Shown in pieces: positions 1-64,000 of a stretch of 64,000 bases of DNA (positions are counted from its first letter, which is position 1; each line of letters starts with the position of its first letter). Location: the NCBI GenBank assembly GCA_903888515.1, contig CAISTY010000060.1, positions 1-64,000 on the forward strand, read 5' to 3'. The DNA is from Akkermansiaceae bacterium (GTDB lineage: Bacteria; Verrucomicrobiota; Verrucomicrobiia; Verrucomicrobiales; Akkermansiaceae). The notes under the pieces were generated by a model. That model made no database searches. It saw only the letters and a program-made list of their open reading frames with translations, and was not told where the DNA came from. The position numbers and the translations under genes are program-made.

Positions 1-81
1 GGCGGTGATACGTTTGGCACGCTCGTCCAAATGCGGCCAAATCGCTTGAAACTTCTGCATAAGGGTATTGTTTTCCTTCAC
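1..81 (-). CDS. N-terminus of an IS transposase (ISAzo13-like), truncated by the window edge
   Basis: Reverse complement reads (GTG)KENNTLMQKFQAIWPHLDERAKRITA, resembling the N-terminus of ISAzo13-type transposases ('LxERxxR'). Only about 27 codons are visible. Confidence 0.45.
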   Translation of the reverse strand, partial: MKENNTLMQKFQAIWPHLDERAKRITA

Positions 82-694
82 GAGGAAGCATTTAAGAAAT
101 CTTAAGCTGTTTGTCAAGATTATTTATTTACGCCGCCTTACCTTCGCCGAGGGTGTGTACACCACTTATTGGCTCGATAACAGCAGCGGCTCCGCCATGT
201 GGATGAAATTGGGCGATGTCAACGACCAGGCATTCACGGTGCTCGCCCCCGGCCACGGGATGTTTGTCAATAAACGCAGTCCCGCCATCTCGCTCCTGGC
301 CTACGGCGAAGTGCGCGCAAACAACTTCATCCGCCCGCTCCACACCGGCATGAGTCTGGTCGGTGGCGGCTATCCGCTCGACCAATCCGTCACTGGTGCC
401 GCAAGTCGCCAAATGACTTTTGCCGCAGGTTTCCTAGGTACCCGTAATTTCAAGACCGCCGACTCGTTCTTTGTTTGGAAGGGCGATGCGAGTTCCGGGA
501 CCAGCGGCTATGACACCTATTACTTGCTCGACACCACCCCCATCACGCCCTTGTTGCAACGATGGGTGAAGGTGGGCGATGCTAACCTGAACCCATGGGA
601 AGCCGCGAAGCTCTTGCTTGGCAATGGCAGTGCCTTCATCCGGGTGCAATCCGACCTACACTCCTACACCATGCCAAGCCCGTGGGCCCCCTAA
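68..694 (+). pseudogene. 5'-truncated verrucomicrobial secreted protein fragment (TIGR02597-like), probably disrupted by the adjacent IS
   Basis: ORF lacks a plausible signal peptide. Family-like sequence begins only at about position 140 (GVYTTYWLDNSSGSAMWMKLGD...), directly beside the transposase start. Confidence 0.45.
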
Positions 695-737
695 TCCACC
701 CATTGCCACCGGTATCAATCAACACCATCAATCAATC

Positions 738-1400
738 ATGAAAGCATATCTCGTCAGAATCATGGCAGCCATCGCAGCCCTGACCGCCGTCAGTCAGGCC
801 GCCTACACGATCAACTTCGGCAGCGATGTCTATGGCGACCTGGTTGACAGCAATGGCAGCAAGCTGGACAACAGCTATCAATTCGAATTGGGGGCGTTTG
901 CCCCGGGTTTCGTGCCAAGTGAGGCGAATATCAACTTATGGCTCGACAATTGGTACGTGTTTGCGCGCGCCACTTACAACCCTACGTTCTCCCACTTTAC
1001 GTTGGCTGTGCAGATGACTGACAATGGCCTGAGTGACAACCCGTGGCTGACACCCGGGGCTCCGAGCTTCGAACTGAAGGAGGCCTATTTGTGGATCTTT
1101 AACAACAATACCACGAATCCAGGGTCCGAGTGGTTGGTGACTCGTGCCACCAATTGGACTTTTCCTGCTGCCGGTGCATGCTGCGGTGGTCAACCGCTCG
1201 AGTGGTCTGTGAGCGATCTGAAGCCGCAGGATGTTCCGCTCCATGGCAAGCAGGGCGACACCGCAGGACCGGGGATATTCACCGATTCTCGCAGCCATTA
1301 CCTGCAAACCTATACCTTCGTGCCGGAACCTTCCGCCGTTTTGCTCGCCACCCTCGGCGGCTTGACCCTCGTGTTGCGCAGGCGGCGTGACGACACATGA
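738..1400 (+). CDS. PEP-CTERM sorting-domain protein
   Basis: Signal peptide MKAYLVRIMAAIAALTAVSQA; C-terminus VPEPSAVLLATLGGLTLVLRRRRDDT is a canonical PEP-CTERM signal. Confidence 0.85.
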   Translation: MKAYLVRIMAAIAALTAVSQAAYTINFGSDVYGDLVDSNGSKLDNSYQFELGAFAPGFVPSEANINLWLDNWYVFARATYNPTFSHFTLAVQMTDNGLSDNPWLTPGAPSFELKEAYLWIFNNNTTNPGSEWLVTRATNWTFPAAGACCGGQPLEWSVSDLKPQDVPLHGKQGDTAGPGIFTDSRSHYLQTYTFVPEPSAVLLATLGGLTLVLRRRRDDT

Positions 1401-1406
1401 TCGATC

Positions 1407-2324
1407 ATGAAGGCGCGACCTGGCTGGATTTTGTTAGGTGTTTCCTGGTGGGTCGGGGCGGCATGCCATGCGGAACAGATCTATTGGTATAGTGTGGGGC
1501 CAATCAGCAATCTAACCAGCGGTGGTGCGGCGATGACCGCAGGTTTCAGTTTTGAATTGGGAGTGTTCAAGGACGGCTTCGTTCCGGGTTCCGCCAACAC
1601 CGCAGATTGGGCGGCCAAGTGGGTGCCCGCGCAACGCAGCACCTACAATCAGGCACTTCAGCGTTTTGACAACCAGTTCACGGTGACGGTGGCCAACCAT
1701 GTGGCACCTTTCACTCAGGATCCGGCTGCCTATGTGTGGGGTTTCCAAGGGGGTGTCGCCTCTTGCGAGTGGATTCTGTTCCGCAAGGATGACTGGACGT
1801 GGCCCGCGCCCGTGGGCAGTCCGCCCAACCCCAATGGCCTGTCATGGAATGCCGCCCATGCCACGGCGGTGTTAGGCAGCATTCATGCGAGTGGCAGTCC
1901 CTTCCTGATGCAATCCGCAGCCGTGACCAACGCCGCATCTCCGCCGACCACCTGGCAGCAATGGCAGGCGGTGGAATTGGCCGGGGTGGCGAACGGCCCG
2001 AACGATGACCCGGATCACGACGGCACGAACAACCTGCTGGAGTTTGTTTTCGGAACGCCGCCCAAGCAGGCGGGTGCGCCGCCACAGACGCCGGTCACGC
2101 GGGTCAACGGGCATTTGCAAATCACCATTCCGCGCCGCATCGATCATCCGGTGGTCTTGACGGTGGAAGTTTCCTCTGATCTAACACATTGGAATGCGGG
2201 GGTGATGTTCACTGAAACAATATCCAACAGTCCGGCGGCGCTGGTGGTACGGGATAAGACGTCATTGAGCCCGGCCAATCCGCGCCGTTTCATGCGTCTC
2301 AAATCCGAACTGCCTGCACCATGA
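1407..2324 (+). CDS. Secreted hypothetical protein, N-terminal half paralogous to the preceding PEP-CTERM protein
   Basis: Signal peptide; shared motifs with 738..1400 (SFELGVFKDGFVPGSANTADW vs QFELGAFAPGFVPSEANINLW); DPDHDGTNNLLEFVFGT motif typical of PVC secreted proteins. Confidence 0.7.
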   Translation: MKARPGWILLGVSWWVGAACHAEQIYWYSVGPISNLTSGGAAMTAGFSFELGVFKDGFVPGSANTADWAAKWVPAQRSTYNQALQRFDNQFTVTVANHVAPFTQDPAAYVWGFQGGVASCEWILFRKDDWTWPAPVGSPPNPNGLSWNAAHATAVLGSIHASGSPFLMQSAAVTNAASPPTTWQQWQAVELAGVANGPNDDPDHDGTNNLLEFVFGTPPKQAGAPPQTPVTRVNGHLQITIPRRIDHPVVLTVEVSSDLTHWNAGVMFTETISNSPAALVVRDKTSLSPANPRRFMRLKSELPAP

Positions 2325-2348
2325 ACCCCGCAACAGGGTTCGGGCGAA

Positions 2349-2530
2349 GCCCCATATGCGCTAACTTACTGATGAGTTCTTAGTTTTCCCTACAGTATTT
2401 TTTGTCGCAAAAATGCGCAAGATACGCAATAGCCTGATGGCATTCATTTTTTGTGGCTTCTGTGCTTCTTTGCGGCTAACTGAATGTATTCCAACCTAGG
2501 GACTGCTCAGTAAGTTAGCGCTTATGGGGC
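2349..2530. repeat. MITE-like element with about 28-bp imperfect terminal inverted repeats
   Basis: GCCCCATATGCGCTAACTTACTGATGAG (2349-2376) vs reverse complement of 2503-2530 GCCCCATAAGCGCTAACTTACTGAGCAG. Confidence 0.6.
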
Positions 2531-2823
2531 GGAGCCCCATGGCGTCTGATAACTTCTGACGAGGCATCATCATGCCCCTCCGAAACTACGATGAAACCGG
2601 AACCCAAACCCGATCAGAGCGTGGCAATCTAGCAAAATAACGACGATGTCAATTTGCGAATCTCATACGATATCAATTCGGCCCGCAACATTGAATATGA
2701 AATTAGTCAGCACTGGCAGTGAGCCACCACCCGCCCCGTCCCGGCCTTGTCCCTCCCACAGCCAGCCTGCCACGCAGGCCCAGAACCTCACCCTGCCAAA
2801 AAGCCCTCGCGCCCTGGCCCGGC

Positions 2824-3390
2824 TCAACGCGCCCAAAATCCAGCCTCAAAAGAAATAAAAAATGGTGGAAGTGGAGGAAGTGGACCTGTAGCAAAATGAG
2901 TATCCATGTTATCGTTTCTGTCCCTCCAAGTGCCACCGAAACGCCCGTTTTTTCTTGCCCAATTAAGATCGTCACCACTAAGTCCTCCGCTATCAGGATG
3001 TGTGTGATAGCCTCCTACTTGCTTATCACCTTGTAGGCACTTTGGTTTTGTGTTAATCACAACTCTTCCATGTTGCTTATCAGTACCCGCCTCCGCGAAA
3101 TAATACTTTACGACTAACACGTTATCTTTAATTACACAACTCCTACACACTTGGCCACCGTATTCATAGCTCTTAGGCTCAGGATCGTAACTTGTATATA
3201 TCCAGGATTCGCCGGGCTGTCCGTTCTTGGTCGGTGCGTTCCCATTCCTTTGGCATGCGCTCCCGGCGGTAACGCGCCACCTTTGACATTCAGACGTGGG
3301 CCGGCTCTCCAACGGTTGGCGGTCGAGAAAGATTACGTGGTCACCATCAGCGCCAATCAGAATCGTCTGGTCATCGACAAGACCACCCAT
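2824..3390 (-). CDS. Orphan ORF with a GGYHTHPDSGGLSGDD segment (DUF4329/JAB-like or polymorphic-toxin tip-like); may be a fragment
   Basis: ORF translation; local AT-rich composition; no recognisable start or neighbour. Confidence 0.3.
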   Translation of the reverse strand: MGGLVDDQTILIGADGDHVIFLDRQPLESRPTSECQRWRVTAGSACQRNGNAPTKNGQPGESWIYTSYDPEPKSYEYGGQVCRSCVIKDNVLVVKYYFAEAGTDKQHGRVVINTKPKCLQGDKQVGGYHTHPDSGGLSGDDLNWARKNGRFGGTWRDRNDNMDTHFATGPLPPLPPFFISFEAGFWAR

Positions 3391-3449
3391 TTTGTGCGCA
3401 ACGAGAAGTTATGGGTGGATGCTGCCCGCGCCGTCAAGTCACGGGAAGC

Positions 3450-4835
3450 TCACCAATCGCCGATGCCGCGTTTGTCTTCGAGTTCCGGGTCGTGGATGTT
3501 GAATTCGATGCGGCTGAAGGCGGCGAGCTTGAAGGTGGCGGTGCCGAAGTTCTGGCTTGATCCTATCAGGACGCCGTCGCCCACGTCATCAAGCCGGAAG
3601 ACGATTGACGAACCATCCGGGAAACGCGCGCGAATATCGCCGTTGCGGAGAATGCTGCGTTCCCGTTCGACTTTTTTCAGGGTGATCGTGTGGAGTCTGT
3701 TGACGGGAAGTTTGAAATCGCCCATGGGGGTTTTCATCGTGACGACTCCCTCGTGGATCGAGATCACCTCACCCTCGAGGGTGTCGCCATTGGCAAGTTC
3801 CATGCGCCCTTCCTTGGACTTATCCTGCACCGCAGGTTTGGGCTGCTCCACCATCCCCCCTTGCATGTTGAACTGACGCATCATGCCGATCCGCGGTGCG
3901 GGCATCTGGTCCACCAACCCGTCCCACGGCGCAATCCCAATCTCCGAAATCCGCAATGGCGACGGTGTCGTGGCAACAAACTGCAGGCAACGGCCGAACT
4001 TGCCTTTTGCGACATTCGGATCCGACCAGACTTCGACCATGCGATCATTGACTAACAAACATATCTTGCCGGTTTTGATGCTCGCCCGGACGCAGATGTG
4101 GACCTTGTCGTTTTCAATCAGCGCCTGCACATTCGTGCTGCCGAGGAAAGTCTGGGTCTTGCAACTGCGCATATAGATGTTGCCACGCTGGAAGGTGATT
4201 TCATAACCTGATGAGGAATCGTCGGCAAAAGGGTCATTCGTAAAAGCGAGCAGCTTGAATCCGAGCGCGTCGCCCTTCCAGGCAAGGTCGAATGTAATGG
4301 CGCACTCATCGGTCAGCAAGCCATCCCTGGCGATGCTTCCCGCCGCATTGGAACGGAACGCCGATCGACTGTAGCTCCATGCCGGCTTGTCACCCGTTTG
4401 TCGCCAACCATCCAGCCCGCTCGGACCGTTGTATAAGTAGGCCATCTTTTCCGCAATCGTCACGCCGGCGATCATCACCAGGTTGAAGTTCATGCGTCCC
4501 GCGTACCAGGTGTCCAAGGCAACCGCATCATCCGTCACCGATGCGAGTTGGCCGCGAACCACATCACCGTTGGTCAGCTTGATCGTCGCCTCATGTCCCG
4601 CGGGGGGGGGCAGCAGGGTCGCAGGCAGCGAGAGATCCACGACGTGCTTGAGGAAAAAAGCCGCCGGTTTCTCCAGCATCGGCGATTTCCACACCATCCG
4701 GTCGGAGGAAAGCGATGTCACCGATCCAACCAGCCGATCGTTGTTAGAGAAACGCACGACGGCTTCTGCTTCATCCGCAGCGGCGGCTCCGGCAATGGCG
4801 AGGCAGAACAACAGCATCGGGAACAGCGGTTTCAT
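3450..4835 (-). CDS. Secreted protein, paralog 3 of a tandem family (repeat modules plus LamG/3-keto-disaccharide-hydrolase-like middle)
   Basis: Signal peptide MKPLFPMLLFCLAIAGAAAA; repeated 'NNDRLVGSV...' and 'NGDVVRGQL...' modules; 4-nt overlap with next ORF. Confidence 0.65.
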   Translation of the reverse strand: MKPLFPMLLFCLAIAGAAAADEAEAVVRFSNNDRLVGSVTSLSSDRMVWKSPMLEKPAAFFLKHVVDLSLPATLLPPPAGHEATIKLTNGDVVRGQLASVTDDAVALDTWYAGRMNFNLVMIAGVTIAEKMAYLYNGPSGLDGWRQTGDKPAWSYSRSAFRSNAAGSIARDGLLTDECAITFDLAWKGDALGFKLLAFTNDPFADDSSSGYEITFQRGNIYMRSCKTQTFLGSTNVQALIENDKVHICVRASIKTGKICLLVNDRMVEVWSDPNVAKGKFGRCLQFVATTPSPLRISEIGIAPWDGLVDQMPAPRIGMMRQFNMQGGMVEQPKPAVQDKSKEGRMELANGDTLEGEVISIHEGVVTMKTPMGDFKLPVNRLHTITLKKVERERSILRNGDIRARFPDGSSIVFRLDDVGDGVLIGSSQNFGTATFKLAAFSRIEFNIHDPELEDKRGIGDW

Positions 4836-6205
4836 GGGCCGGGTGGGATCTTGGGTTTGGGTTTGGGATCGGTCCGTTCCGGAGCCACGGATTTGGCATC
4901 CATTCGTTCCATGGCCAGAATCCCTTGCCGGAGGATTTTCAATTTGCCTAACAAAGGATGAACGGCGGAAACCGTGTCATCACTGAACTGGCAGGAGGAC
5001 ACCCGCAACGCTCCGCCACCACGGATGCGCAGCACCAACGAGTGGCCCGCTTGTTCGGCAATTGCGGCGCCTTTTTCGGCAAAAAACACCGTCGAGAAAT
5101 CCGTTGCCGGGATCTCTAACATATCCTTCTTGAAATCACTTTTGAAGATGAAAACCTGTGCATCATCCGTCTTGCGGATCTCCATCAGGTGTCCGCTCCA
5201 GCGGTCGTTCTTGCGGGTGATCAGGCTGTCGGTCTTCAGGTCATCACGTTTTTCGGCAAGGGTGTCGTCGCGTGAATCATCATATTCGAGGACTTCAATG
5301 TCGGAAATTTCCTGCGGGTTGCCGCTCGGTGAGTTGCAGACCAAGGTGATTCCCGATCCATCCGGCACGACGCGGACGGGATCGCGAAACTTGCCCTCGG
5401 ACTCGCCGTTGAGAAGGAGATGCAACCGGGTATCCCTGCGGTTGACCCTGAGTTCCACTTGCAACTGGTGCTCGGGGTACATGTCGGGCTTGCGTTTATC
5501 AAGTCGCACGATGGTGATATATCGATTCCCACTGGCAGACTCGCGCTTGATTTCCAGTCCGGCACCGCCGAACTGCAGGTAATAACGGTCGCTAGGATTA
5601 TCTTTCGCCTTGAGCGGATCGGCAAAAAAGATCTGGAAATTGGGCATCTGCCTGGCCTGCCACCTGAGGGTGAAACGCAGGATGAACTGTTGGGGCAAAG
5701 GGAGGTTTTTGGATGCCGTGGCCTGACCGTTGGAGATCAGGCTGTTGCGTTCGAAGATCCAGTTTTTCGCTTCGCCCTCTTTGGTGGACCATTCGGCGAG
5801 GTTGTTAGGGCCGGCATAGATCAAGGTGCGCTTGAGGATCCCGAGTTGCAGGGATTTCACGGACTCCCGCGGGATTTCCAAGCGTCCCGCCTCGGGAGAC
5901 ACGACGGTGAGTTTCCCGTCATTGAAGGCCTCAAGAGTCACGGGCAAAAGGTCACCGTTCGCGAGTTCAACGCATGAGGCTGGCGGATTGGGCACGGCGC
6001 CTTGGGAGCTGAATGTGACTTTGTCGACGGTGCCCTTTTTCAACAGAATGGGTTCCGGTGTAAGGTCGCTGGCCAATTCCATCACACCCGCCTCGTTGAT
6101 AGAACGCACACTGCCCGTAAGTTGTGACCCGCCACCCAGGGTGATGTTGTCCGCGTTGAGCGGGCCGGACAGGCCGCACCCACACAAAACGCTGAGCCGC
6201 AGCAT
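4832..6205 (-). CDS. Secreted protein, paralog 2 of the same tandem family
   Basis: Start chosen at MLRLSVLCGCGLSGPLNA; same layout as 3450..4835 (GGSQLTGSV..., NGDLLPVTL..., YAGPNNLAEW...). Confidence 0.65.
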   Translation of the reverse strand: MLRLSVLCGCGLSGPLNADNITLGGGSQLTGSVRSINEAGVMELASDLTPEPILLKKGTVDKVTFSSQGAVPNPPASCVELANGDLLPVTLEAFNDGKLTVVSPEAGRLEIPRESVKSLQLGILKRTLIYAGPNNLAEWSTKEGEAKNWIFERNSLISNGQATASKNLPLPQQFILRFTLRWQARQMPNFQIFFADPLKAKDNPSDRYYLQFGGAGLEIKRESASGNRYITIVRLDKRKPDMYPEHQLQVELRVNRRDTRLHLLLNGESEGKFRDPVRVVPDGSGITLVCNSPSGNPQEISDIEVLEYDDSRDDTLAEKRDDLKTDSLITRKNDRWSGHLMEIRKTDDAQVFIFKSDFKKDMLEIPATDFSTVFFAEKGAAIAEQAGHSLVLRIRGGGALRVSSCQFSDDTVSAVHPLLGKLKILRQGILAMERMDAKSVAPERTDPKPKPKIPPGP

Positions 6206-6209
6206 GGTG

Positions 6210-7841
6210 TTAGAAATCCACATCCCAGTCATCGGTGATTTGTTTGGAGGAATTGAAATCGAGCATTACGGCGGCATCCAGACTCAGGTTGAGGGTGCCG
6301 ACGCTTGGGCTGAGCATTTCGAGGGTGGAGCCGTTGCTGGAAACCGGACGCCCCGAGACAAATCCGATAGGGCCGAAGCGGACGACGAAATTATCCGCAG
6401 GTTCTTCCGGCGCGGCGGCAAGCCGTTTGCTGGCGAAGCGGATCTCGGCAACTTCCTGGAGCGGAAAGTGGAATTTTCCGTGTTTCCCTTCGAAGAGGAC
6501 CTTGCCCTCCTTGTCGAGACCATCGACCCGGCCGGCGTAACGATCGGTGCCATTGGCCATCAGGACGATGTCCTGATCGTCCATCTGCAAACTGCGTGCG
6601 GAGTCCGGCATGCCGTTCCATTCCGAGACGATGATGTCCGAGATCCGGATAGGCGTGTCGTCGCCCTGCACCACGAATCCGAATCCCTCACCCTTGCCCG
6701 CGAACTGTTTGCCGGCGCGGTCGGTCCCGTTGTTTTCATACCACTGCGTGATGAACTCATCATTGACGAAGAGCGAGATTTCTCCGCTGTGCCGGTTGCT
6801 CCGCACTTCCACTGTCGCCGCGCCCGTTTCCATGAGCCGGAGGTTGTTGTGATTCATCTGGACTGGTTCCAGCGCGGGATTTTCGTCCTCGTTGACGGAC
6901 GTGCGATATAACATGATATAGTTCGAATATATTTGGAGGACATAGCTGTTGCCGAACAAGCGGGCGAGATCGGCGGTATCTCCGGGCATCATCCTGCGGA
7001 CATTCTCCTTCTTGCGTCCCGTCTCCTCTTTGGGTTTCGAGCGGGTGAAATCCGCGTGAAATCCTAACGAGACACACAAGCGGTTCTTCCATGCGAGATT
7101 AAAGCGGAGCACCGCACGATCCGGCATCCCGGTCTCGCGAATGAGCGTGGTGCCACCATGCTTGCTCTTCCAATACCATGCCGAACCGGAAAAAAACCAG
7201 CGGCCCGGTTGGATCCCGGCATCCTTGTCCAACTTGTCATCCTTGGCCTTGTCATCCTTGGCCTTGTCATCCTTGGCCTTGTCATCCTTGGCCTTGTCAT
7301 CCTTGGTCTTGTCATCCTTGGCCTTGTCATCCTTGGCCTTGTCATCCTTGGCCTTGTCCGCGGGCACTGCGCTTGGCAAGCCTTCGGGAAACGAAGCATG
7401 AGTCATTTTCCATTCATCCTCGACAAAGGGGCCGTGATAATACATCCGCCCGCCTAACGGATTTGGAGCCACTAGGGAAACATGCCTGCGGGGGATGCGC
7501 AACACCCCGGCATAGGTCGTGTCCAAGGTGACCTGATCGTCGTCAATGCCGGTGATGGTTCCGGGAATCCGGTCGCCATTGACAAGGCCCAGATGGGACA
7601 GCGATTCCAGTGGTTTCAAGGGGCGTCCGCCGTGGAGGACCACATGGCGGATCCGGGTGGTTTTGAAATCGACCGGTGCGGCGAGATCCGCGCGCTGCCA
7701 AACCGCCCGGGGACCCTCCTTGATGCCGACAAACGTGCCGTGCAGTTGGTCGCTATTGGTGAAACGCAGCAGATCCGGAGCACCGGCGGCGGTGAGAACG
7801 GCCATGGAAAACCACCAGGGAATGAGAATGGTGCGGATCAT
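6210..7841 (-). CDS. Secreted protein, paralog 1 of the same tandem family, with a (KDDKA)n linker
   Basis: Start MIRTILIPWWFSMAVLTAAGA; TNSDQLHGTF... and NGDRIPGTI... modules; overlaps the stop of the upstream gene by 4 nt. Confidence 0.7.
   Translation of the reverse strand: MIRTILIPWWFSMAVLTAAGAPDLLRFTNSDQLHGTFVGIKEGPRAVWQRADLAAPVDFKTTRIRHVVLHGGRPLKPLESLSHLGLVNGDRIPGTITGIDDDQVTLDTTYAGVLRIPRRHVSLVAPNPLGGRMYYHGPFVEDEWKMTHASFPEGLPSAVPADKAKDDKAKDDKAKDDKTKDDKAKDDKAKDDKAKDDKAKDDKLDKDAGIQPGRWFFSGSAWYWKSKHGGTTLIRETGMPDRAVLRFNLAWKNRLCVSLGFHADFTRSKPKEETGRKKENVRRMMPGDTADLARLFGNSYVLQIYSNYIMLYRTSVNEDENPALEPVQMNHNNLRLMETGAATVEVRSNRHSGEISLFVNDEFITQWYENNGTDRAGKQFAGKGEGFGFVVQGDDTPIRISDIIVSEWNGMPDSARSLQMDDQDIVLMANGTDRYAGRVDGLDKEGKVLFEGKHGKFHFPLQEVAEIRFASKRLAAAPEEPADNFVVRFGPIGFVSGRPVSSNGSTLEMLSPSVGTLNLSLDAAVMLDFNSSKQITDDWDVDF
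7230..7360. repeat. 15-bp tandem repeat (cttgtcatccttggc), about 8 copies, coding
   Basis: Direct reading; encodes KDDKA/KDDKT repeats on the minus strand. Confidence 0.95.
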
Positions 7842-8854
7842 TTTTCGTAAATGGGCAGATAGCGGTAATTGAGTGCCAACGAGAGCAACGCGCCGGCGGT
7901 GTTGAAGGCAGAACCCAGGTTGCCGGGGAACGATCCGTCGGCATTCTGAATGACGGCGAGATAACGGATGTTGCGGGCGTTCCACTCGCGCCATGTCGCA
8001 TCGTCCGCGTGAAACAGCGCCTGGGACATGTAATACTCGAAATAATACGGGTAATTGGAATCACGGAAATCGAGATTATTCTTCAGATAATCCAAACTTG
8101 CCTGATAACCTTTCGAATCACGTTCCTTGCCCAATGACAAACACAGGAGGCCGATCGAGGTCAGCACCGGTTTGCCACCCATGGCCGAGGTGTAGCCGTA
8201 TGCCCCGTCATTGCCGCGGTTGCTGGTCAGATAGATCAAGCCTTTGCGGATCGCCTCGTCCGGGACGGCGATGCCGGCGTTGCGGGCCGCGAACAATGTC
8301 ACCATCTGGGCACCCGTGACCGTGGTGTCGGCGTCCCGACTGTCCGGGGTGTAACGCCACGCGTTGAAGCGATTGCGTTTTTGCGAGCTGAGAATCAACT
8401 CGACCGCCAATTTCAGCGCGGGAGCGATTTTCGGATTGTCCACGACGCCATAGGATTCGGCGAGTGCCTTGGTGGCGAAGGCGTGGTTATACATGCTGGA
8501 TCCGATGTAGCCGTTTTTTTCGTTCTGCTGGGAAAGGATATACTCGACTCCCGCGCGGATGTTCTTGGCATAAGGACCGTTGACGGGATCCTCGCCGTGC
8601 GCGAGAAACGACGCAACACATAACCCGGCCACGCCGGCCTCGGAGCCCGAGTTGTCATTCCATGATCCCTTTTCGTTCTGCGCCCGGGCGAGATACTGCA
8701 ATCCTTTGGTGTAAACGAGTTCGGCCTGCGCGGGGATGGAATCGTCCTGCCGTACCGGCAGATCCTGCGACCACGCCGCGCCGGCGGACGCGAGGACAAG
8801 CGGCCATGCGATCCAGCGGCTAAAGGACATTATTTTCATCATGGGACGTTGCAT
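7838..8854 (-). CDS. Prenyltransferase/squalene-oxidase repeat protein (alpha/alpha-barrel, terpene-cyclase-like), secreted
   Basis: Signal peptide; repeated QW-like motifs (GLQYLARAQNEKGSWNDN, AVIQNADGSFPGNLGSAFNTAGALLSL). Confidence 0.75.
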   Translation of the reverse strand: MQRPMMKIMSFSRWIAWPLVLASAGAAWSQDLPVRQDDSIPAQAELVYTKGLQYLARAQNEKGSWNDNSGSEAGVAGLCVASFLAHGEDPVNGPYAKNIRAGVEYILSQQNEKNGYIGSSMYNHAFATKALAESYGVVDNPKIAPALKLAVELILSSQKRNRFNAWRYTPDSRDADTTVTGAQMVTLFAARNAGIAVPDEAIRKGLIYLTSNRGNDGAYGYTSAMGGKPVLTSIGLLCLSLGKERDSKGYQASLDYLKNNLDFRDSNYPYYFEYYMSQALFHADDATWREWNARNIRYLAVIQNADGSFPGNLGSAFNTAGALLSLALNYRYLPIYEK

Positions 8855-8864
8855 GCGGAGGTTT

Positions 8865-9506
8865 TCATTTCACCTTTTTCTCAGCGCCGCGGTTGTAGGC
8901 GTCCAACGCTTTTCTGAACTCCTCGGGGATCTCCATATTCGCGCTGCCCGCCGCTTTGGGCACGCGCCGGGCCTCGCTCTTGCCGCCAGCCGCGCCGCCG
9001 TTTGCTTCGTTGCCGGTATCGGAGAGGCCGGTCTGGCCTTGGCCACCCTCCTCGCTCGGGCCATCTCCCTCGCCCTTGCCTTTGCCTTTCCCCTTGCCTT
9101 TACCCTTGCCCTCGCCCTCCTCCATCATGCGCTCCATCATGTCCATCATGGCTCCGCCGGACTTGCTGCCGCTTCCCTTGCCCTGCTTCTGTTTGGCCGC
9201 GGCGTGGATTTTCTCGATGATCTCGGTCTGCGCGGCGATGGTCTCGCCTCCGGTGTCAGCCTTGGCCAGCCGGTCGGTCGCTTCATCCATGATGACTTCC
9301 ACCTCATTGAGCAGTGCGATCACTTGCGGCACGGTCTGCTCGATCACGAGTTGCTGCACGTCGGCCGAGAGTTCGTCCTGTTCATCCGCGACCTTGACGG
9401 AACCATCCTTGTGTTTGGCCAGGTTTTCTTCCGGCGTGGCCTCCGCCGCTGTTAGAACGGCCGTGAACAACACTCCCAGCGCAGTGATGATGAACGGATG
9501 TTTCAT
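8865..9506 (-). CDS. Secreted coiled-coil/low-complexity (GK-rich) protein
   Basis: Signal peptide; EGEGKGKGKGKGKGKGEGDG; 4-nt overlap with 9503..12151. Confidence 0.6.
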   Translation of the reverse strand: MKHPFIITALGVLFTAVLTAAEATPEENLAKHKDGSVKVADEQDELSADVQQLVIEQTVPQVIALLNEVEVIMDEATDRLAKADTGGETIAAQTEIIEKIHAAAKQKQGKGSGSKSGGAMMDMMERMMEEGEGKGKGKGKGKGKGEGDGPSEEGGQGQTGLSDTGNEANGGAAGGKSEARRVPKAAGSANMEIPEEFRKALDAYNRGAEKKVK

Positions 9507-12151
9507 GGTTCGGGGACAGCGGTTGTTTTGTTAGATCCAGCATCACGCCGCAATTGTTCGAGTGTGCGGGTGCGTGACCGCAGGTCTTGTTCCTGTTGGA
9601 TCATTCTCATGACGCGCAGCATGAATTCAAAATCCTCATCTTCGGGTTTCGGCTTCCCCCCCCCTCCGCCGCCGCCACCACCACCATCATCATCCTTGTC
9701 ACCTTCGAGCATCTTCGCCCACTCGGTGAGTTTGTCCGCCCATTTTTTGGCCTCCTCGGCAGCTTGATAGGAATGGTTGCGCGTGAGCCTGCTGCGGACT
9801 TCCTCAAGGCCCGTGTCGATTCGTGATTCCTGCATGGCATCGAGGATAGCCTTGAATGATGCGGTTTTGGTGCGCACGAAATAATGGCCGAGATCCTCTT
9901 GGATCCAGCGCACGTCTGCGGCGGTTTCCGTCTGTTGGCGCGCGTTGTCATGCAAGCGGCGGCCATCGGACGGATCCAATGCCGGACTCTTCACACCCAG
10001 CATCCGCGCGAACGCTTCCTTCAGGGAACTGACAATGCCGTGCTCCTGGGTCGCGGCTTGTTTCAAGCGGTTGATAAAGGTGCCGGCTTCGAAGTTGCGG
10101 TTGGCTTCGGTGGCCTTGTCGATGGCCTGCTGCATTTTTTCGGTGACCTTCTTTTGTTCCGCTACGGCTTTGGCCATATCCTCCGCAGCTTTTTCGGGCG
10201 TGTTCGATTGCTCATTGGCATCCTCGAGTTTTTTCTGCACCTTGGGCACATCCTGCTTGGAGAGTTCCTGCATCGACTTGAGCGCCTCCGCCATTTTCTT
10301 GAGCGTTTTTTTGTCGATGTCGCCGTTGCGGGCGGCGTCCTGCATCAACTGCTCCATTTTCGCGGTTTGTTCGTCTATGCGGCGCTTGGTCTCGGCCTCT
10401 TCATTTTTCTGTGTTTCCAGACGTTTTTGATTTTCGTCCTTCTGGAGTTCGGCACCCTCGAGTTTTTCGAGGCGTTCGTTTTCATCCAGCAGATTGAGTT
10501 CGCGGCGTGCGAGATCCTCGAGTTCGGTGATCTGGCGGTCGAACCGGCTTTTGAGCATCTGCGCGTGCTCGTCGCGGCTGAGCACATAGAGGATCACCGG
10601 CTCCGAGTAAACCCGGCCACGGCCGGGAAAGTGGTCTTCCGTATAAGCACGCAGCGTGATTTTCTGCGGCGGGATGCCGAAGGCCAGCGGCGAAAACGAG
10701 GCCGGCATGAGGATGTGGCGTTGCTCGGGCACTCCATCGGCAAGCTTCAGTTCACCCTTTGCCGGCGTTTCGTCGGTCGGTCGGGTGAATTGTCCGCTCC
10801 ACTCGATGCCGGTGGCTTTCACACCGAAATCATCCTCGGCCAACGCCTCGAAATCGACGGTTTCCTCCGGCAGCATCACCTTCTGGCGGTCGATGCCTTG
10901 AAGATAACAGGTGGGTGGCGCATCTTTCAACGCGTCCACCCGCAGACGGAATCCCGGCTCTCCGGCAAGACCTAACCGGTCCAGCCACGTGAATGGAATT
11001 TCAAAGGGCACCGCCCCGATCTCCAACACCGGTGTCCTTGCGACTTCCCCGGAAATCTCAAGCCCGCCATTGAGCGGAGTGTATTCGGGCACATCCTTGG
11101 ATTCTTCCACGGACAGTCCGCGGGTCGGCCCGAATGTTCCGGAAGCCAGCGGGCGGGTCATGGCGAGTTCGATGCGGACTTTGCTGCCTTCCACGGCACT
11201 GAGCACGCCGGTGTTCAGATCGACGGCGCGTTCCGCAATCCCCAGATAGGCCGGCGGCATCAGGATGGCCCGGACACTCTCCGTGGCCGGCCGCAACCAC
11301 GGCACCACCCGCATTTCATGGCGCAAATCACCCACCCGGAAAACCAAGGTGCCCGGCTCTTGTTGGCCGGGAAAAGTGAAATGATAGATATCTTTTTCCA
11401 ACAGGCATGCCACGCCGGGTTGCATGCCATAACGCCCGCTCGCGGACATCGGTCGCTGCTCGGATTCCGGAGCAAGACGCAACGTCACATCGAAGGCCTC
11501 GCCGAAGGCCACCGCCTGATAGACAGGAGGGTTTGCGAGTTTGGTGAACGTGTAGCGCGTGGTCTTGGAAAAGGGCATCAGCCAGCGCTCGAGCGCGTTG
11601 AACCCCGCCCGCGGTGTGAGCGTGAATGTGATTGCGCAGAGCGCCGCCAAGGCCATGGCCGCGAGCGCCCAGCGCCGGTGTTTTTGCGGGGGCAGGGCAT
11701 CGCCGAGTTGGCGCCGTCCGGTTTCGGCGGCCACGGCTTCCATCGCCGCTTCGCGCAAGCGTGGCGAAAGCGAATCCGGGCTGCCCTCTTGATTTTGCAA
11801 CTCGATGACCCCGAGCAAGCGGTCGCCAAGTCCCGGATAACGTTTGGCGATCAGCCGTGCCAACTGGGTTTCCCGCCGTTGCCGCCACACCCAGCGGTGC
11901 AGCCAATAAGGCGCGAACACCCCGAACAACGAAACGCCACCCGCCAGAATCAACAGTCGCGCCCACCCCGGAGTCTGCCAAATCCGGTCCAGCCCGTAAA
12001 CTAACAGGAATGACACCAGCAGACCAATCATCCCGGCCGCCATGGCTTCCAGGATTTTCACCCGCCACAGATGACGCCGGAAATCCACCAATTGGAGGCG
12101 CAATGACTCCGGAATGGCGACTTTGACGGTGGGATGAGATGTGGTTGGCAT
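9503..12151 (-). CDS. DUF4175-like large membrane protein with two N-terminal TM helices and a long coiled coil
   Basis: 882-aa ORF; TM segments near the N-terminus; RYPGLGDRLLGVIELQ segment; extended E/K/Q-rich coiled coil; Gly-rich linker. Confidence 0.65.
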   Translation of the reverse strand: MPTTSHPTVKVAIPESLRLQLVDFRRHLWRVKILEAMAAGMIGLLVSFLLVYGLDRIWQTPGWARLLILAGGVSLFGVFAPYWLHRWVWRQRRETQLARLIAKRYPGLGDRLLGVIELQNQEGSPDSLSPRLREAAMEAVAAETGRRQLGDALPPQKHRRWALAAMALAALCAITFTLTPRAGFNALERWLMPFSKTTRYTFTKLANPPVYQAVAFGEAFDVTLRLAPESEQRPMSASGRYGMQPGVACLLEKDIYHFTFPGQQEPGTLVFRVGDLRHEMRVVPWLRPATESVRAILMPPAYLGIAERAVDLNTGVLSAVEGSKVRIELAMTRPLASGTFGPTRGLSVEESKDVPEYTPLNGGLEISGEVARTPVLEIGAVPFEIPFTWLDRLGLAGEPGFRLRVDALKDAPPTCYLQGIDRQKVMLPEETVDFEALAEDDFGVKATGIEWSGQFTRPTDETPAKGELKLADGVPEQRHILMPASFSPLAFGIPPQKITLRAYTEDHFPGRGRVYSEPVILYVLSRDEHAQMLKSRFDRQITELEDLARRELNLLDENERLEKLEGAELQKDENQKRLETQKNEEAETKRRIDEQTAKMEQLMQDAARNGDIDKKTLKKMAEALKSMQELSKQDVPKVQKKLEDANEQSNTPEKAAEDMAKAVAEQKKVTEKMQQAIDKATEANRNFEAGTFINRLKQAATQEHGIVSSLKEAFARMLGVKSPALDPSDGRRLHDNARQQTETAADVRWIQEDLGHYFVRTKTASFKAILDAMQESRIDTGLEEVRSRLTRNHSYQAAEEAKKWADKLTEWAKMLEGDKDDDGGGGGGGGGGKPKPEDEDFEFMLRVMRMIQQEQDLRSRTRTLEQLRRDAGSNKTTAVPEP

Positions 12152-12557
12152 GGAACGATAAATACAAACAGCATACCGTCGGGAATGCGGGAAACTTCCA
12201 GAAGAACGACTGAACTACCAGCGCAATTTCGCTTGTTCAGCGTTTCCCGCAAGCCGCTTTGTCTCATCGGGGATATTTTCCGGGGCGCCATCCATGCCGA
12301 TGACCGATTCCCATTGACTGTCCTGCCTTTGGTGAAAGTGGAGATCGGAGGACGAGGGCAATGGGTTGCAAGGAGAGTGTTGGCATTCCGGCGTGGCGGT
12401 GCGTCGGTGGCGGGAAAATCCTTGCCGCTGAACATCCTCATCCGGCGCGCCGTGCGCCAAGCAATGATTGGTGGATACCCCGTGGAAGGACACCGCGCCG
12501 GGCACCTGCGGTCAAATGCCGCTTGAGTGGGTCGTTGCGATGGAGTAACATTTCCGC

Positions 12558-14867
12558 ATGGTATTTGGAACTGCCGACACCGCACCAAGGAAACTGCCGA
12601 TGGAAATCACACGCGCACGTCGTTTCGTGGCGTCACTCGTCACCGGCGCGGTCGTTGCATTGGGCGGCGCGGCCGTTGTCCCGCAGAGTTCGGCGGCCGG
12701 GACACCGGAGGTTGCCGCCGCGGTCATGGCCGGTGTCGATCGTGTGGTCATCCTGGGAGGAAAGACTTATCTAACTGGAAAATCACCGGAGTCCGCCGGG
12801 AAAGCGGGTGCCCCGGCGACGGTGGCCTGGAGCAAGGTGTCCGGTCCCGGTACGGTCACTTTCGCGGACGCCCATGCGCCGGTGACTACGGCGGCGTTTT
12901 CCGCAGTGGGCGATTACCTGCTGAAACTGGCGGCCGACAAGGAGCCGGTGAGCCAATCGTCCACCCTGATGGTACGGGTGATTGCGCCTCCGCCCGAGAC
13001 GCGCCTTGAGCCGGTCGAGCCCCTGATTCACACGATCAACAGTCGTTTTTGGAACGGCAGGGTGAAAGCCCAGATCGTCAACTGGATTCCTCATTGCATC
13101 AACAAGTTGAACGACCCGAAGTTGAAGGAAGGCGGCATCCATTTCTTCATTGCCGCAGCTAACAAGCTGGCCGGGAAGCCACCGGGAGAGCCTCCGGGCC
13201 CCGTTGCCGTGGATGCCTGGACCTACAATGTCCTCGAGTCGATCTGCCTTGCCCTGATGATCGATCCGCAGGGTGACGCGGAGATCGTTGCGGCCAGAAA
13301 GGCGATGCTCGCGACGCTGGACGATTGGATCCCCAAAATCCTGGCCGCCCAGGAGCCCGACGGATACCTGCAAACGACTTTCACGCTCAGCGGCCGCGAG
13401 CGTTGGTCGCCGGAGCATCGCAGCGATCATGAGGGATACGTCGCCGGCTATTTTCTCGACGCGGCCGTTGTCCACTATCTGATGACGGACAAGAAGGATG
13501 CCCGCTTGTACAACGCGGCCAAAAAACTGGCGGATTGTTGGTATAACAACCTCGGCCCGGCACCGAAAAAACCGTGGTATGACGGCCACCAGGCCATGGA
13601 AATGGCCTTGCTGCGCTTCGGCCGGCTCGTCAGCCAGACGGAAGGTGCGGGCAAAGGCGATAAGTATATCGCCCTCGCGAAGTTCCTGTTAGACTGTCGC
13701 CGGGACGGGCAGGAACTCGACCAGAGCCACCTGCCGGTCATCCGGCAGTACGAGGCGGTGGGACATGCGGTGCGAGCGACTTACTCGTACGCGGCCATGG
13801 CCGGCGTGGCCATGGAGACCGGCGACGTTGACTATCAGAGTGCCGTCACGTCGGTTTGGAACAACCTGGTCCACCGCAAGTATTATGTGACCGGTGGTAT
13901 CGGCACCGGCGAGAGCCCGGAAGGGTTCGGCCCTGACTACTCGCTGCCACAGCAATCGTACTGCGAGGCGTGTGCCAGTTGCGGTGAGATGTTTTTCCAA
14001 CACCAGATGCACATGATGTGCCAAGACGCCAAGTACGCCGATCTGTATGAAGAGTCGCTCTACAATGCGGTGCTGGGCTCGATCGATTTGGAGGGCAAGA
14101 ACTTTTACTATCGGAATCTGCTCAATTCCAAGTGGGCGCGTTACCCGTGGCACGCTTGCCCGTGTTGCGTGGGCAACATTTCCAGGACGCTGCTGATGCT
14201 GCCCACCTGGATGTATGGCAAGAGTGCCGACAGCATTTACGTCAACCTGTTTATCGGCAGCACGGTGACGGTCCGCAACGTCGCCGGCACCGACGTCGGG
14301 ATGGTGCAGGTCACGGATTATCCTTGGAGCGACAAGGTTTCCATCACCGTTAATCCAGCGGTCGCCAAGACCTTCAGTATCCGGATCCGGGTACCCAACC
14401 GCAGTGTCAGCGATCTCTACGCCGGCACGCCGGAGGCCGACGGCATCACGGCGATTGCGGTCAACGGCTCCACCATTACTCCCCCGATGGAAAAGGGTTA
14501 TGCCGTGATCGCCCGCAATTGGCAAACCGGTGACAAGATCGATGTCGTGCTTCCGATGAAAATCCAGAGAGTCAAGGGGATCGACAAGATCGCCGCCACT
14601 CGTGGCCGGGTGGCGCTGCGCTATGGTCCGCTGATCTATAATGTCGAGCGCCTTGACCAGGATCTTGAAAACGTGCTCAGCCCCCAATCATCCTTGAGCA
14701 CCGAGTGGCGGGGTGACTTTCTGGACGGAGTGATGGTCATCAATGGCACCTGGGTCAACGGCTCGAAGTTGCTGGCAATCCCCCACTACGCCCGGGAGAA
14801 CCGCCCGCTCGATACTTCCAAAGATCGTTCCGTTGTTAGGTCGGCGGTCTGGTTGAAGGACCAGTGA
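12558..14867 (+). CDS. GH127-type beta-L-arabinofuranosidase (DUF1680) with N-terminal PKD/Ig-like region
   Basis: HACPCCVGNISR Cys cluster, DAWTYNVLESICLAL, YYVTGGIGTGESPEGFGPDY; N-terminal VILGGKTYLTG...VAWSKVSGPGTVTFADAHAPVTTAAFSAVGDYLLKLAA. Confidence 0.85.
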   Translation: MVFGTADTAPRKLPMEITRARRFVASLVTGAVVALGGAAVVPQSSAAGTPEVAAAVMAGVDRVVILGGKTYLTGKSPESAGKAGAPATVAWSKVSGPGTVTFADAHAPVTTAAFSAVGDYLLKLAADKEPVSQSSTLMVRVIAPPPETRLEPVEPLIHTINSRFWNGRVKAQIVNWIPHCINKLNDPKLKEGGIHFFIAAANKLAGKPPGEPPGPVAVDAWTYNVLESICLALMIDPQGDAEIVAARKAMLATLDDWIPKILAAQEPDGYLQTTFTLSGRERWSPEHRSDHEGYVAGYFLDAAVVHYLMTDKKDARLYNAAKKLADCWYNNLGPAPKKPWYDGHQAMEMALLRFGRLVSQTEGAGKGDKYIALAKFLLDCRRDGQELDQSHLPVIRQYEAVGHAVRATYSYAAMAGVAMETGDVDYQSAVTSVWNNLVHRKYYVTGGIGTGESPEGFGPDYSLPQQSYCEACASCGEMFFQHQMHMMCQDAKYADLYEESLYNAVLGSIDLEGKNFYYRNLLNSKWARYPWHACPCCVGNISRTLLMLPTWMYGKSADSIYVNLFIGSTVTVRNVAGTDVGMVQVTDYPWSDKVSITVNPAVAKTFSIRIRVPNRSVSDLYAGTPEADGITAIAVNGSTITPPMEKGYAVIARNWQTGDKIDVVLPMKIQRVKGIDKIAATRGRVALRYGPLIYNVERLDQDLENVLSPQSSLSTEWRGDFLDGVMVINGTWVNGSKLLAIPHYARENRPLDTSKDRSVVRSAVWLKDQ

Positions 14868-14920
14868 GTCTGCGGCCTGCTGGAGAATCGATGCAATACG
14901 CATGGATCCTGTGAGCCGCA

Positions 14921-15976
14921 TCAATCAAACTTCGCATCAAACGCCGTGGCGGACAGCACCCAATCCTCCGCCATGACCCGGGTGATCTCGAATTGCCGGG
15001 ATTCCGCGCCCGCCGTCCTGCGGATTTCCAAGGTCACGCGGTGGATCTTTTCGTCGTCCGAAAATATCCGCTCCATCGCCTTGGCCTGGGGTGAATCCAC
15101 CCGGCAGTATCCGCAGAGCAGGTCTTGCCCGTCGGGCAGCAACGCACTCGCTTCGGGTGAGCCAATGCCAAAGCAAATCCATCGGCTTTCGTCCTTGAAG
15201 GGACCGTTGAAGTACGTGTCCTTGACCACGAAAACCCGCACCTGCGCAACATCCGCCCGCCCCTCCAATAGATCCTTCCAAGGTGGCCTGCTGGTTCTTG
15301 CGAAGGCGTCGAAATCCATCTTCCAGACGCCCGCGTCATCGGGTGTTAGAAATGCCAGCCGGGCGGTGGGTTCATCCTTTCCCGAGTAAACTGTCAATAC
15401 TCCCTCCAACAGCAACCCGTCCACATCCATGCTGGTGAGCCAGACACTGTGGTCGAAGCAACCATCCCGGGCGGGGGTTTCCGCGAGGAATTCCACCACT
15501 TCGGCGGGGGTCGCTCCGCCAAGGCGGAAAAAGGTTGCCACTTTGGCGGGATCCCGATTGGCAAGGGCCCGTTTCACCAGATCGAGCGCAACGTCCTCGG
15601 TGGGTGACACGAATTTGGAGACGATCCTCACGTCCATTTCCGAACGTGTCGCATCCGCCGCAGGATGCGGGCGTTTGTGTGAGCGCAGCCAGAACATCAT
15701 GAATCCACCGATCACCAACAGGGTCGTCAGGGAGAGTATCAATGACCACGTCACGATCATGCTGTGTCGGGCGGCGGCCGTGGCTGATAAACCATCCACC
15801 GGCACCATTCTTCGGCGAAACATCGATCCACCCATGCTCGCTTCAGGACTCCGCATCCGCGTCACCTTGCCCAGCTTGAGCACGTTTTCCGTCGGAGTGT
15901 GATCTGCCTGGACATCACGTTGGATATTGGCGGGCTCCATGGAAATCGTGGGGACGGAATGGTGGTAATGGATCAA
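14921..15976 (-). CDS. Single-TM hypothetical protein, paralog of 16535..17557
   Basis: TM segment SMIVTWSLILSLTTLLVIGGFMMFWL; C-terminus shared with the paralog (QFEITRVMAEDWVLSATAFDAKF). Confidence 0.7.
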   Translation of the reverse strand: MIHYHHSVPTISMEPANIQRDVQADHTPTENVLKLGKVTRMRSPEASMGGSMFRRRMVPVDGLSATAAARHSMIVTWSLILSLTTLLVIGGFMMFWLRSHKRPHPAADATRSEMDVRIVSKFVSPTEDVALDLVKRALANRDPAKVATFFRLGGATPAEVVEFLAETPARDGCFDHSVWLTSMDVDGLLLEGVLTVYSGKDEPTARLAFLTPDDAGVWKMDFDAFARTSRPPWKDLLEGRADVAQVRVFVVKDTYFNGPFKDESRWICFGIGSPEASALLPDGQDLLCGYCRVDSPQAKAMERIFSDDEKIHRVTLEIRRTAGAESRQFEITRVMAEDWVLSATAFDAKFD

Positions 15977-16506
15977 CGCGGAATCATCGTGATGCGCAAG
16001 CGGTCGTAACGGTCTTGCGGACGGAACAACCAGCCCGGTTGACGATCCAACACCTCATGACCGGTGAGCATGAACTCGGGAAGAAATTGGTTGCTGTTCG
16101 GTTCGTAAACCTCCCGTCCGGTGTAATAACCGTGGATGCGATACTCCACATTGTTATCGAAGCCATAGCTCTGCTCAGGCGGTCCGTTTTCCGATATCCG
16201 GTCCGGCGTGGACTTCTTATCCTCGCGCATGACCACGAGTTTCGCCCCGCTCCATGGTTGCCGGGGTTGACGCAAATACCCCCAAAAACGGGTTTTTTCG
16301 ACGAAGTATCGCCTCCCGTAATAGAAATTTCCGGTGGGTTCCGCCGCGGTTCTCGCGTTCCGTTCCTCGACCGATGGCCCCCCCAGGTTGCCTGATCCCA
16401 GCGACGATGTGCCGCACTGGGTCAGCACGCAGCACAGCGCCGACAAGGTCACGATCTTCCATGCAAAGGTTAACATGCGGCGGAAAATAAGCACGCATCC
16501 CGCCAT
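15973..16506 (-). CDS. Putative lipoprotein
   Basis: Lipobox-like VLTQCGTSS; 4-nt overlap with the downstream ORF. Confidence 0.6.
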   Translation of the reverse strand: MAGCVLIFRRMLTFAWKIVTLSALCCVLTQCGTSSLGSGNLGGPSVEERNARTAAEPTGNFYYGRRYFVEKTRFWGYLRQPRQPWSGAKLVVMREDKKSTPDRISENGPPEQSYGFDNNVEYRIHGYYTGREVYEPNSNQFLPEFMLTGHEVLDRQPGWLFRPQDRYDRLRITMIPR

Positions 16507-16534
16507 CCGGCAAGCACCGAAACCGGCTCATGCG

Positions 16535-17557
16535 TCATTTGAAATTTTCATCGAATGGCGTGGCGGACATCACCCAATCCTCCGCCATGACCCGCGTGAT
16601 CTCAAACTGCCTGTCTCCCGCGCCCTCAGTCCGCCGGATCTCCAAGGTTGCCCGTTTCAGGTTCTTGTTGTCGGGAATCGCTGGCTCCGTTAACCCCATC
16701 CGCTCCATGGCCACCGCCTGCGGGGACCGCCTCCGGCAGTAACCAAAAAAATTCACCTCCAAATCGGGGGAGGCCATGCCATAACAGACCCACTCCTTAT
16801 CATCGCTGAAGGGACCGTTGTAATAGTTGTCCTTCGCAATCACGACGCGCACAAGACCTTGTCCGCTCTTCATCGCCAGCAGCTCGGTCCATGACGGATT
16901 CACCGTCCGCGCAAAAGCGTCAAAATCAATTTTCCAATGCCCTTTTTCATTGGGTGTCAACAGCGCCAAGCGATTGTGCGGCTTGCCTCGCAGCAGGGTG
17001 TTCACGACGACTCCGTCGATCAAGAGGTTGTTCGCATCTATGCTGCTGAGCCAACGATAGCCGATGATTGCGCCATCCAGCACCTCCATGTTCCGCAGGA
17101 AATCGACGACCTTCCCGGGGTTGGCCGATCCCAAGTGGAAAAACTCCTCCACTTTGCCGGGGTCACGGATCTTGAGCGCCTGCTTTACCAAATCCAAGGC
17201 GGCAAACTCCAATGGGGATTCGAACCGGGAGACGACGCGCTCTTGGAGCTCGGGGGTTGCCACATGCTTACTCACGGCTGCTCCATCATGATTCATCGTG
17301 AAGCGCAGCAACAACCACAATGCGATGCTCAGAACGCCTAGGGTCACCACCACTAACACCAATGACCACGCCACAATCATCGTCCGCCAACTGCTCCGTT
17401 TGTGCTTGGTGCCTGCGCCGCGCCTTTTTTCCCGCCGGATCAGCTTCCGCAGTCCCGTGCCCGGAGTACGTGCGAGGCGTCCGAGACTCGGCGCGTCCCC
17501 AAGCGTCCGTTCGATGCGCTTGGCACGTACCGCCCGCTGAATATCATGGTGGTTCAT
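16535..17557 (-). CDS. Single-TM hypothetical protein, paralog of 14921..15976
   Basis: Start MNHHDIQRAV; TM WSLVLVVVTLGVLSIALWLLL; QFEITRVMAEDWVMSATPFDENFK. Confidence 0.7.
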   Translation of the reverse strand: MNHHDIQRAVRAKRIERTLGDAPSLGRLARTPGTGLRKLIRREKRRGAGTKHKRSSWRTMIVAWSLVLVVVTLGVLSIALWLLLRFTMNHDGAAVSKHVATPELQERVVSRFESPLEFAALDLVKQALKIRDPGKVEEFFHLGSANPGKVVDFLRNMEVLDGAIIGYRWLSSIDANNLLIDGVVVNTLLRGKPHNRLALLTPNEKGHWKIDFDAFARTVNPSWTELLAMKSGQGLVRVVIAKDNYYNGPFSDDKEWVCYGMASPDLEVNFFGYCRRRSPQAVAMERMGLTEPAIPDNKNLKRATLEIRRTEGAGDRQFEITRVMAEDWVMSATPFDENFK

Positions 17558-17671
17558 GTTAGAGATGAGCATTATGCGGGATGACCGTGATCCGCAAGCT
17601 TGAATCACCTCGCCTTGTAAATGATGGATTCCCCGCTTGGCAGACGCCCGTAACCTGCCGATGCTGCCGCC

Positions 17672-18526
17672 ATGTCGCGCATTCTGATCACCTTGGGAGA
17701 CCCCGCCGGAATCGGCCCTGAAGTCATCGAACGGGCCTTGGATTCCGGTCAATTGCCTGCCGGATTTGAGTTCGTGGTGCTCGGCGACCGCCGCGCGGGC
17801 ACCCCCGGCCAACCGGATGCCCGCTCGGCCGCCGCCGCCATGGCCGCGCTGGATCAAGCGGTCGGGGAACTCGCACAAGGCCGGGCTGCTGCCGTCGTCA
17901 CGGGTCCTGTATCCAAGGAGGGTTTGCAAGCCATCGGCTTCCCCTTTCCCGGTCAGACGGAGTATTTCGCACACGCATTCGGTGTTGAAAATTTCGGCAT
18001 GTTGCTTGCCGGTGCCACCCTAACGGTTGGACTGGCGACGATTCACGAACCGTTCGTTAGAGTGCCGGAGTTGCTCAGTGTGGACCGGATCCATCGAATC
18101 GGCCTGCTCACCGCCGGGTTTCTCAGGCGCCGTGGCATCGCCCGTCCGCGCATCGCGGTGGCCGGACTCAACCCGCATGCCGGCGAAAACGGGGCCTTCG
18201 GCGATGAGGAATCCCGTATCATCCTGCCGGCCATCCGACGCTTGAACGCCCACGGAGCGGGATTATTCAGCGGACCCGCAGTCCCCGACGCGGTCTTCCG
18301 TGAGGCGGCACACGGCCAATTCGACGCCGTACTGGCGATGTATCACGATCAGGGATTGATTCCGCTCAAGTTGCTGGATTTCGACAACGCGGTGAATGTC
18401 ACCCTCGGCCTGCCAAAACCCCGCACCAGCCCGGACCATGGCACCGCCTTTGCCATCGCCGGCCAAGGCCTCGCGAATCCGTCGTCCATGATCGCCGCCA
18501 TCCGCCTCGCCTGCCAACTCGCCTGA
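17672..18526 (+). CDS. pdxA: 4-hydroxythreonine-4-phosphate dehydrogenase PdxA
   Basis: ITLGDPAGIGPEV, GPVSKEGL, GLNPHAGENG, MYHDQGLIPLK, RTSPDHGTAFAIAG. Confidence 0.92.
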   Translation: MSRILITLGDPAGIGPEVIERALDSGQLPAGFEFVVLGDRRAGTPGQPDARSAAAAMAALDQAVGELAQGRAAAVVTGPVSKEGLQAIGFPFPGQTEYFAHAFGVENFGMLLAGATLTVGLATIHEPFVRVPELLSVDRIHRIGLLTAGFLRRRGIARPRIAVAGLNPHAGENGAFGDEESRIILPAIRRLNAHGAGLFSGPAVPDAVFREAAHGQFDAVLAMYHDQGLIPLKLLDFDNAVNVTLGLPKPRTSPDHGTAFAIAGQGLANPSSMIAAIRLACQLA

Positions 18527-18565
18527 CCACCCGTGCCTTGTTGCGTGAATCGATCGAGGACTCGC

Positions 18566-19231
18566 TTACGCGCGTCTGCGGCGCAGGCCCAAGGCGGCCG
18601 CCCCCATGACGCACAGCACCATGCTGCCCGGTTCGGGGACGATCGTGATGGTCAAGCCAAGGGTCACGTCGTGGGTGACCTTGCGATTGATGACCGGGTT
18701 GATGGTGGATCCGTAAACCGTCATTCCGCCATTGGGCAGGATCCCACCGGGGACCGCCCACTCCATCTGCGTTCCACTCAAATCCGTATTGTAAAGGATG
18801 CCGAGTGATGCCTGATTCTGCGTGTTGAACTGCGGATTGGCACCGCCAATGTACTGATGATAGTCCTTAGCCAGAAGGTTATTCAGGGAGTAATGCGCGT
18901 CAATCAATGTGTCAATACCGGTCAAGCCGTTCGCAATGTAATCGCTGCCCGTTGCATCGGCGCCACCGGGCGTATAATCCAAATTGAGCATGTAAGCTTC
19001 AGAGAAGGTGGTGGTCGAAGGCGCCGCCGCAAGCGTCATCAGGAAATAGTTGGTATTGCCTTGCGTGACGAATTTGACCGACAGAATGTCCGCTGCCAAG
19101 CCCCCCGCCTGGTCACCGGAGGTGTCCAGAATGGTCACAACACCTGCCGCCCCCCAGTTGGCGATCAACGCGGCTTGCGCGAATCCAACATGCAATCCTG
19201 CCAAGACAGCCAAATAGTACAGTTTTTTCAT
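18566..19231 (-). CDS. PEP-CTERM sorting-domain protein
   Basis: Signal peptide MKKLYYLAVLAGLHVGFAQA; C-terminus VPEPGSMVLCVMGAAALGLRRRRA. Confidence 0.85.
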   Translation of the reverse strand: MKKLYYLAVLAGLHVGFAQAALIANWGAAGVVTILDTSGDQAGGLAADILSVKFVTQGNTNYFLMTLAAAPSTTTFSEAYMLNLDYTPGGADATGSDYIANGLTGIDTLIDAHYSLNNLLAKDYHQYIGGANPQFNTQNQASLGILYNTDLSGTQMEWAVPGGILPNGGMTVYGSTINPVINRKVTHDVTLGLTITIVPEPGSMVLCVMGAAALGLRRRRA

Positions 19232-19526
19232 ATTCTGTTTTCTAATGGATCGGTTTCGACGGTCGAGACAACAGCGGAGCCACACAAGTGTCTTCGCTTG
19301 CCCGCTTGCAAATGTTGCGGCACTCTGCTGAGTGAGTCAGCGCAATAAGATCAAAACATCCTCCCGCCGCAAGAAAAAAATGCAAAAAAACGACAATCGT
19401 GGGTTTTCCCGGTTTTCCCGGTTTTTAGGCACGCGACAACAAGTCTAAACGACTCTAGATCAACGGGTTCCTGGCTTTCCGTACTCTCCTGCAGACCGGC
19501 CACGGCCACCACCATGTCCTGTTCCG

Positions 19527-20735
19527 TCATCCCTCTTTATGCCGTCCTCGGCCTTGATAGCAAACCGCGAAAACCGCGAAGCACCCGGCGATCATGGCCG
19601 CCAGAATAATCCAGAACAGCGTCCATCCCCGCCCGTCGGGCGTAAAGCATTGGCTGCGCAGCCAGCCACAAACCATGGCTCCTAACAACGGACCCACGCC
19701 GCCGGTCACCATGGACAGCAAGCCCTGCGCCTGCCCTTTCATTCCGGGATCCACCCGCCGGTCCAGAAATACCTGCGCCGTGATGAAATAAAAGGTGTAA
19801 CACACGCCGTGCAAGGCGAGGCCCGCGATGTGCCAGAAAATCAATCCGTTCACGCCCGCATACGCGCTCATGGCAAACCGCAGCACCGATAACCCTAACG
19901 CCCACAGCAACACGGTTTTCACACGGAACCGCATCATCACCGTGCCCACCAGCAACATGCTCACTACTTCCAACACTTGGGCGATGGTCATGGTGCCCGT
20001 CGGATGGGGATCGCCCAGTACCTTCAAAAACTCCGGACCGTACATGTAAAACGCCGAGAGCGGTATGGAAAACAATGCCGTCACCAGGAAAAACACGCGG
20101 TGATCGCGCTGTTGCATCAGTGAAAACGCATTCAGCCCGAGACGACTTTTCAGTGACGTGTTCTGGCCAAGTGGTGGCGTGTGTGGTAACAGGAATGCCC
20201 CCAACCCCGCCAGCAAACGGGTGATCGCCGAGGCGTAGCCTGCCACCGGACTGGTATCCGCGTGCAATACATAACTCGTGATCAGCCCACCGGCCACCCA
20301 TCCCAGCGTCGCCCCCACCCGGACGAGCGGAAATTGGCGCTCGCCGTGCGTGAGAGACGTCAGCGCAATGGTCGCCATCAGTCCCCATGACGGTCCGGAA
20401 AAAAGCGAATACAGCCCTAACAGCCCGACGAACCATGCCGGATGCCAACCCGCATCGAGCGTGCCAAAGGCCGCCACCAACAACACCGCACAGATCAGCG
20501 AGGACCACGCGAACAGCCGGTCCGCCGGTATCCGCTGGTCGGCCAAGGCCCCGCCGATCAACGGTGAGATCAAGGCACAAAGCGGCGGCACCACAAACAC
20601 CACCGCCACCCAATCCCCCAGACCCCGCGCCCCCAGGATGTTTGTCAGTGCCGGATACCAGAACCCAGGCGTCATCCCATGAAAGAAAAAAACCACCCAC
20701 AACGTGGTGAACACCACCCTGGGATTCGTCCGCAT
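19527..20735 (-). CDS. MFS transporter, nucleoside:H+ symporter-like
   Basis: About 12 hydrophobic segments; WVVFFFHGMTPGFWYPALTNIL start typical of NupG/YeeO-like MFS proteins. Confidence 0.75.
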   Translation of the reverse strand: MRTNPRVVFTTLWVVFFFHGMTPGFWYPALTNILGARGLGDWVAVVFVVPPLCALISPLIGGALADQRIPADRLFAWSSLICAVLLVAAFGTLDAGWHPAWFVGLLGLYSLFSGPSWGLMATIALTSLTHGERQFPLVRVGATLGWVAGGLITSYVLHADTSPVAGYASAITRLLAGLGAFLLPHTPPLGQNTSLKSRLGLNAFSLMQQRDHRVFFLVTALFSIPLSAFYMYGPEFLKVLGDPHPTGTMTIAQVLEVVSMLLVGTVMMRFRVKTVLLWALGLSVLRFAMSAYAGVNGLIFWHIAGLALHGVCYTFYFITAQVFLDRRVDPGMKGQAQGLLSMVTGGVGPLLGAMVCGWLRSQCFTPDGRGWTLFWIILAAMIAGCFAVFAVCYQGRGRHKEG

Positions 20736-20924
20736 GTTCTCAACGCCTCGCACCTGCACGAGTCTATCCCACCCGCGTCCGCTGGGAAAGGAGGATCCTG
20801 AATATCTCCGCTACGCTGACCAGGGTTTGATTGTGGTGGGCGGGGCCGGAAAAAACTTATTTTATTGCTTGGAAAGGAGGGATTTCATTGTTAATAACTC
20901 CGCATTAAGCCGTTCACCATCGTC

Positions 20925-22622
20925 ATGCACGCTCTTCATACCATAATCCGTCGCATTCCAGGCATGGTGTCTGTCGGCTTTGGCTGTCTCTGGCTCACCT
21001 TGGGGCAGGCGTGCTTGTCGGCCCGGATTGAAGAAGGAATTGTACCTTCTGGATCTGGCGGATGGCCCCGAGTACCGGGCGTGCCCCGTGACCCGAACAT
21101 GGCCAGCCAGCCCGGCATGCCCGGCGATCCGGATATCCCCGGCACGTCGATTGAGCCCGCCATGCCCGATGGATTTCCCGGGTTTTCCCCAGCCACAAAT
21201 CCTTTTGCCGTGCTGCCCGGTGCGTCCCAGCAACCGGGCGCTGCGGCCGATCCGAGTGCGGCAAGCCCAACGAGCGAACTTTTCGGCAACATGTCGGGGT
21301 TGCCGTTAGGGAGTGTGTTCAAGGATGACCACCGCGGCGGTTTCAGCATGACCGCCACGTTGACCGGTACCTACGACTCTAATGTCGCAGGTGGCCAGGC
21401 TTCTTCGGGCTCGCAGCAGCAGGATGATTATTTTTTCAGTCTCGGAGCGGATCTGAGTTATTTATCGAGGGGCCACCCCTTCACGTTTGGCGCCAATTAC
21501 CGCGGTCGTTACGACCAGTATTGCAATCTGTCGGACTTCAGTGGCTACAGCCAGGGTGGCGGCTTGATCGCCAATTACGAGGGGAGCAGGGTCACGGCCA
21601 CGGCGACCGCCGGCTACAACTCGGACCGGGGAAGCCCGCGCAATTACAACTATGACACGACCTTTGGTGGAAACCCGAGCGACGACTTCAATCAGAATTT
21701 CAATCAGGGCGATTTCAATCGTGTCAACATGGGTACCAGCTTGGTGGTGAATTATCAGGGGCCCAAATTCACTGCTTCGCTCCGCGCAGGCATCGACTGG
21801 GATCAAGGAAGCAACGAAAATGCATCCTCTGCTTCTTCCTCCACCGTTGAGAGCACCAGCATCCGTGCGGGTCTGTCGGCCCGGTATTGGCTCACCAATA
21901 ATATCTCGCTGACGGGAAATGTTGATCAGATTTCCACCACGTGGAGCGGGAGCGGCTATGGTGACACGGATGATTTCGATCTCGGGCTGTCGGCCTTGTG
22001 GAGGTATTCGGTGCTGACCGAGTTCGGCCCTGGCATCCATTACACATCCAACAGCGGCGATTCCGCTACTGGCGGTGTTTCCCTACCCGGCCGGACTTCA
22101 ATCGGACCCTCCTTCACGCTGAATTACCAACTGGGCAGTAGAGTGACGCTGGCCTCCATGGTGGCCATGGATTTTCCCGAATATGACAACGGCCAATCTG
22201 CGGATCCGACGCTTTCGGCAGCGGTTACGCTGAACTATCAGGCCTCGCCCTTGTGGGGGATGAATCTATCGTATGATCGGGATGTGCAGTCCGATCCCTC
22301 GAGTCCGGGGGCTTTCTATGCAAGCGATTCATTGCGTCTTGGCTACCACCGCCAGATCAGCCAGTTTGCCTTGAACCTCGGCGTGTCTTATCTAACCAGC
22401 CGCGCGGTTGAGGCAAAAGGGATGCTAGGAGGCAGGCCGGACAGCGACACTTTGAGTTTGGACAGTTCGCTGAGCATGCCCGTTTTCACGAATACAGGTA
22501 CCGCCAGTGTGTTTGTCCGTTACTACGACCAGGCCGGTGTGTACACGAACAGCAGTGCGGGCAGCACGGGCAATTCCTGGGATTCCTTCCAAACCGGCTT
22601 CAGCATCAGCCGCAGTTTCTAA
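20925..22622 (+). CDS. Outer-membrane beta-barrel protein with Pro/Gly-rich N-terminal segment
   Basis: Signal peptide; alternating amphipathic strands; C-terminal Phe (SRSF); TGTYDSNV motif. Confidence 0.7.
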   Translation: MHALHTIIRRIPGMVSVGFGCLWLTLGQACLSARIEEGIVPSGSGGWPRVPGVPRDPNMASQPGMPGDPDIPGTSIEPAMPDGFPGFSPATNPFAVLPGASQQPGAAADPSAASPTSELFGNMSGLPLGSVFKDDHRGGFSMTATLTGTYDSNVAGGQASSGSQQQDDYFFSLGADLSYLSRGHPFTFGANYRGRYDQYCNLSDFSGYSQGGGLIANYEGSRVTATATAGYNSDRGSPRNYNYDTTFGGNPSDDFNQNFNQGDFNRVNMGTSLVVNYQGPKFTASLRAGIDWDQGSNENASSASSSTVESTSIRAGLSARYWLTNNISLTGNVDQISTTWSGSGYGDTDDFDLGLSALWRYSVLTEFGPGIHYTSNSGDSATGGVSLPGRTSIGPSFTLNYQLGSRVTLASMVAMDFPEYDNGQSADPTLSAAVTLNYQASPLWGMNLSYDRDVQSDPSSPGAFYASDSLRLGYHRQISQFALNLGVSYLTSRAVEAKGMLGGRPDSDTLSLDSSLSMPVFTNTGTASVFVRYYDQAGVYTNSSAGSTGNSWDSFQTGFSISRSF

Positions 22623-22757
22623 CGGCTGCAAGCCACATCCTGCCGGGCACTTGGATCTTTCGCGGATATCTGAAAAAAATCTTGATGGTTCGGGGTTGCT
22701 GGGTATGTTTCCGGCGCCAGGATATGGCCCGCATTCCATCACATATTTCAGACACCT

Positions 22758-25136
22758 ATGAAATTTCCCGCCTTTGTTTTGTTTCTCACCGGCATGCCGG
22801 TTTCCGTGGTGCCCGCGCAGGATATCCGTGCCGAAATGGAGCGGGCCGCGGGTTTTGGGCGCGACGCGGCATCACATGTCGTACGCAACGAAATTCAGCC
22901 GTACTGGGTGGCTGGAGCTTCACAGCTCGTTTATCGGGTGAAACGACCGCCTAACGAACACCGCTTTGTGCAAGTCGATCTGAAATCCGGTGACAAGTCC
23001 CCGGCGTTCGATCATGAGGCGCTGGCGAAAGCACTCGCCAAGGCCGCCGCGCAGGATGTCCGCGCCGATTCATTGCCGCTCGAACAAGTCGAAATCACCG
23101 CCAAGCCCGGCATCGTCCGCTTCAAGGCGTTCGGGAAAGTCTGGCGTTTTGAGGCATCTAACACAACCGTCGTGACCGATGACGCGCCGCCGCAGTCGGC
23201 CCGTCCCATGTCGCATGCGGAAGCAGGACTTGCCGCCCGCAACAACAGCAGCGCGCCATCCATCACCCTCGCAAATGACACCGCTGCCCCGAACTCCCCG
23301 CTGGCGAGCAGGGTCGCGACTGACGCCCTGTCATCCGCACCCAGTACCAGCAAGGAGGAAGCCGCGGACAAACCGCAACCCAAAAAGCCCGACGAACAAT
23401 CAGCCTCACCCGACGGCCAGTGGCGGGTTGTGATCCGTGACCTGAATCCCGCGCTCGAACCCATTGCCGGAGGCGACCCTGTTCCGTTAGCCACCGACGG
23501 GACCAAAGAAGAACCCTACACCGGACCGCTGCAGTGGTCGCCGGATTCGAAAAAACTCATCATCTGGCGTACCCGGGACGCCGAGACCCGGAAAATCCAC
23601 ATTGTCCAGTCATCGCCGCCCGACCAACTCCAGCCGAAGCTCCTGACGCTGAATTATGCGAAACCCGGCGACCCGATCCGCCAGACGAAACCTTATTTGT
23701 TTGATATAGCAAGCCGGAGCAAGCTCACCACCGACACCGCGCTGTTCGACAATCCGTGGTCGATACAAGCGCACTTCTGGATGGAGGATTCCTCGGAGTT
23801 TACTTTTGTCTACAATCAACGTGGCCATCAGGTGATGCGGATCCTGGGCATTCGCGCGGATTCGGGAGCGGCCCGCGTTATCATGGAAGATAGCAGCAAG
23901 ACGTTCATCAATTACTCGGATAAATTCTATCTGCACCGCATCGCCGCCACCCGTGAACTGGTGTGGGCCTCCGAACGCGACGGCTATAACCACCTCTATC
24001 TGATAGATGAGGCCGCGGGAAAAATCAAGAACCCGATCACCAAGGGGGATTGGAATGTTCGCAAGGTTGTGGAAATCGATAACCAGAAACGCCAGCTTCT
24101 GCTCGAAGTCTGTGGCATGCCGGACCAGGATCCCTATCATCAACATTTCGTTCGCGTGAACTTCGACGGTAGCGGATTCACCCGCCTCACCACCAGTGAT
24201 GGTACCCACAAAATCGAATTCTCGCCGGACCGCCAATGGATCATCGATTCCTGGTCACGCGTCGATCAACCGCCCGTCGTCGAACTCCGGCGCGCGGATA
24301 ACGGCCAACTCGTCGCCGAACTCGAACGGGACGATGATTCGGCACTGCAAAAAACCGGTTGGAGCAGGCCGGAGCGCTTCACGGCCAAGGGGCGCGATGG
24401 CAAGACGGACATCTACGGCATCATCATCCGCCCGACCCGCTTCGATCCCAACCGCAAGTATCCGGTTGTCGAGGATATCTATGCCGGTCCGCAGGACCAC
24501 TTCGTACCCAAGAAATACTTCACCTGGTCTAACAAATACGCCATGGCCGAACTCGGCTTCATCGTGGTAAGCATCGATGGCATGGGCACCAACTGGCGGA
24601 GCAAGGCGTTTCATGACGTCTGTTGGAAGAACCTGGCGGATTCCGGGTTTCCGGACCGGATTGCGTGGATCAAGGCGGCAGCGGCCACGCGGCCGTGGAT
24701 GGATCTGACGCGTGTCGGCCTATATGGCGGCAGCGCCGGCGGCCAGAGCACCCTTGCCGGTCTGCTTCATCACGGGGATTTTTACAAGGTGGGGGTCGCG
24801 GATTGCGGTTGCCACGACAACCGGATGGACAAGATTTGGTGGAACGAAGCGTGGATGGGCTGGCCTGTCGATGAAAGCTATGCCCGCAATTCCAATGCCA
24901 CCCATGCCGAAAAACTCACAGGCAAGCTGATGTTGGTGGTGGGCGAAATCGACCACAATGTGGATCCGGCATCGACCTCCCAGGTCGTCGCCGCCCTGCA
25001 GAAAGCCGGTAAAAATTTCGACTTCCTGCCCATCATGAACGCCAACCACGGTGCTGCGGAATCCCCCTACGGCAAATACCGGCGCGCGGAGTTCCTCGTC
25101 CGCAACCTGAGTGCCAACGGACTTCCAACCCCGTGA
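22758..25136 (+). CDS. S9 family peptidase (DPP-IV N-terminal propeller plus prolyl oligopeptidase catalytic domain)
   Basis: GLYGGSAGGQSTLAGLLHHGDFYKVGVADCGCHDNR nucleophile region; MLVVGEIDHNVDP; NANHGA catalytic His context. Confidence 0.88.
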   Translation: MKFPAFVLFLTGMPVSVVPAQDIRAEMERAAGFGRDAASHVVRNEIQPYWVAGASQLVYRVKRPPNEHRFVQVDLKSGDKSPAFDHEALAKALAKAAAQDVRADSLPLEQVEITAKPGIVRFKAFGKVWRFEASNTTVVTDDAPPQSARPMSHAEAGLAARNNSSAPSITLANDTAAPNSPLASRVATDALSSAPSTSKEEAADKPQPKKPDEQSASPDGQWRVVIRDLNPALEPIAGGDPVPLATDGTKEEPYTGPLQWSPDSKKLIIWRTRDAETRKIHIVQSSPPDQLQPKLLTLNYAKPGDPIRQTKPYLFDIASRSKLTTDTALFDNPWSIQAHFWMEDSSEFTFVYNQRGHQVMRILGIRADSGAARVIMEDSSKTFINYSDKFYLHRIAATRELVWASERDGYNHLYLIDEAAGKIKNPITKGDWNVRKVVEIDNQKRQLLLEVCGMPDQDPYHQHFVRVNFDGSGFTRLTTSDGTHKIEFSPDRQWIIDSWSRVDQPPVVELRRADNGQLVAELERDDDSALQKTGWSRPERFTAKGRDGKTDIYGIIIRPTRFDPNRKYPVVEDIYAGPQDHFVPKKYFTWSNKYAMAELGFIVVSIDGMGTNWRSKAFHDVCWKNLADSGFPDRIAWIKAAAATRPWMDLTRVGLYGGSAGGQSTLAGLLHHGDFYKVGVADCGCHDNRMDKIWWNEAWMGWPVDESYARNSNATHAEKLTGKLMLVVGEIDHNVDPASTSQVVAALQKAGKNFDFLPIMNANHGAAESPYGKYRRAEFLVRNLSANGLPTP

Positions 25137-25433
25137 TGCTTGATTGTTAGATAAGGATGCCCTTGGCCACCGTGGCGCGGACATTACGTCGCTGTGCTCG
25201 CCCTGCGGGTAGCCTATGGCTAGCTATCTCCGCTCCGGTTCTGTCCGCCGCCATTTTTCAGCATGGCATCATTGCAAGCACTGCTAAAACAAGGGCACAG
25301 GTCAAGTGATCTGATTTTGGGAACCGCTCATGGACCAAGCATGGCCATGGGAGATTCGGAGATCGCCCTTCGTTGCGTCCTGCTTTGCGCCCTTCCTTGA
25401 AGGGCCAGGCATGGCTGTTGAGAGACGGGAGAA

Positions 25434-25832
25434 TTACCATCCGCCACTGTCGCCGCCGCCACGCCGATCACCGCCGCCTTTATAGCCGCCGCCACGTCGA
25501 TCACCACCATAGCCGCCGCCACGGCGATCGCCGCCGCCACCGCCGCCACCGCCACCACGGCGTTCACCGCCGAAGCCACCTGGCTTGGATTCCTTGGGTT
25601 CGGACGCATTCACGCGGAGTGCGCGTCCTTGGTAGTCATAGCCGTTGAACGCTTCGATGGCAGCATTCAGTTGGCTCTGGTCGCCGAGGGTCACGAAGGC
25701 GAATCCTTTGGATCTGCCGGTTTCCCTATCGGTGATGATTTTAACCCTTTCGACGGGTCCGTATGCGGCGAAGAGACCGGTGAGGTCTTCTTCCGTAGCG
25801 GTGTAGGGCAGGTTGCCCACGTAGATGTCCAT
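25434..25832 (-). CDS. RNA-binding protein, RRM domain plus Gly-rich tail
   Basis: MDIYVGNLPYTATEEDL, GFAFVTL; C-terminal GGGGDRRGGGYGG repeats. Confidence 0.92.
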   Translation of the reverse strand: MDIYVGNLPYTATEEDLTGLFAAYGPVERVKIITDRETGRSKGFAFVTLGDQSQLNAAIEAFNGYDYQGRALRVNASEPKESKPGGFGGERRGGGGGGGGGDRRGGGYGGDRRGGGYKGGGDRRGGGDSGGW

Positions 25833-25996
25833 TTTTTGTCTGTGTTATATCACGCCATCATGCGAGACACTCCTTGAGACCATGGCGTTAGAAACCTCGT
25901 GAAGTGCGTCCCTCCGGGAAATCCACGAACGGACTTGCGGTGTCTTTAGTTGCCCGCGGAGGGCTTGGCAAGAATTGTTTTCAGGAAAATCGTTTA

Positions 25997-27106
25997 TTAA
26001 TGGGTCATCGGGCTTTCGCCGGAGGCATCGCCGAGGTGGCTGAGCGAGGCGGGCAGGAAGCGCTTGAAGCGGGTTTTGTCGATGGATTTCATATATGCCT
26101 CTTCGGCGGAGATCATGCCGCTGCGGAGTTTCGTCCAGATTGATTCGTCCATGAACTGCATGCCTTCGCTCTTGCCGCCGGTGATGACGTCGTAGAGTTT
26201 CTGTGTGGCGCCTTCGCGGATGATGGCGCAGACTGCGGGGGTGGCGAACATGATTTCGTGGACGGCAGTGCGACCGGGTTTGTCGACACGTTTGCAGAGG
26301 AGTTGTGCGACCACGCCGCGGAGCGAGGCGGCGAGCATGGTGCGGACCTGGGACTGCTGGTCGGACGGGAAGACGTCGATGATGCGGTCGACGGTTTTGC
26401 GTGCGTTGTTGGTATGCAGGGTGCCGAAGACGAGCAGGCCGGTTTCCGCGGCGGTGAGGGCGAGCGAGATGGTTTCGAGGTCGCGCATTTCGCCGACGAG
26501 CACAATGTCCGAGTCCTCGCGCAGGGCGGCGCGCAGGCCATCGGCGAACGAGGGTGTTTGGATGGGCACCTCGCGCTGGGTGATGATAGATCGTTTGTTG
26601 CTGTGGACGAACTCGATGGGTTCCTCGACGGTGATGATATGGCGGTTGAAGTTGATATTGATATAATCCAGCAGGGCGGCGAGGGTGGTGGATTTGCCGG
26701 AGCCGGTGGGGCCGGTGACGAGCACCAGGCCGGAGCGCATGTGGCCGAATTGTTTGACCACCTCCGGCACGCCGAGGGATTCGAGCGAGGCGATTTCGGT
26801 GGGGATCAGGCGGAACACTGCGGCGAGGCCGTACTGTTGTTTGAGGTAATTGCAACGGAAGCGCGAGTCCACGTCCATTTCGTAGGCGAAGTCGAGATCG
26901 CCGGTATGCAGATAGTTTTCAAACGCCTTGGGATCGCAGATTTCACGCAGCAGGGCTCTGAAACTTTCGCCTTCGAGGATCTTTTGTTCGGGGATGGCGC
27001 AGACTGTTCCGTGGACGCGGATTTTCGGCGGTTGGCCTTCGGATAGATGAAGGTCCGATCCCTTTTGGGAGATCAGGTAGCGGAATAAACTATCGATGCG
27101 GGCCAT
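25997..27106 (-). CDS. pilT: Type IV pilus twitching ATPase, PilT/PilU family
   Basis: VTGPTGSGKSTTLAALLDYIN, EDPIEFVH-like box, GEMRDLETISLALTAAETGLLVFGTLHTN. Confidence 0.88.
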   Translation of the reverse strand: MARIDSLFRYLISQKGSDLHLSEGQPPKIRVHGTVCAIPEQKILEGESFRALLREICDPKAFENYLHTGDLDFAYEMDVDSRFRCNYLKQQYGLAAVFRLIPTEIASLESLGVPEVVKQFGHMRSGLVLVTGPTGSGKSTTLAALLDYININFNRHIITVEEPIEFVHSNKRSIITQREVPIQTPSFADGLRAALREDSDIVLVGEMRDLETISLALTAAETGLLVFGTLHTNNARKTVDRIIDVFPSDQQSQVRTMLAASLRGVVAQLLCKRVDKPGRTAVHEIMFATPAVCAIIREGATQKLYDVITGGKSEGMQFMDESIWTKLRSGMISAEEAYMKSIDKTRFKRFLPASLSHLGDASGESPMTH

Positions 27107-27232
27107 GGGTGAGAAATACTAAATACTAAATACTAAATTCTAAATTCCAAACAGAGAGGAAGATGGCGCTGCGAATTTCTTTTCTTTGGTTTGGAATTCA
27201 GTGCTTAATGCTTAAAGCGTGGGGTTTCACAT

Positions 27233-28315
27233 TCAGGATTTGAGGAAGTCCGTCATTTGGGTTTTGTCATCGGCGCGGTAGAGCACTTCGTCGCGCGAGA
27301 TGATACCTTCCACATAGAGGCGGCGCAACGATTCGTCCATGGTGATCATGCCGACGTTTTTGCCGGTTTGCATGATACCCGGGAGCATGAAGGTTTTGCC
27401 TTCCCGGATGCAGTGGGCGACGGCGGGCGTGTTGACGAGGAATTCGAGGGCGAGCACCCGGCCGGTGCCATTGGCGCGAGGCACGAGTTGTTGGGAGAGG
27501 ATTCCGCGCAGCGACTCGGAAACCATGACGCGGATTTGGTCGCGTTGGTCGGTGGGAAACACGTCGAGCACCCGATCCAGGGTTCGCGGGGCGTTGCCGG
27601 TGTGGAGGGTTCCCAGCACCAGGTGACCGGTTTCCGCGGCTGTTAGGGCGAGTTGGATGGTTTCCAGGTCGCGCATTTCACCGACCATGATGACGTCGGG
27701 GTCTTCGCGCAAGGCGCCACGCAGGGCTTTGCCGAAGGATTCGGTATGGGTATGGACTTCGCGTTGGTTGACGTGGCAGCCTTTGGATTCGAACACATAT
27801 TCGATGGGATCCTCAAGGGTGAGGATATGGTCCTCGCGGTCACGGTTGATGAAATCCACGAGAGCGGCGAGGGTGGTGGATTTTCCCGAACCCACGGAAC
27901 CGGTTACGAGCACCAGGCCGTTCTGATAGCGGGTAAGCGGGAGGATGTGTTCTAACGGCAGGCCGATGTCCTCGATGGAGCGGATTTGGGTGTTGATGAT
28001 ACGGAAGGCCATGTCATAGCCGAGACGTTGTTTGACGACGGACGCACGGTAGCGGCCGTGGACATTGGAGTAGGCGAAATCGATGTCGCCTTTTTTCTGG
28101 AGGCGGTCCCACTCGGGGTCGCCGAGGAACGAGCGGGCGAGGCGTTCGGTGTCTGTGGGTGTGAGAGGCGGGTGGTCGTTCCAAATCGGCGCGAGGGTGC
28201 CGAAGCGTCTCCAGGCGGGTGGGAAAGCGGTCGGCAGGTGGAGATCGGAGCATTCGTACTCGCGTCCGAGTTGGAGGTATTGATCGACGTGGTCCAGAAC
28301 CTGATGTGCTGACAT
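27233..28315 (-). CDS. Second PilT/PilU-family ATPase
   Basis: VTGSVGSGKSTTLAALVDFINRDREDHILTLEDPIEYVFESK, MVGEMRDLETIQLALTAAETGHLVLGTLHTGNA. Confidence 0.88.
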   Translation of the reverse strand: MSAHQVLDHVDQYLQLGREYECSDLHLPTAFPPAWRRFGTLAPIWNDHPPLTPTDTERLARSFLGDPEWDRLQKKGDIDFAYSNVHGRYRASVVKQRLGYDMAFRIINTQIRSIEDIGLPLEHILPLTRYQNGLVLVTGSVGSGKSTTLAALVDFINRDREDHILTLEDPIEYVFESKGCHVNQREVHTHTESFGKALRGALREDPDVIMVGEMRDLETIQLALTAAETGHLVLGTLHTGNAPRTLDRVLDVFPTDQRDQIRVMVSESLRGILSQQLVPRANGTGRVLALEFLVNTPAVAHCIREGKTFMLPGIMQTGKNVGMITMDESLRRLYVEGIISRDEVLYRADDKTQMTDFLKS

Positions 28316-28324
28316 GATGCGGGT

Positions 28325-28726
28325 TTAGCTGGATTTGGGAATTCGGGCGGGGCGGGATGGGATGCGGTTGTCCTGTACAGCGCAGGCGAGTCGTTCGATC
28401 ATCCAGCGTTTGAAATGATTGGCCAGCCAGATTTTCACCATCGGGCGGGCGGCGGACCAAGTGATATCCAGCAGGGTGGCGGGGAAGCGGCGGCGTTTTT
28501 TCGCCTGCGGATTCTTGCGGCGGAACAAGCAGCTTGCGAGGAAGCCCGAAGCGAGCGAACCCAAGCCCCAGGCGGCCGGATGATGTTCCAGGGATGAACG
28601 GATCCGGGACGGGATGTCGAGGCGGCTGCGGAGGGCCGTGACCTCCTGCCCGAGACATGAGCGAGCCACCGACCCAAGGTCGATCAGACGTTGGATTTCC
28701 GGGTTTTCTTGAGGTTTTCGATCCAT
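28325..28726 (-). CDS. Hypothetical basic protein in a DUF883/holin-like cassette
   Basis: ORF overlaps the upstream holin-like ORF; single hydrophobic segment. Confidence 0.5.
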   Translation of the reverse strand: MDRKPQENPEIQRLIDLGSVARSCLGQEVTALRSRLDIPSRIRSSLEHHPAAWGLGSLASGFLASCLFRRKNPQAKKRRRFPATLLDITWSAARPMVKIWLANHFKRWMIERLACAVQDNRIPSRPARIPKSS

Positions 28727-29130
28727 TCGCGGTCTTTTTTGAATTCAGCACGGGTGACGGGAAAAGCGGGCGCAGCCGGGGATTTCGCGGCCCGCGCGAG
28801 TCCCATGGCGGCCACCAGATGGAGGATGCCGACGCCGATGGCCAGCCAATACCATGGCCAGCCTGTGGCATGGGCAATGCCCGCGATCACACCGGCCAGC
28901 AGCAGCATCCACATGAAACACGCACACACCAGAGCCATCAGGACCAAGAGCAAGCGGCGTGCTCCCACATGGGCGGCCTCTTGGAATTCCAATGCGATCA
29001 ACGCGAGGCGTGACGCGATCAACGCGAGCAGTGCTTCCTGCCAATTCGCGGGCAGCTTGGTTTCCCAAAACCGTTCCTTGCCGGGTGTTTCCATTACGGG
29101 AGTGGTTGCGATGTCTGATGCGGGCTTCAT
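28684..29130 (-). CDS. Phage-holin-superfamily-III-like membrane protein
   Basis: ALIASRLALIALEFQEAAHVGARRLLLVLMALVCACFMWMLLLAGVIAGI, two TM helices. Confidence 0.65.
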   Translation of the reverse strand: MKPASDIATTPVMETPGKERFWETKLPANWQEALLALIASRLALIALEFQEAAHVGARRLLLVLMALVCACFMWMLLLAGVIAGIAHATGWPWYWLAIGVGILHLVAAMGLARAAKSPAAPAFPVTRAEFKKDREWIENLKKTRKSNV

Positions 29131-29199
29131 GCTGCGCCAAACATCCGCGCCTAACTGATGTTAGATTCCGTTTGACGGGATGCTTGCCCGGGGTGGTAT

Positions 29200-29607
29200 C
29201 TAACGGCGCACAATGAGGCCGATGAGGAAACCGAGTGCCAGGGCGCTGACGACGCACTGGGTCGGGTTTTGGCGGATGTAATCCTCGGCAGTCACGTGCA
29301 ATTCCCGGGCTTTCACACGGGTATCCTCCCATTGATCGGATGCGACTTCCTTGAGGTGTTGGGCCTTTTCGGTTGTGGCCGTCTTGAGAGCGCTGGCCTT
29401 GACTGTGGCACTGTCACGAAAATGTTGAGCGGATTCGACGGCGCGTTCTTTCAAGGCGCTGGCTTTGGTTTCGGCGGATTGGACGAGTTCACGGGCTTTT
29501 TCGCCAGCGGCGGCGCGAAGGTCGTTGGCGGCCTGGGAGATCGAGGGCATGGGGGAGCAACCGATTTCGGGATCGGGACTTTCGGGGGTGGGAAGTGGAT
29601 TGGACAT
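29200..29607 (-). CDS. DUF883/YqjD-ElaB-like membrane-anchored protein
   Basis: Amphipathic helix rich in K/E/A; C-terminus TAEDYIRQNPTQCVVSALALGFLIGLIVRR is characteristic. Confidence 0.8.
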   Translation of the reverse strand: MSNPLPTPESPDPEIGCSPMPSISQAANDLRAAAGEKARELVQSAETKASALKERAVESAQHFRDSATVKASALKTATTEKAQHLKEVASDQWEDTRVKARELHVTAEDYIRQNPTQCVVSALALGFLIGLIVRR

Positions 29608-29708
29608 GGCTTGATTTTGAGTTGGGACAAACCCTCATGGCTTGTCCTTGTGCGCAATAAGTCGCACTTTCCAGCGCGGGTTGCAAGGCGCGACTTGCAA
29701 AATGCGCA

Positions 29709-32189
29709 TCATTCTTTTGGGGTGACGATTTTGGCTTTGGGTGCCGGGACCAGGAGTTCGTGCTGTTCCGGGGGTGGCGTGGTGAACATGGCATTTTCCC
29801 ACTTGGGATTTTTCAAGGGACCCGTGCCGCGGAACTGGAACATGCCGTAGAACGGTCGTAGTGGCAGGGTGATCAAGCCGAGCAAGCCACGGGCGTTCAT
29901 GCGCATGGTCATGTCGAAGGTGCGTTCCTGCAAATTAACCGCGCCATCGCCCGTGAAGGTCAGGGAGGTGGAGCTGGTTCGGAAATCCCTGGTGCTGAGC
30001 GTGCCCTCCTTGATCTTGAAAGTGCAGAACGCGCTATTGGCACGCTCGAAGCCGATGCTGCGGTCATTCAGCACCCCGCTGACCAAGGGGCTGAGCGGGC
30101 CAAAGATGGGGACGGCAAACAATTCCGTTTTTTCCACCGCGAACAACCCCTCGCCGGCCATCGTTTCCACCCGTGCGTCCCTGAGGGAGAAATTGAGTCG
30201 TCCGGTGATGTTGCCGCCGCCCTTCATTTGGAAACCATAAGTGGATGCCAGCGCGGGAATCGTGAGCCGGGTCCAGCTCAACTCACCCTCAAGCAGTCCA
30301 CCGCCACGGCGGTCGAAACGCGCCACGACGGGACCGTCGAACGCGCTGAGTTTCAAGTCATCGACCGTCACGTGCTTCCCGCGGACTGTGACTTTTCCGT
30401 TAGGTTTGTCCAAGGTGAGGTTTTCTCCGAGAAACCGATAGTCCGCGGCGGCGTCGGTGTTGAAGGAAATATTCAGTGCCGTGCGGCCCTGCGGGGTGAC
30501 GTCCACCACGCCGGAGCCTTTGATTTCCGGGGGGCGGTGGAAGCGGTAAACTTCGAGCGAATCAGCCACTTTCGGCGCAAACAGGCGGACCATGGGGGCA
30601 GCCCAGATGGCGCCTGCGACGTTTTCCACCTCGACGAGATGGCTGGGTTCGTCATAACGGACGCGGCCGACCTTGACGGTGCCCTGTTTGGGGCCGTTGA
30701 AGGCATCACGCAGGGCATAGTTCTGATAGTTGAAGACCACGGTGCCGTCGAAGAAATCGAGTTCTTGAGGGCTGAGTGAGAGACGGCACTCGGCGGAATT
30801 CACGGGCACGCCCTTGTAGTTGACGTTTTGGACTTTGGCGTCGCCGACAAAAGCCCAGGAATCAGGGACATCGGCATCGAAGCCACCTTCGAGCGTGACT
30901 TTGGCTTCGGCCCCCTTTCGTTCGCTGAAATCATTGAGTACTTGCTCCAGTGGCTCGCCGATGAAAAACGGACGGTAAACCGGAATCGGCAGGTTGGTGT
31001 CGAGAGCCAGACGGATCAGCGGCCATTGGATCATGGCCTTGCCACGGATCTCCCCGTTCGGACGGGTCAAGCGCACATCTCTCAAAAACAGATCATTGTC
31101 CCGCCATGAAAACGCACTCTGCACGGTATCGAATCGGGTTCCCCGGATGCTAACGGAATCGCAACGGGCCTGGCCGGTCATGTGGATTTGCAGGTTGTTG
31201 TGTTCATCCAAGCGGAACTCACCTGCCGCCTCGAGTGTTTGACTGCCGCCCATGACCACATCACGCAGCGTTGGCAATCCCAGCCATGCATCGAGCAAGC
31301 CGGGGATTTCCAGTGACGAGTGCACATCGAAGCGGCCTTCGCGAGCGCCGATGTCATAGTCAAGGTGTCCATCCAATGTTCCGCGCGAGTCTGTGGCGTG
31401 CAGCGAGGTGATGGTGATCAAGTCGCCCGTGATCTCGGCTTGCGCCTCCACCGCATCGAGCCAATGCTGGTTTTTTCCGACCCCCTTGGCATGCAGCGTC
31501 AGCTTGGACTTGAGTGCCGTGCGTTCGTTTGCGTCGCTTTCAATGGCGACCCGGAGTTGCGGTGGGTGCCCGGCGTCGAATTGCCATTGATTGAGTTCCC
31601 GGATTACGCGAACGAGCAGTTCGCGGCGTTTTTCCATGTACAAAGTGTCGGGTGCTTGGCCCGCTTTGGGTTGATAGCCGACGAGGCGTGCGTTGATGTG
31701 GATTTCGATGCCGGCGATGCGGCCGCTGGCGTTGCGGATTTCGATCCGTTGATCGCCAGGCATGAGCAGGGTCCCATTGACGTCGGTGATTTCCAACGTC
31801 GTGGATGTGGGCTTGTCCTGGCCAAGTGGCAGAATGAGTTGTGCGTCCTTGAGTTCGATTTTGGTGAGGTGGATGATGCCCCGGGCGAGTTTGGTTTTAT
31901 CGAAATTGAGGATCACACTCACCAACCGGGAGATTTCATGGTGATGCTCCGGATCGGAAAATATCCGCACGTCGGTGGCGGTCACGCCGCGCAACGGGCG
32001 ATAGCTCAATCTGCCGATTTTGACATGGGTGCCCTGTTTGCTGATTTCCCGTTCAATGGCAGCTCGCCATGATTCCGGCAGGCCCGTGTGGTTGGCCCAC
32101 CAGAGGATCCCGAGTCCCGTCAAGACCGCCGAAACGATCATCAGGAACGCGAAAGAGCGGAGGTTCCGGGTGAGGTGCAGATAGTGCAT
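29709..32189 (-). CDS. AsmA/TamB-like large periplasmic protein
   Basis: N-terminal TM anchor MHYLHLTRNLRSFAFLMIVSAVLTGLGILWW followed by repeated AsmA-like beta segments. Confidence 0.65.
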   Translation of the reverse strand: MHYLHLTRNLRSFAFLMIVSAVLTGLGILWWANHTGLPESWRAAIEREISKQGTHVKIGRLSYRPLRGVTATDVRIFSDPEHHHEISRLVSVILNFDKTKLARGIIHLTKIELKDAQLILPLGQDKPTSTTLEITDVNGTLLMPGDQRIEIRNASGRIAGIEIHINARLVGYQPKAGQAPDTLYMEKRRELLVRVIRELNQWQFDAGHPPQLRVAIESDANERTALKSKLTLHAKGVGKNQHWLDAVEAQAEITGDLITITSLHATDSRGTLDGHLDYDIGAREGRFDVHSSLEIPGLLDAWLGLPTLRDVVMGGSQTLEAAGEFRLDEHNNLQIHMTGQARCDSVSIRGTRFDTVQSAFSWRDNDLFLRDVRLTRPNGEIRGKAMIQWPLIRLALDTNLPIPVYRPFFIGEPLEQVLNDFSERKGAEAKVTLEGGFDADVPDSWAFVGDAKVQNVNYKGVPVNSAECRLSLSPQELDFFDGTVVFNYQNYALRDAFNGPKQGTVKVGRVRYDEPSHLVEVENVAGAIWAAPMVRLFAPKVADSLEVYRFHRPPEIKGSGVVDVTPQGRTALNISFNTDAAADYRFLGENLTLDKPNGKVTVRGKHVTVDDLKLSAFDGPVVARFDRRGGGLLEGELSWTRLTIPALASTYGFQMKGGGNITGRLNFSLRDARVETMAGEGLFAVEKTELFAVPIFGPLSPLVSGVLNDRSIGFERANSAFCTFKIKEGTLSTRDFRTSSTSLTFTGDGAVNLQERTFDMTMRMNARGLLGLITLPLRPFYGMFQFRGTGPLKNPKWENAMFTTPPPEQHELLVPAPKAKIVTPKE

Positions 32190-32363
32190 GGGGCGTTGCA
32201 GGAAGTTTAGTCCATGCTGGACTGGGCGCAAGCCTTGGGAATGTGGAACCCCGGCATTTGACTTGTTAGATCGTCGCCTCGGAACGGACGGAAGCTGCCA
32301 GATGTCCGCGACGGCGTGCAAGAATACGCCTCGGACCACGTAAGTAGAGGAACGCAAATCAAC

Positions 32364-33410
32364 ATGAAAAAACGCATTGCAACCTGTCTGATGTTGGCAG
32401 TCATGAACACCGCTTGTCCTGCCGCTCCTGAAATCAATCAAACCAAGCTCCCCGACGAGGTCCGTGCCGGACAGATCCGGGACATGAAGTGGGGCATGTT
32501 CATCTGCTGGTCGTTCAGCACGTTCTACGGCCAGGAATGGACGCCGACCCGCGACAAGGACGCGGCTTTTTTCAAAGCCACCGGCTGCGACACCGACCAG
32601 TGGTGTCAAACGGCCAGGGATGCCGGCATGGGCTACATCCTGTTCCTTACCAAACATCACGATGGCTTCTGTCTGTGGGATACCAAGACCACGGAGAAAA
32701 AAGTGACCAACAGTCCGCTCGGTATCGACGTGCTGGCCAAGCTCCGCAAGTCTTGTGACAAATTCGGGATCAAGCTGGCGTTTTACTTCTCCGAGGGCGA
32801 CTGGAACTGGCCGGGCGCGGTGGATGGCAAAGGCGGCAGCTCCGGTGGCGGCAGCAATCCCGAACTCAAGAAGGCCCAGCTCAAGGAACTTCTAACGGGC
32901 TACGGCCCCGTCGAATTCTGGTGGATGGACCATGCGGTTGGCACCGGCGGGCTGTCCCACCAGGAGACGATTGATTGGATGCACAAGTTCCAACCCAACA
33001 CCTTCGTCGGATTCAACCACGGGGAACCGGCGGGGCGACTCTGCCTGCGGGAAATGGGCAAGCCCGGCAAACTCGGCGACAAAAACGCGTCCCATTACAA
33101 CAAGGACGCCGAGGGCTCGTTCAAGGGCTATCAACTCGCCGAGTTTACCTATCCCATCCTGCCCGGCCACAAGGGCGGCGCGATGTGGTTCTACTCGCTG
33201 CCCATACACGACAACCTCTGCCATCCGGCGGACAAGCTGTTCAAGGACTATCAGGGTGCGCTGCAATACGGCAACATCTTCTCGATCGACGTCGGCCCGA
33301 ACTATCAGGGGAAACTCCGTGACATCGATGTCAAGACCCTCAAACAAGTGGGTGAGATGATCAGGGCGGGCGCTGCGGCCCAACCCGGCATCCCGCCCGC
33401 CACGAAATAG
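32364..33410 (+). CDS. Alpha-L-fucosidase-like GH29 family protein
   Basis: MKWGMFICWSFSTFYGQEW, FLTKHHDGFCLWDT, PVEFWWMDH. Confidence 0.85.
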   Translation: MKKRIATCLMLAVMNTACPAAPEINQTKLPDEVRAGQIRDMKWGMFICWSFSTFYGQEWTPTRDKDAAFFKATGCDTDQWCQTARDAGMGYILFLTKHHDGFCLWDTKTTEKKVTNSPLGIDVLAKLRKSCDKFGIKLAFYFSEGDWNWPGAVDGKGGSSGGGSNPELKKAQLKELLTGYGPVEFWWMDHAVGTGGLSHQETIDWMHKFQPNTFVGFNHGEPAGRLCLREMGKPGKLGDKNASHYNKDAEGSFKGYQLAEFTYPILPGHKGGAMWFYSLPIHDNLCHPADKLFKDYQGALQYGNIFSIDVGPNYQGKLRDIDVKTLKQVGEMIRAGAAAQPGIPPATK

Positions 33411-33479
33411 GTGACATCCAATAAACCCAAACAGGAAAACCCCGAGCGAACTGCCGTCGAGCGCCCGGTTCTCAACCAC

Positions 33480-34269
33480 ATGGATGCCACAAAACTCCTC
33501 GCCCCGCTGCTCGGTCTTGCCGGGACTTTCTCCATCCATGCGGCAGCCTCCGCGGATTGGCTGATTGATCCATCTTCGTTCAAAGCGCAGATCCACCAAA
33601 ACGCGGAACGCCATGAGGTGATTCTGGACAACGGCCTCGTGCGCCGTGTCATCCGCCTCGCGCCGAATGCGGCCACCGTTTCATTCGAAAACGTGATGAC
33701 CGGGGAATCCATCATCCGCGGCGTGCGTCCCGAAGCACGCGTAATGTTAGATGGTGTCCGTTATGACATCGGCGGACTGGACGGCCAGCCGGTGCAGAAT
33801 TTTCTCACAGTTGCAGAGCTTCATGGAGAATACCGGATTGGCCATCCTCGAACACGATGGCTCATACCCCGGCGACACCTGCGCCGCGACGAATCACCCG
33901 TTTCATCGGGGTTTTGAGGACTCCCAATGGGTGCAATGGAAGGCCATCACCGACTTCTACAAAAAACATCGCGACGTTCTCAACGCCGACCTCCTCCACC
34001 TGCGCCGCGCCGATGGCCGTGATCTGGATTATGTCCTGCACGTCAATCCCGCCGGCAATGAGAAGGGCTTGCTGATGATCTACAATCCGCTGGAGCAGGA
34101 TGTCACCAAGACGCTGTGCATCCCGCTCTACTATACCGGCAAGACCACGACGGCCTCCCTGCGCGAGCGCGACGGCGCGGCCACGACCTTCAAGCTGGAT
34201 CGCGAATACCACATCGAACTTCCGGTGAATGTGCCAGCGCAAGGTGTCACGTGGTTTGTCATCGAATAG
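33480..34269 (+). pseudogene. Internally deleted and frameshifted remnant of a large PVC glycosidase-like secreted protein
   Basis: N-terminal part (LIDPSSFKAQIHQNAERHEVILDNGLVRRVIRLAPNAATVSFENVMTGESIIRGVRPEARV...) and C-terminal part (FMENTGLAILEHDGSYPGD...NADLLHLRRADGRDLDYVLHVNPAGNEKGLLMIYNPLEQ...VTWFVIE) lie in different frames with the expected middle missing. Confidence 0.65.
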
Positions 34270-34494
34270 GCCCCCGCCCTTGCTCCAACCCTCCGGTCAG
34301 GCCTAACGGATGTCCGAGGAGCCTGCCGCCGAAAAACCGACGGCAAGGATCACAATTATGGAAAGTTGTGGTGTATGACTCACTCGAGCACGCCGGCCCA
34401 AAAGCACGCGGGATCGGAATTCGATAGAACTGCCTTGGTTGTTAGTGTTCGTCCTCCGCCCCCGGAAGAACCCGCCCCGCCGCCCCCCCCGCAT

Positions 34495-36816
34495 TCATTC
34501 CCGGCGCACGGCCAATGCTCCCCGTGGTTCCCTTACCACGATCCGGATACTGCGGCTTGCACCGCTGGAGTCCGAGCATACCACGCGGTGGGTGCCGGTT
34601 CGCAGGTCCCAGAATACGGTACCGCCGGACCGGGACCCGCCGATGTAGGCATCGTTGACAAACCAATGGAGCGTGGTGGAGGAATCGCCTGCGGTGGCGG
34701 TCAGGGGAATGCGCTGGCCGCCACGGGGGTTTGCGTCTCTCACATAAAGATAGGTGCTGCCATCAGCCGGCGAGGTGATGGTCAAACCGGTGTTGGCGGC
34801 CATGGACCCGGCATCACCGCGGCTGCGCAGAAACCCGGCCACCCGCGGCGGCCAAACCGCCTCGCGGCTGAAGCGGTGGACCTCACAAGTCTGATAGCGG
34901 CTCACGTTCCCGATGGCATGATCATGGACCGTTTTCGGACAGTTGGGACAGGGCGTCTGCCCGGATGCCGCGCAAACCTCGCGGGTCTCGACCGCGCCGG
35001 GCTTGGCAAACCACGGGCCGTTGCCATCCGGATAGAGCCGACGGATGATCTCCCACACCAGCGGTGCCGCGACCTTCATCCCGACCAGCGCGGGCGATGC
35101 ACGGCCATCGGGATTTCCCAACCACACGCCAATCGCATATTCCGGGTTGTAGGCGACGGTCCACGCGTCGCGGAAGCCGGACGAGGTACCGGTTTTCCAG
35201 GCGAATCGCGCCAACCTGATATCGGCCACGGTGCCGGTCGAGCGCATCGCGCGCTCGTCGCCGCCCAACATGTCGGATATCAACCAGCAGGTTTCCTCCG
35301 AGAAGACCCGCGTGCCCTTTGATAGGAGAACAGGCGTCCCGCTTGTGAGGGCCGCCTGCCCGCCCCGGGCCGGGGTGGTGCGCCACGGCTGATAGATCCC
35401 GCCCCGCGCCAGGCAGGCATAGGCATTGGTTAGATCGAGCAGGGTCACTTCGGCGTTGCCCAACACCAGTCCGAGACCGTAATCCTCCGCCGGTCTGGTT
35501 AGCGTGCGGAGTCCCAACTCGCGGAGCCGTGCGTGAAACGCGGGTTGGCCCACCTCGCGTTCGACTTCGATCGCCGGCAGGTTGAGCGACTGGACGAGGG
35601 CGTCGCGCAACGTGACCACACCCCGGTAGCCCTTGTCGAAGTTCACCGGATCGTAGTCGCTGAAGCGCTCCGGCACATCGTAGAGCGCGCTCAGCGGCGT
35701 GTGCGTCCCGCGCTCGAACGCCATCGCATAGACGAATGGCTTGAGCGTCGATCCGGCCGAACGGCGGGCCAGCGCGGCGTTCACTTGCGCGTCTCTAACA
35801 TGGGCGCGGAAATCCGGCGATCCGATCAATGCCCGGATCCCGCCCGTCCTGACATCCAGCACCACCACGGCCGCGCCGAGGATCCCGTCGACCGCCAGTC
35901 CGGGAACCAGTTTCGCAAGCGATTCTTCGGCGGTTAGCTGCAAATCCAGATCCAACGTCGTCGGGACACCGGTGGCCCCAGCGACGGATTGGCGGGCGAG
36001 CATGTCGCAGAAATGTGGCGCTTGGAACGGATAATGGTTCGGTTGGAAGCGGAGCGGCAGTGCGAGGGAATGGTCCATCTGCTCCCGGGTGATCATCTTG
36101 GTGGCTACCATTCTTGCCAGCACATATGCTTGGCGGCGCATTGCCGCGTCCGCGTGCCGCACCGGATGGAAACGGGTCGGCGATTGCGGAATACCGGCCA
36201 GCAATGAGGCCTCCGCGAGCGTGAGATCATGCGCGCCTTTGGCGAAATACCTGCGGGCCGCCGCCTCGACGCCGATCACGTTCGCGCCGAAAGGCGCACG
36301 GTTCAGATAGAGCGAGAGAATCTCCTCCTTGCCGATCTGCCGTTCCATCTGCAAGGCGCGGAACGCCTCGATGGTTTTGTTAGACAGGGTCCGCGCGTGG
36401 GGCGAGGACATCCGGATCAACTGCATCGAAAGGGTCGATGCGCCCGAAATCCGCCGCATGGCAGAGGCGGTCTGTTTGCACGAACGCACCACGGCGAGCG
36501 GGTCCACACCGGGGTGACTCCAAAAACGCCGATCCTCGGCCGCCACCACCGCCTTGGCGATCCAATCGTCATGGCGATACCCATAGCCGGGCACACTGTC
36601 GAACCCGCCATCCGCCAAGCGGACCCGCAACGGAACCCCGTCACGATCGGACCAGGTCACCCCGGCCGGAATTTGATAGAGCGGGCTGCGGTCGAACGGA
36701 AACAACACCCATAGCACCCCGATGCCCGCCACGGCCATGATCACGGCCGCAAGGCCTGACCACAGCGCGCGCCGCAGAATGCGGCGCATCCGCTTGACTC
36801 GGGGTGTGGAATTCAT
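34495..36816 (-). CDS. pbpC: Penicillin-binding protein 1C (transglycosylase/transpeptidase)
   Basis: AEDRRFWSHPGVDPLAVVRS, GASTLSMQLIRM, RRSAGSTLKPFVYAMAFERG; C-terminal BiPBP_C-like domain; adjacent to A2M as in the E. coli yfhM-pbpC pair. Confidence 0.92.
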   Translation of the reverse strand: MNSTPRVKRMRRILRRALWSGLAAVIMAVAGIGVLWVLFPFDRSPLYQIPAGVTWSDRDGVPLRVRLADGGFDSVPGYGYRHDDWIAKAVVAAEDRRFWSHPGVDPLAVVRSCKQTASAMRRISGASTLSMQLIRMSSPHARTLSNKTIEAFRALQMERQIGKEEILSLYLNRAPFGANVIGVEAAARRYFAKGAHDLTLAEASLLAGIPQSPTRFHPVRHADAAMRRQAYVLARMVATKMITREQMDHSLALPLRFQPNHYPFQAPHFCDMLARQSVAGATGVPTTLDLDLQLTAEESLAKLVPGLAVDGILGAAVVVLDVRTGGIRALIGSPDFRAHVRDAQVNAALARRSAGSTLKPFVYAMAFERGTHTPLSALYDVPERFSDYDPVNFDKGYRGVVTLRDALVQSLNLPAIEVEREVGQPAFHARLRELGLRTLTRPAEDYGLGLVLGNAEVTLLDLTNAYACLARGGIYQPWRTTPARGGQAALTSGTPVLLSKGTRVFSEETCWLISDMLGGDERAMRSTGTVADIRLARFAWKTGTSSGFRDAWTVAYNPEYAIGVWLGNPDGRASPALVGMKVAAPLVWEIIRRLYPDGNGPWFAKPGAVETREVCAASGQTPCPNCPKTVHDHAIGNVSRYQTCEVHRFSREAVWPPRVAGFLRSRGDAGSMAANTGLTITSPADGSTYLYVRDANPRGGQRIPLTATAGDSSTTLHWFVNDAYIGGSRSGGTVFWDLRTGTHRVVCSDSSGASRSIRIVVREPRGALAVRRE

Positions 36817-39800
36817 TTGGCGATGGTCATTTCGGTCTGGCTGGTCACGCTCCGGATCTCCGGATCATACATGCACTCGGCGGAAACCGGAGGCACGGTG
36901 AACCGGCCCGGCGTCACCGCTCGGGCGAGATAACAGAACACGGACTTTCCGGAAACCGGCTTGGTGAAGAGCAGCACCCGGTCATCACGGATATCACGCC
37001 GTGCGCACCAGTCGAACTTGGATGTCAGCCACGGCAGCGTTTGGGCGGTGTCGAGATTGGGATTCTCCACCTCCAAACCCGCGGGCAGCAGATCCTCGAT
37101 GACGATGTTGTCATAGGTATGGCCATTCGGCTCAAGCGTGATCCGTGCAACCACCAGATTGTTTTGTTTGATCGTGGCCGGGTCGAGCGGCTTGCCTTGG
37201 TCATCGAGCCACTCGCGGGTCACTTTCATGCCACGGTTGCGGCTTTCGAGCTTCTTGTAATATTCCGCCGTGTCCACCGGCACGCCTTCGGACTCGAACG
37301 AATAATATAACAATCCGGGACCCTCGTTGGCGAGCGTCACCACCCCCAATTCGCCGCGGGCGATGTCCCACGTGCAGTCTGTATTGTGATCGAATGCCTC
37401 GGTGGCGCCGCCGGGCAGGGTGATAGACCCCTTGAACTCGCGCACGCCGCCTTTCACGCGCTGGGCGTATTTGCCGAGCGCCATCAGCGCCATCGCGCTG
37501 TCCTGGGTGGTTCCCCAGTAACCGTTGATCCGTGATTTGCCTAACAGCCTAACCAGCTTGAACACATCGTCGTTTTTCGGATCGATATCGAGCCAGGCGG
37601 AGAGCAGCAGGGCGGCATTGCGGTTCGGGCTGTTGAAGCAGCCGCCGAAGTTGCGGCTGCCCGGTCCCGGCAGGCCGAGTTCCTTGAGCAGCGCTACCGC
37701 CCGTTTCGGATCGCCGCCAACCAATAACGCCGATGCATTCATCAGTCGCGCGTAATACGACAAGCCGGATTTCATTTCCAACATCCGCTCCAGCCACGCA
37801 TTGGACGGTTCGCCCGCAACCGCCAGCACATAACAGGCATAGGCGAGATTGTCGTAGAAGTATTCATTCCGCTCTCTGACATCGGGTACGGCCTCCACCG
37901 TGGCCCGCAAGGATTTTACTGCGCGATCCAGCGAACTCTGCGGCACTTCGTATCCCGCTTTCTTCGCTTCCAGCAGAAAGTGGGTGGCATAGCTCGTGCC
38001 CCAGGGATGGAGGTCCTGATAGCCCGGCCAATAGGAGAAACCGCCGTTGGCTTGTTGCATGGAGAGTATCCGCCAGATCCCGCTGTTCACATAATGGTTA
38101 ACGCTGCCGCGCGTCATCGACTTGTCGAATGTCTGGTTCGCCAGGTCCGGCAGATAGAGTAGCGGAAACGCGGACGACGTGGTCTGCTCGATGCACCCGT
38201 GGGGATAGCGCAGCAGGAATTGCAGGCCGCGGCCCAACTCGAGTCCGGGTTCTTTGGAAACCTTGATTTGGCGTACCGTGGTTGCCGGCAGCCAGTTGGC
38301 CTGCGCGCTGATCACGAGGCTCTTGCCGGGTGCCAGCGAACCCGAATCCGCCACCACCTCGGCCGAGATCGGTGGCCGGACCGCTATCTCAATGGTATCC
38401 GAATATCTAACAGTATCCGCCTCGCAGCTCACCGTGCACAGGCCCTTGCCCGGCAGTTTGCCCGCGACCATCGGGATGGACACGGAGGCCGATCCGTCCT
38501 TGACGATGGTGATATCCTGTTCGTTAAGCGTGGTCGAAAGCGGGCCGCCGCAGGTGACCCGGAGTTTGGCGGTGATATCCCTGCCGATTTCATTGAACAC
38601 GGTCACATCCATCTGGCATTCATCGCCGGGCGCGAGGAACCGTGGCAGCGACGCTTGCACGATCAGCGGGCGCTTCACCTTGACCATCCCCTGCGCGCTG
38701 CCTAACAGGGATGCGTTGCAGGCCACCGCCATCAACCGCAGTTCGCCGGTGAACTCCGGCACGTCCATCTCGATCTCCGCCACGCCGCCAGTCACCGCCA
38801 CTTGCGACGCCCACAGCGCGACCGGCTTGAAACGGTTGGCCTTGATCGGATTGAGCCGTTTGGTTAGGCGTTCCGCAGCTCCGTCCTCCTCGCCCCCGCC
38901 GTCACCGGAGGCGTGGGACTTTTTAGTTAGAACCGACTCGTCGAACACCTCCATCAGCTCCGCGTAAATATCATGGGACCCGACACCCAGGCTCCTGAGT
39001 TGATAGAGCCAGGTGAGCGGCGATGGCGACTTGAACGAGGTGAGCATGCAGATCGCCTCATCCACGGCCACCAGTGTGACCTCGCCGTCCACCGGTTGGC
39101 CGGCATCATCCTTGAGCAGAACCTTCGTGCGCAGTTTGCTTTGCGGTTGGAGGGTTTGCGGAGCCTCCAGCGCCACGTGGATCCGGTGTTTGGATGGGGA
39201 AACTTTAAGCGGCACGGATCCGAACGCGCGGTGGCCTTTCCACACCGCCTCCGCCACCGCCGGGCGGATGACCGAAACCGTGCAATGCACATTCGGCGCG
39301 TAGCCGTCTTTCACCGCCACATCCACCTCCGCAGTGTTTTTTTCCAACAGAATCACCCGGCTGAGCAACACCTTGTCGGACTCGATCGTCAGCAACGCCG
39401 TTCCCGAGAATGGAGCCTGGATGGTGAGCTTGGCGGTTTCTCCGACCCGGTATTCCGGTTTGTCGAGCTTGAGGGTCAGACTGTCCGGCCGATCGCGGTC
39501 GGTGGTGGTCCAGGATTGCTCGTAATCCGAGGTGTGGAAGGAAAACGACGAAGCCGTCCCCGTTTCGGTGTCCACGATCGCGAGTTCAATCTGGCCGTAA
39601 CCATCCGGAGTGAACGAATACTCGCCACTGCCGGAGGAGAGGTCGAGCGGATCCTCGCGCATGAGCTTCACCTCGCGGTGACTCTGATAGGCGTAGCCGC
39701 CCCCCGGCGTCGCCTTGTAGCTGTAATTCCACTCCACGCGCGACATTCTAACAGCCAGTGGTTTGGCGGGCTTGAATGGCTCGCCATCGGGCCGCACGGC

Positions 39801-42800
39801 CACCACTGGGATCTTGTGGAGCTTGCCGGACTTGAGCCACCCGCTCTCGAAGCGCTTCATGCCGATGTAGAACGGATAGGGATCGATCACGGCCGCCGTG
39901 GTGGCGGTGACGGAGCGACCGCTCTGCTCGAACACCGAGGCCTGTATCTGGGCACGCACCGGTCCCGGCGCGTTGGCGGGAACCACGGTGCCGATCGCGG
40001 CGCTCCCCTTGCCTTCGGCGTCGAGCACCAGGCCGTCGATGTCCTGGGGATTCATCGAGAACGTCGGGGTCTCGGGTATGCCATGGTAGTTGGAGGTATC
40101 GCGGCCGAACTGATAGCCCGGCCATTGTTTCGGCGAGAACCGGATCGGCGAATAGATGCACTTGACGGTTGCCTTGAGTCCGGCGGCGGGCGCCCCGAAC
40201 AAATGCTCGGCATGGATCTCCGCTTGCAACGTTTCCTTGGCCGCGATCCGCTCCGGATCCGCCTTCACCGCCACGCGGATTTGCGGCGGCACAAAGTCTT
40301 CCAGCAGAAACGAGGTCGTGCCCAGGTCATTTTTGGCTTTGGGGACGCGCACCCGGAGCGTGTAGCGCCCGGTCGGCAGGAACTCTGGCATGGCCGATAC
40401 GATTTCGGCGGCGCCGAAGGCGTTGGGCATGGCCGTCATTTCCTTGAACAAGCGCCCGTCCGGCTTGAGGATCTGGAACACCACCGGAAACGATTTGGGT
40501 GCGGTGAAATCCGCCTGCCGGATGATGGTGCGCGCGTGCACGGTTTCGCCGGGACGGAAGATGCCGCGGTCGGTGAATACGAACGCCTCGCAGCCGCTGG
40601 CCAGATAGTCCCGCGCGGGCGCGTCGCTTTCGTTGTCGCCCCGCAGTTCGGCTCCGTCGAGCGCCAGATAGGAGAGATCCTCCGCCAACTGTGCGGTCAC
40701 CAGAAAAGGACTGGTGTTTTTGTCGGCCGAGTTGCATGGGATGGCGGCGATACCATCGGCATTCGTCAGCGCTTTTGCGATGAACTGGTTGTTGCCCGAG
40801 TAGGCCGCCACCTCGACACCGCCGACGGGTTTCGCGTCCTTGAGCGAGCATACCCAGACAAACACATGGGAGTCCGCGCGTTTGGCGGAGATGCCGAGAT
40901 CGGTGACCACCACCAAGCGGCTGTCGGACAACTGGCGGCGATGGTTGTTTTGGTTTTGTGCATCCAAGCCGCTGAGCTGGACCAGATAGGCTCCCTTCGA
41001 CTTCGCGAAGTCGCCGAGTTTCACATAACTGGTGTTTTCCTGGTTCGGCTTTTCAGGTAGCTTCAATTCCTTGTGGGTCACGTTTCCTATCAGATCGTCG
41101 ATGCCGCGTCCGTTGCGGTATCTGTAATTCTCCTCGTATTCGTCGTCGTGGCCCGAGGCGTTCGTGGCGGTGTCGTCGTCGGCGGGAACCGGCAGGCTGA
41201 ACGAGGTGCCGTTGGCGCTGCGCTTGGCGAAGAATACCAGATTGCTCGCCATCACGGGAGCCACCGAGACCTTGCATTTTGATAGATTCTGCGATTTGAC
41301 CGGCACCAGCATGGTCCCGGCGGGCGAGAGGTAGCCGCCCGCGCCACCGAACGCCAGAGTCGCCGCCGCGCGGGCGATCGTCACGGGCACCGAGGTGTCC
41401 TTGATCAGCAGGCAGCCACGCTCGGAGACGAGGCCCGCCTTGATCTTGAGCTGATATTCCCGATAGGCTTCGAACGGTCCCACCAAACGCAGGGTATGCT
41501 GGCGATTGTAGCCCGACTCCCGTTCAAGGGTGAATTTCACCTCCGGCTCGACGGTGACGAAGGGCGCGGCGGTTTTTACATCGACGCCTTCCGAGAACTT
41601 GATCCGTATCGCCGGGGTGCGCTCACCGGGTTCGCTCGGGGTGACGGATTCCACCTGCAGCACCGTGGAGATGATGGCCGCCATTTCCATTCCCTCGCGG
41701 ATGCCCTGTTCCCACTTGGCCGGACGGAATCCCGGTTCAAGCTCGAAGTGGATCTGGGCGGATGGCACGGTGGCCACGCTCACCATCTTGCTGATGGAAC
41801 CGAAGTGGATAGGTACCATGAACGGCAGATAAACCTTGGCTCCGGCTGCGTCGTAGCAGAACACCTTGAGCTTCTTACTCAGGGAATCGGGATGCGGCTC
41901 GGTGGTGAATTGCAGACCAAAGCGGAAACCTGCGGGCGAATCGATCTGCCGGACTTCCTTGATCGCCATCGCGGGCGTGGTGAAGGTCCAAAAACGCACA
42001 CCGGAGTAACGTGACCCGGCAAGATTCGACAGGTCGTCCACCAAGCGAACCTCGTGATACTGGTTGAGCGGCCATTCGGTGTTAGGCCGGAACACCAATC
42101 GGTCCACAGTTTCCCAGAAGAAGCTGCCCTGGGTGTCGGGTGATAGCCGCAGCGGGGGATTCTTGAGCGTGCGGATCACTTCCTCACGGCCGACCATCGG
42201 GCAGCGGAAGCTCCAGCGCAGTTCCTGCTTGCCGGAATCGATGATTCCTTGAATGGGCTCGAATACCACGGAGTCAAACACCGGCTTCGGTGTCGCGGCG
42301 GGTTGCGGCGTGCCTGCAACCGTATCACCCGCGGCCTTGACCAGCACCAGTGAGCGCGTCGTGGTGTAAGGCAGCACGCGGCCATCGAGCGACGGCAGGC
42401 CGCATTTCAGCTTGATCTCATAGGTGGTGGCGGGAATGAAGTTTCCGGTTAGAGATAACTGCGTGGGTTGCGACGGGTTGCAGGTCACCGACACCGGCAA
42501 GGCGGGTCTCACCTCAAGGAAATTCAGCAGGGCTTTGTCCGCTACCGCAGCAGAGAATGACAGGTTGACCATTTGTTTGGCCTCTGGATTCCATGCGCTG
42601 AACCTGGCTCCTGATAGCGCGAGCAGCCGCGAGTTCGGCAATCGCCGCTCGATCCGCTCGCGGGTGCCATCCGACCAATGTTCCGGCTGCAGCCCGGGCT
42701 CGATCTCGCAGACGAATGACACCGCCGGAACGATCGGGGTTTTGATCCGGGCGCTGCGGCCTTCATCATTGAGATCTAACTTGTGTTCAAGTCCGAGCTT

Positions 42801-43751
42801 CTCGCCGTTAGATGTTAGATAGTGGAGTTTCAGTTTGCTCGCGAGGGAATCCGGCTTTACCGGCATCGTGAGATCCAACGTGAAATCAAAAGAATTCTCC
42901 CCGATCAGTTGTTCGAACTTCTCCAACCCGCAGCCCACGGTGGCGAACCGCCAGAACCGGGTTCCTTCGTAGCGGTTTCCGCCGAATGATTTGAACTCAC
43001 CGATCAGTTCGACTACGAATGACTGGCTCTGCGCCCACGGTTTGGCCGGTTTGAAAACCAATCGGGTGGGCGTCTTCCACTGGAATACGCCGGTCACTTC
43101 CGGCGTGATCTTCAGCGGACTCCGCGCCAACGCCTTGCCTACTCCGGTCGCCTCCACCACATCTTCATTGAACGACCAGGACAATTCTTCGTCGGGTTGT
43201 TGGATGACCGGATTGCGATTGTCGAGAAACGCGATGCTGCGCAGCGTGGCTTTTCCCTCGGCGGACTCCTTGAGCGCACCTCCATCCTTCGGAGCCTCCG
43301 GTTTGTCAGTGGCCAAATAGTGGATCCCCGCCTTGTCGCCGGATGGCACATGGGGCACATCCATCGAACTGTAACCCGTGCTGTTAGCCCCGGACGCCGC
43401 GGTTTTCCGCTCGATCTGAATCAGTTTCCACACGCCCACCATGTTCACCGCAAGGAAGGCGAGGGCGACATAGAGCCACTTGTTGGTTTGCATCCGGCCC
43501 GCGACAACCGCAGTCACCCCCGCCCGCGCCGGTTCCTCCGCATAACTCGCGGGATCATCCATTGCATCCAACACGGCCTGTACCGCCTCCACCGTGACCG
43601 GACCACCCTGCCGCGCGAGCGTCTCGTTGATGTGGTCACGGAGTCCTTCCAGAACCTCGTTCTGGACCGATTCCTCCTGGCCGGCAAGGTTTGCCCGCAC
43701 GGCGTTGAGATGGTTTTCTATTCTCGCCTTGATGTCAGGTGTCAGATTCAT
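36813..43751 (-). CDS. Giant alpha-2-macroglobulin family protein (MG1/YfaS-like) with N-terminal HAAS/DUF1700-like segment
   Basis: PHGCIEQTTSSAFPLLYLPDL thioester motif (38184-38201 encodes HGCIEQ); FRPGETVHARTIIRQ; N-terminus MNLTPDIKARIENHLNAVRANLAGQEESVQNEVLEGLRDHINETLARQG. Confidence 0.9.
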   Translation of the reverse strand: MNLTPDIKARIENHLNAVRANLAGQEESVQNEVLEGLRDHINETLARQGGPVTVEAVQAVLDAMDDPASYAEEPARAGVTAVVAGRMQTNKWLYVALAFLAVNMVGVWKLIQIERKTAASGANSTGYSSMDVPHVPSGDKAGIHYLATDKPEAPKDGGALKESAEGKATLRSIAFLDNRNPVIQQPDEELSWSFNEDVVEATGVGKALARSPLKITPEVTGVFQWKTPTRLVFKPAKPWAQSQSFVVELIGEFKSFGGNRYEGTRFWRFATVGCGLEKFEQLIGENSFDFTLDLTMPVKPDSLASKLKLHYLTSNGEKLGLEHKLDLNDEGRSARIKTPIVPAVSFVCEIEPGLQPEHWSDGTRERIERRLPNSRLLALSGARFSAWNPEAKQMVNLSFSAAVADKALLNFLEVRPALPVSVTCNPSQPTQLSLTGNFIPATTYEIKLKCGLPSLDGRVLPYTTTRSLVLVKAAGDTVAGTPQPAATPKPVFDSVVFEPIQGIIDSGKQELRWSFRCPMVGREEVIRTLKNPPLRLSPDTQGSFFWETVDRLVFRPNTEWPLNQYHEVRLVDDLSNLAGSRYSGVRFWTFTTPAMAIKEVRQIDSPAGFRFGLQFTTEPHPDSLSKKLKVFCYDAAGAKVYLPFMVPIHFGSISKMVSVATVPSAQIHFELEPGFRPAKWEQGIREGMEMAAIISTVLQVESVTPSEPGERTPAIRIKFSEGVDVKTAAPFVTVEPEVKFTLERESGYNRQHTLRLVGPFEAYREYQLKIKAGLVSERGCLLIKDTSVPVTIARAAATLAFGGAGGYLSPAGTMLVPVKSQNLSKCKVSVAPVMASNLVFFAKRSANGTSFSLPVPADDDTATNASGHDDEYEENYRYRNGRGIDDLIGNVTHKELKLPEKPNQENTSYVKLGDFAKSKGAYLVQLSGLDAQNQNNHRRQLSDSRLVVVTDLGISAKRADSHVFVWVCSLKDAKPVGGVEVAAYSGNNQFIAKALTNADGIAAIPCNSADKNTSPFLVTAQLAEDLSYLALDGAELRGDNESDAPARDYLASGCEAFVFTDRGIFRPGETVHARTIIRQADFTAPKSFPVVFQILKPDGRLFKEMTAMPNAFGAAEIVSAMPEFLPTGRYTLRVRVPKAKNDLGTTSFLLEDFVPPQIRVAVKADPERIAAKETLQAEIHAEHLFGAPAAGLKATVKCIYSPIRFSPKQWPGYQFGRDTSNYHGIPETPTFSMNPQDIDGLVLDAEGKGSAAIGTVVPANAPGPVRAQIQASVFEQSGRSVTATTAAVIDPYPFYIGMKRFESGWLKSGKLHKIPVVAVRPDGEPFKPAKPLAVRMSRVEWNYSYKATPGGGYAYQSHREVKLMREDPLDLSSGSGEYSFTPDGYGQIELAIVDTETGTASSFSFHTSDYEQSWTTTDRDRPDSLTLKLDKPEYRVGETAKLTIQAPFSGTALLTIESDKVLLSRVILLEKNTAEVDVAVKDGYAPNVHCTVSVIRPAVAEAVWKGHRAFGSVPLKVSPSKHRIHVALEAPQTLQPQSKLRTKVLLKDDAGQPVDGEVTLVAVDEAICMLTSFKSPSPLTWLYQLRSLGVGSHDIYAELMEVFDESVLTKKSHASGDGGGEEDGAAERLTKRLNPIKANRFKPVALWASQVAVTGGVAEIEMDVPEFTGELRLMAVACNASLLGSAQGMVKVKRPLIVQASLPRFLAPGDECQMDVTVFNEIGRDITAKLRVTCGGPLSTTLNEQDITIVKDGSASVSIPMVAGKLPGKGLCTVSCEADTVRYSDTIEIAVRPPISAEVVADSGSLAPGKSLVISAQANWLPATTVRQIKVSKEPGLELGRGLQFLLRYPHGCIEQTTSSAFPLLYLPDLANQTFDKSMTRGSVNHYVNSGIWRILSMQQANGGFSYWPGYQDLHPWGTSYATHFLLEAKKAGYEVPQSSLDRAVKSLRATVEAVPDVRERNEYFYDNLAYACYVLAVAGEPSNAWLERMLEMKSGLSYYARLMNASALLVGGDPKRAVALLKELGLPGPGSRNFGGCFNSPNRNAALLLSAWLDIDPKNDDVFKLVRLLGKSRINGYWGTTQDSAMALMALGKYAQRVKGGVREFKGSITLPGGATEAFDHNTDCTWDIARGELGVVTLANEGPGLLYYSFESEGVPVDTAEYYKKLESRNRGMKVTREWLDDQGKPLDPATIKQNNLVVARITLEPNGHTYDNIVIEDLLPAGLEVENPNLDTAQTLPWLTSKFDWCARRDIRDDRVLLFTKPVSGKSVFCYLARAVTPGRFTVPPVSAECMYDPEIRSVTSQTEMTIAK

Positions 43752-44094
43752 GGCTATTGTCTTTCCTTGGTGGTGTCTTGAGTTGGGAGATCGCGGATTC
43801 GATCTTCTTCAGGTGATGGTTCATCTCGGCAAGCCTCACCTTGCCGATTGCTGTTAAAGAAAAATATCGCCGGGTGGGTCCCAGCCCGGACGGCACGTCG
43901 CGAACCTTCAGGTATTTCTCCTGCCGCAAACGCGCCAAAATCGGATAAATCGTGGACTCGGTCACCGAAAACTCCTCGAAACGCCCCAGCGCCGCCACAA
44001 TCTCGTAGCCGTAGTTCTCACCCCGGGATAGCACCGTGAGGACGCAGTATTCCAGCAGTCCTTTCCGCAGTTGGGTGATCCAGGCTTCAATCAT
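43735..44094 (-). CDS. PadR family transcriptional regulator
   Basis: LRKGLLEYCVLTVLSRGENYGYEIVAALGRFEEFSVTESTIYPILARLRQEKYL...RRYFSLTAIGK. Confidence 0.93.
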   Translation of the reverse strand: MIEAWITQLRKGLLEYCVLTVLSRGENYGYEIVAALGRFEEFSVTESTIYPILARLRQEKYLKVRDVPSGLGPTRRYFSLTAIGKVRLAEMNHHLKKIESAISQLKTPPRKDNSHESDT

Positions 44095-44095
44095 C

Positions 44096-44141
44096 CGCTA
44101 CATCGCGTTGCAGAGTAGCGCTACCTCGCGATGCAGAGTAG
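44096..44141 (-). promoter_or_regulatory. Two tandem 23-bp repeats abutting the padR start codon; putative PadR operator/promoter
   Basis: cgctacatcgcgttgcagagtag (44096-44118) and cgctacctcgcgatgcagagtag (44119-44141), 21/23 identical, each with CTAC...GTAG dyad ends. Confidence 0.6.
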
Positions 44142-44327
44142 TATCCCGCGAATGCCGTATGCCGTCAACCGGATTTTTTGAAATTTTTCAAGGGTGGGCT
44201 GGGTGCGCCGGCACCACCACAACCGCCATTGTCCCGCCCGCCTGTCCTCACATGAGCATTCTCAACAACCCTCATCACCGCCGGGTTCTTCACGCTCACT
44301 CCCGTCACCGACACCTCGGCCGAACTC

Positions 44328-44765
44328 ATGCTGGTGGATTTTTTCCCTGCCAACCATTCGGGCGCGCGGGACATAACCAACTCCAAGCTCGGCGGCATCG
44401 CCAAGGGCGTCAATGCCGCCCGCAAGGGCGCGGAACGCTCCGCCCGCGAGCAGTTCGACATGTTCGCCCAAAGTTCCCACCCCTTGCTTGCCGAGCATGG
44501 CCGCGCCGAACTCCGCTCCGCCCTGCTCTTCATCCACCAGGTCTGCAACGTCCTGCGCCGACAGAAACCCGCCTCCGCCGAGTGGCGGGCCACTCTAACT
44601 GTCAAGGCACTTGACATCCTCAACCATCACAACCCCGCCGCCATCGAGGCCGCCTTCAAATGGTTCATCGCCAACCGCGACTCCCAGGAAATCCCTCCAA
44701 GACTCGACTTCATCCTCGATCGCTTTGATGAATTCATCAAAAAAGGCCAGCGCGACTTTAGATAG
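44328..44765 (+). CDS. Hypothetical protein; N-terminus possibly in another frame from about 44253
   Basis: 145-aa ORF; upstream in-frame sequence ITAGFFTLTPVTDTSAEL is protein-like but lacks a start. Confidence 0.5.
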   Translation: MLVDFFPANHSGARDITNSKLGGIAKGVNAARKGAERSAREQFDMFAQSSHPLLAEHGRAELRSALLFIHQVCNVLRRQKPASAEWRATLTVKALDILNHHNPAAIEAAFKWFIANRDSQEIPPRLDFILDRFDEFIKKGQRDFR

Positions 44766-44781
44766 AAATGAAAAAAGTTGA

Positions 44782-45279
44782 ATGATGAAGGATGAATGCG
44801 TCACTATAGATATATTGGCAGAGTTGGCTGTGGCCGACGATATGATGAAAAAATGGCCGAAGGAAAAGTTGCTACCGGCATTGGGGTTTCCGGCGGCAGC
44901 GACGCACAACATGTGCAATTGGCATTGGAAGGACAAAGACTCCGTCACTCTGGAGGAAATCTTTGAACTCGTCATCTCCAGCGACAAGGATCCACGACCG
45001 GGATACCTTATATGCAGAATGCTCGATTTCCGTCATTTCGGTAAAAAGGGGTTTTTTGCCATCGTGCACCGCCTTTCAAATGTGAATCTTGGAGAAAAAT
45101 GCAACTCGTTTTGGAAAGCGAAACATCAATTGTTTCTGGATGCACACAGAGTGAAGGGCCTTGGCCCTTGTAATTGGTCGATTCCAATTACTGAAGAAGG
45201 AAAACTGTTGGCCCGCTTTAAAAACGGGGCTCTGTATTTGCCAAAACACCGGGGGAAAACGGGTATCGGGCGGGATTGA
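44782..45279 (+). CDS. Hypothetical protein, convergent with hsdR
   Basis: 165-aa ORF in a locally lower-GC segment. Confidence 0.5.
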   Translation: MMKDECVTIDILAELAVADDMMKKWPKEKLLPALGFPAAATHNMCNWHWKDKDSVTLEEIFELVISSDKDPRPGYLICRMLDFRHFGKKGFFAIVHRLSNVNLGEKCNSFWKAKHQLFLDAHRVKGLGPCNWSIPITEEGKLLARFKNGALYLPKHRGKTGIGRD

Positions 45280-45283
45280 TTTC

Positions 45284-48200
45284 CTATTCTTCGTAGGTCA
45301 TCCCGAAAACCGTATCTGTTAGCCAGCCGCGGAAGGATTCGTTATCTTGGAACTGCTTGAAGAGCTGGGCATCGTCGGTGAAGAGAGCGGTGATGACGCG
45401 CTTGAGTGCCTTGTCGTGCTCAATGCGTGCGTTCTGGCGGTCTGAGTTTTTCTTCGCGTTCTGGTAGGCCTGGTCCTCGGATACCTTTTGGGGGATCTCT
45501 CCGGTGATGCGTTTCTCCATCCGTGTCGGATCGGAGAAGAGACCGCCGAACTGGTCGTTGAACGCTTTCACGATGTTCGAGAGCTTGTCCATCTCCGGCT
45601 CCGGCTTGCGCCCACCGCCTGACGTCGGCACCGGTTCGATTTCGGCGTCGGCATCCGGCAGAGCGATGGCCATGGTCGCCTTCTTCTCGGCGCGGTAGCT
45701 GTCCATGTCGATGGCCTCCAGAATGCCTTTTGCTAGATCTTCCTCGATCGGGGCGGGCAGCTTTGGGATGAGGAAGTTCAGGAAGATTGAGAGCTTCTCC
45801 CAGTCCTGCACGCCATACGGCAGGATGGTGGCGAGGAAGTCGTAGGTGCGGGTGAATGCCTTGGCCTTGCCTTTGAAATCCACCTGCCCGTCTTCGTCGA
45901 GGTCGCTCACATAAACGGCCACGCAGGCGTCAAGGATCGGGTCGAGCTTGTCCCGGTCGGCTCCGCCCAGATAGAGTTTCACGAGCGCATCGATCTGCAC
46001 CGGCGAATAGACCTGATACTTGTCCAACTCTGCCTTGAGCGTGTGGAGCTTGTTAGGGTCGGTCTCCTTGCTGAGGATCGTGGTGCGGTAGTAGTCGGCA
46101 AAGGCCTCCTCGATGGTTGTGGTGTCGTTCTGGAAATCGAGGACGAAGACATCGTGCTTCTTCGGGTGTGCCCGGTTCAGGCGGGAGAGCGTTTGCACGG
46201 CTTTGATGCCGCTCAGCACCTTGTCCACATACATCGTGTGCAGCAGCGGTTCGTCGTAGCCGGTTTGGAACTTGTCCGCGCAGATTAGGAAACGATACGG
46301 GTCTTCCTGAATCCGGTCGGCGATGTCGTTGCTAGAAAACCCGTTGAGCTTGGATTCGCTCACCTTGTCGCCCTTGTATTCCGGTTCGCCGGCGAACGCG
46401 ACGATGGGCCGGTATGGGCTTTTGATCTCCTTGAGATAGGCGTTGAAGGCGACGAAGTATTCAATCGCCCGCTGGATGCTGCCGGTCACCACCATGGCAC
46501 GCGCCTGTCCGCCGATTTTGTTCTGGCCGATGACCTGTTCGAGGAAGTGGTCCACCATGATCTCCGCCTTGTCGCGGATGGCCTTGCTGTGGCTCTCCAC
46601 ATAGACGCGCAGCTTCTTGCGGGCCTTCTTCACATCAAACTCGGGATCGCCTTCGACGGTCTTGGCGAGGCGGTAGTAACTCTCCACCGGCGTGTAGTTC
46701 TTGAGCACGTCGAGGATGAACCCCTCCTGGATGGCCTGCTTCATCGTGTAGGGATGGAAGGGGTGGTGTTTCACCTCGCCACCGTCCTGATAGGCGACAC
46801 CGAAGATCTCCAGGGTCTTGTTCTTCGGGGTGGCGGTGAAGGCGAAGTAGCTGGCGTTCGGCAACAGCTTCCGGGTTTCTATGATCCGGTTGATCTTGTC
46901 CTCGGTGGTTTCGTCATCGTCCGGTTCATCGCCTTCGGCCAGCGCCATGCTCATGGCGGCGGAAGTGCGCCCGCCCTGGCTGGAGTGGGCTTCGTCGATG
47001 ATGATGGCGTATTTTTTGCCCCGGTGCGTCTCGCCGATGCTGTCGAGCACATGGGGAAACGTCTGCACTGTGGAAATGATGAGCTTCTTGCCGTCCTTGA
47101 GAAACTTGGTGAGCTGCTCGGTCTTCGATTTGCCGGAACCTTCTTTCACCGCGCCGATGATGCTGCCCACCTGGGCGAATCCCTTGATGGTTTCCCGCAA
47201 TTGTCTGTCGAGCAAACGGCGGTCGGTGATGACGATGATCGAGTCGAACACATCGGCACCGTCCTTGCGCAGGCTGATCAACTGATGGGCCAGCCACGCG
47301 ATGGAATTCGACTTGCCGCTGCCCGCCGAGTGCTGGACGAGATAGACCTTGCCCGCCCCGTACTCCAGCACATCCGCGATCAAGCGCCGCACGACATCCA
47401 GTTGGTGATAGCGCGGGAAAATCTGCACCTGTTTCTTTTTGCCGGTCTTGGGATTCACCTCCTCCACGATCTGGGCATAGTTCTCCAAAATTTCCGTTAG
47501 CCGTGCCGGGGTGAGGATCTGTTTCCACAGATAGTCAGTCTTAATGCCATTTTCGTTAGGTGGATTGCCCGCGCCATCGTTCCAGCCCTGATTGAATGGC
47601 AGGAACCACGAGTCCTTCGCCATGCCCTTCGTTCCTTTGAGGGCGGTGCACATCATCACCTCGTGATCATCCACCGCAAAATGCACCAGACAGCGGCCAA
47701 ACTGAAACAAGGTTTCGCGGGGATCGCGGTCGCGCTTGTATTGCTCCACCGCATCCTCGACCGTTTGCTTGGTCAGGCTGTTCTTCAGTTCGAAGGTGAT
47801 CAGCGGCAGACCGTTGATGAAGGCGCACAGGTCCAATGAGCGCTTCGTCTGCTCCCGGCTGAAGTGCAGTTGCCGCGTGATGCTGAAGCGGTTCTTCGCA
47901 TGGCGCTCCACCGCTTTTTTGTTTTCCGCCGAGGGCTTGCCGTAAAACAAGTCAAAGCTCAGCGCCCCGTGCTTGATGCCCTTTCGCAGCACCTCGATCA
48001 CGCCGCGCCGCGTGATCTCCCCTTGCAGGCGCGCGAGGAACTTCTGTCGCGCCATGCCTTTCTTGTCCCTGTAATCCGCGATGCCCAGCTTCGCCCATTC
48101 CTCCGGCTGTGTGGCGATGAGAAACGTGAAGAGCTGCTCGCTATCCACGGCATACTCCCGGTCATACGCTGTGGGGCCGCCCGCGAACCACCCGCTGCCG

Positions 48201-48313
48201 TCCTTGGAGGGCGCAACCTCCGCCACTCCTCCCGCCGCGGTGAAGCCATCCGTCCCGGCCATGTGGCGCATGATCAGGCTTTCGAGGCCTTTTTCGCTGG
48301 TGTCTGTGGGCAT
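45284..48313 (-). CDS. hsdR: Type I restriction enzyme R subunit
   Basis: HSAGSGKSNSIAWLAHQL (Walker A), IIIDEAHSSQGG (DEAH), LPLITFELKNSLT nuclease-domain motif, FAFTATPKNKTLEIFG. Confidence 0.95.
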   Translation of the reverse strand: MPTDTSEKGLESLIMRHMAGTDGFTAAGGVAEVAPSKDGSGWFAGGPTAYDREYAVDSEQLFTFLIATQPEEWAKLGIADYRDKKGMARQKFLARLQGEITRRGVIEVLRKGIKHGALSFDLFYGKPSAENKKAVERHAKNRFSITRQLHFSREQTKRSLDLCAFINGLPLITFELKNSLTKQTVEDAVEQYKRDRDPRETLFQFGRCLVHFAVDDHEVMMCTALKGTKGMAKDSWFLPFNQGWNDGAGNPPNENGIKTDYLWKQILTPARLTEILENYAQIVEEVNPKTGKKKQVQIFPRYHQLDVVRRLIADVLEYGAGKVYLVQHSAGSGKSNSIAWLAHQLISLRKDGADVFDSIIVITDRRLLDRQLRETIKGFAQVGSIIGAVKEGSGKSKTEQLTKFLKDGKKLIISTVQTFPHVLDSIGETHRGKKYAIIIDEAHSSQGGRTSAAMSMALAEGDEPDDDETTEDKINRIIETRKLLPNASYFAFTATPKNKTLEIFGVAYQDGGEVKHHPFHPYTMKQAIQEGFILDVLKNYTPVESYYRLAKTVEGDPEFDVKKARKKLRVYVESHSKAIRDKAEIMVDHFLEQVIGQNKIGGQARAMVVTGSIQRAIEYFVAFNAYLKEIKSPYRPIVAFAGEPEYKGDKVSESKLNGFSSNDIADRIQEDPYRFLICADKFQTGYDEPLLHTMYVDKVLSGIKAVQTLSRLNRAHPKKHDVFVLDFQNDTTTIEEAFADYYRTTILSKETDPNKLHTLKAELDKYQVYSPVQIDALVKLYLGGADRDKLDPILDACVAVYVSDLDEDGQVDFKGKAKAFTRTYDFLATILPYGVQDWEKLSIFLNFLIPKLPAPIEEDLAKGILEAIDMDSYRAEKKATMAIALPDADAEIEPVPTSGGGRKPEPEMDKLSNIVKAFNDQFGGLFSDPTRMEKRITGEIPQKVSEDQAYQNAKKNSDRQNARIEHDKALKRVITALFTDDAQLFKQFQDNESFRGWLTDTVFGMTYEE

Positions 48314-48317
48314 GGCG

Positions 48318-48917
48318 TTAGAGTTTGTTATTCAGCACCTTCGTCATCCTCGAAAAGGCAGACAATGAACTGAGCGCGGTAGGGTTAAGGACGCCAATGA
48401 CTTCAAAGGAGCGTTTCCCCTTGGCGTAGGCGTTGGAACAATTCCGCGTCGCATGCGCGAGCTTGTCATGAACGTCGTGGCGGTTGCGGCTCTCCAGATC
48501 GTTCAAAGGGGGCAAGGCATTCTCTTGAAGCGTGTGCCCGTAATGTTCTTTCAACGCGGCACGGTCTGCGACGATCCACGTTTCCATGCATGTTGTCATG
48601 AGGAGAACCTGCTCATCGGCCGCTCCGGCGGGCTTATCCCAATTGTCCCGAGTCTTGAGATGCTCCCATGTTTTATCGACGTCTGCCACGGGGTCTTCAC
48701 TGTCCACCAGCATGGCAATGTAGTCGCCTTGCTTGCTTTGGCCATGGGCGGTTTTGAAATCGTCGAACGCGGAGTTGCGTCCACCACACGCACTGAGTCG
48801 GGGCATCCTCTTGTATGTAGCAAAACCCAACTTCCCGATCAGATTTCGGAAGCCTTCCCGGCAGCGCACCTGATCCTCTTTGGATTCCGCCCCTTCGATG
48901 TAGAGATGCGCACTCAC
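48318..48917 (-). CDS. DUF4276 family protein
   Basis: SAHLYIEGAESK, SACGGRNSAFDDFK, IAMLVDSEDPV, VLLMTTCMETWIVADRAAL. A GTG start at 48917 overlaps the upstream stop (GTGA). Confidence 0.8.
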   Translation of the reverse strand: MSAHLYIEGAESKEDQVRCREGFRNLIGKLGFATYKRMPRLSACGGRNSAFDDFKTAHGQSKQGDYIAMLVDSEDPVADVDKTWEHLKTRDNWDKPAGAADEQVLLMTTCMETWIVADRAALKEHYGHTLQENALPPLNDLESRNRHDVHDKLAHATRNCSNAYAKGKRSFEVIGVLNPTALSSLSAFSRMTKVLNNKL

Positions 48918-50101
48918 CAGCGGGTTCCTCCCAGTTGTCCCTGAATCCAAAGCTGCCCTAGGCGGTATTTCTCCAGCCACACCGCCAACTCGGATGCCGA
49001 GAGCCGTGTCATCTCCGTCTGGCCCTTATGTTTTTCGCAGACTACCACGGATTCCGGGCAATCTGTCATCGCATCCACCAGAATGTCAGAGTGCGTCGTC
49101 ACGATGATCTGGGTCTGTTCAGATGCGGACTTCAGCAAGTCCGCAACGGTCGGAAGAATGTCCGGATGCAATCCCAGTTCCGGCTCCTCGATGCAGATGA
49201 GTGGCGGCGGCTCGGGGTCGCAAAGAATTGCCAGAAGGCAGAGGAAGCGCAAGGTCCCATCTGATAGCCGGGTCGCAGGAATGACAAAGTCCCCCTCCGT
49301 GAAAAACACCTGCACGCTTCCACCCTCGGCCACAACCTCGAAGTCCGTTAGTCCGTCATACAGTTTTCTCAAATTCTCGATGATCGCCTTCTTGGCTTTC
49401 GGCGTTTTCCGCAGCTTGCTGAGAAACAAACCCAGGTTGGAAAAATCATCCTCAAGGAAATTGTTGCGCATGTCCGCTTGCTGAGGTTCGCGGAAGACGG
49501 CACTGCGTCCGAACGCCCATTCTCGATAGATGCGCACCTTTTCGTAGTTTTGAGAAAGCGATGCCAATTCGGCAAAGGAGGACGGATCAAACAGCTGGCC
49601 TACTATGGAACAGTCCGGCCGAACCAGCGCCTCTGATACAGATCTCTCGGCACCCGTCGCCGTGAGAACCATCGGCTTTCCGTCCTTCAGTCCGTGATAG
49701 TAGGATATAGCATCGCCTCCCCAAGGAGGTTCGATGGATTCTGTCACCCGCTCATCCACCAATTTGAAACGCTGTGCCTCAGAACGAAACTCGATCACGT
49801 GTCGCAGTGGGATTTCGCTGTGCGGGTGTTCGATCACCACGTCCACAGAAGCCACTCCCTTAGGGTCACCTTTCCAAATCCATTCCGTTACGCCGCCGCC
49901 CTTGCGGGTCACATCCGCAAAATCCTTTGGCGCGGCACGCAGCAGGCTGATCGCTTCGATGAGATTCGATTTGCCGCTGCCGTTGGGGCCGATGAAAACA
50001 TTGAGCGCCACGAGGTCGATGCCGTTGTTCTCCGACCCGAAGGATAGAAAATTCCTCGGTTTCAAATGATGGATCAGGATGGAGCCGGTGGGTTCTGTCA
50101 T
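48914..50101 (-). CDS. RecF/OLD-like AAA ATPase (AAA_21)
   Basis: LVALNVFIGPNGSGKSNLIEAISLL; LSDGTLRFLCLLAIL signature-like; ICIEEPELGLHPDILPTVADLLKSASEQTQIIVTTHSDILVD. Confidence 0.9.
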   Translation of the reverse strand: MTEPTGSILIHHLKPRNFLSFGSENNGIDLVALNVFIGPNGSGKSNLIEAISLLRAAPKDFADVTRKGGGVTEWIWKGDPKGVASVDVVIEHPHSEIPLRHVIEFRSEAQRFKLVDERVTESIEPPWGGDAISYYHGLKDGKPMVLTATGAERSVSEALVRPDCSIVGQLFDPSSFAELASLSQNYEKVRIYREWAFGRSAVFREPQQADMRNNFLEDDFSNLGLFLSKLRKTPKAKKAIIENLRKLYDGLTDFEVVAEGGSVQVFFTEGDFVIPATRLSDGTLRFLCLLAILCDPEPPPLICIEEPELGLHPDILPTVADLLKSASEQTQIIVTTHSDILVDAMTDCPESVVVCEKHKGQTEMTRLSASELAVWLEKYRLGQLWIQGQLGGTRW

Positions 50102-50104
50102 GGT

Positions 50105-51508
50105 TCAATTCTCCTCGGGTTCAGTTTTATCCAAAATCTCCCCTTCGTCGAGCACGTCGGCGCTCAATTCAGCGGCGGCGGTGGGTAGTTCCGGCAGCTC
50201 GGCGGCGGCTTCGCGCGCGTCCAGCTTGCCCGTCACAATGTCGGTGGTCAGACGCGTGCGGTATTCCTGCATCAGCGCGATTTCCCGCTCAGTGCGGGCA
50301 ATGGCGGTGGTGAGGTCTGCCGATTGCTCCTCGATTCCTTTAAGGATGGAATCCTGCTCTTCGCGAGGTGGCAGCGGAATATGGATCGCGCCGAACCTGT
50401 CGTTATAGAGACGCATGAATCCCGACGTGCCGGTGCCCAAACCTTTTGATTCCGAACGGAATTTCACTCGCAGCGTCCGGCTCCGGAATAGCTCACCAAG
50501 GTAATCGACGTTCACATCCGCTATCGGGTCGAAGACTGCATAATCCGGACTCACAAGGCCGGTGATGCTGAGGCACGATGGGAAAATGACTCCGTTGCCC
50601 GCTTGCATTCGGTTCACAACGAACTGCCGCGGTCTGACAATCTTGAAGCCGACCAGTGTTGCTGCTTGAGGCGGGCGGGTGAAGTGTTCAGAAAACACGA
50701 CGAGGCCGTGATGCATTCGCATTGAGAGCAACGGTTCCAATCCTGTCGTGGACCGATGATCCACTTCGCGAAGTAGATACTTGATCCGCTTCGCCTCCCA
50801 ATGCTTCGGAATATCCCCGAGCCAGGGGATGCCGGAGGGTTTGAGGGGGACGTCGGGATGGAGGCCGCGGGTGACGGCGCGGTGGATGATGGCCTGCTTC
50901 TGCTCGTTGAGCAGCCCGATGAGCTTGCGCTTGGCGCGGATGAAGCCGTCGATCTTGCGGTTCGCGTGGTCCAGAAACCGCACGATGGCCGCTTGTTCGT
51001 CGGGCGGCGGGAGCACTGAGCCGATGACTTTGAAATGTTCGGGACGTAGGCTCCACATGTCCGACGTGATGCCGTATGACCAGCGCTCCGCCTCCTTTGC
51101 AAATGACGGCGTGCGGTAGAGGTGGTGATAAAATAACGCGTTCGCTTCCGTTCTCGGGCGCATCACCACATAGGCGGGGCTGATGATGCCGCGCAGACTC
51201 GAAGCGCCCAGTGCTCCCTGCCATGCCCGCATCTTGTTGTAGGCGATGTCGTGGGGCTGAACGAGTTTGTAGGCTCCTTTGTTGAGGTTTGAGCTGTCCT
51301 TCTTCGACGAGCCATCGAGCAGCACTTTCTGGCGAACGATTCCCCGCGTGATCGTTACGGATAGCATTTCCTCCTTCGGATGATTGCGGTCTTTGACCTC
51401 ATCGAAGAGCGCACGGTTCGGCAGGACAGACCAATGTTTGGGAACGCTTCCAAGCCAGCGATGCCCCGACTCCTTGTATTGCGCATACGGCTTGAGGCCT
51501 TCTATCAT
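50105..51508 (-). CDS. hsdS: Type I restriction enzyme S subunit
   Basis: WLGSVPKHWSVLPNRALF and WLGDIPKHWEAKRIKYLL duplicated target-recognition domain starts; PPPDEQAAIVRFLDH and PPREEQDSILKGI conserved motifs. Confidence 0.93.
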   Translation of the reverse strand: MIEGLKPYAQYKESGHRWLGSVPKHWSVLPNRALFDEVKDRNHPKEEMLSVTITRGIVRQKVLLDGSSKKDSSNLNKGAYKLVQPHDIAYNKMRAWQGALGASSLRGIISPAYVVMRPRTEANALFYHHLYRTPSFAKEAERWSYGITSDMWSLRPEHFKVIGSVLPPPDEQAAIVRFLDHANRKIDGFIRAKRKLIGLLNEQKQAIIHRAVTRGLHPDVPLKPSGIPWLGDIPKHWEAKRIKYLLREVDHRSTTGLEPLLSMRMHHGLVVFSEHFTRPPQAATLVGFKIVRPRQFVVNRMQAGNGVIFPSCLSITGLVSPDYAVFDPIADVNVDYLGELFRSRTLRVKFRSESKGLGTGTSGFMRLYNDRFGAIHIPLPPREEQDSILKGIEEQSADLTTAIARTEREIALMQEYRTRLTTDIVTGKLDAREAAAELPELPTAAAELSADVLDEGEILDKTEPEEN

Positions 51509-51526
51509 TTCCGGCCTCCTTTCTGC

Positions 51527-51738
51527 GCCCCAACGGGGCAGTGCCATGCCAGCCCAGGGCAACGCCCTGGGTCAACGGTGTTAGATGATTCAAGCCCTGT
51601 AAGGGCGGACCAAATCGCCCGTACCACCGAACGCCGTCCGCGTCGCCGGTTAGGCCGCCCTTTCAGGGCTTGCATGGTGTGTTTGGCGTCAAACCCAGGG
51701 CGTTGCCCTGGGCTGGCATGAGGTCGCCCCGTTGGGGC
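51527..51738. repeat. 212-bp nested inverted-repeat element in the DUF1016-hsdS gap
   Basis: 46-bp arms 51527-51572 / 51693-51738 (GCCCCAACGGGGC...CCAGCCCAGGGCAACGCCCTGGGT); inner 18-bp arms 51591-51608 / 51655-51672. Confidence 0.9.
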
Positions 51739-51808
51739 TTTGAAGAGATGGCTCATGGCGTGGCTCCTTTCGCGATTTCGTGCGCGGGCTGTGAGGCACA
51801 TCGCCGGC

Positions 51809-51860
51809 TCGATTCGTGACGCGCTGCGTCACAAATCGAAATTAGACGCAATGAGTCTAA
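51809..51860. other. Two consecutive hairpin-forming palindromes
   Basis: TCGATTCGTGACGC-GCT-GCGTCACAAATCGA (51809-51839) and TTAGAC-N7-GTCTAA (51842-51860). Confidence 0.6.
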
Positions 51861-51871
51861 ATTCGGAGATT

Positions 51872-52969
51872 TCATGGCAGTTTCGTCCTCCGTGCTGGCT
51901 TTGATGTTTCCGGCTCCTTCTCGTTGTCCTCCGGCGGGGCACAGAGTTGATAGAACTCATGGAGTTTGGCACGGAGCAGGTTTTTGTCAGGCAGCATGGT
52001 TTCATACTCGGCGATCATGGCCGGGGAGAGGGATCGGCTGAGGCAATACTCGACGACTTCCGCATCCTTGGTGGCGCAGAGGAGAAGACCGATGGCGGGG
52101 TTTTCGTGGGCCTTGCGGTGGTCGCGGTCGAGCGCTTCGAGATAGAAGTTGAGCTTGCCGAGATCCTCCGGGCGAAACTCGCGGATCTTGAGTTCGATGG
52201 CAACAAGGCAGTTCATGGCACGGTGGAAGAACAACAAGTCGAGCGCGAAATCCTGCCCGCCGACCTGCACCGGGTGTTGGGAGCCGACGAAGCAGAAGTC
52301 GCGCCCCAACTCAGTGATGAAGCGGCCCAGATTGCGCAGCAGTGCGCCGTGGAGGTCGGCTTCGGAGTGCTCGGAGGGCAGGCCGAGGAATTCGAGGGAG
52401 TAGATGTCTTTGAAGATGTTGAGCGCCTCTGGGTGAGATTCTCTCACCAGTGGCGAGACTTTTATGGGATGGAGGACGGTGCGCTCGAAACGGGCGGTTC
52501 GGAGTTGGCGTTCGAGTTCCCGGCTGGACCACTTTTCCCGGATGGCCAAACGGACGTAAAACTCGCGTTCCTCATCCATCTTGGCGCGGCTCAGGATGGC
52601 CAAATGATGAGTCCACGGCAATTGTCTCAGCAGTGCCGAGACAATTGCGTCATTTCTGTAAGCCTCGTAAAACTGGCGCATTCTGAACAGATTGGGCCGG
52701 GTAAATCCCCTGAGGCCCGGCTGCGTTCGGGCTAGGAAGCGTGCCAGATCATCGACCACCTTATCGCCCCACTCGGCGGACTCCAGCTTGCGGCTGATGT
52801 ATTCGCCCACCTGCCAGTAAAGCGTGACCAGTTCGGTATTGACCGCCTGATACGCCCGCTGTTTGGCGGATTGGATGAGTTCGAGCACCTCGGTGAAGGC
52901 GCTCTCCTCTGCAACCTGCGGCGATAGTCGCACCGGTGGTGCGACAATTTGGTTCTTCTCCTTCTTCAC
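51872..52969 (-). CDS. DUF1016/YhcG-family PDDEXK nuclease domain protein
   Basis: YWQVGEYISRKLESAEWGDKVVDDLARFL, GFTRPNLFRMRQFYEAY, FVGSQHPVQVGGQDFALDLLFFHRAMNCLVAIELKI (nuclease core). Confidence 0.92.
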   Translation of the reverse strand: MKKEKNQIVAPPVRLSPQVAEESAFTEVLELIQSAKQRAYQAVNTELVTLYWQVGEYISRKLESAEWGDKVVDDLARFLARTQPGLRGFTRPNLFRMRQFYEAYRNDAIVSALLRQLPWTHHLAILSRAKMDEEREFYVRLAIREKWSSRELERQLRTARFERTVLHPIKVSPLVRESHPEALNIFKDIYSLEFLGLPSEHSEADLHGALLRNLGRFITELGRDFCFVGSQHPVQVGGQDFALDLLFFHRAMNCLVAIELKIREFRPEDLGKLNFYLEALDRDHRKAHENPAIGLLLCATKDAEVVEYCLSRSLSPAMIAEYETMLPDKNLLRAKLHEFYQLCAPPEDNEKEPETSKPARRTKLP

Positions 52970-55296
52970 GTCCTGGTTCCTTTCGTGATTTCCTGGAGCA
53001 GGCCCTCGGTCTCCTGCTCCAGCGCGAGGATGTCGGCGCTGATCTGGGCGAGGGTGCGGAGTTGGGGCGGCTGATAGAAATGACGGGTGAAGCTGACTTC
53101 ATAGCCGATCTTGGTATCGGCCTCGACGAGCCAGGCGTCGGGCGTGTAGGGCAGAACTTCGCGGCGGATGAATGCCTCGATGCCGCCTTCCTCCAGCAGC
53201 GGGATTTGCTCGTAGTCGCGCAGTTCGCTGTCGGGCTCGTATTCGACAATCGTCGGACGGCCCGGCGGTCCGTCCCTACCTTCGTAAAGGCCGCGAAGCG
53301 GGTCGGGCTTCAATTTGCCCGGTTTGTGGATTTTCTTGATGACGGGCGGGGCGTTCTCGTCGCGCCAACTCACGGCATTGACGATGAGCTTGTGGTCGGA
53401 GGCGGAGAGTTTGATGCCGAGGGTTGTCAGGGCATCGGAGAGTTTTCCGAGGAAGATGTTGTGATCCTCGAAGAGGTCACCGCCGAGTTCCACACGGAGC
53501 CGGGTGGCGGTCTCGACGAGGAAGGCGTCGCGCTTCCAGGTGTCCGCATCGAGGAGTTTCTTTTTCTTCTTATCCGGCAGGGACTTTTTCGCAGCGCCTT
53601 CATTTTCCTCATCGTCATCCCCGGTGTCTGCGCTGCCCCAATCATCAAGGAGTTTTTCCAGTTGCTTGCGGACGGATGCCGGTTTTTCAACAAGGGCGTC
53701 GCCGAGTTCGTCGTAGAGCACGGCACGGATTTCCTCATCGCCGGAAGCGAAGCGCAGGGACTCGATGCGCGGAAGGGTGAGCTGGCTGTGGAGGCGGAGC
53801 GGGCGCTCGACCTTCACCTTCCAATAACCGAAGGCGGCGTTCTGGAAGATCTTCGACTGTGGCGTTTCCTCGAAGGCGAGGAAGGTTTGGCAGATGCACT
53901 GGATGTCTTCGGCGGCGAGTTCGCAGTTCTTCTTGCCCATGTTCTTGCGCAGGGGCTTGAACCAGTGGGTGGCGTCGATGAGCTGCACCTTGCCTTGGCG
54001 CGGCCCGGCTTTGCGGTTGCTGAGCACCCAGACGTAGGTGGCGATGCCGGTGTTGTAAAACATGTTCAGCGGCAGGGCGACGATGGCCTCCAGCCAGTCG
54101 TTCTCGATGATCCAGCGGCGGATGTTGCTTTCGCCCTGGCCGGCATCCCCGGTGAAGAGGGAGGAACCGTTGTGGACTTCCGCGATGCGGCTGCCAAGCG
54201 GCGTGGCGTGCTTCATTTTGCTCAGCATGTTGGCCAGAAAGAGCATCTGGCCGTCGCTGGAGCGGGTGATGAGGGAGAGTTCCTCGCCATCGTGCATCAC
54301 GCGGAAGCGGGGATCGCGCAATTCCGCCTTGCCGCCCATGCGCTCAAGATCGCTTTTCCAGCTCTTGCCGTAGGGCGGATTGGCGAGCATGAAGTCGAAC
54401 TCGCGGGAGCGGAAGGCGTCGTTAGACAGCGTGGAGTGCTCCGGCCCGCCGACGATGTTGTCCGCCGCATCGCCATCGCCCTTGAGCAGGAGGTCGGCCT
54501 TGCAGATGGCGTAGGTCTCGCCGTTGATTTCCTGACCGTAAAGGTGGGTGGCCACCTCCTTGCCGTGGTCCTTGGCGATCTGCTTGAGGGTTTCCTCGGC
54601 CACGGTCAGCATGCCGCCGGTGCCGCAGGCGCAATCATAGAGCAGGTAGGTGCCGGACTCGATCTTGTCCGCCACGGGCAGGAACATCAAATTGGCCATG
54701 AGCCGGACGGCGTCGCGGGGCGTCCAGTGTTCGCCAGCCTCCTCGTTGTTGTCCTCGTTGAAGCGGCGGACCAGTTCCTCGAACATCGTGCCCATCGAGT
54801 GGTTGTCGAGGCCGGGGAGATCGCCGACCGGGTAGGGGCTGATGTTGATGTCCTTGTCGAGAAACTTCTCGATGAGCTGGCCGAGGGCGTCCGCCTTGGA
54901 GAGGCGCGGGATCTGATTGCGGAATTCGAAGTTGGTCAGGATGTCCTGCACGTTGGGGGAGAAACCATCGAGGTAGGCATCGAAGTCGTCCCGGAGCTTC
55001 TGCTGGGTGGCGCGGGACTTGAGGTCGCGGAGCAGGAACGGCGAGGTGTTGTAGAACGCCTGACCAGCCGCGGAGCGAAGTGCGTCGTCCTGATGGGTGA
55101 TCTGCTCCTTGTCGAGGGCGGCCTTCATTTCCATGACGGCCTGCTTCGTCGGCTCCAGCACGGCATCGAGGCGGCGCAGCACGGTCATCGGCAGGATGAC
55201 ATCCCGGTATTTGCCTCGGACGAAAACGTCGCGGAGGGTGTCGTCGGCGATGCCCCAAATGAAATTGGTGAGCCAGTTGAGTTGGGCTTGGTCCAT
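52966..55296 (-). CDS. hsdM: Type I restriction enzyme M subunit (N6-adenine methyltransferase)
   Basis: YDCACGTGGMLTVAEE, NPPYGKSW, GEHWTPRDAVRLMANL. Confidence 0.95.
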   Translation of the reverse strand: MDQAQLNWLTNFIWGIADDTLRDVFVRGKYRDVILPMTVLRRLDAVLEPTKQAVMEMKAALDKEQITHQDDALRSAAGQAFYNTSPFLLRDLKSRATQQKLRDDFDAYLDGFSPNVQDILTNFEFRNQIPRLSKADALGQLIEKFLDKDINISPYPVGDLPGLDNHSMGTMFEELVRRFNEDNNEEAGEHWTPRDAVRLMANLMFLPVADKIESGTYLLYDCACGTGGMLTVAEETLKQIAKDHGKEVATHLYGQEINGETYAICKADLLLKGDGDAADNIVGGPEHSTLSNDAFRSREFDFMLANPPYGKSWKSDLERMGGKAELRDPRFRVMHDGEELSLITRSSDGQMLFLANMLSKMKHATPLGSRIAEVHNGSSLFTGDAGQGESNIRRWIIENDWLEAIVALPLNMFYNTGIATYVWVLSNRKAGPRQGKVQLIDATHWFKPLRKNMGKKNCELAAEDIQCICQTFLAFEETPQSKIFQNAAFGYWKVKVERPLRLHSQLTLPRIESLRFASGDEEIRAVLYDELGDALVEKPASVRKQLEKLLDDWGSADTGDDDEENEGAAKKSLPDKKKKKLLDADTWKRDAFLVETATRLRVELGGDLFEDHNIFLGKLSDALTTLGIKLSASDHKLIVNAVSWRDENAPPVIKKIHKPGKLKPDPLRGLYEGRDGPPGRPTIVEYEPDSELRDYEQIPLLEEGGIEAFIRREVLPYTPDAWLVEADTKIGYEVSFTRHFYQPPQLRTLAQISADILALEQETEGLLQEITKGTRT

Positions 55297-55454
55297 GAGT
55301 GAGGGTTCGGGTGATGCCGTTAGTGGAAGCAGATTTCCAGCCGCATTCCAGCCTAACGGCACTTGAGAGGGAAGCCGGATCTTGCCGGACTGTCAGATTT
55401 CTTTGCCGGGCCGTGCTGTCGGGAGCAACCCTTGCGTAAGGGTGTAAGAGAAGA

Positions 55455-55485
55455 CACGGGCAGGAATGCCCGTGCTCCTTTTTTC
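55455..55485 (+). terminator. Hairpin plus T-run; possible Rho-independent terminator or REP-like hairpin
   Basis: CACGGGCA-GGAA-TGCCCGTG followed by CTCCTTTTTT. Confidence 0.4.
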
Positions 55486-55493
55486 ATTCCTCA

Positions 55494-55542
55494 CCCTTCA
55501 TCCTTCATCCTTCATCCTTCATCCTTCATCCTTCATCCTTGT
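55494..55542. repeat. Heptanucleotide tandem array (catcctt), about 7 copies
   Basis: ...cttcatccttcatccttcatccttcatccttcatccttcatcctt read directly. Confidence 0.9.
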
Positions 55543-55749
55543 GTCCAGCCAGCGGCAACCTTTGCGTAAGGGTGCGGTCGATTCACCTATTCCGACCTGT
55601 GGCTCGGGCATCCTGCCCCAGACCGTGCTGCGGGCATCCTGCCCGCCTCTTCCCATCGCGTTCCTTCGCGTCCTTCGCGGTTAGAAAATCTTCTCTTCAA
55701 CCCGAAATCCACTCTTCAATCCGTCTCCATCCGTGTCATCTGCGGTTAG

Positions 55750-56086
55750 AAAATCTTCTCTTCCTCTTTCAAGACGGCGCGCCCGGCGGTCGCGCCCTAC
55801 CTTCTTCAACAAAAAACCATTCCTTCTCTTCCTTGGCGTCCTCCGCGCCTTGGCGGTTGAAAAATCTTCTCTTCCTCTTCAATCCACAATCCTCAATCTC
55901 TTCCCCCGACCCTCTTCCTCATCCTCTTCCACCCAAATCTCCTCTTCCCTTCGTGTTCCTTCGCGTCCTTCGCGGTTAAAAAATCTTCTCTTCCTCTTTC
56001 AAGACGGCGCGCCCGGCGGTCGCGCCCTACCTTCTTCAACAAAAAACCATTCCTTTTCTTCCTTGGCGTCCTCCGCGCCTTGGCGT
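55750..56086. repeat. Direct duplication of a roughly 100-bp CT-rich unit (copies about 55750-55850 and 55980-56086)
   Basis: Both contain aaatcttctcttcctctttcaagacggcgcgcccggcggtcgcgccctaccttcttcaacaaaaaaccattcctt(c/t)tcttccttggcgtcctccgcgccttggcg. Confidence 0.9.
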
Positions 56087-56300
56087 TTCAAAATCTCCTC
56101 TTCAATCCCCAATCCCCGATCTGTGATCTTCGATCTCTTCTTCCTCTTCTCTTCCTCTTTTCTTCACCAATGACTAATGACCAATGACCAATGACTTCTT
56201 CTCTTCCTTGGCGTCCTTGGCGTCTTGGGTCTTGTTGTCTTGGATCTGAGGCGAAGCCTCGCTAGGAGACGGTCTGCCGCAGGATGCGCCAGCCACTGGG

Positions 56301-57056
56301 TTACGGTACCAGACCTGCTTCGCGAAACGAATAGTAGGCGGTTCTGCCGGGTGAGGGTTTGCCGATGATCACATGGTCGAGGAAGCGCACCTGCATCAGA
56401 GTGGCGGCTTCGACGAGCCGGCGCGTCACCATTTCATCGGCCCGGCTAGGGCTGGGATCGCCCGAGGGATGGTTATGGATCAGGATGAATCCGTGAGCGC
56501 CACGGGTGATCACCGGGCGGAGGATTTCGCGCGGATGGGCGTTGGATTCGCTGACCGTGCCCACCGAAACGACGGTGGTGCCGATATGGCGCAGGCGGGT
56601 GTCCACCACCGCCACCACCACCTGCTCTTGGGCGAGATGCCGGAGTTGCGGTGCGAAAAACTCATGGATGCGTTCCGGGCTGTCCAGCGGCGTGTCGCGG
56701 AGTTGTTCGCGGGCGACGCGGGTACCAAGCTCGAAGGCGGCCGCCAGTTTCGAGGCCTTGGACAGTCCCAGACCGTATTCTTTGGCCAGTTCGGAAACCG
56801 GCAGTCCGCCCAAGGCTCCCATCGATCCGTATTTTGCCAGCAGATCCCGCCCGATGTCGATCGCGCTCCGGTGCTTCGTCCCGGATGAGATGAACAGTGC
56901 CATCAATTCGGCGTCGTTCAGCGCCGCAGGTCCAAGCTGCGCGAGCTTTTCACGCGGACGCTCGCTGTGCGGCAGATCCTGAATCCGCGTTCCTGTTAGA
57001 TCGGCCGCGGCTATGGATGATACATGGCAATCCAGCATGCAAGTTTTCGGGGCCAT
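56301..57056 (-). CDS. radC: RadC family JAB/MPN-domain protein
   Basis: HSERPREKLAQLGPAALNDAELMALFISSGTK; metal motif FILIHNHPSGDPSPSRAD; FLDHVIIG. Confidence 0.93.
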   Translation of the reverse strand: MAPKTCMLDCHVSSIAAADLTGTRIQDLPHSERPREKLAQLGPAALNDAELMALFISSGTKHRSAIDIGRDLLAKYGSMGALGGLPVSELAKEYGLGLSKASKLAAAFELGTRVAREQLRDTPLDSPERIHEFFAPQLRHLAQEQVVVAVVDTRLRHIGTTVVSVGTVSESNAHPREILRPVITRGAHGFILIHNHPSGDPSPSRADEMVTRRLVEAATLMQVRFLDHVIIGKPSPGRTAYYSFREAGLVP

Positions 57057-57160
57057 CCGAAGAGGCTGAAGATGTGGCTTCGAATTGCAAGGATTTCCAA
57101 CGGTTTCTGACAATCCCGCCTTGAAATGCGGGCCATGCGGTGCATTCTCGCCGCCCGCCC

Positions 57161-58456
57161 ATGGCAGGTCCCACATTTCAAGCACTTCCCGGATTCCGCG
57201 ATTTCATGCCCCGTGATTGCGCGATCCGCAATTATTTGTTCGAAACCTGGCGCACGGTGGCGCGGCGTTGTGGCTATGTGGAATATGAAGCGCCGATTCT
57301 CGAGGACACCGGACTGTATCTGAAAAAATCCGGTGGAGAACTTTCCGTGCAGCTTTTCCGGTTTGAGGACCAGGGCGGGCGCGACGTGACGTTGCGTCCG
57401 GAGGTGACCGCCTCGCTCGCCCGCCTCGTTGCCGAACATCAGCGGAATTTCCCCAAGCCGCTCAAGTGGTTCGAAATCGGCCAGTGCTTCCGTTATGAAA
57501 AACCGCAGAAGGGCAGGGGACGCGAGTTCCATCAGTTCAACGTGGATATCCTCGGCGAAGCCGGCCCGGCCGCCGATGCGGAACTCATCGCACTGGCCAT
57601 CGAAACGATGCTCGCCTTCGGTTTTGTTGCGGGGGATTTCATGATCCGTGTCTCAGACCGCAACGCGTGGATCGACTTCGCCAAACACCATGGCGTGGCG
57701 GAGACGGCCATCCCCGAGTTCCTCGGCATCATCGATAAGATTGATCGCGAGCAACCCGCCGCGCTCGCGGCCAAACTCGCCGTGTTCGCCCTCACTACCC
57801 AACAAATCCGCGCCTTCATCGCCGATCCGGCGAATGCCTCAAACGCATATCTGGCAATCCACGAGGATCTAACATCCAGAGGCCTCGGCGGGTTTGTCGA
57901 ACTCGACCTCTCGATCGTGCGCGGACTGGCCTACTACACGGGGGTGGTTTTCGAAGTGTTCGACGCTAAAAAGTCGATGCGTGCGGTGGCCGGGGGGGGG
58001 CGTTATGACACGCTGGTGGCGACGATTTCGGATGGTGCCGCGGATCTCCCGGCCACCGGCTTTGCGATGGGTGACCATGTGATCCGCAACCTCATCGAGG
58101 AGACGACACATGCCGCCATGCAAATGGAAGTCTGGCTCCAGCGCAATGCCGCCGCGTGCGATGTCTATGTCGTAGTAGCGGATGAAACGATGCGTGCCGC
58201 AGCGCTCCAACTCGTCACCGAGCTGCGCCGAGCGGGCATCTCCACCGACTTTCCTCTCACACCGGCGAAGGTGGCCAAACAATTCCAGAATGCCGGACGG
58301 TCCGGCGCGCGCTTCGCGCTGGTCGTCGGAGCCGAGTATCCCCAACTCAAACTCAAGGTGCTCTCCAGCCGCGCCGAGGAATCCCTCGACGCAACATCCG
58401 CCGTGGCATGGCTCACCGCCCGCCTCCAACAACCCGACGGACCGTTGCTCGCGTGA
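57161..58456 (+). CDS. hisS: Histidyl-tRNA synthetase
   Basis: ALPGFRDFMP, LRPEVTASLAR, QCFRYEKPQKGRGREFHQFNVDILG, GGGRYDTLV. Confidence 0.93.
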   Translation: MAGPTFQALPGFRDFMPRDCAIRNYLFETWRTVARRCGYVEYEAPILEDTGLYLKKSGGELSVQLFRFEDQGGRDVTLRPEVTASLARLVAEHQRNFPKPLKWFEIGQCFRYEKPQKGRGREFHQFNVDILGEAGPAADAELIALAIETMLAFGFVAGDFMIRVSDRNAWIDFAKHHGVAETAIPEFLGIIDKIDREQPAALAAKLAVFALTTQQIRAFIADPANASNAYLAIHEDLTSRGLGGFVELDLSIVRGLAYYTGVVFEVFDAKKSMRAVAGGGRYDTLVATISDGAADLPATGFAMGDHVIRNLIEETTHAAMQMEVWLQRNAAACDVYVVVADETMRAAALQLVTELRRAGISTDFPLTPAKVAKQFQNAGRSGARFALVVGAEYPQLKLKVLSSRAEESLDATSAVAWLTARLQQPDGPLLA

Positions 58457-58537
58457 CCTAGCTAATTCTGAATCCTCTTCTCATTAACGTCCATCTGTGT
58501 CCATCTGCGGTTGAAAAAAATCTTTAATTACTCTCCC

Positions 58538-60322
58538 ATGCGCACCCATCACTGCAACGAACTCCGCGAGTCCCACATCGGCCAAACCGTCACACTCATC
58601 GGCTGGGTGAATTCCGCCCGCGACCACGGCGGGCTTATTTTTGCCGATCTGCGGGACCGCGAGGGCCTTACCCAGTGCGTGTTCCATCCCGAGGACAACC
58701 CGCAAGCGGCGAAGCTCTCCCAAACCCTGCGTGAAGAAGACGTGGTGCAGGTCATCGGCGTGGTTTCCAAGCGTATTGAGGGAACCCTCAATGACAAGCT
58801 GCCGACCGGCGCGATCGAGATTGTTGTTAGAGAGTTGCGCATCGTCAACAAGGCGGATGTGCTGCCGTTCCAGCTCGACAAGGATCTATCCAACGAAGAC
58901 CTGCGGATGAAATACCGCTATCTCGATCTGCGCCGTGCCCGCATGAGCAAGAACATCCGCCAGCGCAGCATTATCACCGCCGCCGCCCGCCGCTATCTCG
59001 ACACGTCCGGATTTTTTGAAATCGAAACGCCGATCCTCTCCAACCCCACACCCGAAGGCGCGCGCGATTTCCTCGTGCCGTCCCGCCTCAATCCCGGCCG
59101 CTTCTACGCGTTGCCCCAGGCTCCGCAGCAATACAAGCAGCTCATGATGGTGGCCGGCCTGGAGAAATACTATCAGATCGCCCGGTGCTTCCGCGATGAA
59201 GACCTGCGTGCCGACCGCCAACCGGAATTCACGCAAATCGACATCGAGGCCAGCTTCATCGGACAGGATGACATCATGACGCTCGTCGAGGGTCTGTTAG
59301 GCACGATGTTTCAAGCCGGTCTCGGCGTGGAAATTCCGGCATCCTTTCCGCGCATGACCTACAACGACGCGATGGACATCTACGGATCGGACAAGCCGGA
59401 CACGCGTTATGACATGCGGATCATCGATCTCGCCGACGTCTTTGCGGCCACCGGGTTCAAGATTTTCCGCGCGACCCTCGACGGTGGCGGTGTGGTGCGT
59501 GCGATCAACGCCAAGGGTTTCGCCGGTATCACCACCGGCCAGATGAACCGCCTCAACGAGATCGCCATCCAGGCCGGCCTGCCGGTGAAAACCCTGGCCT
59601 TCGTCAAGTGCGAGGATGGCGAATTCAAGAGCCCGCTGTGGAAATTTTTCACCGACGCGGAAAAGGACGCGCTGGTGGCCAAGCTCGGCATGGCCGAAGG
59701 CGACATGGTGTTTTTCGCCGCCGGATCGCGCGACACCGTGGCGACCATCCTCGGCCGTGTCCGCACCGAGTGTGCGGTGATGATGGAACTCAACAAGGAC
59801 TCCACGACTTTCAACTTCCTGTGGATCGTGGATTTCCCGCTGTTAGCTCTGGACGAGGAAACCGGCCAGTGGGGGGCGGTGCACCATCCGTTCACCCGTC
59901 CGCATCCGGATGATATGGAGAAACTCGCGGCCGGCGATTACGCGAACGTGCGCGCCGTGGCCTATGACGTGGTGCTCAATGGCTACGAACTCGGCGGCGG
60001 CTCGATCAGGATTCACGAAAAGGATCTGCAGGCGCGCATGTTCAGCGTGTTGGGCGTCGGCCCGGAGGAACAACAGATCAAGTTCGGCCACCTGCTGGAC
60101 GCCTTCCGCTTCGGCGCGCCACCGCACGGCGGGCTGGCACTCGGTCTCGATCGCATCGCCATGCTCGTCGCCGGTGAGGACAGCATCCGCGAGGTGATTG
60201 CGTTCCCGAAAAACAACAAGGGCGCCGACCTGATGTCCCACAGCCCGTGCCCGGTCGACCTTAAACAACTCCGCGAGGTGTATGTCCAATCCACCTGGAA
60301 AGACCCGAAACCGGTGCCGTGA
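58538..60322 (+). CDS. aspS: Aspartyl-tRNA synthetase
   Basis: MRTHHCNELRESHIGQTVTLIGWVNSARDHGGLIFADLRDREG; FRDEDLRADRQPEFTQIDIE; APPHGGLALGLDRIAMLV. Confidence 0.97.
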   Translation: MRTHHCNELRESHIGQTVTLIGWVNSARDHGGLIFADLRDREGLTQCVFHPEDNPQAAKLSQTLREEDVVQVIGVVSKRIEGTLNDKLPTGAIEIVVRELRIVNKADVLPFQLDKDLSNEDLRMKYRYLDLRRARMSKNIRQRSIITAAARRYLDTSGFFEIETPILSNPTPEGARDFLVPSRLNPGRFYALPQAPQQYKQLMMVAGLEKYYQIARCFRDEDLRADRQPEFTQIDIEASFIGQDDIMTLVEGLLGTMFQAGLGVEIPASFPRMTYNDAMDIYGSDKPDTRYDMRIIDLADVFAATGFKIFRATLDGGGVVRAINAKGFAGITTGQMNRLNEIAIQAGLPVKTLAFVKCEDGEFKSPLWKFFTDAEKDALVAKLGMAEGDMVFFAAGSRDTVATILGRVRTECAVMMELNKDSTTFNFLWIVDFPLLALDEETGQWGAVHHPFTRPHPDDMEKLAAGDYANVRAVAYDVVLNGYELGGGSIRIHEKDLQARMFSVLGVGPEEQQIKFGHLLDAFRFGAPPHGGLALGLDRIAMLVAGEDSIREVIAFPKNNKGADLMSHSPCPVDLKQLREVYVQSTWKDPKPVP

Positions 60323-60431
60323 ATCAGCCCGACTTTTTCTTCTAGCCCGCTGGTGAATGTCGATTAGAATGGTGCCGGGCATGAGTGCGGCGAACGCCGC
60401 CGTATTTTCAATTTTCACACAGCGTCTTTCC

Positions 60432-61184
60432 ATGAATTTGACACTCAAAGTTTGGCGGCAGTCCGGGCCGGATGGCCAAGGCGCAATCGAGACGTACGAC
60501 GCGCAAAACATTCCGGCGGAGGCATCGTTCCTGGAAATGTTAGACATCGTCAACGAACGCCTCGTGATGAAGGGCGAGGAACCGATCCACTTCGACCACG
60601 ACTGCCGCGAGGGGATTTGCGGGACCTGTTCGCTGACCATCAACGGGATTCCCCACGGCAAGGACCACGGTGTCACCACCTGCCAGGTTCACATGCGCAA
60701 ATTCTCTAACGGAGACACCCTGTGGATCGAACCATTCCGCGCGAACCCCTTCAAGGTAATCCGCGATTTGATGGTGGACCGCGGCGCCTTGGACCGGATC
60801 ATCGCCGCCGGCGGTTATGTGGATGTGCGCACCGGGTCCGCGATCGATGCGAATTCCATTCTCATTTCGAAGGATGACTCGGACACGGCGTTTGATGCGG
60901 CCGCGTGCATTGGCTGCGGCGCCTGCGTGGCAGCGTGCAAAAACGCTTCGGCCATGTTGTTCGTGGCGGCCAAGGTTTCGCACCTCGGCCACCTTCCACA
61001 AGGCCAGCCGGAACGTGACAAACGCGTGCTCGCGATGGTCCGCCGGATGGACACCGAAGGCTTTGGCAATTGCACCAACCAATACGAGTGCGAGGCCGCC
61101 TGCCCGAAGGAAATCAGCGCCGATCACATCGCCCGCCTCAACCGCGACTACACCATGGCCGTGCTCAGGGAACAACTCACCTGA
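60432..61184 (+). CDS. sdhB: Succinate dehydrogenase/fumarate reductase iron-sulfur subunit
   Basis: [54 protein letters not shown]. Confidence 0.93.
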
Positions 61185-61254
61185 TATGCGGGTCTGCAGA
61201 CTCGCGGTCGTGCGCTGCGAAGTCCGGATCGATCACGGTCGGTTCCACTCAAGT

Positions 61255-61800
61255 CTATATGATCTCCCGATAGACGTCCGGGTGCGGGCGCGAAATCACC
61301 ACGGCATTGACGAGGAGACCGCGCTCGGCGACCAAGCGACGCCCGGCGGCCACGGCTGCCTGCACGGCGGACACCTCGCCGGTGAGCGTGCAAAACGCCT
61401 TGCCGCCCATGGCCATGGCGAGCCGGGTATCTATCAGTGTCACGGGTGCGGCTTTGACGGCGGCGTCGGCCGCTTCTATCAGGGTGGCCACATTGAACGA
61501 TTCAATGATGCCAAGGGCGCCGCTGACCGGCGGTGGTTGCGAGCGTCCGATCGAGGCAAAAACGTCGGGGTGCACATTGGGGATGACAAACTGGTCGATG
61601 AGGCAGCCATGCGCGGCCTGCGTGCCTGCCTCCACGGCGCTTTGCACGGATGCGGTTTCCCCGCCGACCAGGACCATGTATTTTCCCGAGCAGATGCTGC
61701 GCGAGAGAATCAGGGTGACATCACCTGCTTTCAACATCGCGTCCGCCACCAGGAACCCGGTGGCGATGCTTGAGAGTTCAATGAGTCCAATGGATTTCAT
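61255..61800 (-). CDS. Bacterial microcompartment shell protein with tandem BMC domains (BMC-T)
   Basis: MKSIGLIELSSIATGFLVADAMLKAGDV... and GALGIIESFNVATLIEAADAAVKAAPV..., two BMC domains. Confidence 0.9.
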   Translation of the reverse strand: MKSIGLIELSSIATGFLVADAMLKAGDVTLILSRSICSGKYMVLVGGETASVQSAVEAGTQAAHGCLIDQFVIPNVHPDVFASIGRSQPPPVSGALGIIESFNVATLIEAADAAVKAAPVTLIDTRLAMAMGGKAFCTLTGEVSAVQAAVAAGRRLVAERGLLVNAVVISRPHPDVYREII

Positions 61801-63113
61801 GGGATGATATGCAATGTGATATTGTCAGTGACCGATGCCACGAGCGCCGCAACCGGCGCATGGATGATGGCGCCAAGCTGGCCGGCCGGAATGTCACCGA
61901 GCGGTTGGCCGGCAGTCACGCGGTCGCCCGCCTTGACCCGCGGCATGTTAGGCACGCCCGCCCCTTGTTTGAGCGGCAGGACGAGACGCGTCGGATGGAT
62001 CCGGAGGTTTTCTAACGGAGCGTGGTGATCATACTCCTCGATGGCAAGTTTTCTCATCAGTGACTGGATCGGTGTGCGCCTCCCGTCATGCAACGGGTGA
62101 GGTTGTGCGGGGGCGGCTCCAGTCCATTTGAAATTCATTTTGCGCAACTCCTCCTTGGACGTGTCACAGGCTTCCTTGGGATAGAGCGCCTCCGGGCAGG
62201 CATACAGCGTGCACAGCCCGCACGCACAACAGAGTGCGGCGAACTCATTCCAGTGCGCCTGGCCGGTGGCCGTGAATGCGAGGCTGCGCATGACCTGATG
62301 GGGTTCGACGGCGTAGCCTAGCAGATAACGCGGGCAGAACTCCGTGCAATACCGGCACTGGTCACATGCCGATTTGCCAATGCTGGCCTGCACCTGTGCG
62401 GGTTGCAACTTGCGCCGCACCACGGGATGGGACCGGGGCAGCACAATCGCCCCGCTGTCGGTCTTGGTAACCGGCGTGTCGAGATCCGTGCTGATGCGGC
62501 CCATCATCAAACCACCGATGCACAGCACCGAATCGTCGCAGAGCATGCCGCCGGCAGCAGCGAGCACATCGCGGTAAAGCATGCCGATAGGAACCGTTAG
62601 ACTCAGCGGATGGTGCACGGCACCCGCAATGGTGATGGTTTTGTGCGTGACCGGATGGCCGTCCGCAGCGGCGGCTATGTTGACGAGTGTCTCGACATTT
62701 TGAACCACGACGCCGACCTGTAGCGGAATGCCCTGGGGTGGAATCAGCCGCCCTGTCACCGCATGCACCAGATCGTATTCATCGCCCGCAGGATAATAGT
62801 CACCTAACAGATGTAACCGCACCCGGGTTCCCGAGCAGGCGTCGGCGATGGCTTCGACCGCCTGTTTTTTTTTCGCCTTGATGCCGATGACGCCCTGTTT
62901 GGCAGCGACCGACTGCATGGCCAATTCCACGCCGCGCACCACCCGGGCGGCCATGTGTTCCATGGTGGCGGCGTCCTTGTGCAGCAGCGGCTCGCATTCC
63001 GCGCCATTGGCGATGACGATATCCGCCCGGGATGCCAGCTTGACGTGGGCGGGAAACCCGCCGCCGCCGGCACCGACGACTCCGGCCAGCCTGACTTGTT
63101 CCGTGAGAGTCAT
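61797..63113 (-). CDS. PduS/RnfC-like iron-sulfur NADH oxidoreductase subunit of a microcompartment locus
   Basis: AGVVGAGGGGFPAHVKL, GAECEPLLHKD, ACDQCRYCTEFCPRYLLGY, CCACGLCTLYACPEALYP; 4-nt overlap with the BMC-T ORF. Confidence 0.88.
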   Translation of the reverse strand: MTLTEQVRLAGVVGAGGGGFPAHVKLASRADIVIANGAECEPLLHKDAATMEHMAARVVRGVELAMQSVAAKQGVIGIKAKKKQAVEAIADACSGTRVRLHLLGDYYPAGDEYDLVHAVTGRLIPPQGIPLQVGVVVQNVETLVNIAAAADGHPVTHKTITIAGAVHHPLSLTVPIGMLYRDVLAAAGGMLCDDSVLCIGGLMMGRISTDLDTPVTKTDSGAIVLPRSHPVVRRKLQPAQVQASIGKSACDQCRYCTEFCPRYLLGYAVEPHQVMRSLAFTATGQAHWNEFAALCCACGLCTLYACPEALYPKEACDTSKEELRKMNFKWTGAAPAQPHPLHDGRRTPIQSLMRKLAIEEYDHHAPLENLRIHPTRLVLPLKQGAGVPNMPRVKAGDRVTAGQPLGDIPAGQLGAIIHAPVAALVASVTDNITLHIIP

Positions 63114-63192
63114 GGGGTTGCGGGTTGTTCGTTTTCAGGAATGCCTGCCGGATATGCGTGAGCGCGATCCCGCGCGGTCTAACGGAGAGGTG

Positions 63193-64000
63193 TCATTTAG
63201 TCAGCCTGGCGACGATTTCGTCCGTGAGTCTTTGCACCAGCGCTTCCCTTTCGGCGTCGCTCGCATTGGCGTCGAGGGTCATCGGATTCCACGGCGTGAC
63301 GGGCGACGCACACCCGTGTGAACCGCACATTTCCTGCCACGGATCGACCTCGCACAATTGCGCGGGTTTCAGATCGAAACGATCATCCGGCAGGCCCATC
63401 TTCTTTTTGATGGCCAGCAACTCGCCGAGGGCCGGACCGGGAATCGAACTGGACCCGGGAATCGCCTGCGCGAGAAGCACCGTGCGGCAATAGGCGTCGG
63501 TGATTTCCATTTTGAAATACGCGTCTTCTATCGATTTTCCCCAACAGATCAGGCCGTGGTTGCCCATGATGATTGACTGGTGCTGCGGAGCAAGCGGGCG
63601 AAGTGAATTGGCGACTTCCGGCGTGCCGGGAGTTTGATAGATCGCCACCGGCACGGTGCCGACAAAGACTTCCAACTCGGGGATCAAGCGCGGCGGCGGC
63701 TGCATGCCCTTGACCGCAAACGCGCCGACATGAACCGGGTGGGCATGGCAGACCGCGACCGCCGCGGGAGTTGTGTCGTAGATCGCGGCATGCGTCGTGA
63801 ATTCGCTGGATCGCTTCCACGTGCCGGCCAGTTGGTTGCCCTTGATATCCACAAGACTGAGCATCTCCGGCGTCATGAATCCCTTGCTGACACCGGTCGG
63901 CGTGACAATGAAGCGATCCGGAGCAATCCGCACCGAGATGTTGCCGCCGTTGCCATCGCAATACTCGCGCATCCAGATCCGGCGGCCCATGTCGCAGATT
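63193..64000 (-). CDS. Class II aldolase/adducin (fuculose-phosphate aldolase-like), truncated by the window edge
   Basis: DGNGGNISVRIAPDRFIVTPTGVSKG, AVAVCHAHPVHVGAFA, IIMGNHGLICWGKSIEDAY. Reading frame stays open to 64000. Confidence 0.88.
   Translation of the reverse strand, partial: ICDMGRRIWMREYCDGNGGNISVRIAPDRFIVTPTGVSKGFMTPEMLSLVDIKGNQLAGTWKRSSEFTTHAAIYDTTPAAVAVCHAHPVHVGAFAVKGMQPPPRLIPELEVFVGTVPVAIYQTPGTPEVANSLRPLAPQHQSIIMGNHGLICWGKSIEDAYFKMEITDAYCRTVLLAQAIPGSSSIPGPALGELLAIKKKMGLPDDRFDLKPAQLCEVDPWQEMCGSHGCASPVTPWNPMTLDANASDAEREALVQRLTDEIVARLTK

What the first reader, a model, noticed from the sequence alone, without database searches (positions are those of the whole stretch)
45284..55296. 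AAA-ATPase + DUF4276 pair and DUF1016 nuclease embedded in a type I RM operon
Gene order on one strand is hsdM, DUF1016 (PDDEXK), hsdS, AAA_21 ATPase, DUF4276, hsdR. The ATPase and DUF4276 genes are coupled through a GTGA overlap and sit 3-5 bp from hsdS and hsdR. ATPase plus small acidic-motif partner recalls RloA/B and PARIS (AriA/AriB) pairs, and PARIS guards against anti-restriction proteins. Hypothesis: this pair is a guard or effector that responds to inhibition of the RM complex.
Basis: partly seen in the sequence, partly recalled or inferred. Interest (0 to 1): 0.66.

Follow-up and report, generated by a model that had tools for sequence, protein, structure and literature searches.

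The report
Defence gene pair inside restriction operon
A known but untested pair of bacterial genes (an ATP-driven sensor and a probable nucleic-acid-cutting partner) sits in a swappable cargo slot inside a DNA-restriction operon; it most likely defends against viruses on its own rather than acting as the restriction system's dedicated guard.

Summary
The gene order is as described. The minus-strand operon runs hsdM, DUF1016, hsdS, AAA_21 ATPase, DUF4276, hsdR, with all catalytic motifs intact. The pair is already catalogued: PADLOC HEC-01A/HEC-01B (E = 2e-161 and 1e-64), a candidate from the 2024 "guilt-by-embedding" survey; I found no published test of it.
DUF4276 folds confidently with a Toprim-like order and invariant E8, D72, E74, E112 and D118. 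Its only significant structural match is an RloB-like protein; no solved structure matches.
The RM-guard hypothesis is not supported. Of 65 scorable relatives, 48 have no detectable hsd genes nearby, 8 of 30 such genomes lack a detectable HsdR, and in the same hsd family the hsdS-hsdR slot usually holds unrelated defence genes (DRT, DarTG, PD-Lambda-2-like). Yet hsd linkage is phylogenetically clustered.
New here: duplicated hsdS 3' tails and hsdR 5' heads mark joints between cargo units (L001, L003, L031, L044), and such remnants flank hsd-free pairs (L033, L021, L025). The slot appears to be loaded by homologous recombination through its flanks.
Best reading: an autonomous PARIS/RloAB-like two-gene module carried as cargo.

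The parts
52966..55296 (-). hsdM, type I methyltransferase subunit, 776 aa
   Evidence: Pfam N6_Mtase 2.9e-50, HsdM_N 1.3e-24; PADLOC MTase_I 8.8e-253; NPPYG motif in the translation
51872..52969 (-). DUF1016/YhcG PD-(D/E)XK protein (PDC-S02), 365 aa, cargo of the hsdM-hsdS slot
   Evidence: Pfam YhcG_C 2.8e-53, DUF1016_N 2.9e-44; PADLOC PDC-S02 3.4e-131; homologues in the M-S slot of L004, L022, L126 and in the S-R slot of L128
51527..51738 (.). palindromic repeat element between DUF1016 and hsdS: 46-bp arms (89%) with inner 26-bp arms (85%)
   Evidence: its 18-bp core also occurs on six other contigs of this genome
50105..51508 (-). hsdS, specificity subunit, 467 aa (ATG behind AGGAGG)
   Evidence: Pfam Methylase_S 4.3e-5; PADLOC Specificity_I 3.2e-93; start read
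48914..50101 (-). HEC-01A: AAA_21 / OLD-type ABC ATPase, 395 aa; Walker A 38-46, LSDG 279-282, Walker B EEPELGLHP 305-313, switch His 337
   Evidence: PADLOC HEC-01A 2.3e-161; Pfam AAA_21 1.8e-36; invariant motifs in 62 relatives; AF2 pLDDT 87.5, Foldseek matches SMC/Rad50/PtuA/OLD
48318..48917 (-). HEC-01B: DUF4276, RloB-like / Toprim-like probable nuclease, 199 aa, GTG start overlapping the ATPase stop (GTGA)
   Evidence: PADLOC HEC-01B 1e-64; Pfam DUF4276 2.6e-10; AF2 pLDDT 96.4; Foldseek RloB-like protein E=7.9e-4; invariant E8, D72, E74, E112, W114, D118
45284..48313 (-). hsdR, restriction/translocase subunit, 1009 aa
   Evidence: Pfam HSDR_N 1.1e-19, SWI2_SNF2 3.7e-25, ResIII 4.7e-14; TIGR00348 hsdR 1.4e-59, below its curated cut-off

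Best explanation
The ATPase-DUF4276 pair is an autonomous two-gene anti-phage module (HEC-01) that rides in the hsdS-hsdR cargo slot of an otherwise complete type I RM operon. Shown: identity of the genes, intact catalytic motifs, conserved pairing and coupling, existence of the pair without hsd genes nearby, replacement of the pair by unrelated defence modules in the same slot of close relatives, and hsdS-tail/hsdR-head remnants at cargo joints. Inferred: the ABC-type ATPase dimer senses infection and holds the DUF4276 protein inactive; on a trigger (unknown) it releases or activates DUF4276, a metal-dependent Toprim-like nuclease (E8, D72xE74, helped by E112/D118) that cuts nucleic acid, most likely RNA such as tRNA as AriB does, stopping phage growth at the cost of the cell. 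Cargo is exchanged by homologous recombination through the conserved hsdS 3' tail and hsdR 5' head. The module benefits from the operon's expression and transfer, not from a dedicated guard role.
For: Identity as HEC-01A/B. ATPase directly upstream in 64/64 relatives where both are visible, TGGTGA in 58/64, from Bacteria and Archaea. Catalytic positions invariant. DUF4276 model pLDDT 96.4 with b-a-b-a-b-a-b order, E8 just behind b1 and D72 at the end of b3; one significant structural match, an RloB-like protein; with bridging DUF4276 sequences hhalign aligns it to RloB at 83% probability, D72-x-E74 on RloB's D-x-D and E112-x-W114 on its F-E-x-W. 48 of 65 scorable relatives have no hsd gene detected; 27 of these have at least 4 kb on both sides; neighbours are mostly housekeeping genes; 8 of 30 such genomes have no HSDR_N hit, including L037, an assembly titled 'chromosome'. 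In pair-less hsd loci of the same phylum the S-R slot is filled in 14 of 18 scorable cases by other genes: DRT UG5, PD-Lambda-2_B, DarTG, DUF1016, dCTPase-like, AlbA_2. In the HsdR tree pair carriers interleave with carriers of other cargo (5 changes; L121 with DRT sits beside L007, 99 support). Scars at joints.
Against: No Foldseek match to any solved structure below E=0.001, so the Toprim assignment rests on topology, motifs and one viral model. Direct profile comparison without bridging sequences does not link DUF4276 to RloB. No activity of any HEC-01 pair could be found. hsd linkage is clustered on the ATPase tree (5 changes against a shuffled mean of 12.5) and the pair reaches hsdR with a constant 3-4 bp gap in seven carriers beside the window (L004, L005, L006, L007, L008, L010, L047), which a functional tie would also produce.
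Confidence: 0.66

Rival explanations
1. Guard of the RM complex: the pair senses inhibition or displacement of HsdMSR (for example by Ocr-type DNA mimics) and then kills or arrests the cell, as PARIS does when it senses Ocr.
For: Composition resembles PARIS (PADLOC AriA model matches the ATPase at 2.8e-36). hsd-linked pairs cluster on the ATPase tree across several phyla with a constant gap to hsdR. The same role has been proposed for OLD-ABC + Toprim modules in BREX loci (PMC12839542).
Against: Most relatives lack linked hsd genes; some of their genomes have no detectable HsdR. Close hsd relatives keep the slot but fill it with unrelated cargo or leave it empty. Pairs with intact catalytic residues remain where only hsd remnants are left (L021, L025). 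DUF4435 (AriB) is not the partner family.
Confidence: 0.14
2. Toxin-antitoxin-like addiction module that stabilises the RM operon: the ATPase restrains a toxic DUF4276 nuclease, and loss of the operon kills the cell.
For: The closest sibling locus L001 (about 96% DNA identity) keeps an intact ATPase but has a 77-bp deletion that takes out DUF4276's start region with E8, as expected if the effector is costly. AAA_21 is described in Pfam as a putative AbiEii toxin / type IV TA ATPase.
Against: Stand-alone pairs are common, so stabilising RM is not the general role. One deletion in one metagenome assembly is weak evidence. Addiction and phage defence are not exclusive.
Confidence: 0.12
3. A type IV-like or DNA-directed partner of restriction: the pair attacks modified or translocation-processed phage DNA, complementing RM as TgvAB does in Vibrio cholerae.
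For: TgvAB, a two-gene modification-dependent system embedded in a type I RM operon, protects without HsdR's activity (PMC11411939). OLD-type Toprim nucleases can cut DNA (general knowledge).
Against: No sequence relation of HEC-01 to GmrSD; no DNA-binding domain seen in either protein by Pfam.
Confidence: 0.08

Closest known systems
HEC-01 (PADLOC Hma-embedded candidate 01; Payne et al. 2024, bioRxiv 10.1101/2024.01.29.577857, known here only through citing papers)
   Same: Both genes match the HEC-01A and HEC-01B models over their whole length, adjacent and in order.
   Different: The name comes from embedding in helicase-methylase-ATPase loci; here and in 17 relatives the host is a type I RM operon, and most relatives have no defence genes beside them. 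No functional test found in the library.
PARIS (AriA/AriB)
   Same: ABC-type ATPase plus separately encoded small Toprim nuclease; AriA model matches the ATPase.
   Different: The partner is DUF4276, not DUF4435; no AriB hit in Pfam, PADLOC or PDB searches; no Ocr trigger tested.
RloA/RloB and other rlo/mlo genes of Campylobacter jejuni hsd loci
   Same: Intervening genes between hsdR-hsdS and hsdS-hsdM (PMC5183652); RloB related to OLD_TOPRIM by HHpred in PMC10440598; structural match of DUF4276 to an RloB-like protein.
   Different: DUF4276 does not match Pfam RloB; similarity needs bridging sequences.
Embedded DarTG2 (enteropathogenic E. coli) and TgvAB (V. cholerae) in type I RM operons
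   Same: Unrelated defence module inside an hsd operon, DarTG2 between hsdS and hsdR (PMC12255303; PMC11411939). DarTG also fills the S-R slot of L139 in this hsd family.
   Different: Different proteins and mechanisms.
OLD / Gabija / Septu ATPase families
   Same: ATPase fold and motifs.
   Different: No fused Toprim domain (OLD, GajA), no HNH partner (PtuB).

Membership tests
HEC-01 (PADLOC) | HEC-01A ATPase model matched over full length | tested here: met
   E=2.3e-161, residues 9-395 on 4-393/393
HEC-01 (PADLOC) | HEC-01B DUF4276 model matched, gene adjacent to HEC-01A | tested here: met
   E=1e-64, residues 2-198 on 3-199/202; GTGA overlap
HEC-01 (PADLOC) | Anti-phage activity | not testable with these tools
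   no paper found for HEC-01, DUF4276 or PF14103 that reports a test
PARIS | AriB-type DUF4435 Toprim nuclease | tested here: not met
   Pfam gives only DUF4276 for the partner; no PADLOC AriB hit
PARIS | AriA-type ATPase | tested here: inconclusive
   AriA PADLOC model hit 2.8e-36 but HEC-01A far better at 2.3e-161; AriA chains hit weakly in PDB
PARIS | Activation by anti-restriction proteins such as Ocr | not testable with these tools
   needs phage assays
RloAB | RloB (PF13707) partner | tested here: not met
   no RloB hit at E<=0.1
RloAB | RloB-like fold and motif order (E..., DxD, FExW) | tested here: inconclusive
   Foldseek RloB-like protein E=7.9e-4, TM 0.45; hhalign 83% only with bridging sequences, 31% over 11 columns without
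Toprim superfamily | b-a-b-a-b-a-b core with Glu behind b1 and D-x-D/E behind b3 | tested here: met
   AF2 model strands 3-7, 40-43, 66-72, 104-107 with helices between; E8 60/60, D72 61/61, E74 60/61.
Toprim superfamily | structural match to a solved Toprim domain | tested here: not met
   no PDB match with E<=0.001
OLD nucleases | ABC ATPase fused to a C-terminal Toprim domain | tested here: not met
   ATPase is 395 aa and ends after the ATPase domain
Type I RM system | HsdM, HsdS and HsdR in one operon with intact motifs | tested here: met

The most novel reading that the evidence does not exclude
The hsdS-hsdR (and hsdM-hsdS) junctions of this type I RM family are recombination platforms: the conserved hsdS 3' tail and hsdR 5' head act as homology arms through which defence cassettes such as HEC-01, DRT, DarTG and PD-Lambda-2-like genes are swapped or stacked, and cassettes that leave can carry the arms with them.
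Probability: 0.5. Interest if true: 0.66.

Novelty: new member of a known kind. Interest (0 to 1): 0.45.

Why it matters
Defence genes inside restriction operons are widely reported, but why they sit there is open: guard, regulator or passenger. This locus favours passenger: the same hsd backbone carries different defence cargo in close relatives, and the cargo exists without it. The repeated hsdS-tail and hsdR-head scars suggest a concrete and testable way in which RM operons collect and exchange defence modules. The pair itself is a widespread (Bacteria and Archaea) ATPase/Toprim-like system whose activity, as far as I could find, nobody has tested.

Tried and rejected
DUF4276 against solved structures by sequence, profile and fold gave nothing significant. 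Direct hhalign of DUF4276 with RloB or with the longer DUF4276 subgroup was weak; bridging sequences were needed. DUF4435 (AriB) was sought in 115 genomes of the phylum to build a comparison profile; none found. No relatives in plasmid, phage or viral-contig collections, so a plasmid or phage vehicle for the close family is not supported. No tRNA or composition anomaly marks an island. The ATPase and DUF4276 trees place some rows differently (for example L047, L055, L066), but I did not test this formally and make no claim of effector swapping. A complex of the two proteins could not be modelled, since only single chains were offered.
Full report
OBSERVATION. The operon is real and in the order given. 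On the minus strand: hsdM 55296-52966, DUF1016 52969-51872, hsdS 51508-50105, AAA_21 ATPase 50101-48914, DUF4276 48917-48318, hsdR 48313-45284. Distances: hsdM/DUF1016 4-bp overlap, hsdS/ATPase 3 bp, ATPase/DUF4276 GTGA overlap, DUF4276/hsdR 4 bp. DUF1016 and hsdS are 363 bp apart with a palindromic element between them. All three RM subunits keep their motifs.

WHAT THE PAIR IS. PADLOC names it directly: HEC-01A (E=2.3e-161) and HEC-01B (1e-64). HEC means Hma-embedded candidate, from Payne et al. 2024 (bioRxiv 10.1101/2024.01.29.577857), which I know only through papers that cite it. DUF1016 is PDC-S02 in the same database. So pairing and embedding are catalogued; I found no functional test of HEC-01 or of DUF4276 in the library.

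ATPASE. 395 aa, AAA_21/OLD-type ABC ATPase. Walker A, LSDG signature, EEPELGLHP Walker B and switch histidine are invariant or nearly so in 62 relatives. The model (pLDDT 87.5) matches SMC and Rad50 heads, PtuA and OLD. It has no fused nuclease.

DUF4276. 199 aa, model pLDDT 96.4. Strands and helices alternate b-a-b-a-b-a-b; E8 follows b1 and D72 ends b3, the places of the catalytic Glu and DxD in Toprim domains (family knowledge). E8 is kept in 60 of 60, D72 61/61, E74 60/61, E112 61/61, D118 61/61. No solved structure matches. The only significant match in the viral library is an RloB-like protein (E=7.9e-4, probability 1.00, TM 0.45). With five bridging DUF4276 sequences, hhalign pairs it with RloB at 83% and puts the acidic and E-x-W motifs in register; without them it does not. 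I call it Toprim-like and RloB-like, not proven Toprim.

CONSERVED PAIRING. 69 relatives were fetched from genomes of many phyla, including Archaea. In all 64 where both genes are visible the ATPase lies directly upstream; all 64 ATPases end in TGG and 58 have TGGTGA. The pair is an old unit. It was not found in plasmids, phages or viral contigs.

IS IT A GUARD OF RM? Of 65 scorable relatives, 17 have hsd genes nearby and 48 have none detected; 27 of the 48 have at least 4 kb of DNA on both sides. Detection used profiles of this hsd family, so unrelated RM types could be missed; L040 has a weak PglZ neighbour. Twenty neighbours of stand-alone pairs were scanned and are mostly ordinary genes (MutL, lactate utilisation, transporters, dehydrogenases). 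Of 30 genomes with stand-alone pairs, 8 have no HSDR_N match, among them L037, titled a chromosome; two (L051, L064) also lack N6_Mtase. The others are mostly draft genomes, so absence is not proof. An RM system is therefore probably not needed for the pair to be kept. On the other side, hsd linkage is clustered on the ATPase tree (5 changes, shuffled mean 12.5, 0 of 500 as low), with carriers in Verrucomicrobiota, Pseudomonadota, Acidobacteriota, Cyanobacteriota and Planctomycetota, so the association is long-lived.

THE CARGO SLOT. In 20 hsd loci of the same phylum without the pair, the hsdS-hsdR interval is occupied in 14 of 18 scorable cases and empty in 4. Contents differ: DRT UG5 reverse transcriptase (L121, L123), PD-Lambda-2_B (L124, L130, and a homologue in L132), DarTG (L139), DUF1016 (L128), a dCTPase-like protein (L137), AlbA_2 proteins (L123, L126). 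The hsdM-hsdS interval is a second slot; DUF1016 and the AlbA_2/HATPase gene occur in either. In the HsdR tree pair carriers and carriers of other cargo interleave (at least 5 changes, 4 forced; L121 with DRT beside L007 at 99 support). Similar arrangements are on record: rlo/mlo genes in Campylobacter, DarTG2 between hsdS and hsdR in EPEC, TgvAB in V. cholerae.

SCARS. Searching each locus with hsdS 3' tails (250 bp) and hsdR 5' heads (150 bp) shows extra copies at cargo joints. L003: a second hsdS tail (119 bp, 98%) right behind DUF4276, then PD-Lambda-2_B, then hsdR. L001: hsdS, a 275-aa gene, an hsdR-head remnant, a second hsdS tail (119 bp, 91%), then the pair. L044: an hsdR-head remnant (77 bp, 86%; only 19 bp against its own head), an hsdS-tail remnant (98 bp, 86%), then the pair. 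L031: a second tail between hsdS and the ATPase (92%), of which only 26 bp, inverted, was recovered when compared with its own tail, so this case is weaker. Among loci scored as hsd-free, tails are found only upstream (L033, L021; weak in L009, L032) and heads only downstream (L025, L021); the swapped control positions give none. L033 also has an hsdR-head remnant further downstream. Tandem tail-cargo-head units and footprints beside solitary pairs are what recombination through the flanking hsd ends would leave. This is my inference; I do not know of a report of it.

MECHANISM. Shown: composition, intact motifs, coupling, independence from linked hsd genes, cargo exchange. Inferred: the ATPase holds DUF4276 inactive and releases it on infection; DUF4276 cuts nucleic acid with metal ions. 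The nearest worked-out precedent is PARIS, where AriA releases the Toprim nuclease AriB to cut host tRNA (PMC12409363). The trigger and substrate here are unknown. Membership in PARIS is not claimed: the DUF4435 partner is absent. The guard idea in this form exists for BREX-linked OLD-ABC + Toprim modules (PMC12839542).

A NATURAL BREAK. In the sibling locus L001 (about 96% identical DNA) a 77-bp deletion just behind the DUF4276 start removes the E8 region and shifts the frame from that start, while the ATPase is intact. This fits a costly effector but is one metagenome assembly.

VERDICT. The pair is a new member of a known kind. The most interesting new element is the cassette-like slot with recombination scars.

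Noticed in passing
window 51527-51738: Large palindromic element (46-bp outer arms 89%, 26-bp inner arms 85%) between DUF1016 and hsdS; its 18-bp core also lies on six other contigs of this genome, while the reversed control pattern has no match.
   Followed up: partly
L001 7400-8806: Sibling locus with an altered second half of hsdS, an added 275-aa zinc-ribbon gene, an hsdR-head remnant and a second hsdS tail in front of the pair.
   Followed up: partly
L001 9994-10010: 77-bp deletion behind the DUF4276 start removes the region of the proposed catalytic Glu and breaks the frame, ATPase intact.
   Followed up: partly
L181 6657-8005 (own genome contig C185): A second, distant DUF4276 gene behind a 268-aa ATPase open frame that matches only the C-terminal part of the ATPase; possibly a decayed pair.
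   Followed up: partly
L128 3240-4274; L123 3416-4879; L006 4722-6632: DUF1016 and AlbA_2/HATPase genes occur in the hsdM-hsdS slot of some loci and the hsdS-hsdR slot of others.
   Followed up: no
L055 1769-5846: A pair of the hsd-linked ATPase clade sits between a CCG-domain gene and a LutB-like LUD/ferredoxin gene, apparently inserted in a lactate-utilisation operon.
   Followed up: no
L122 9193-12885; L123 9595-13302: A protein of about 1230 aa with SF1-type helicase domains fills the hsdM-hsdS slot of two loci.
   Followed up: no
window 44782-45279: 165-aa open reading frame on the plus strand, convergent with hsdR and ending 4 bp from its stop; not identified.
   Followed up: no
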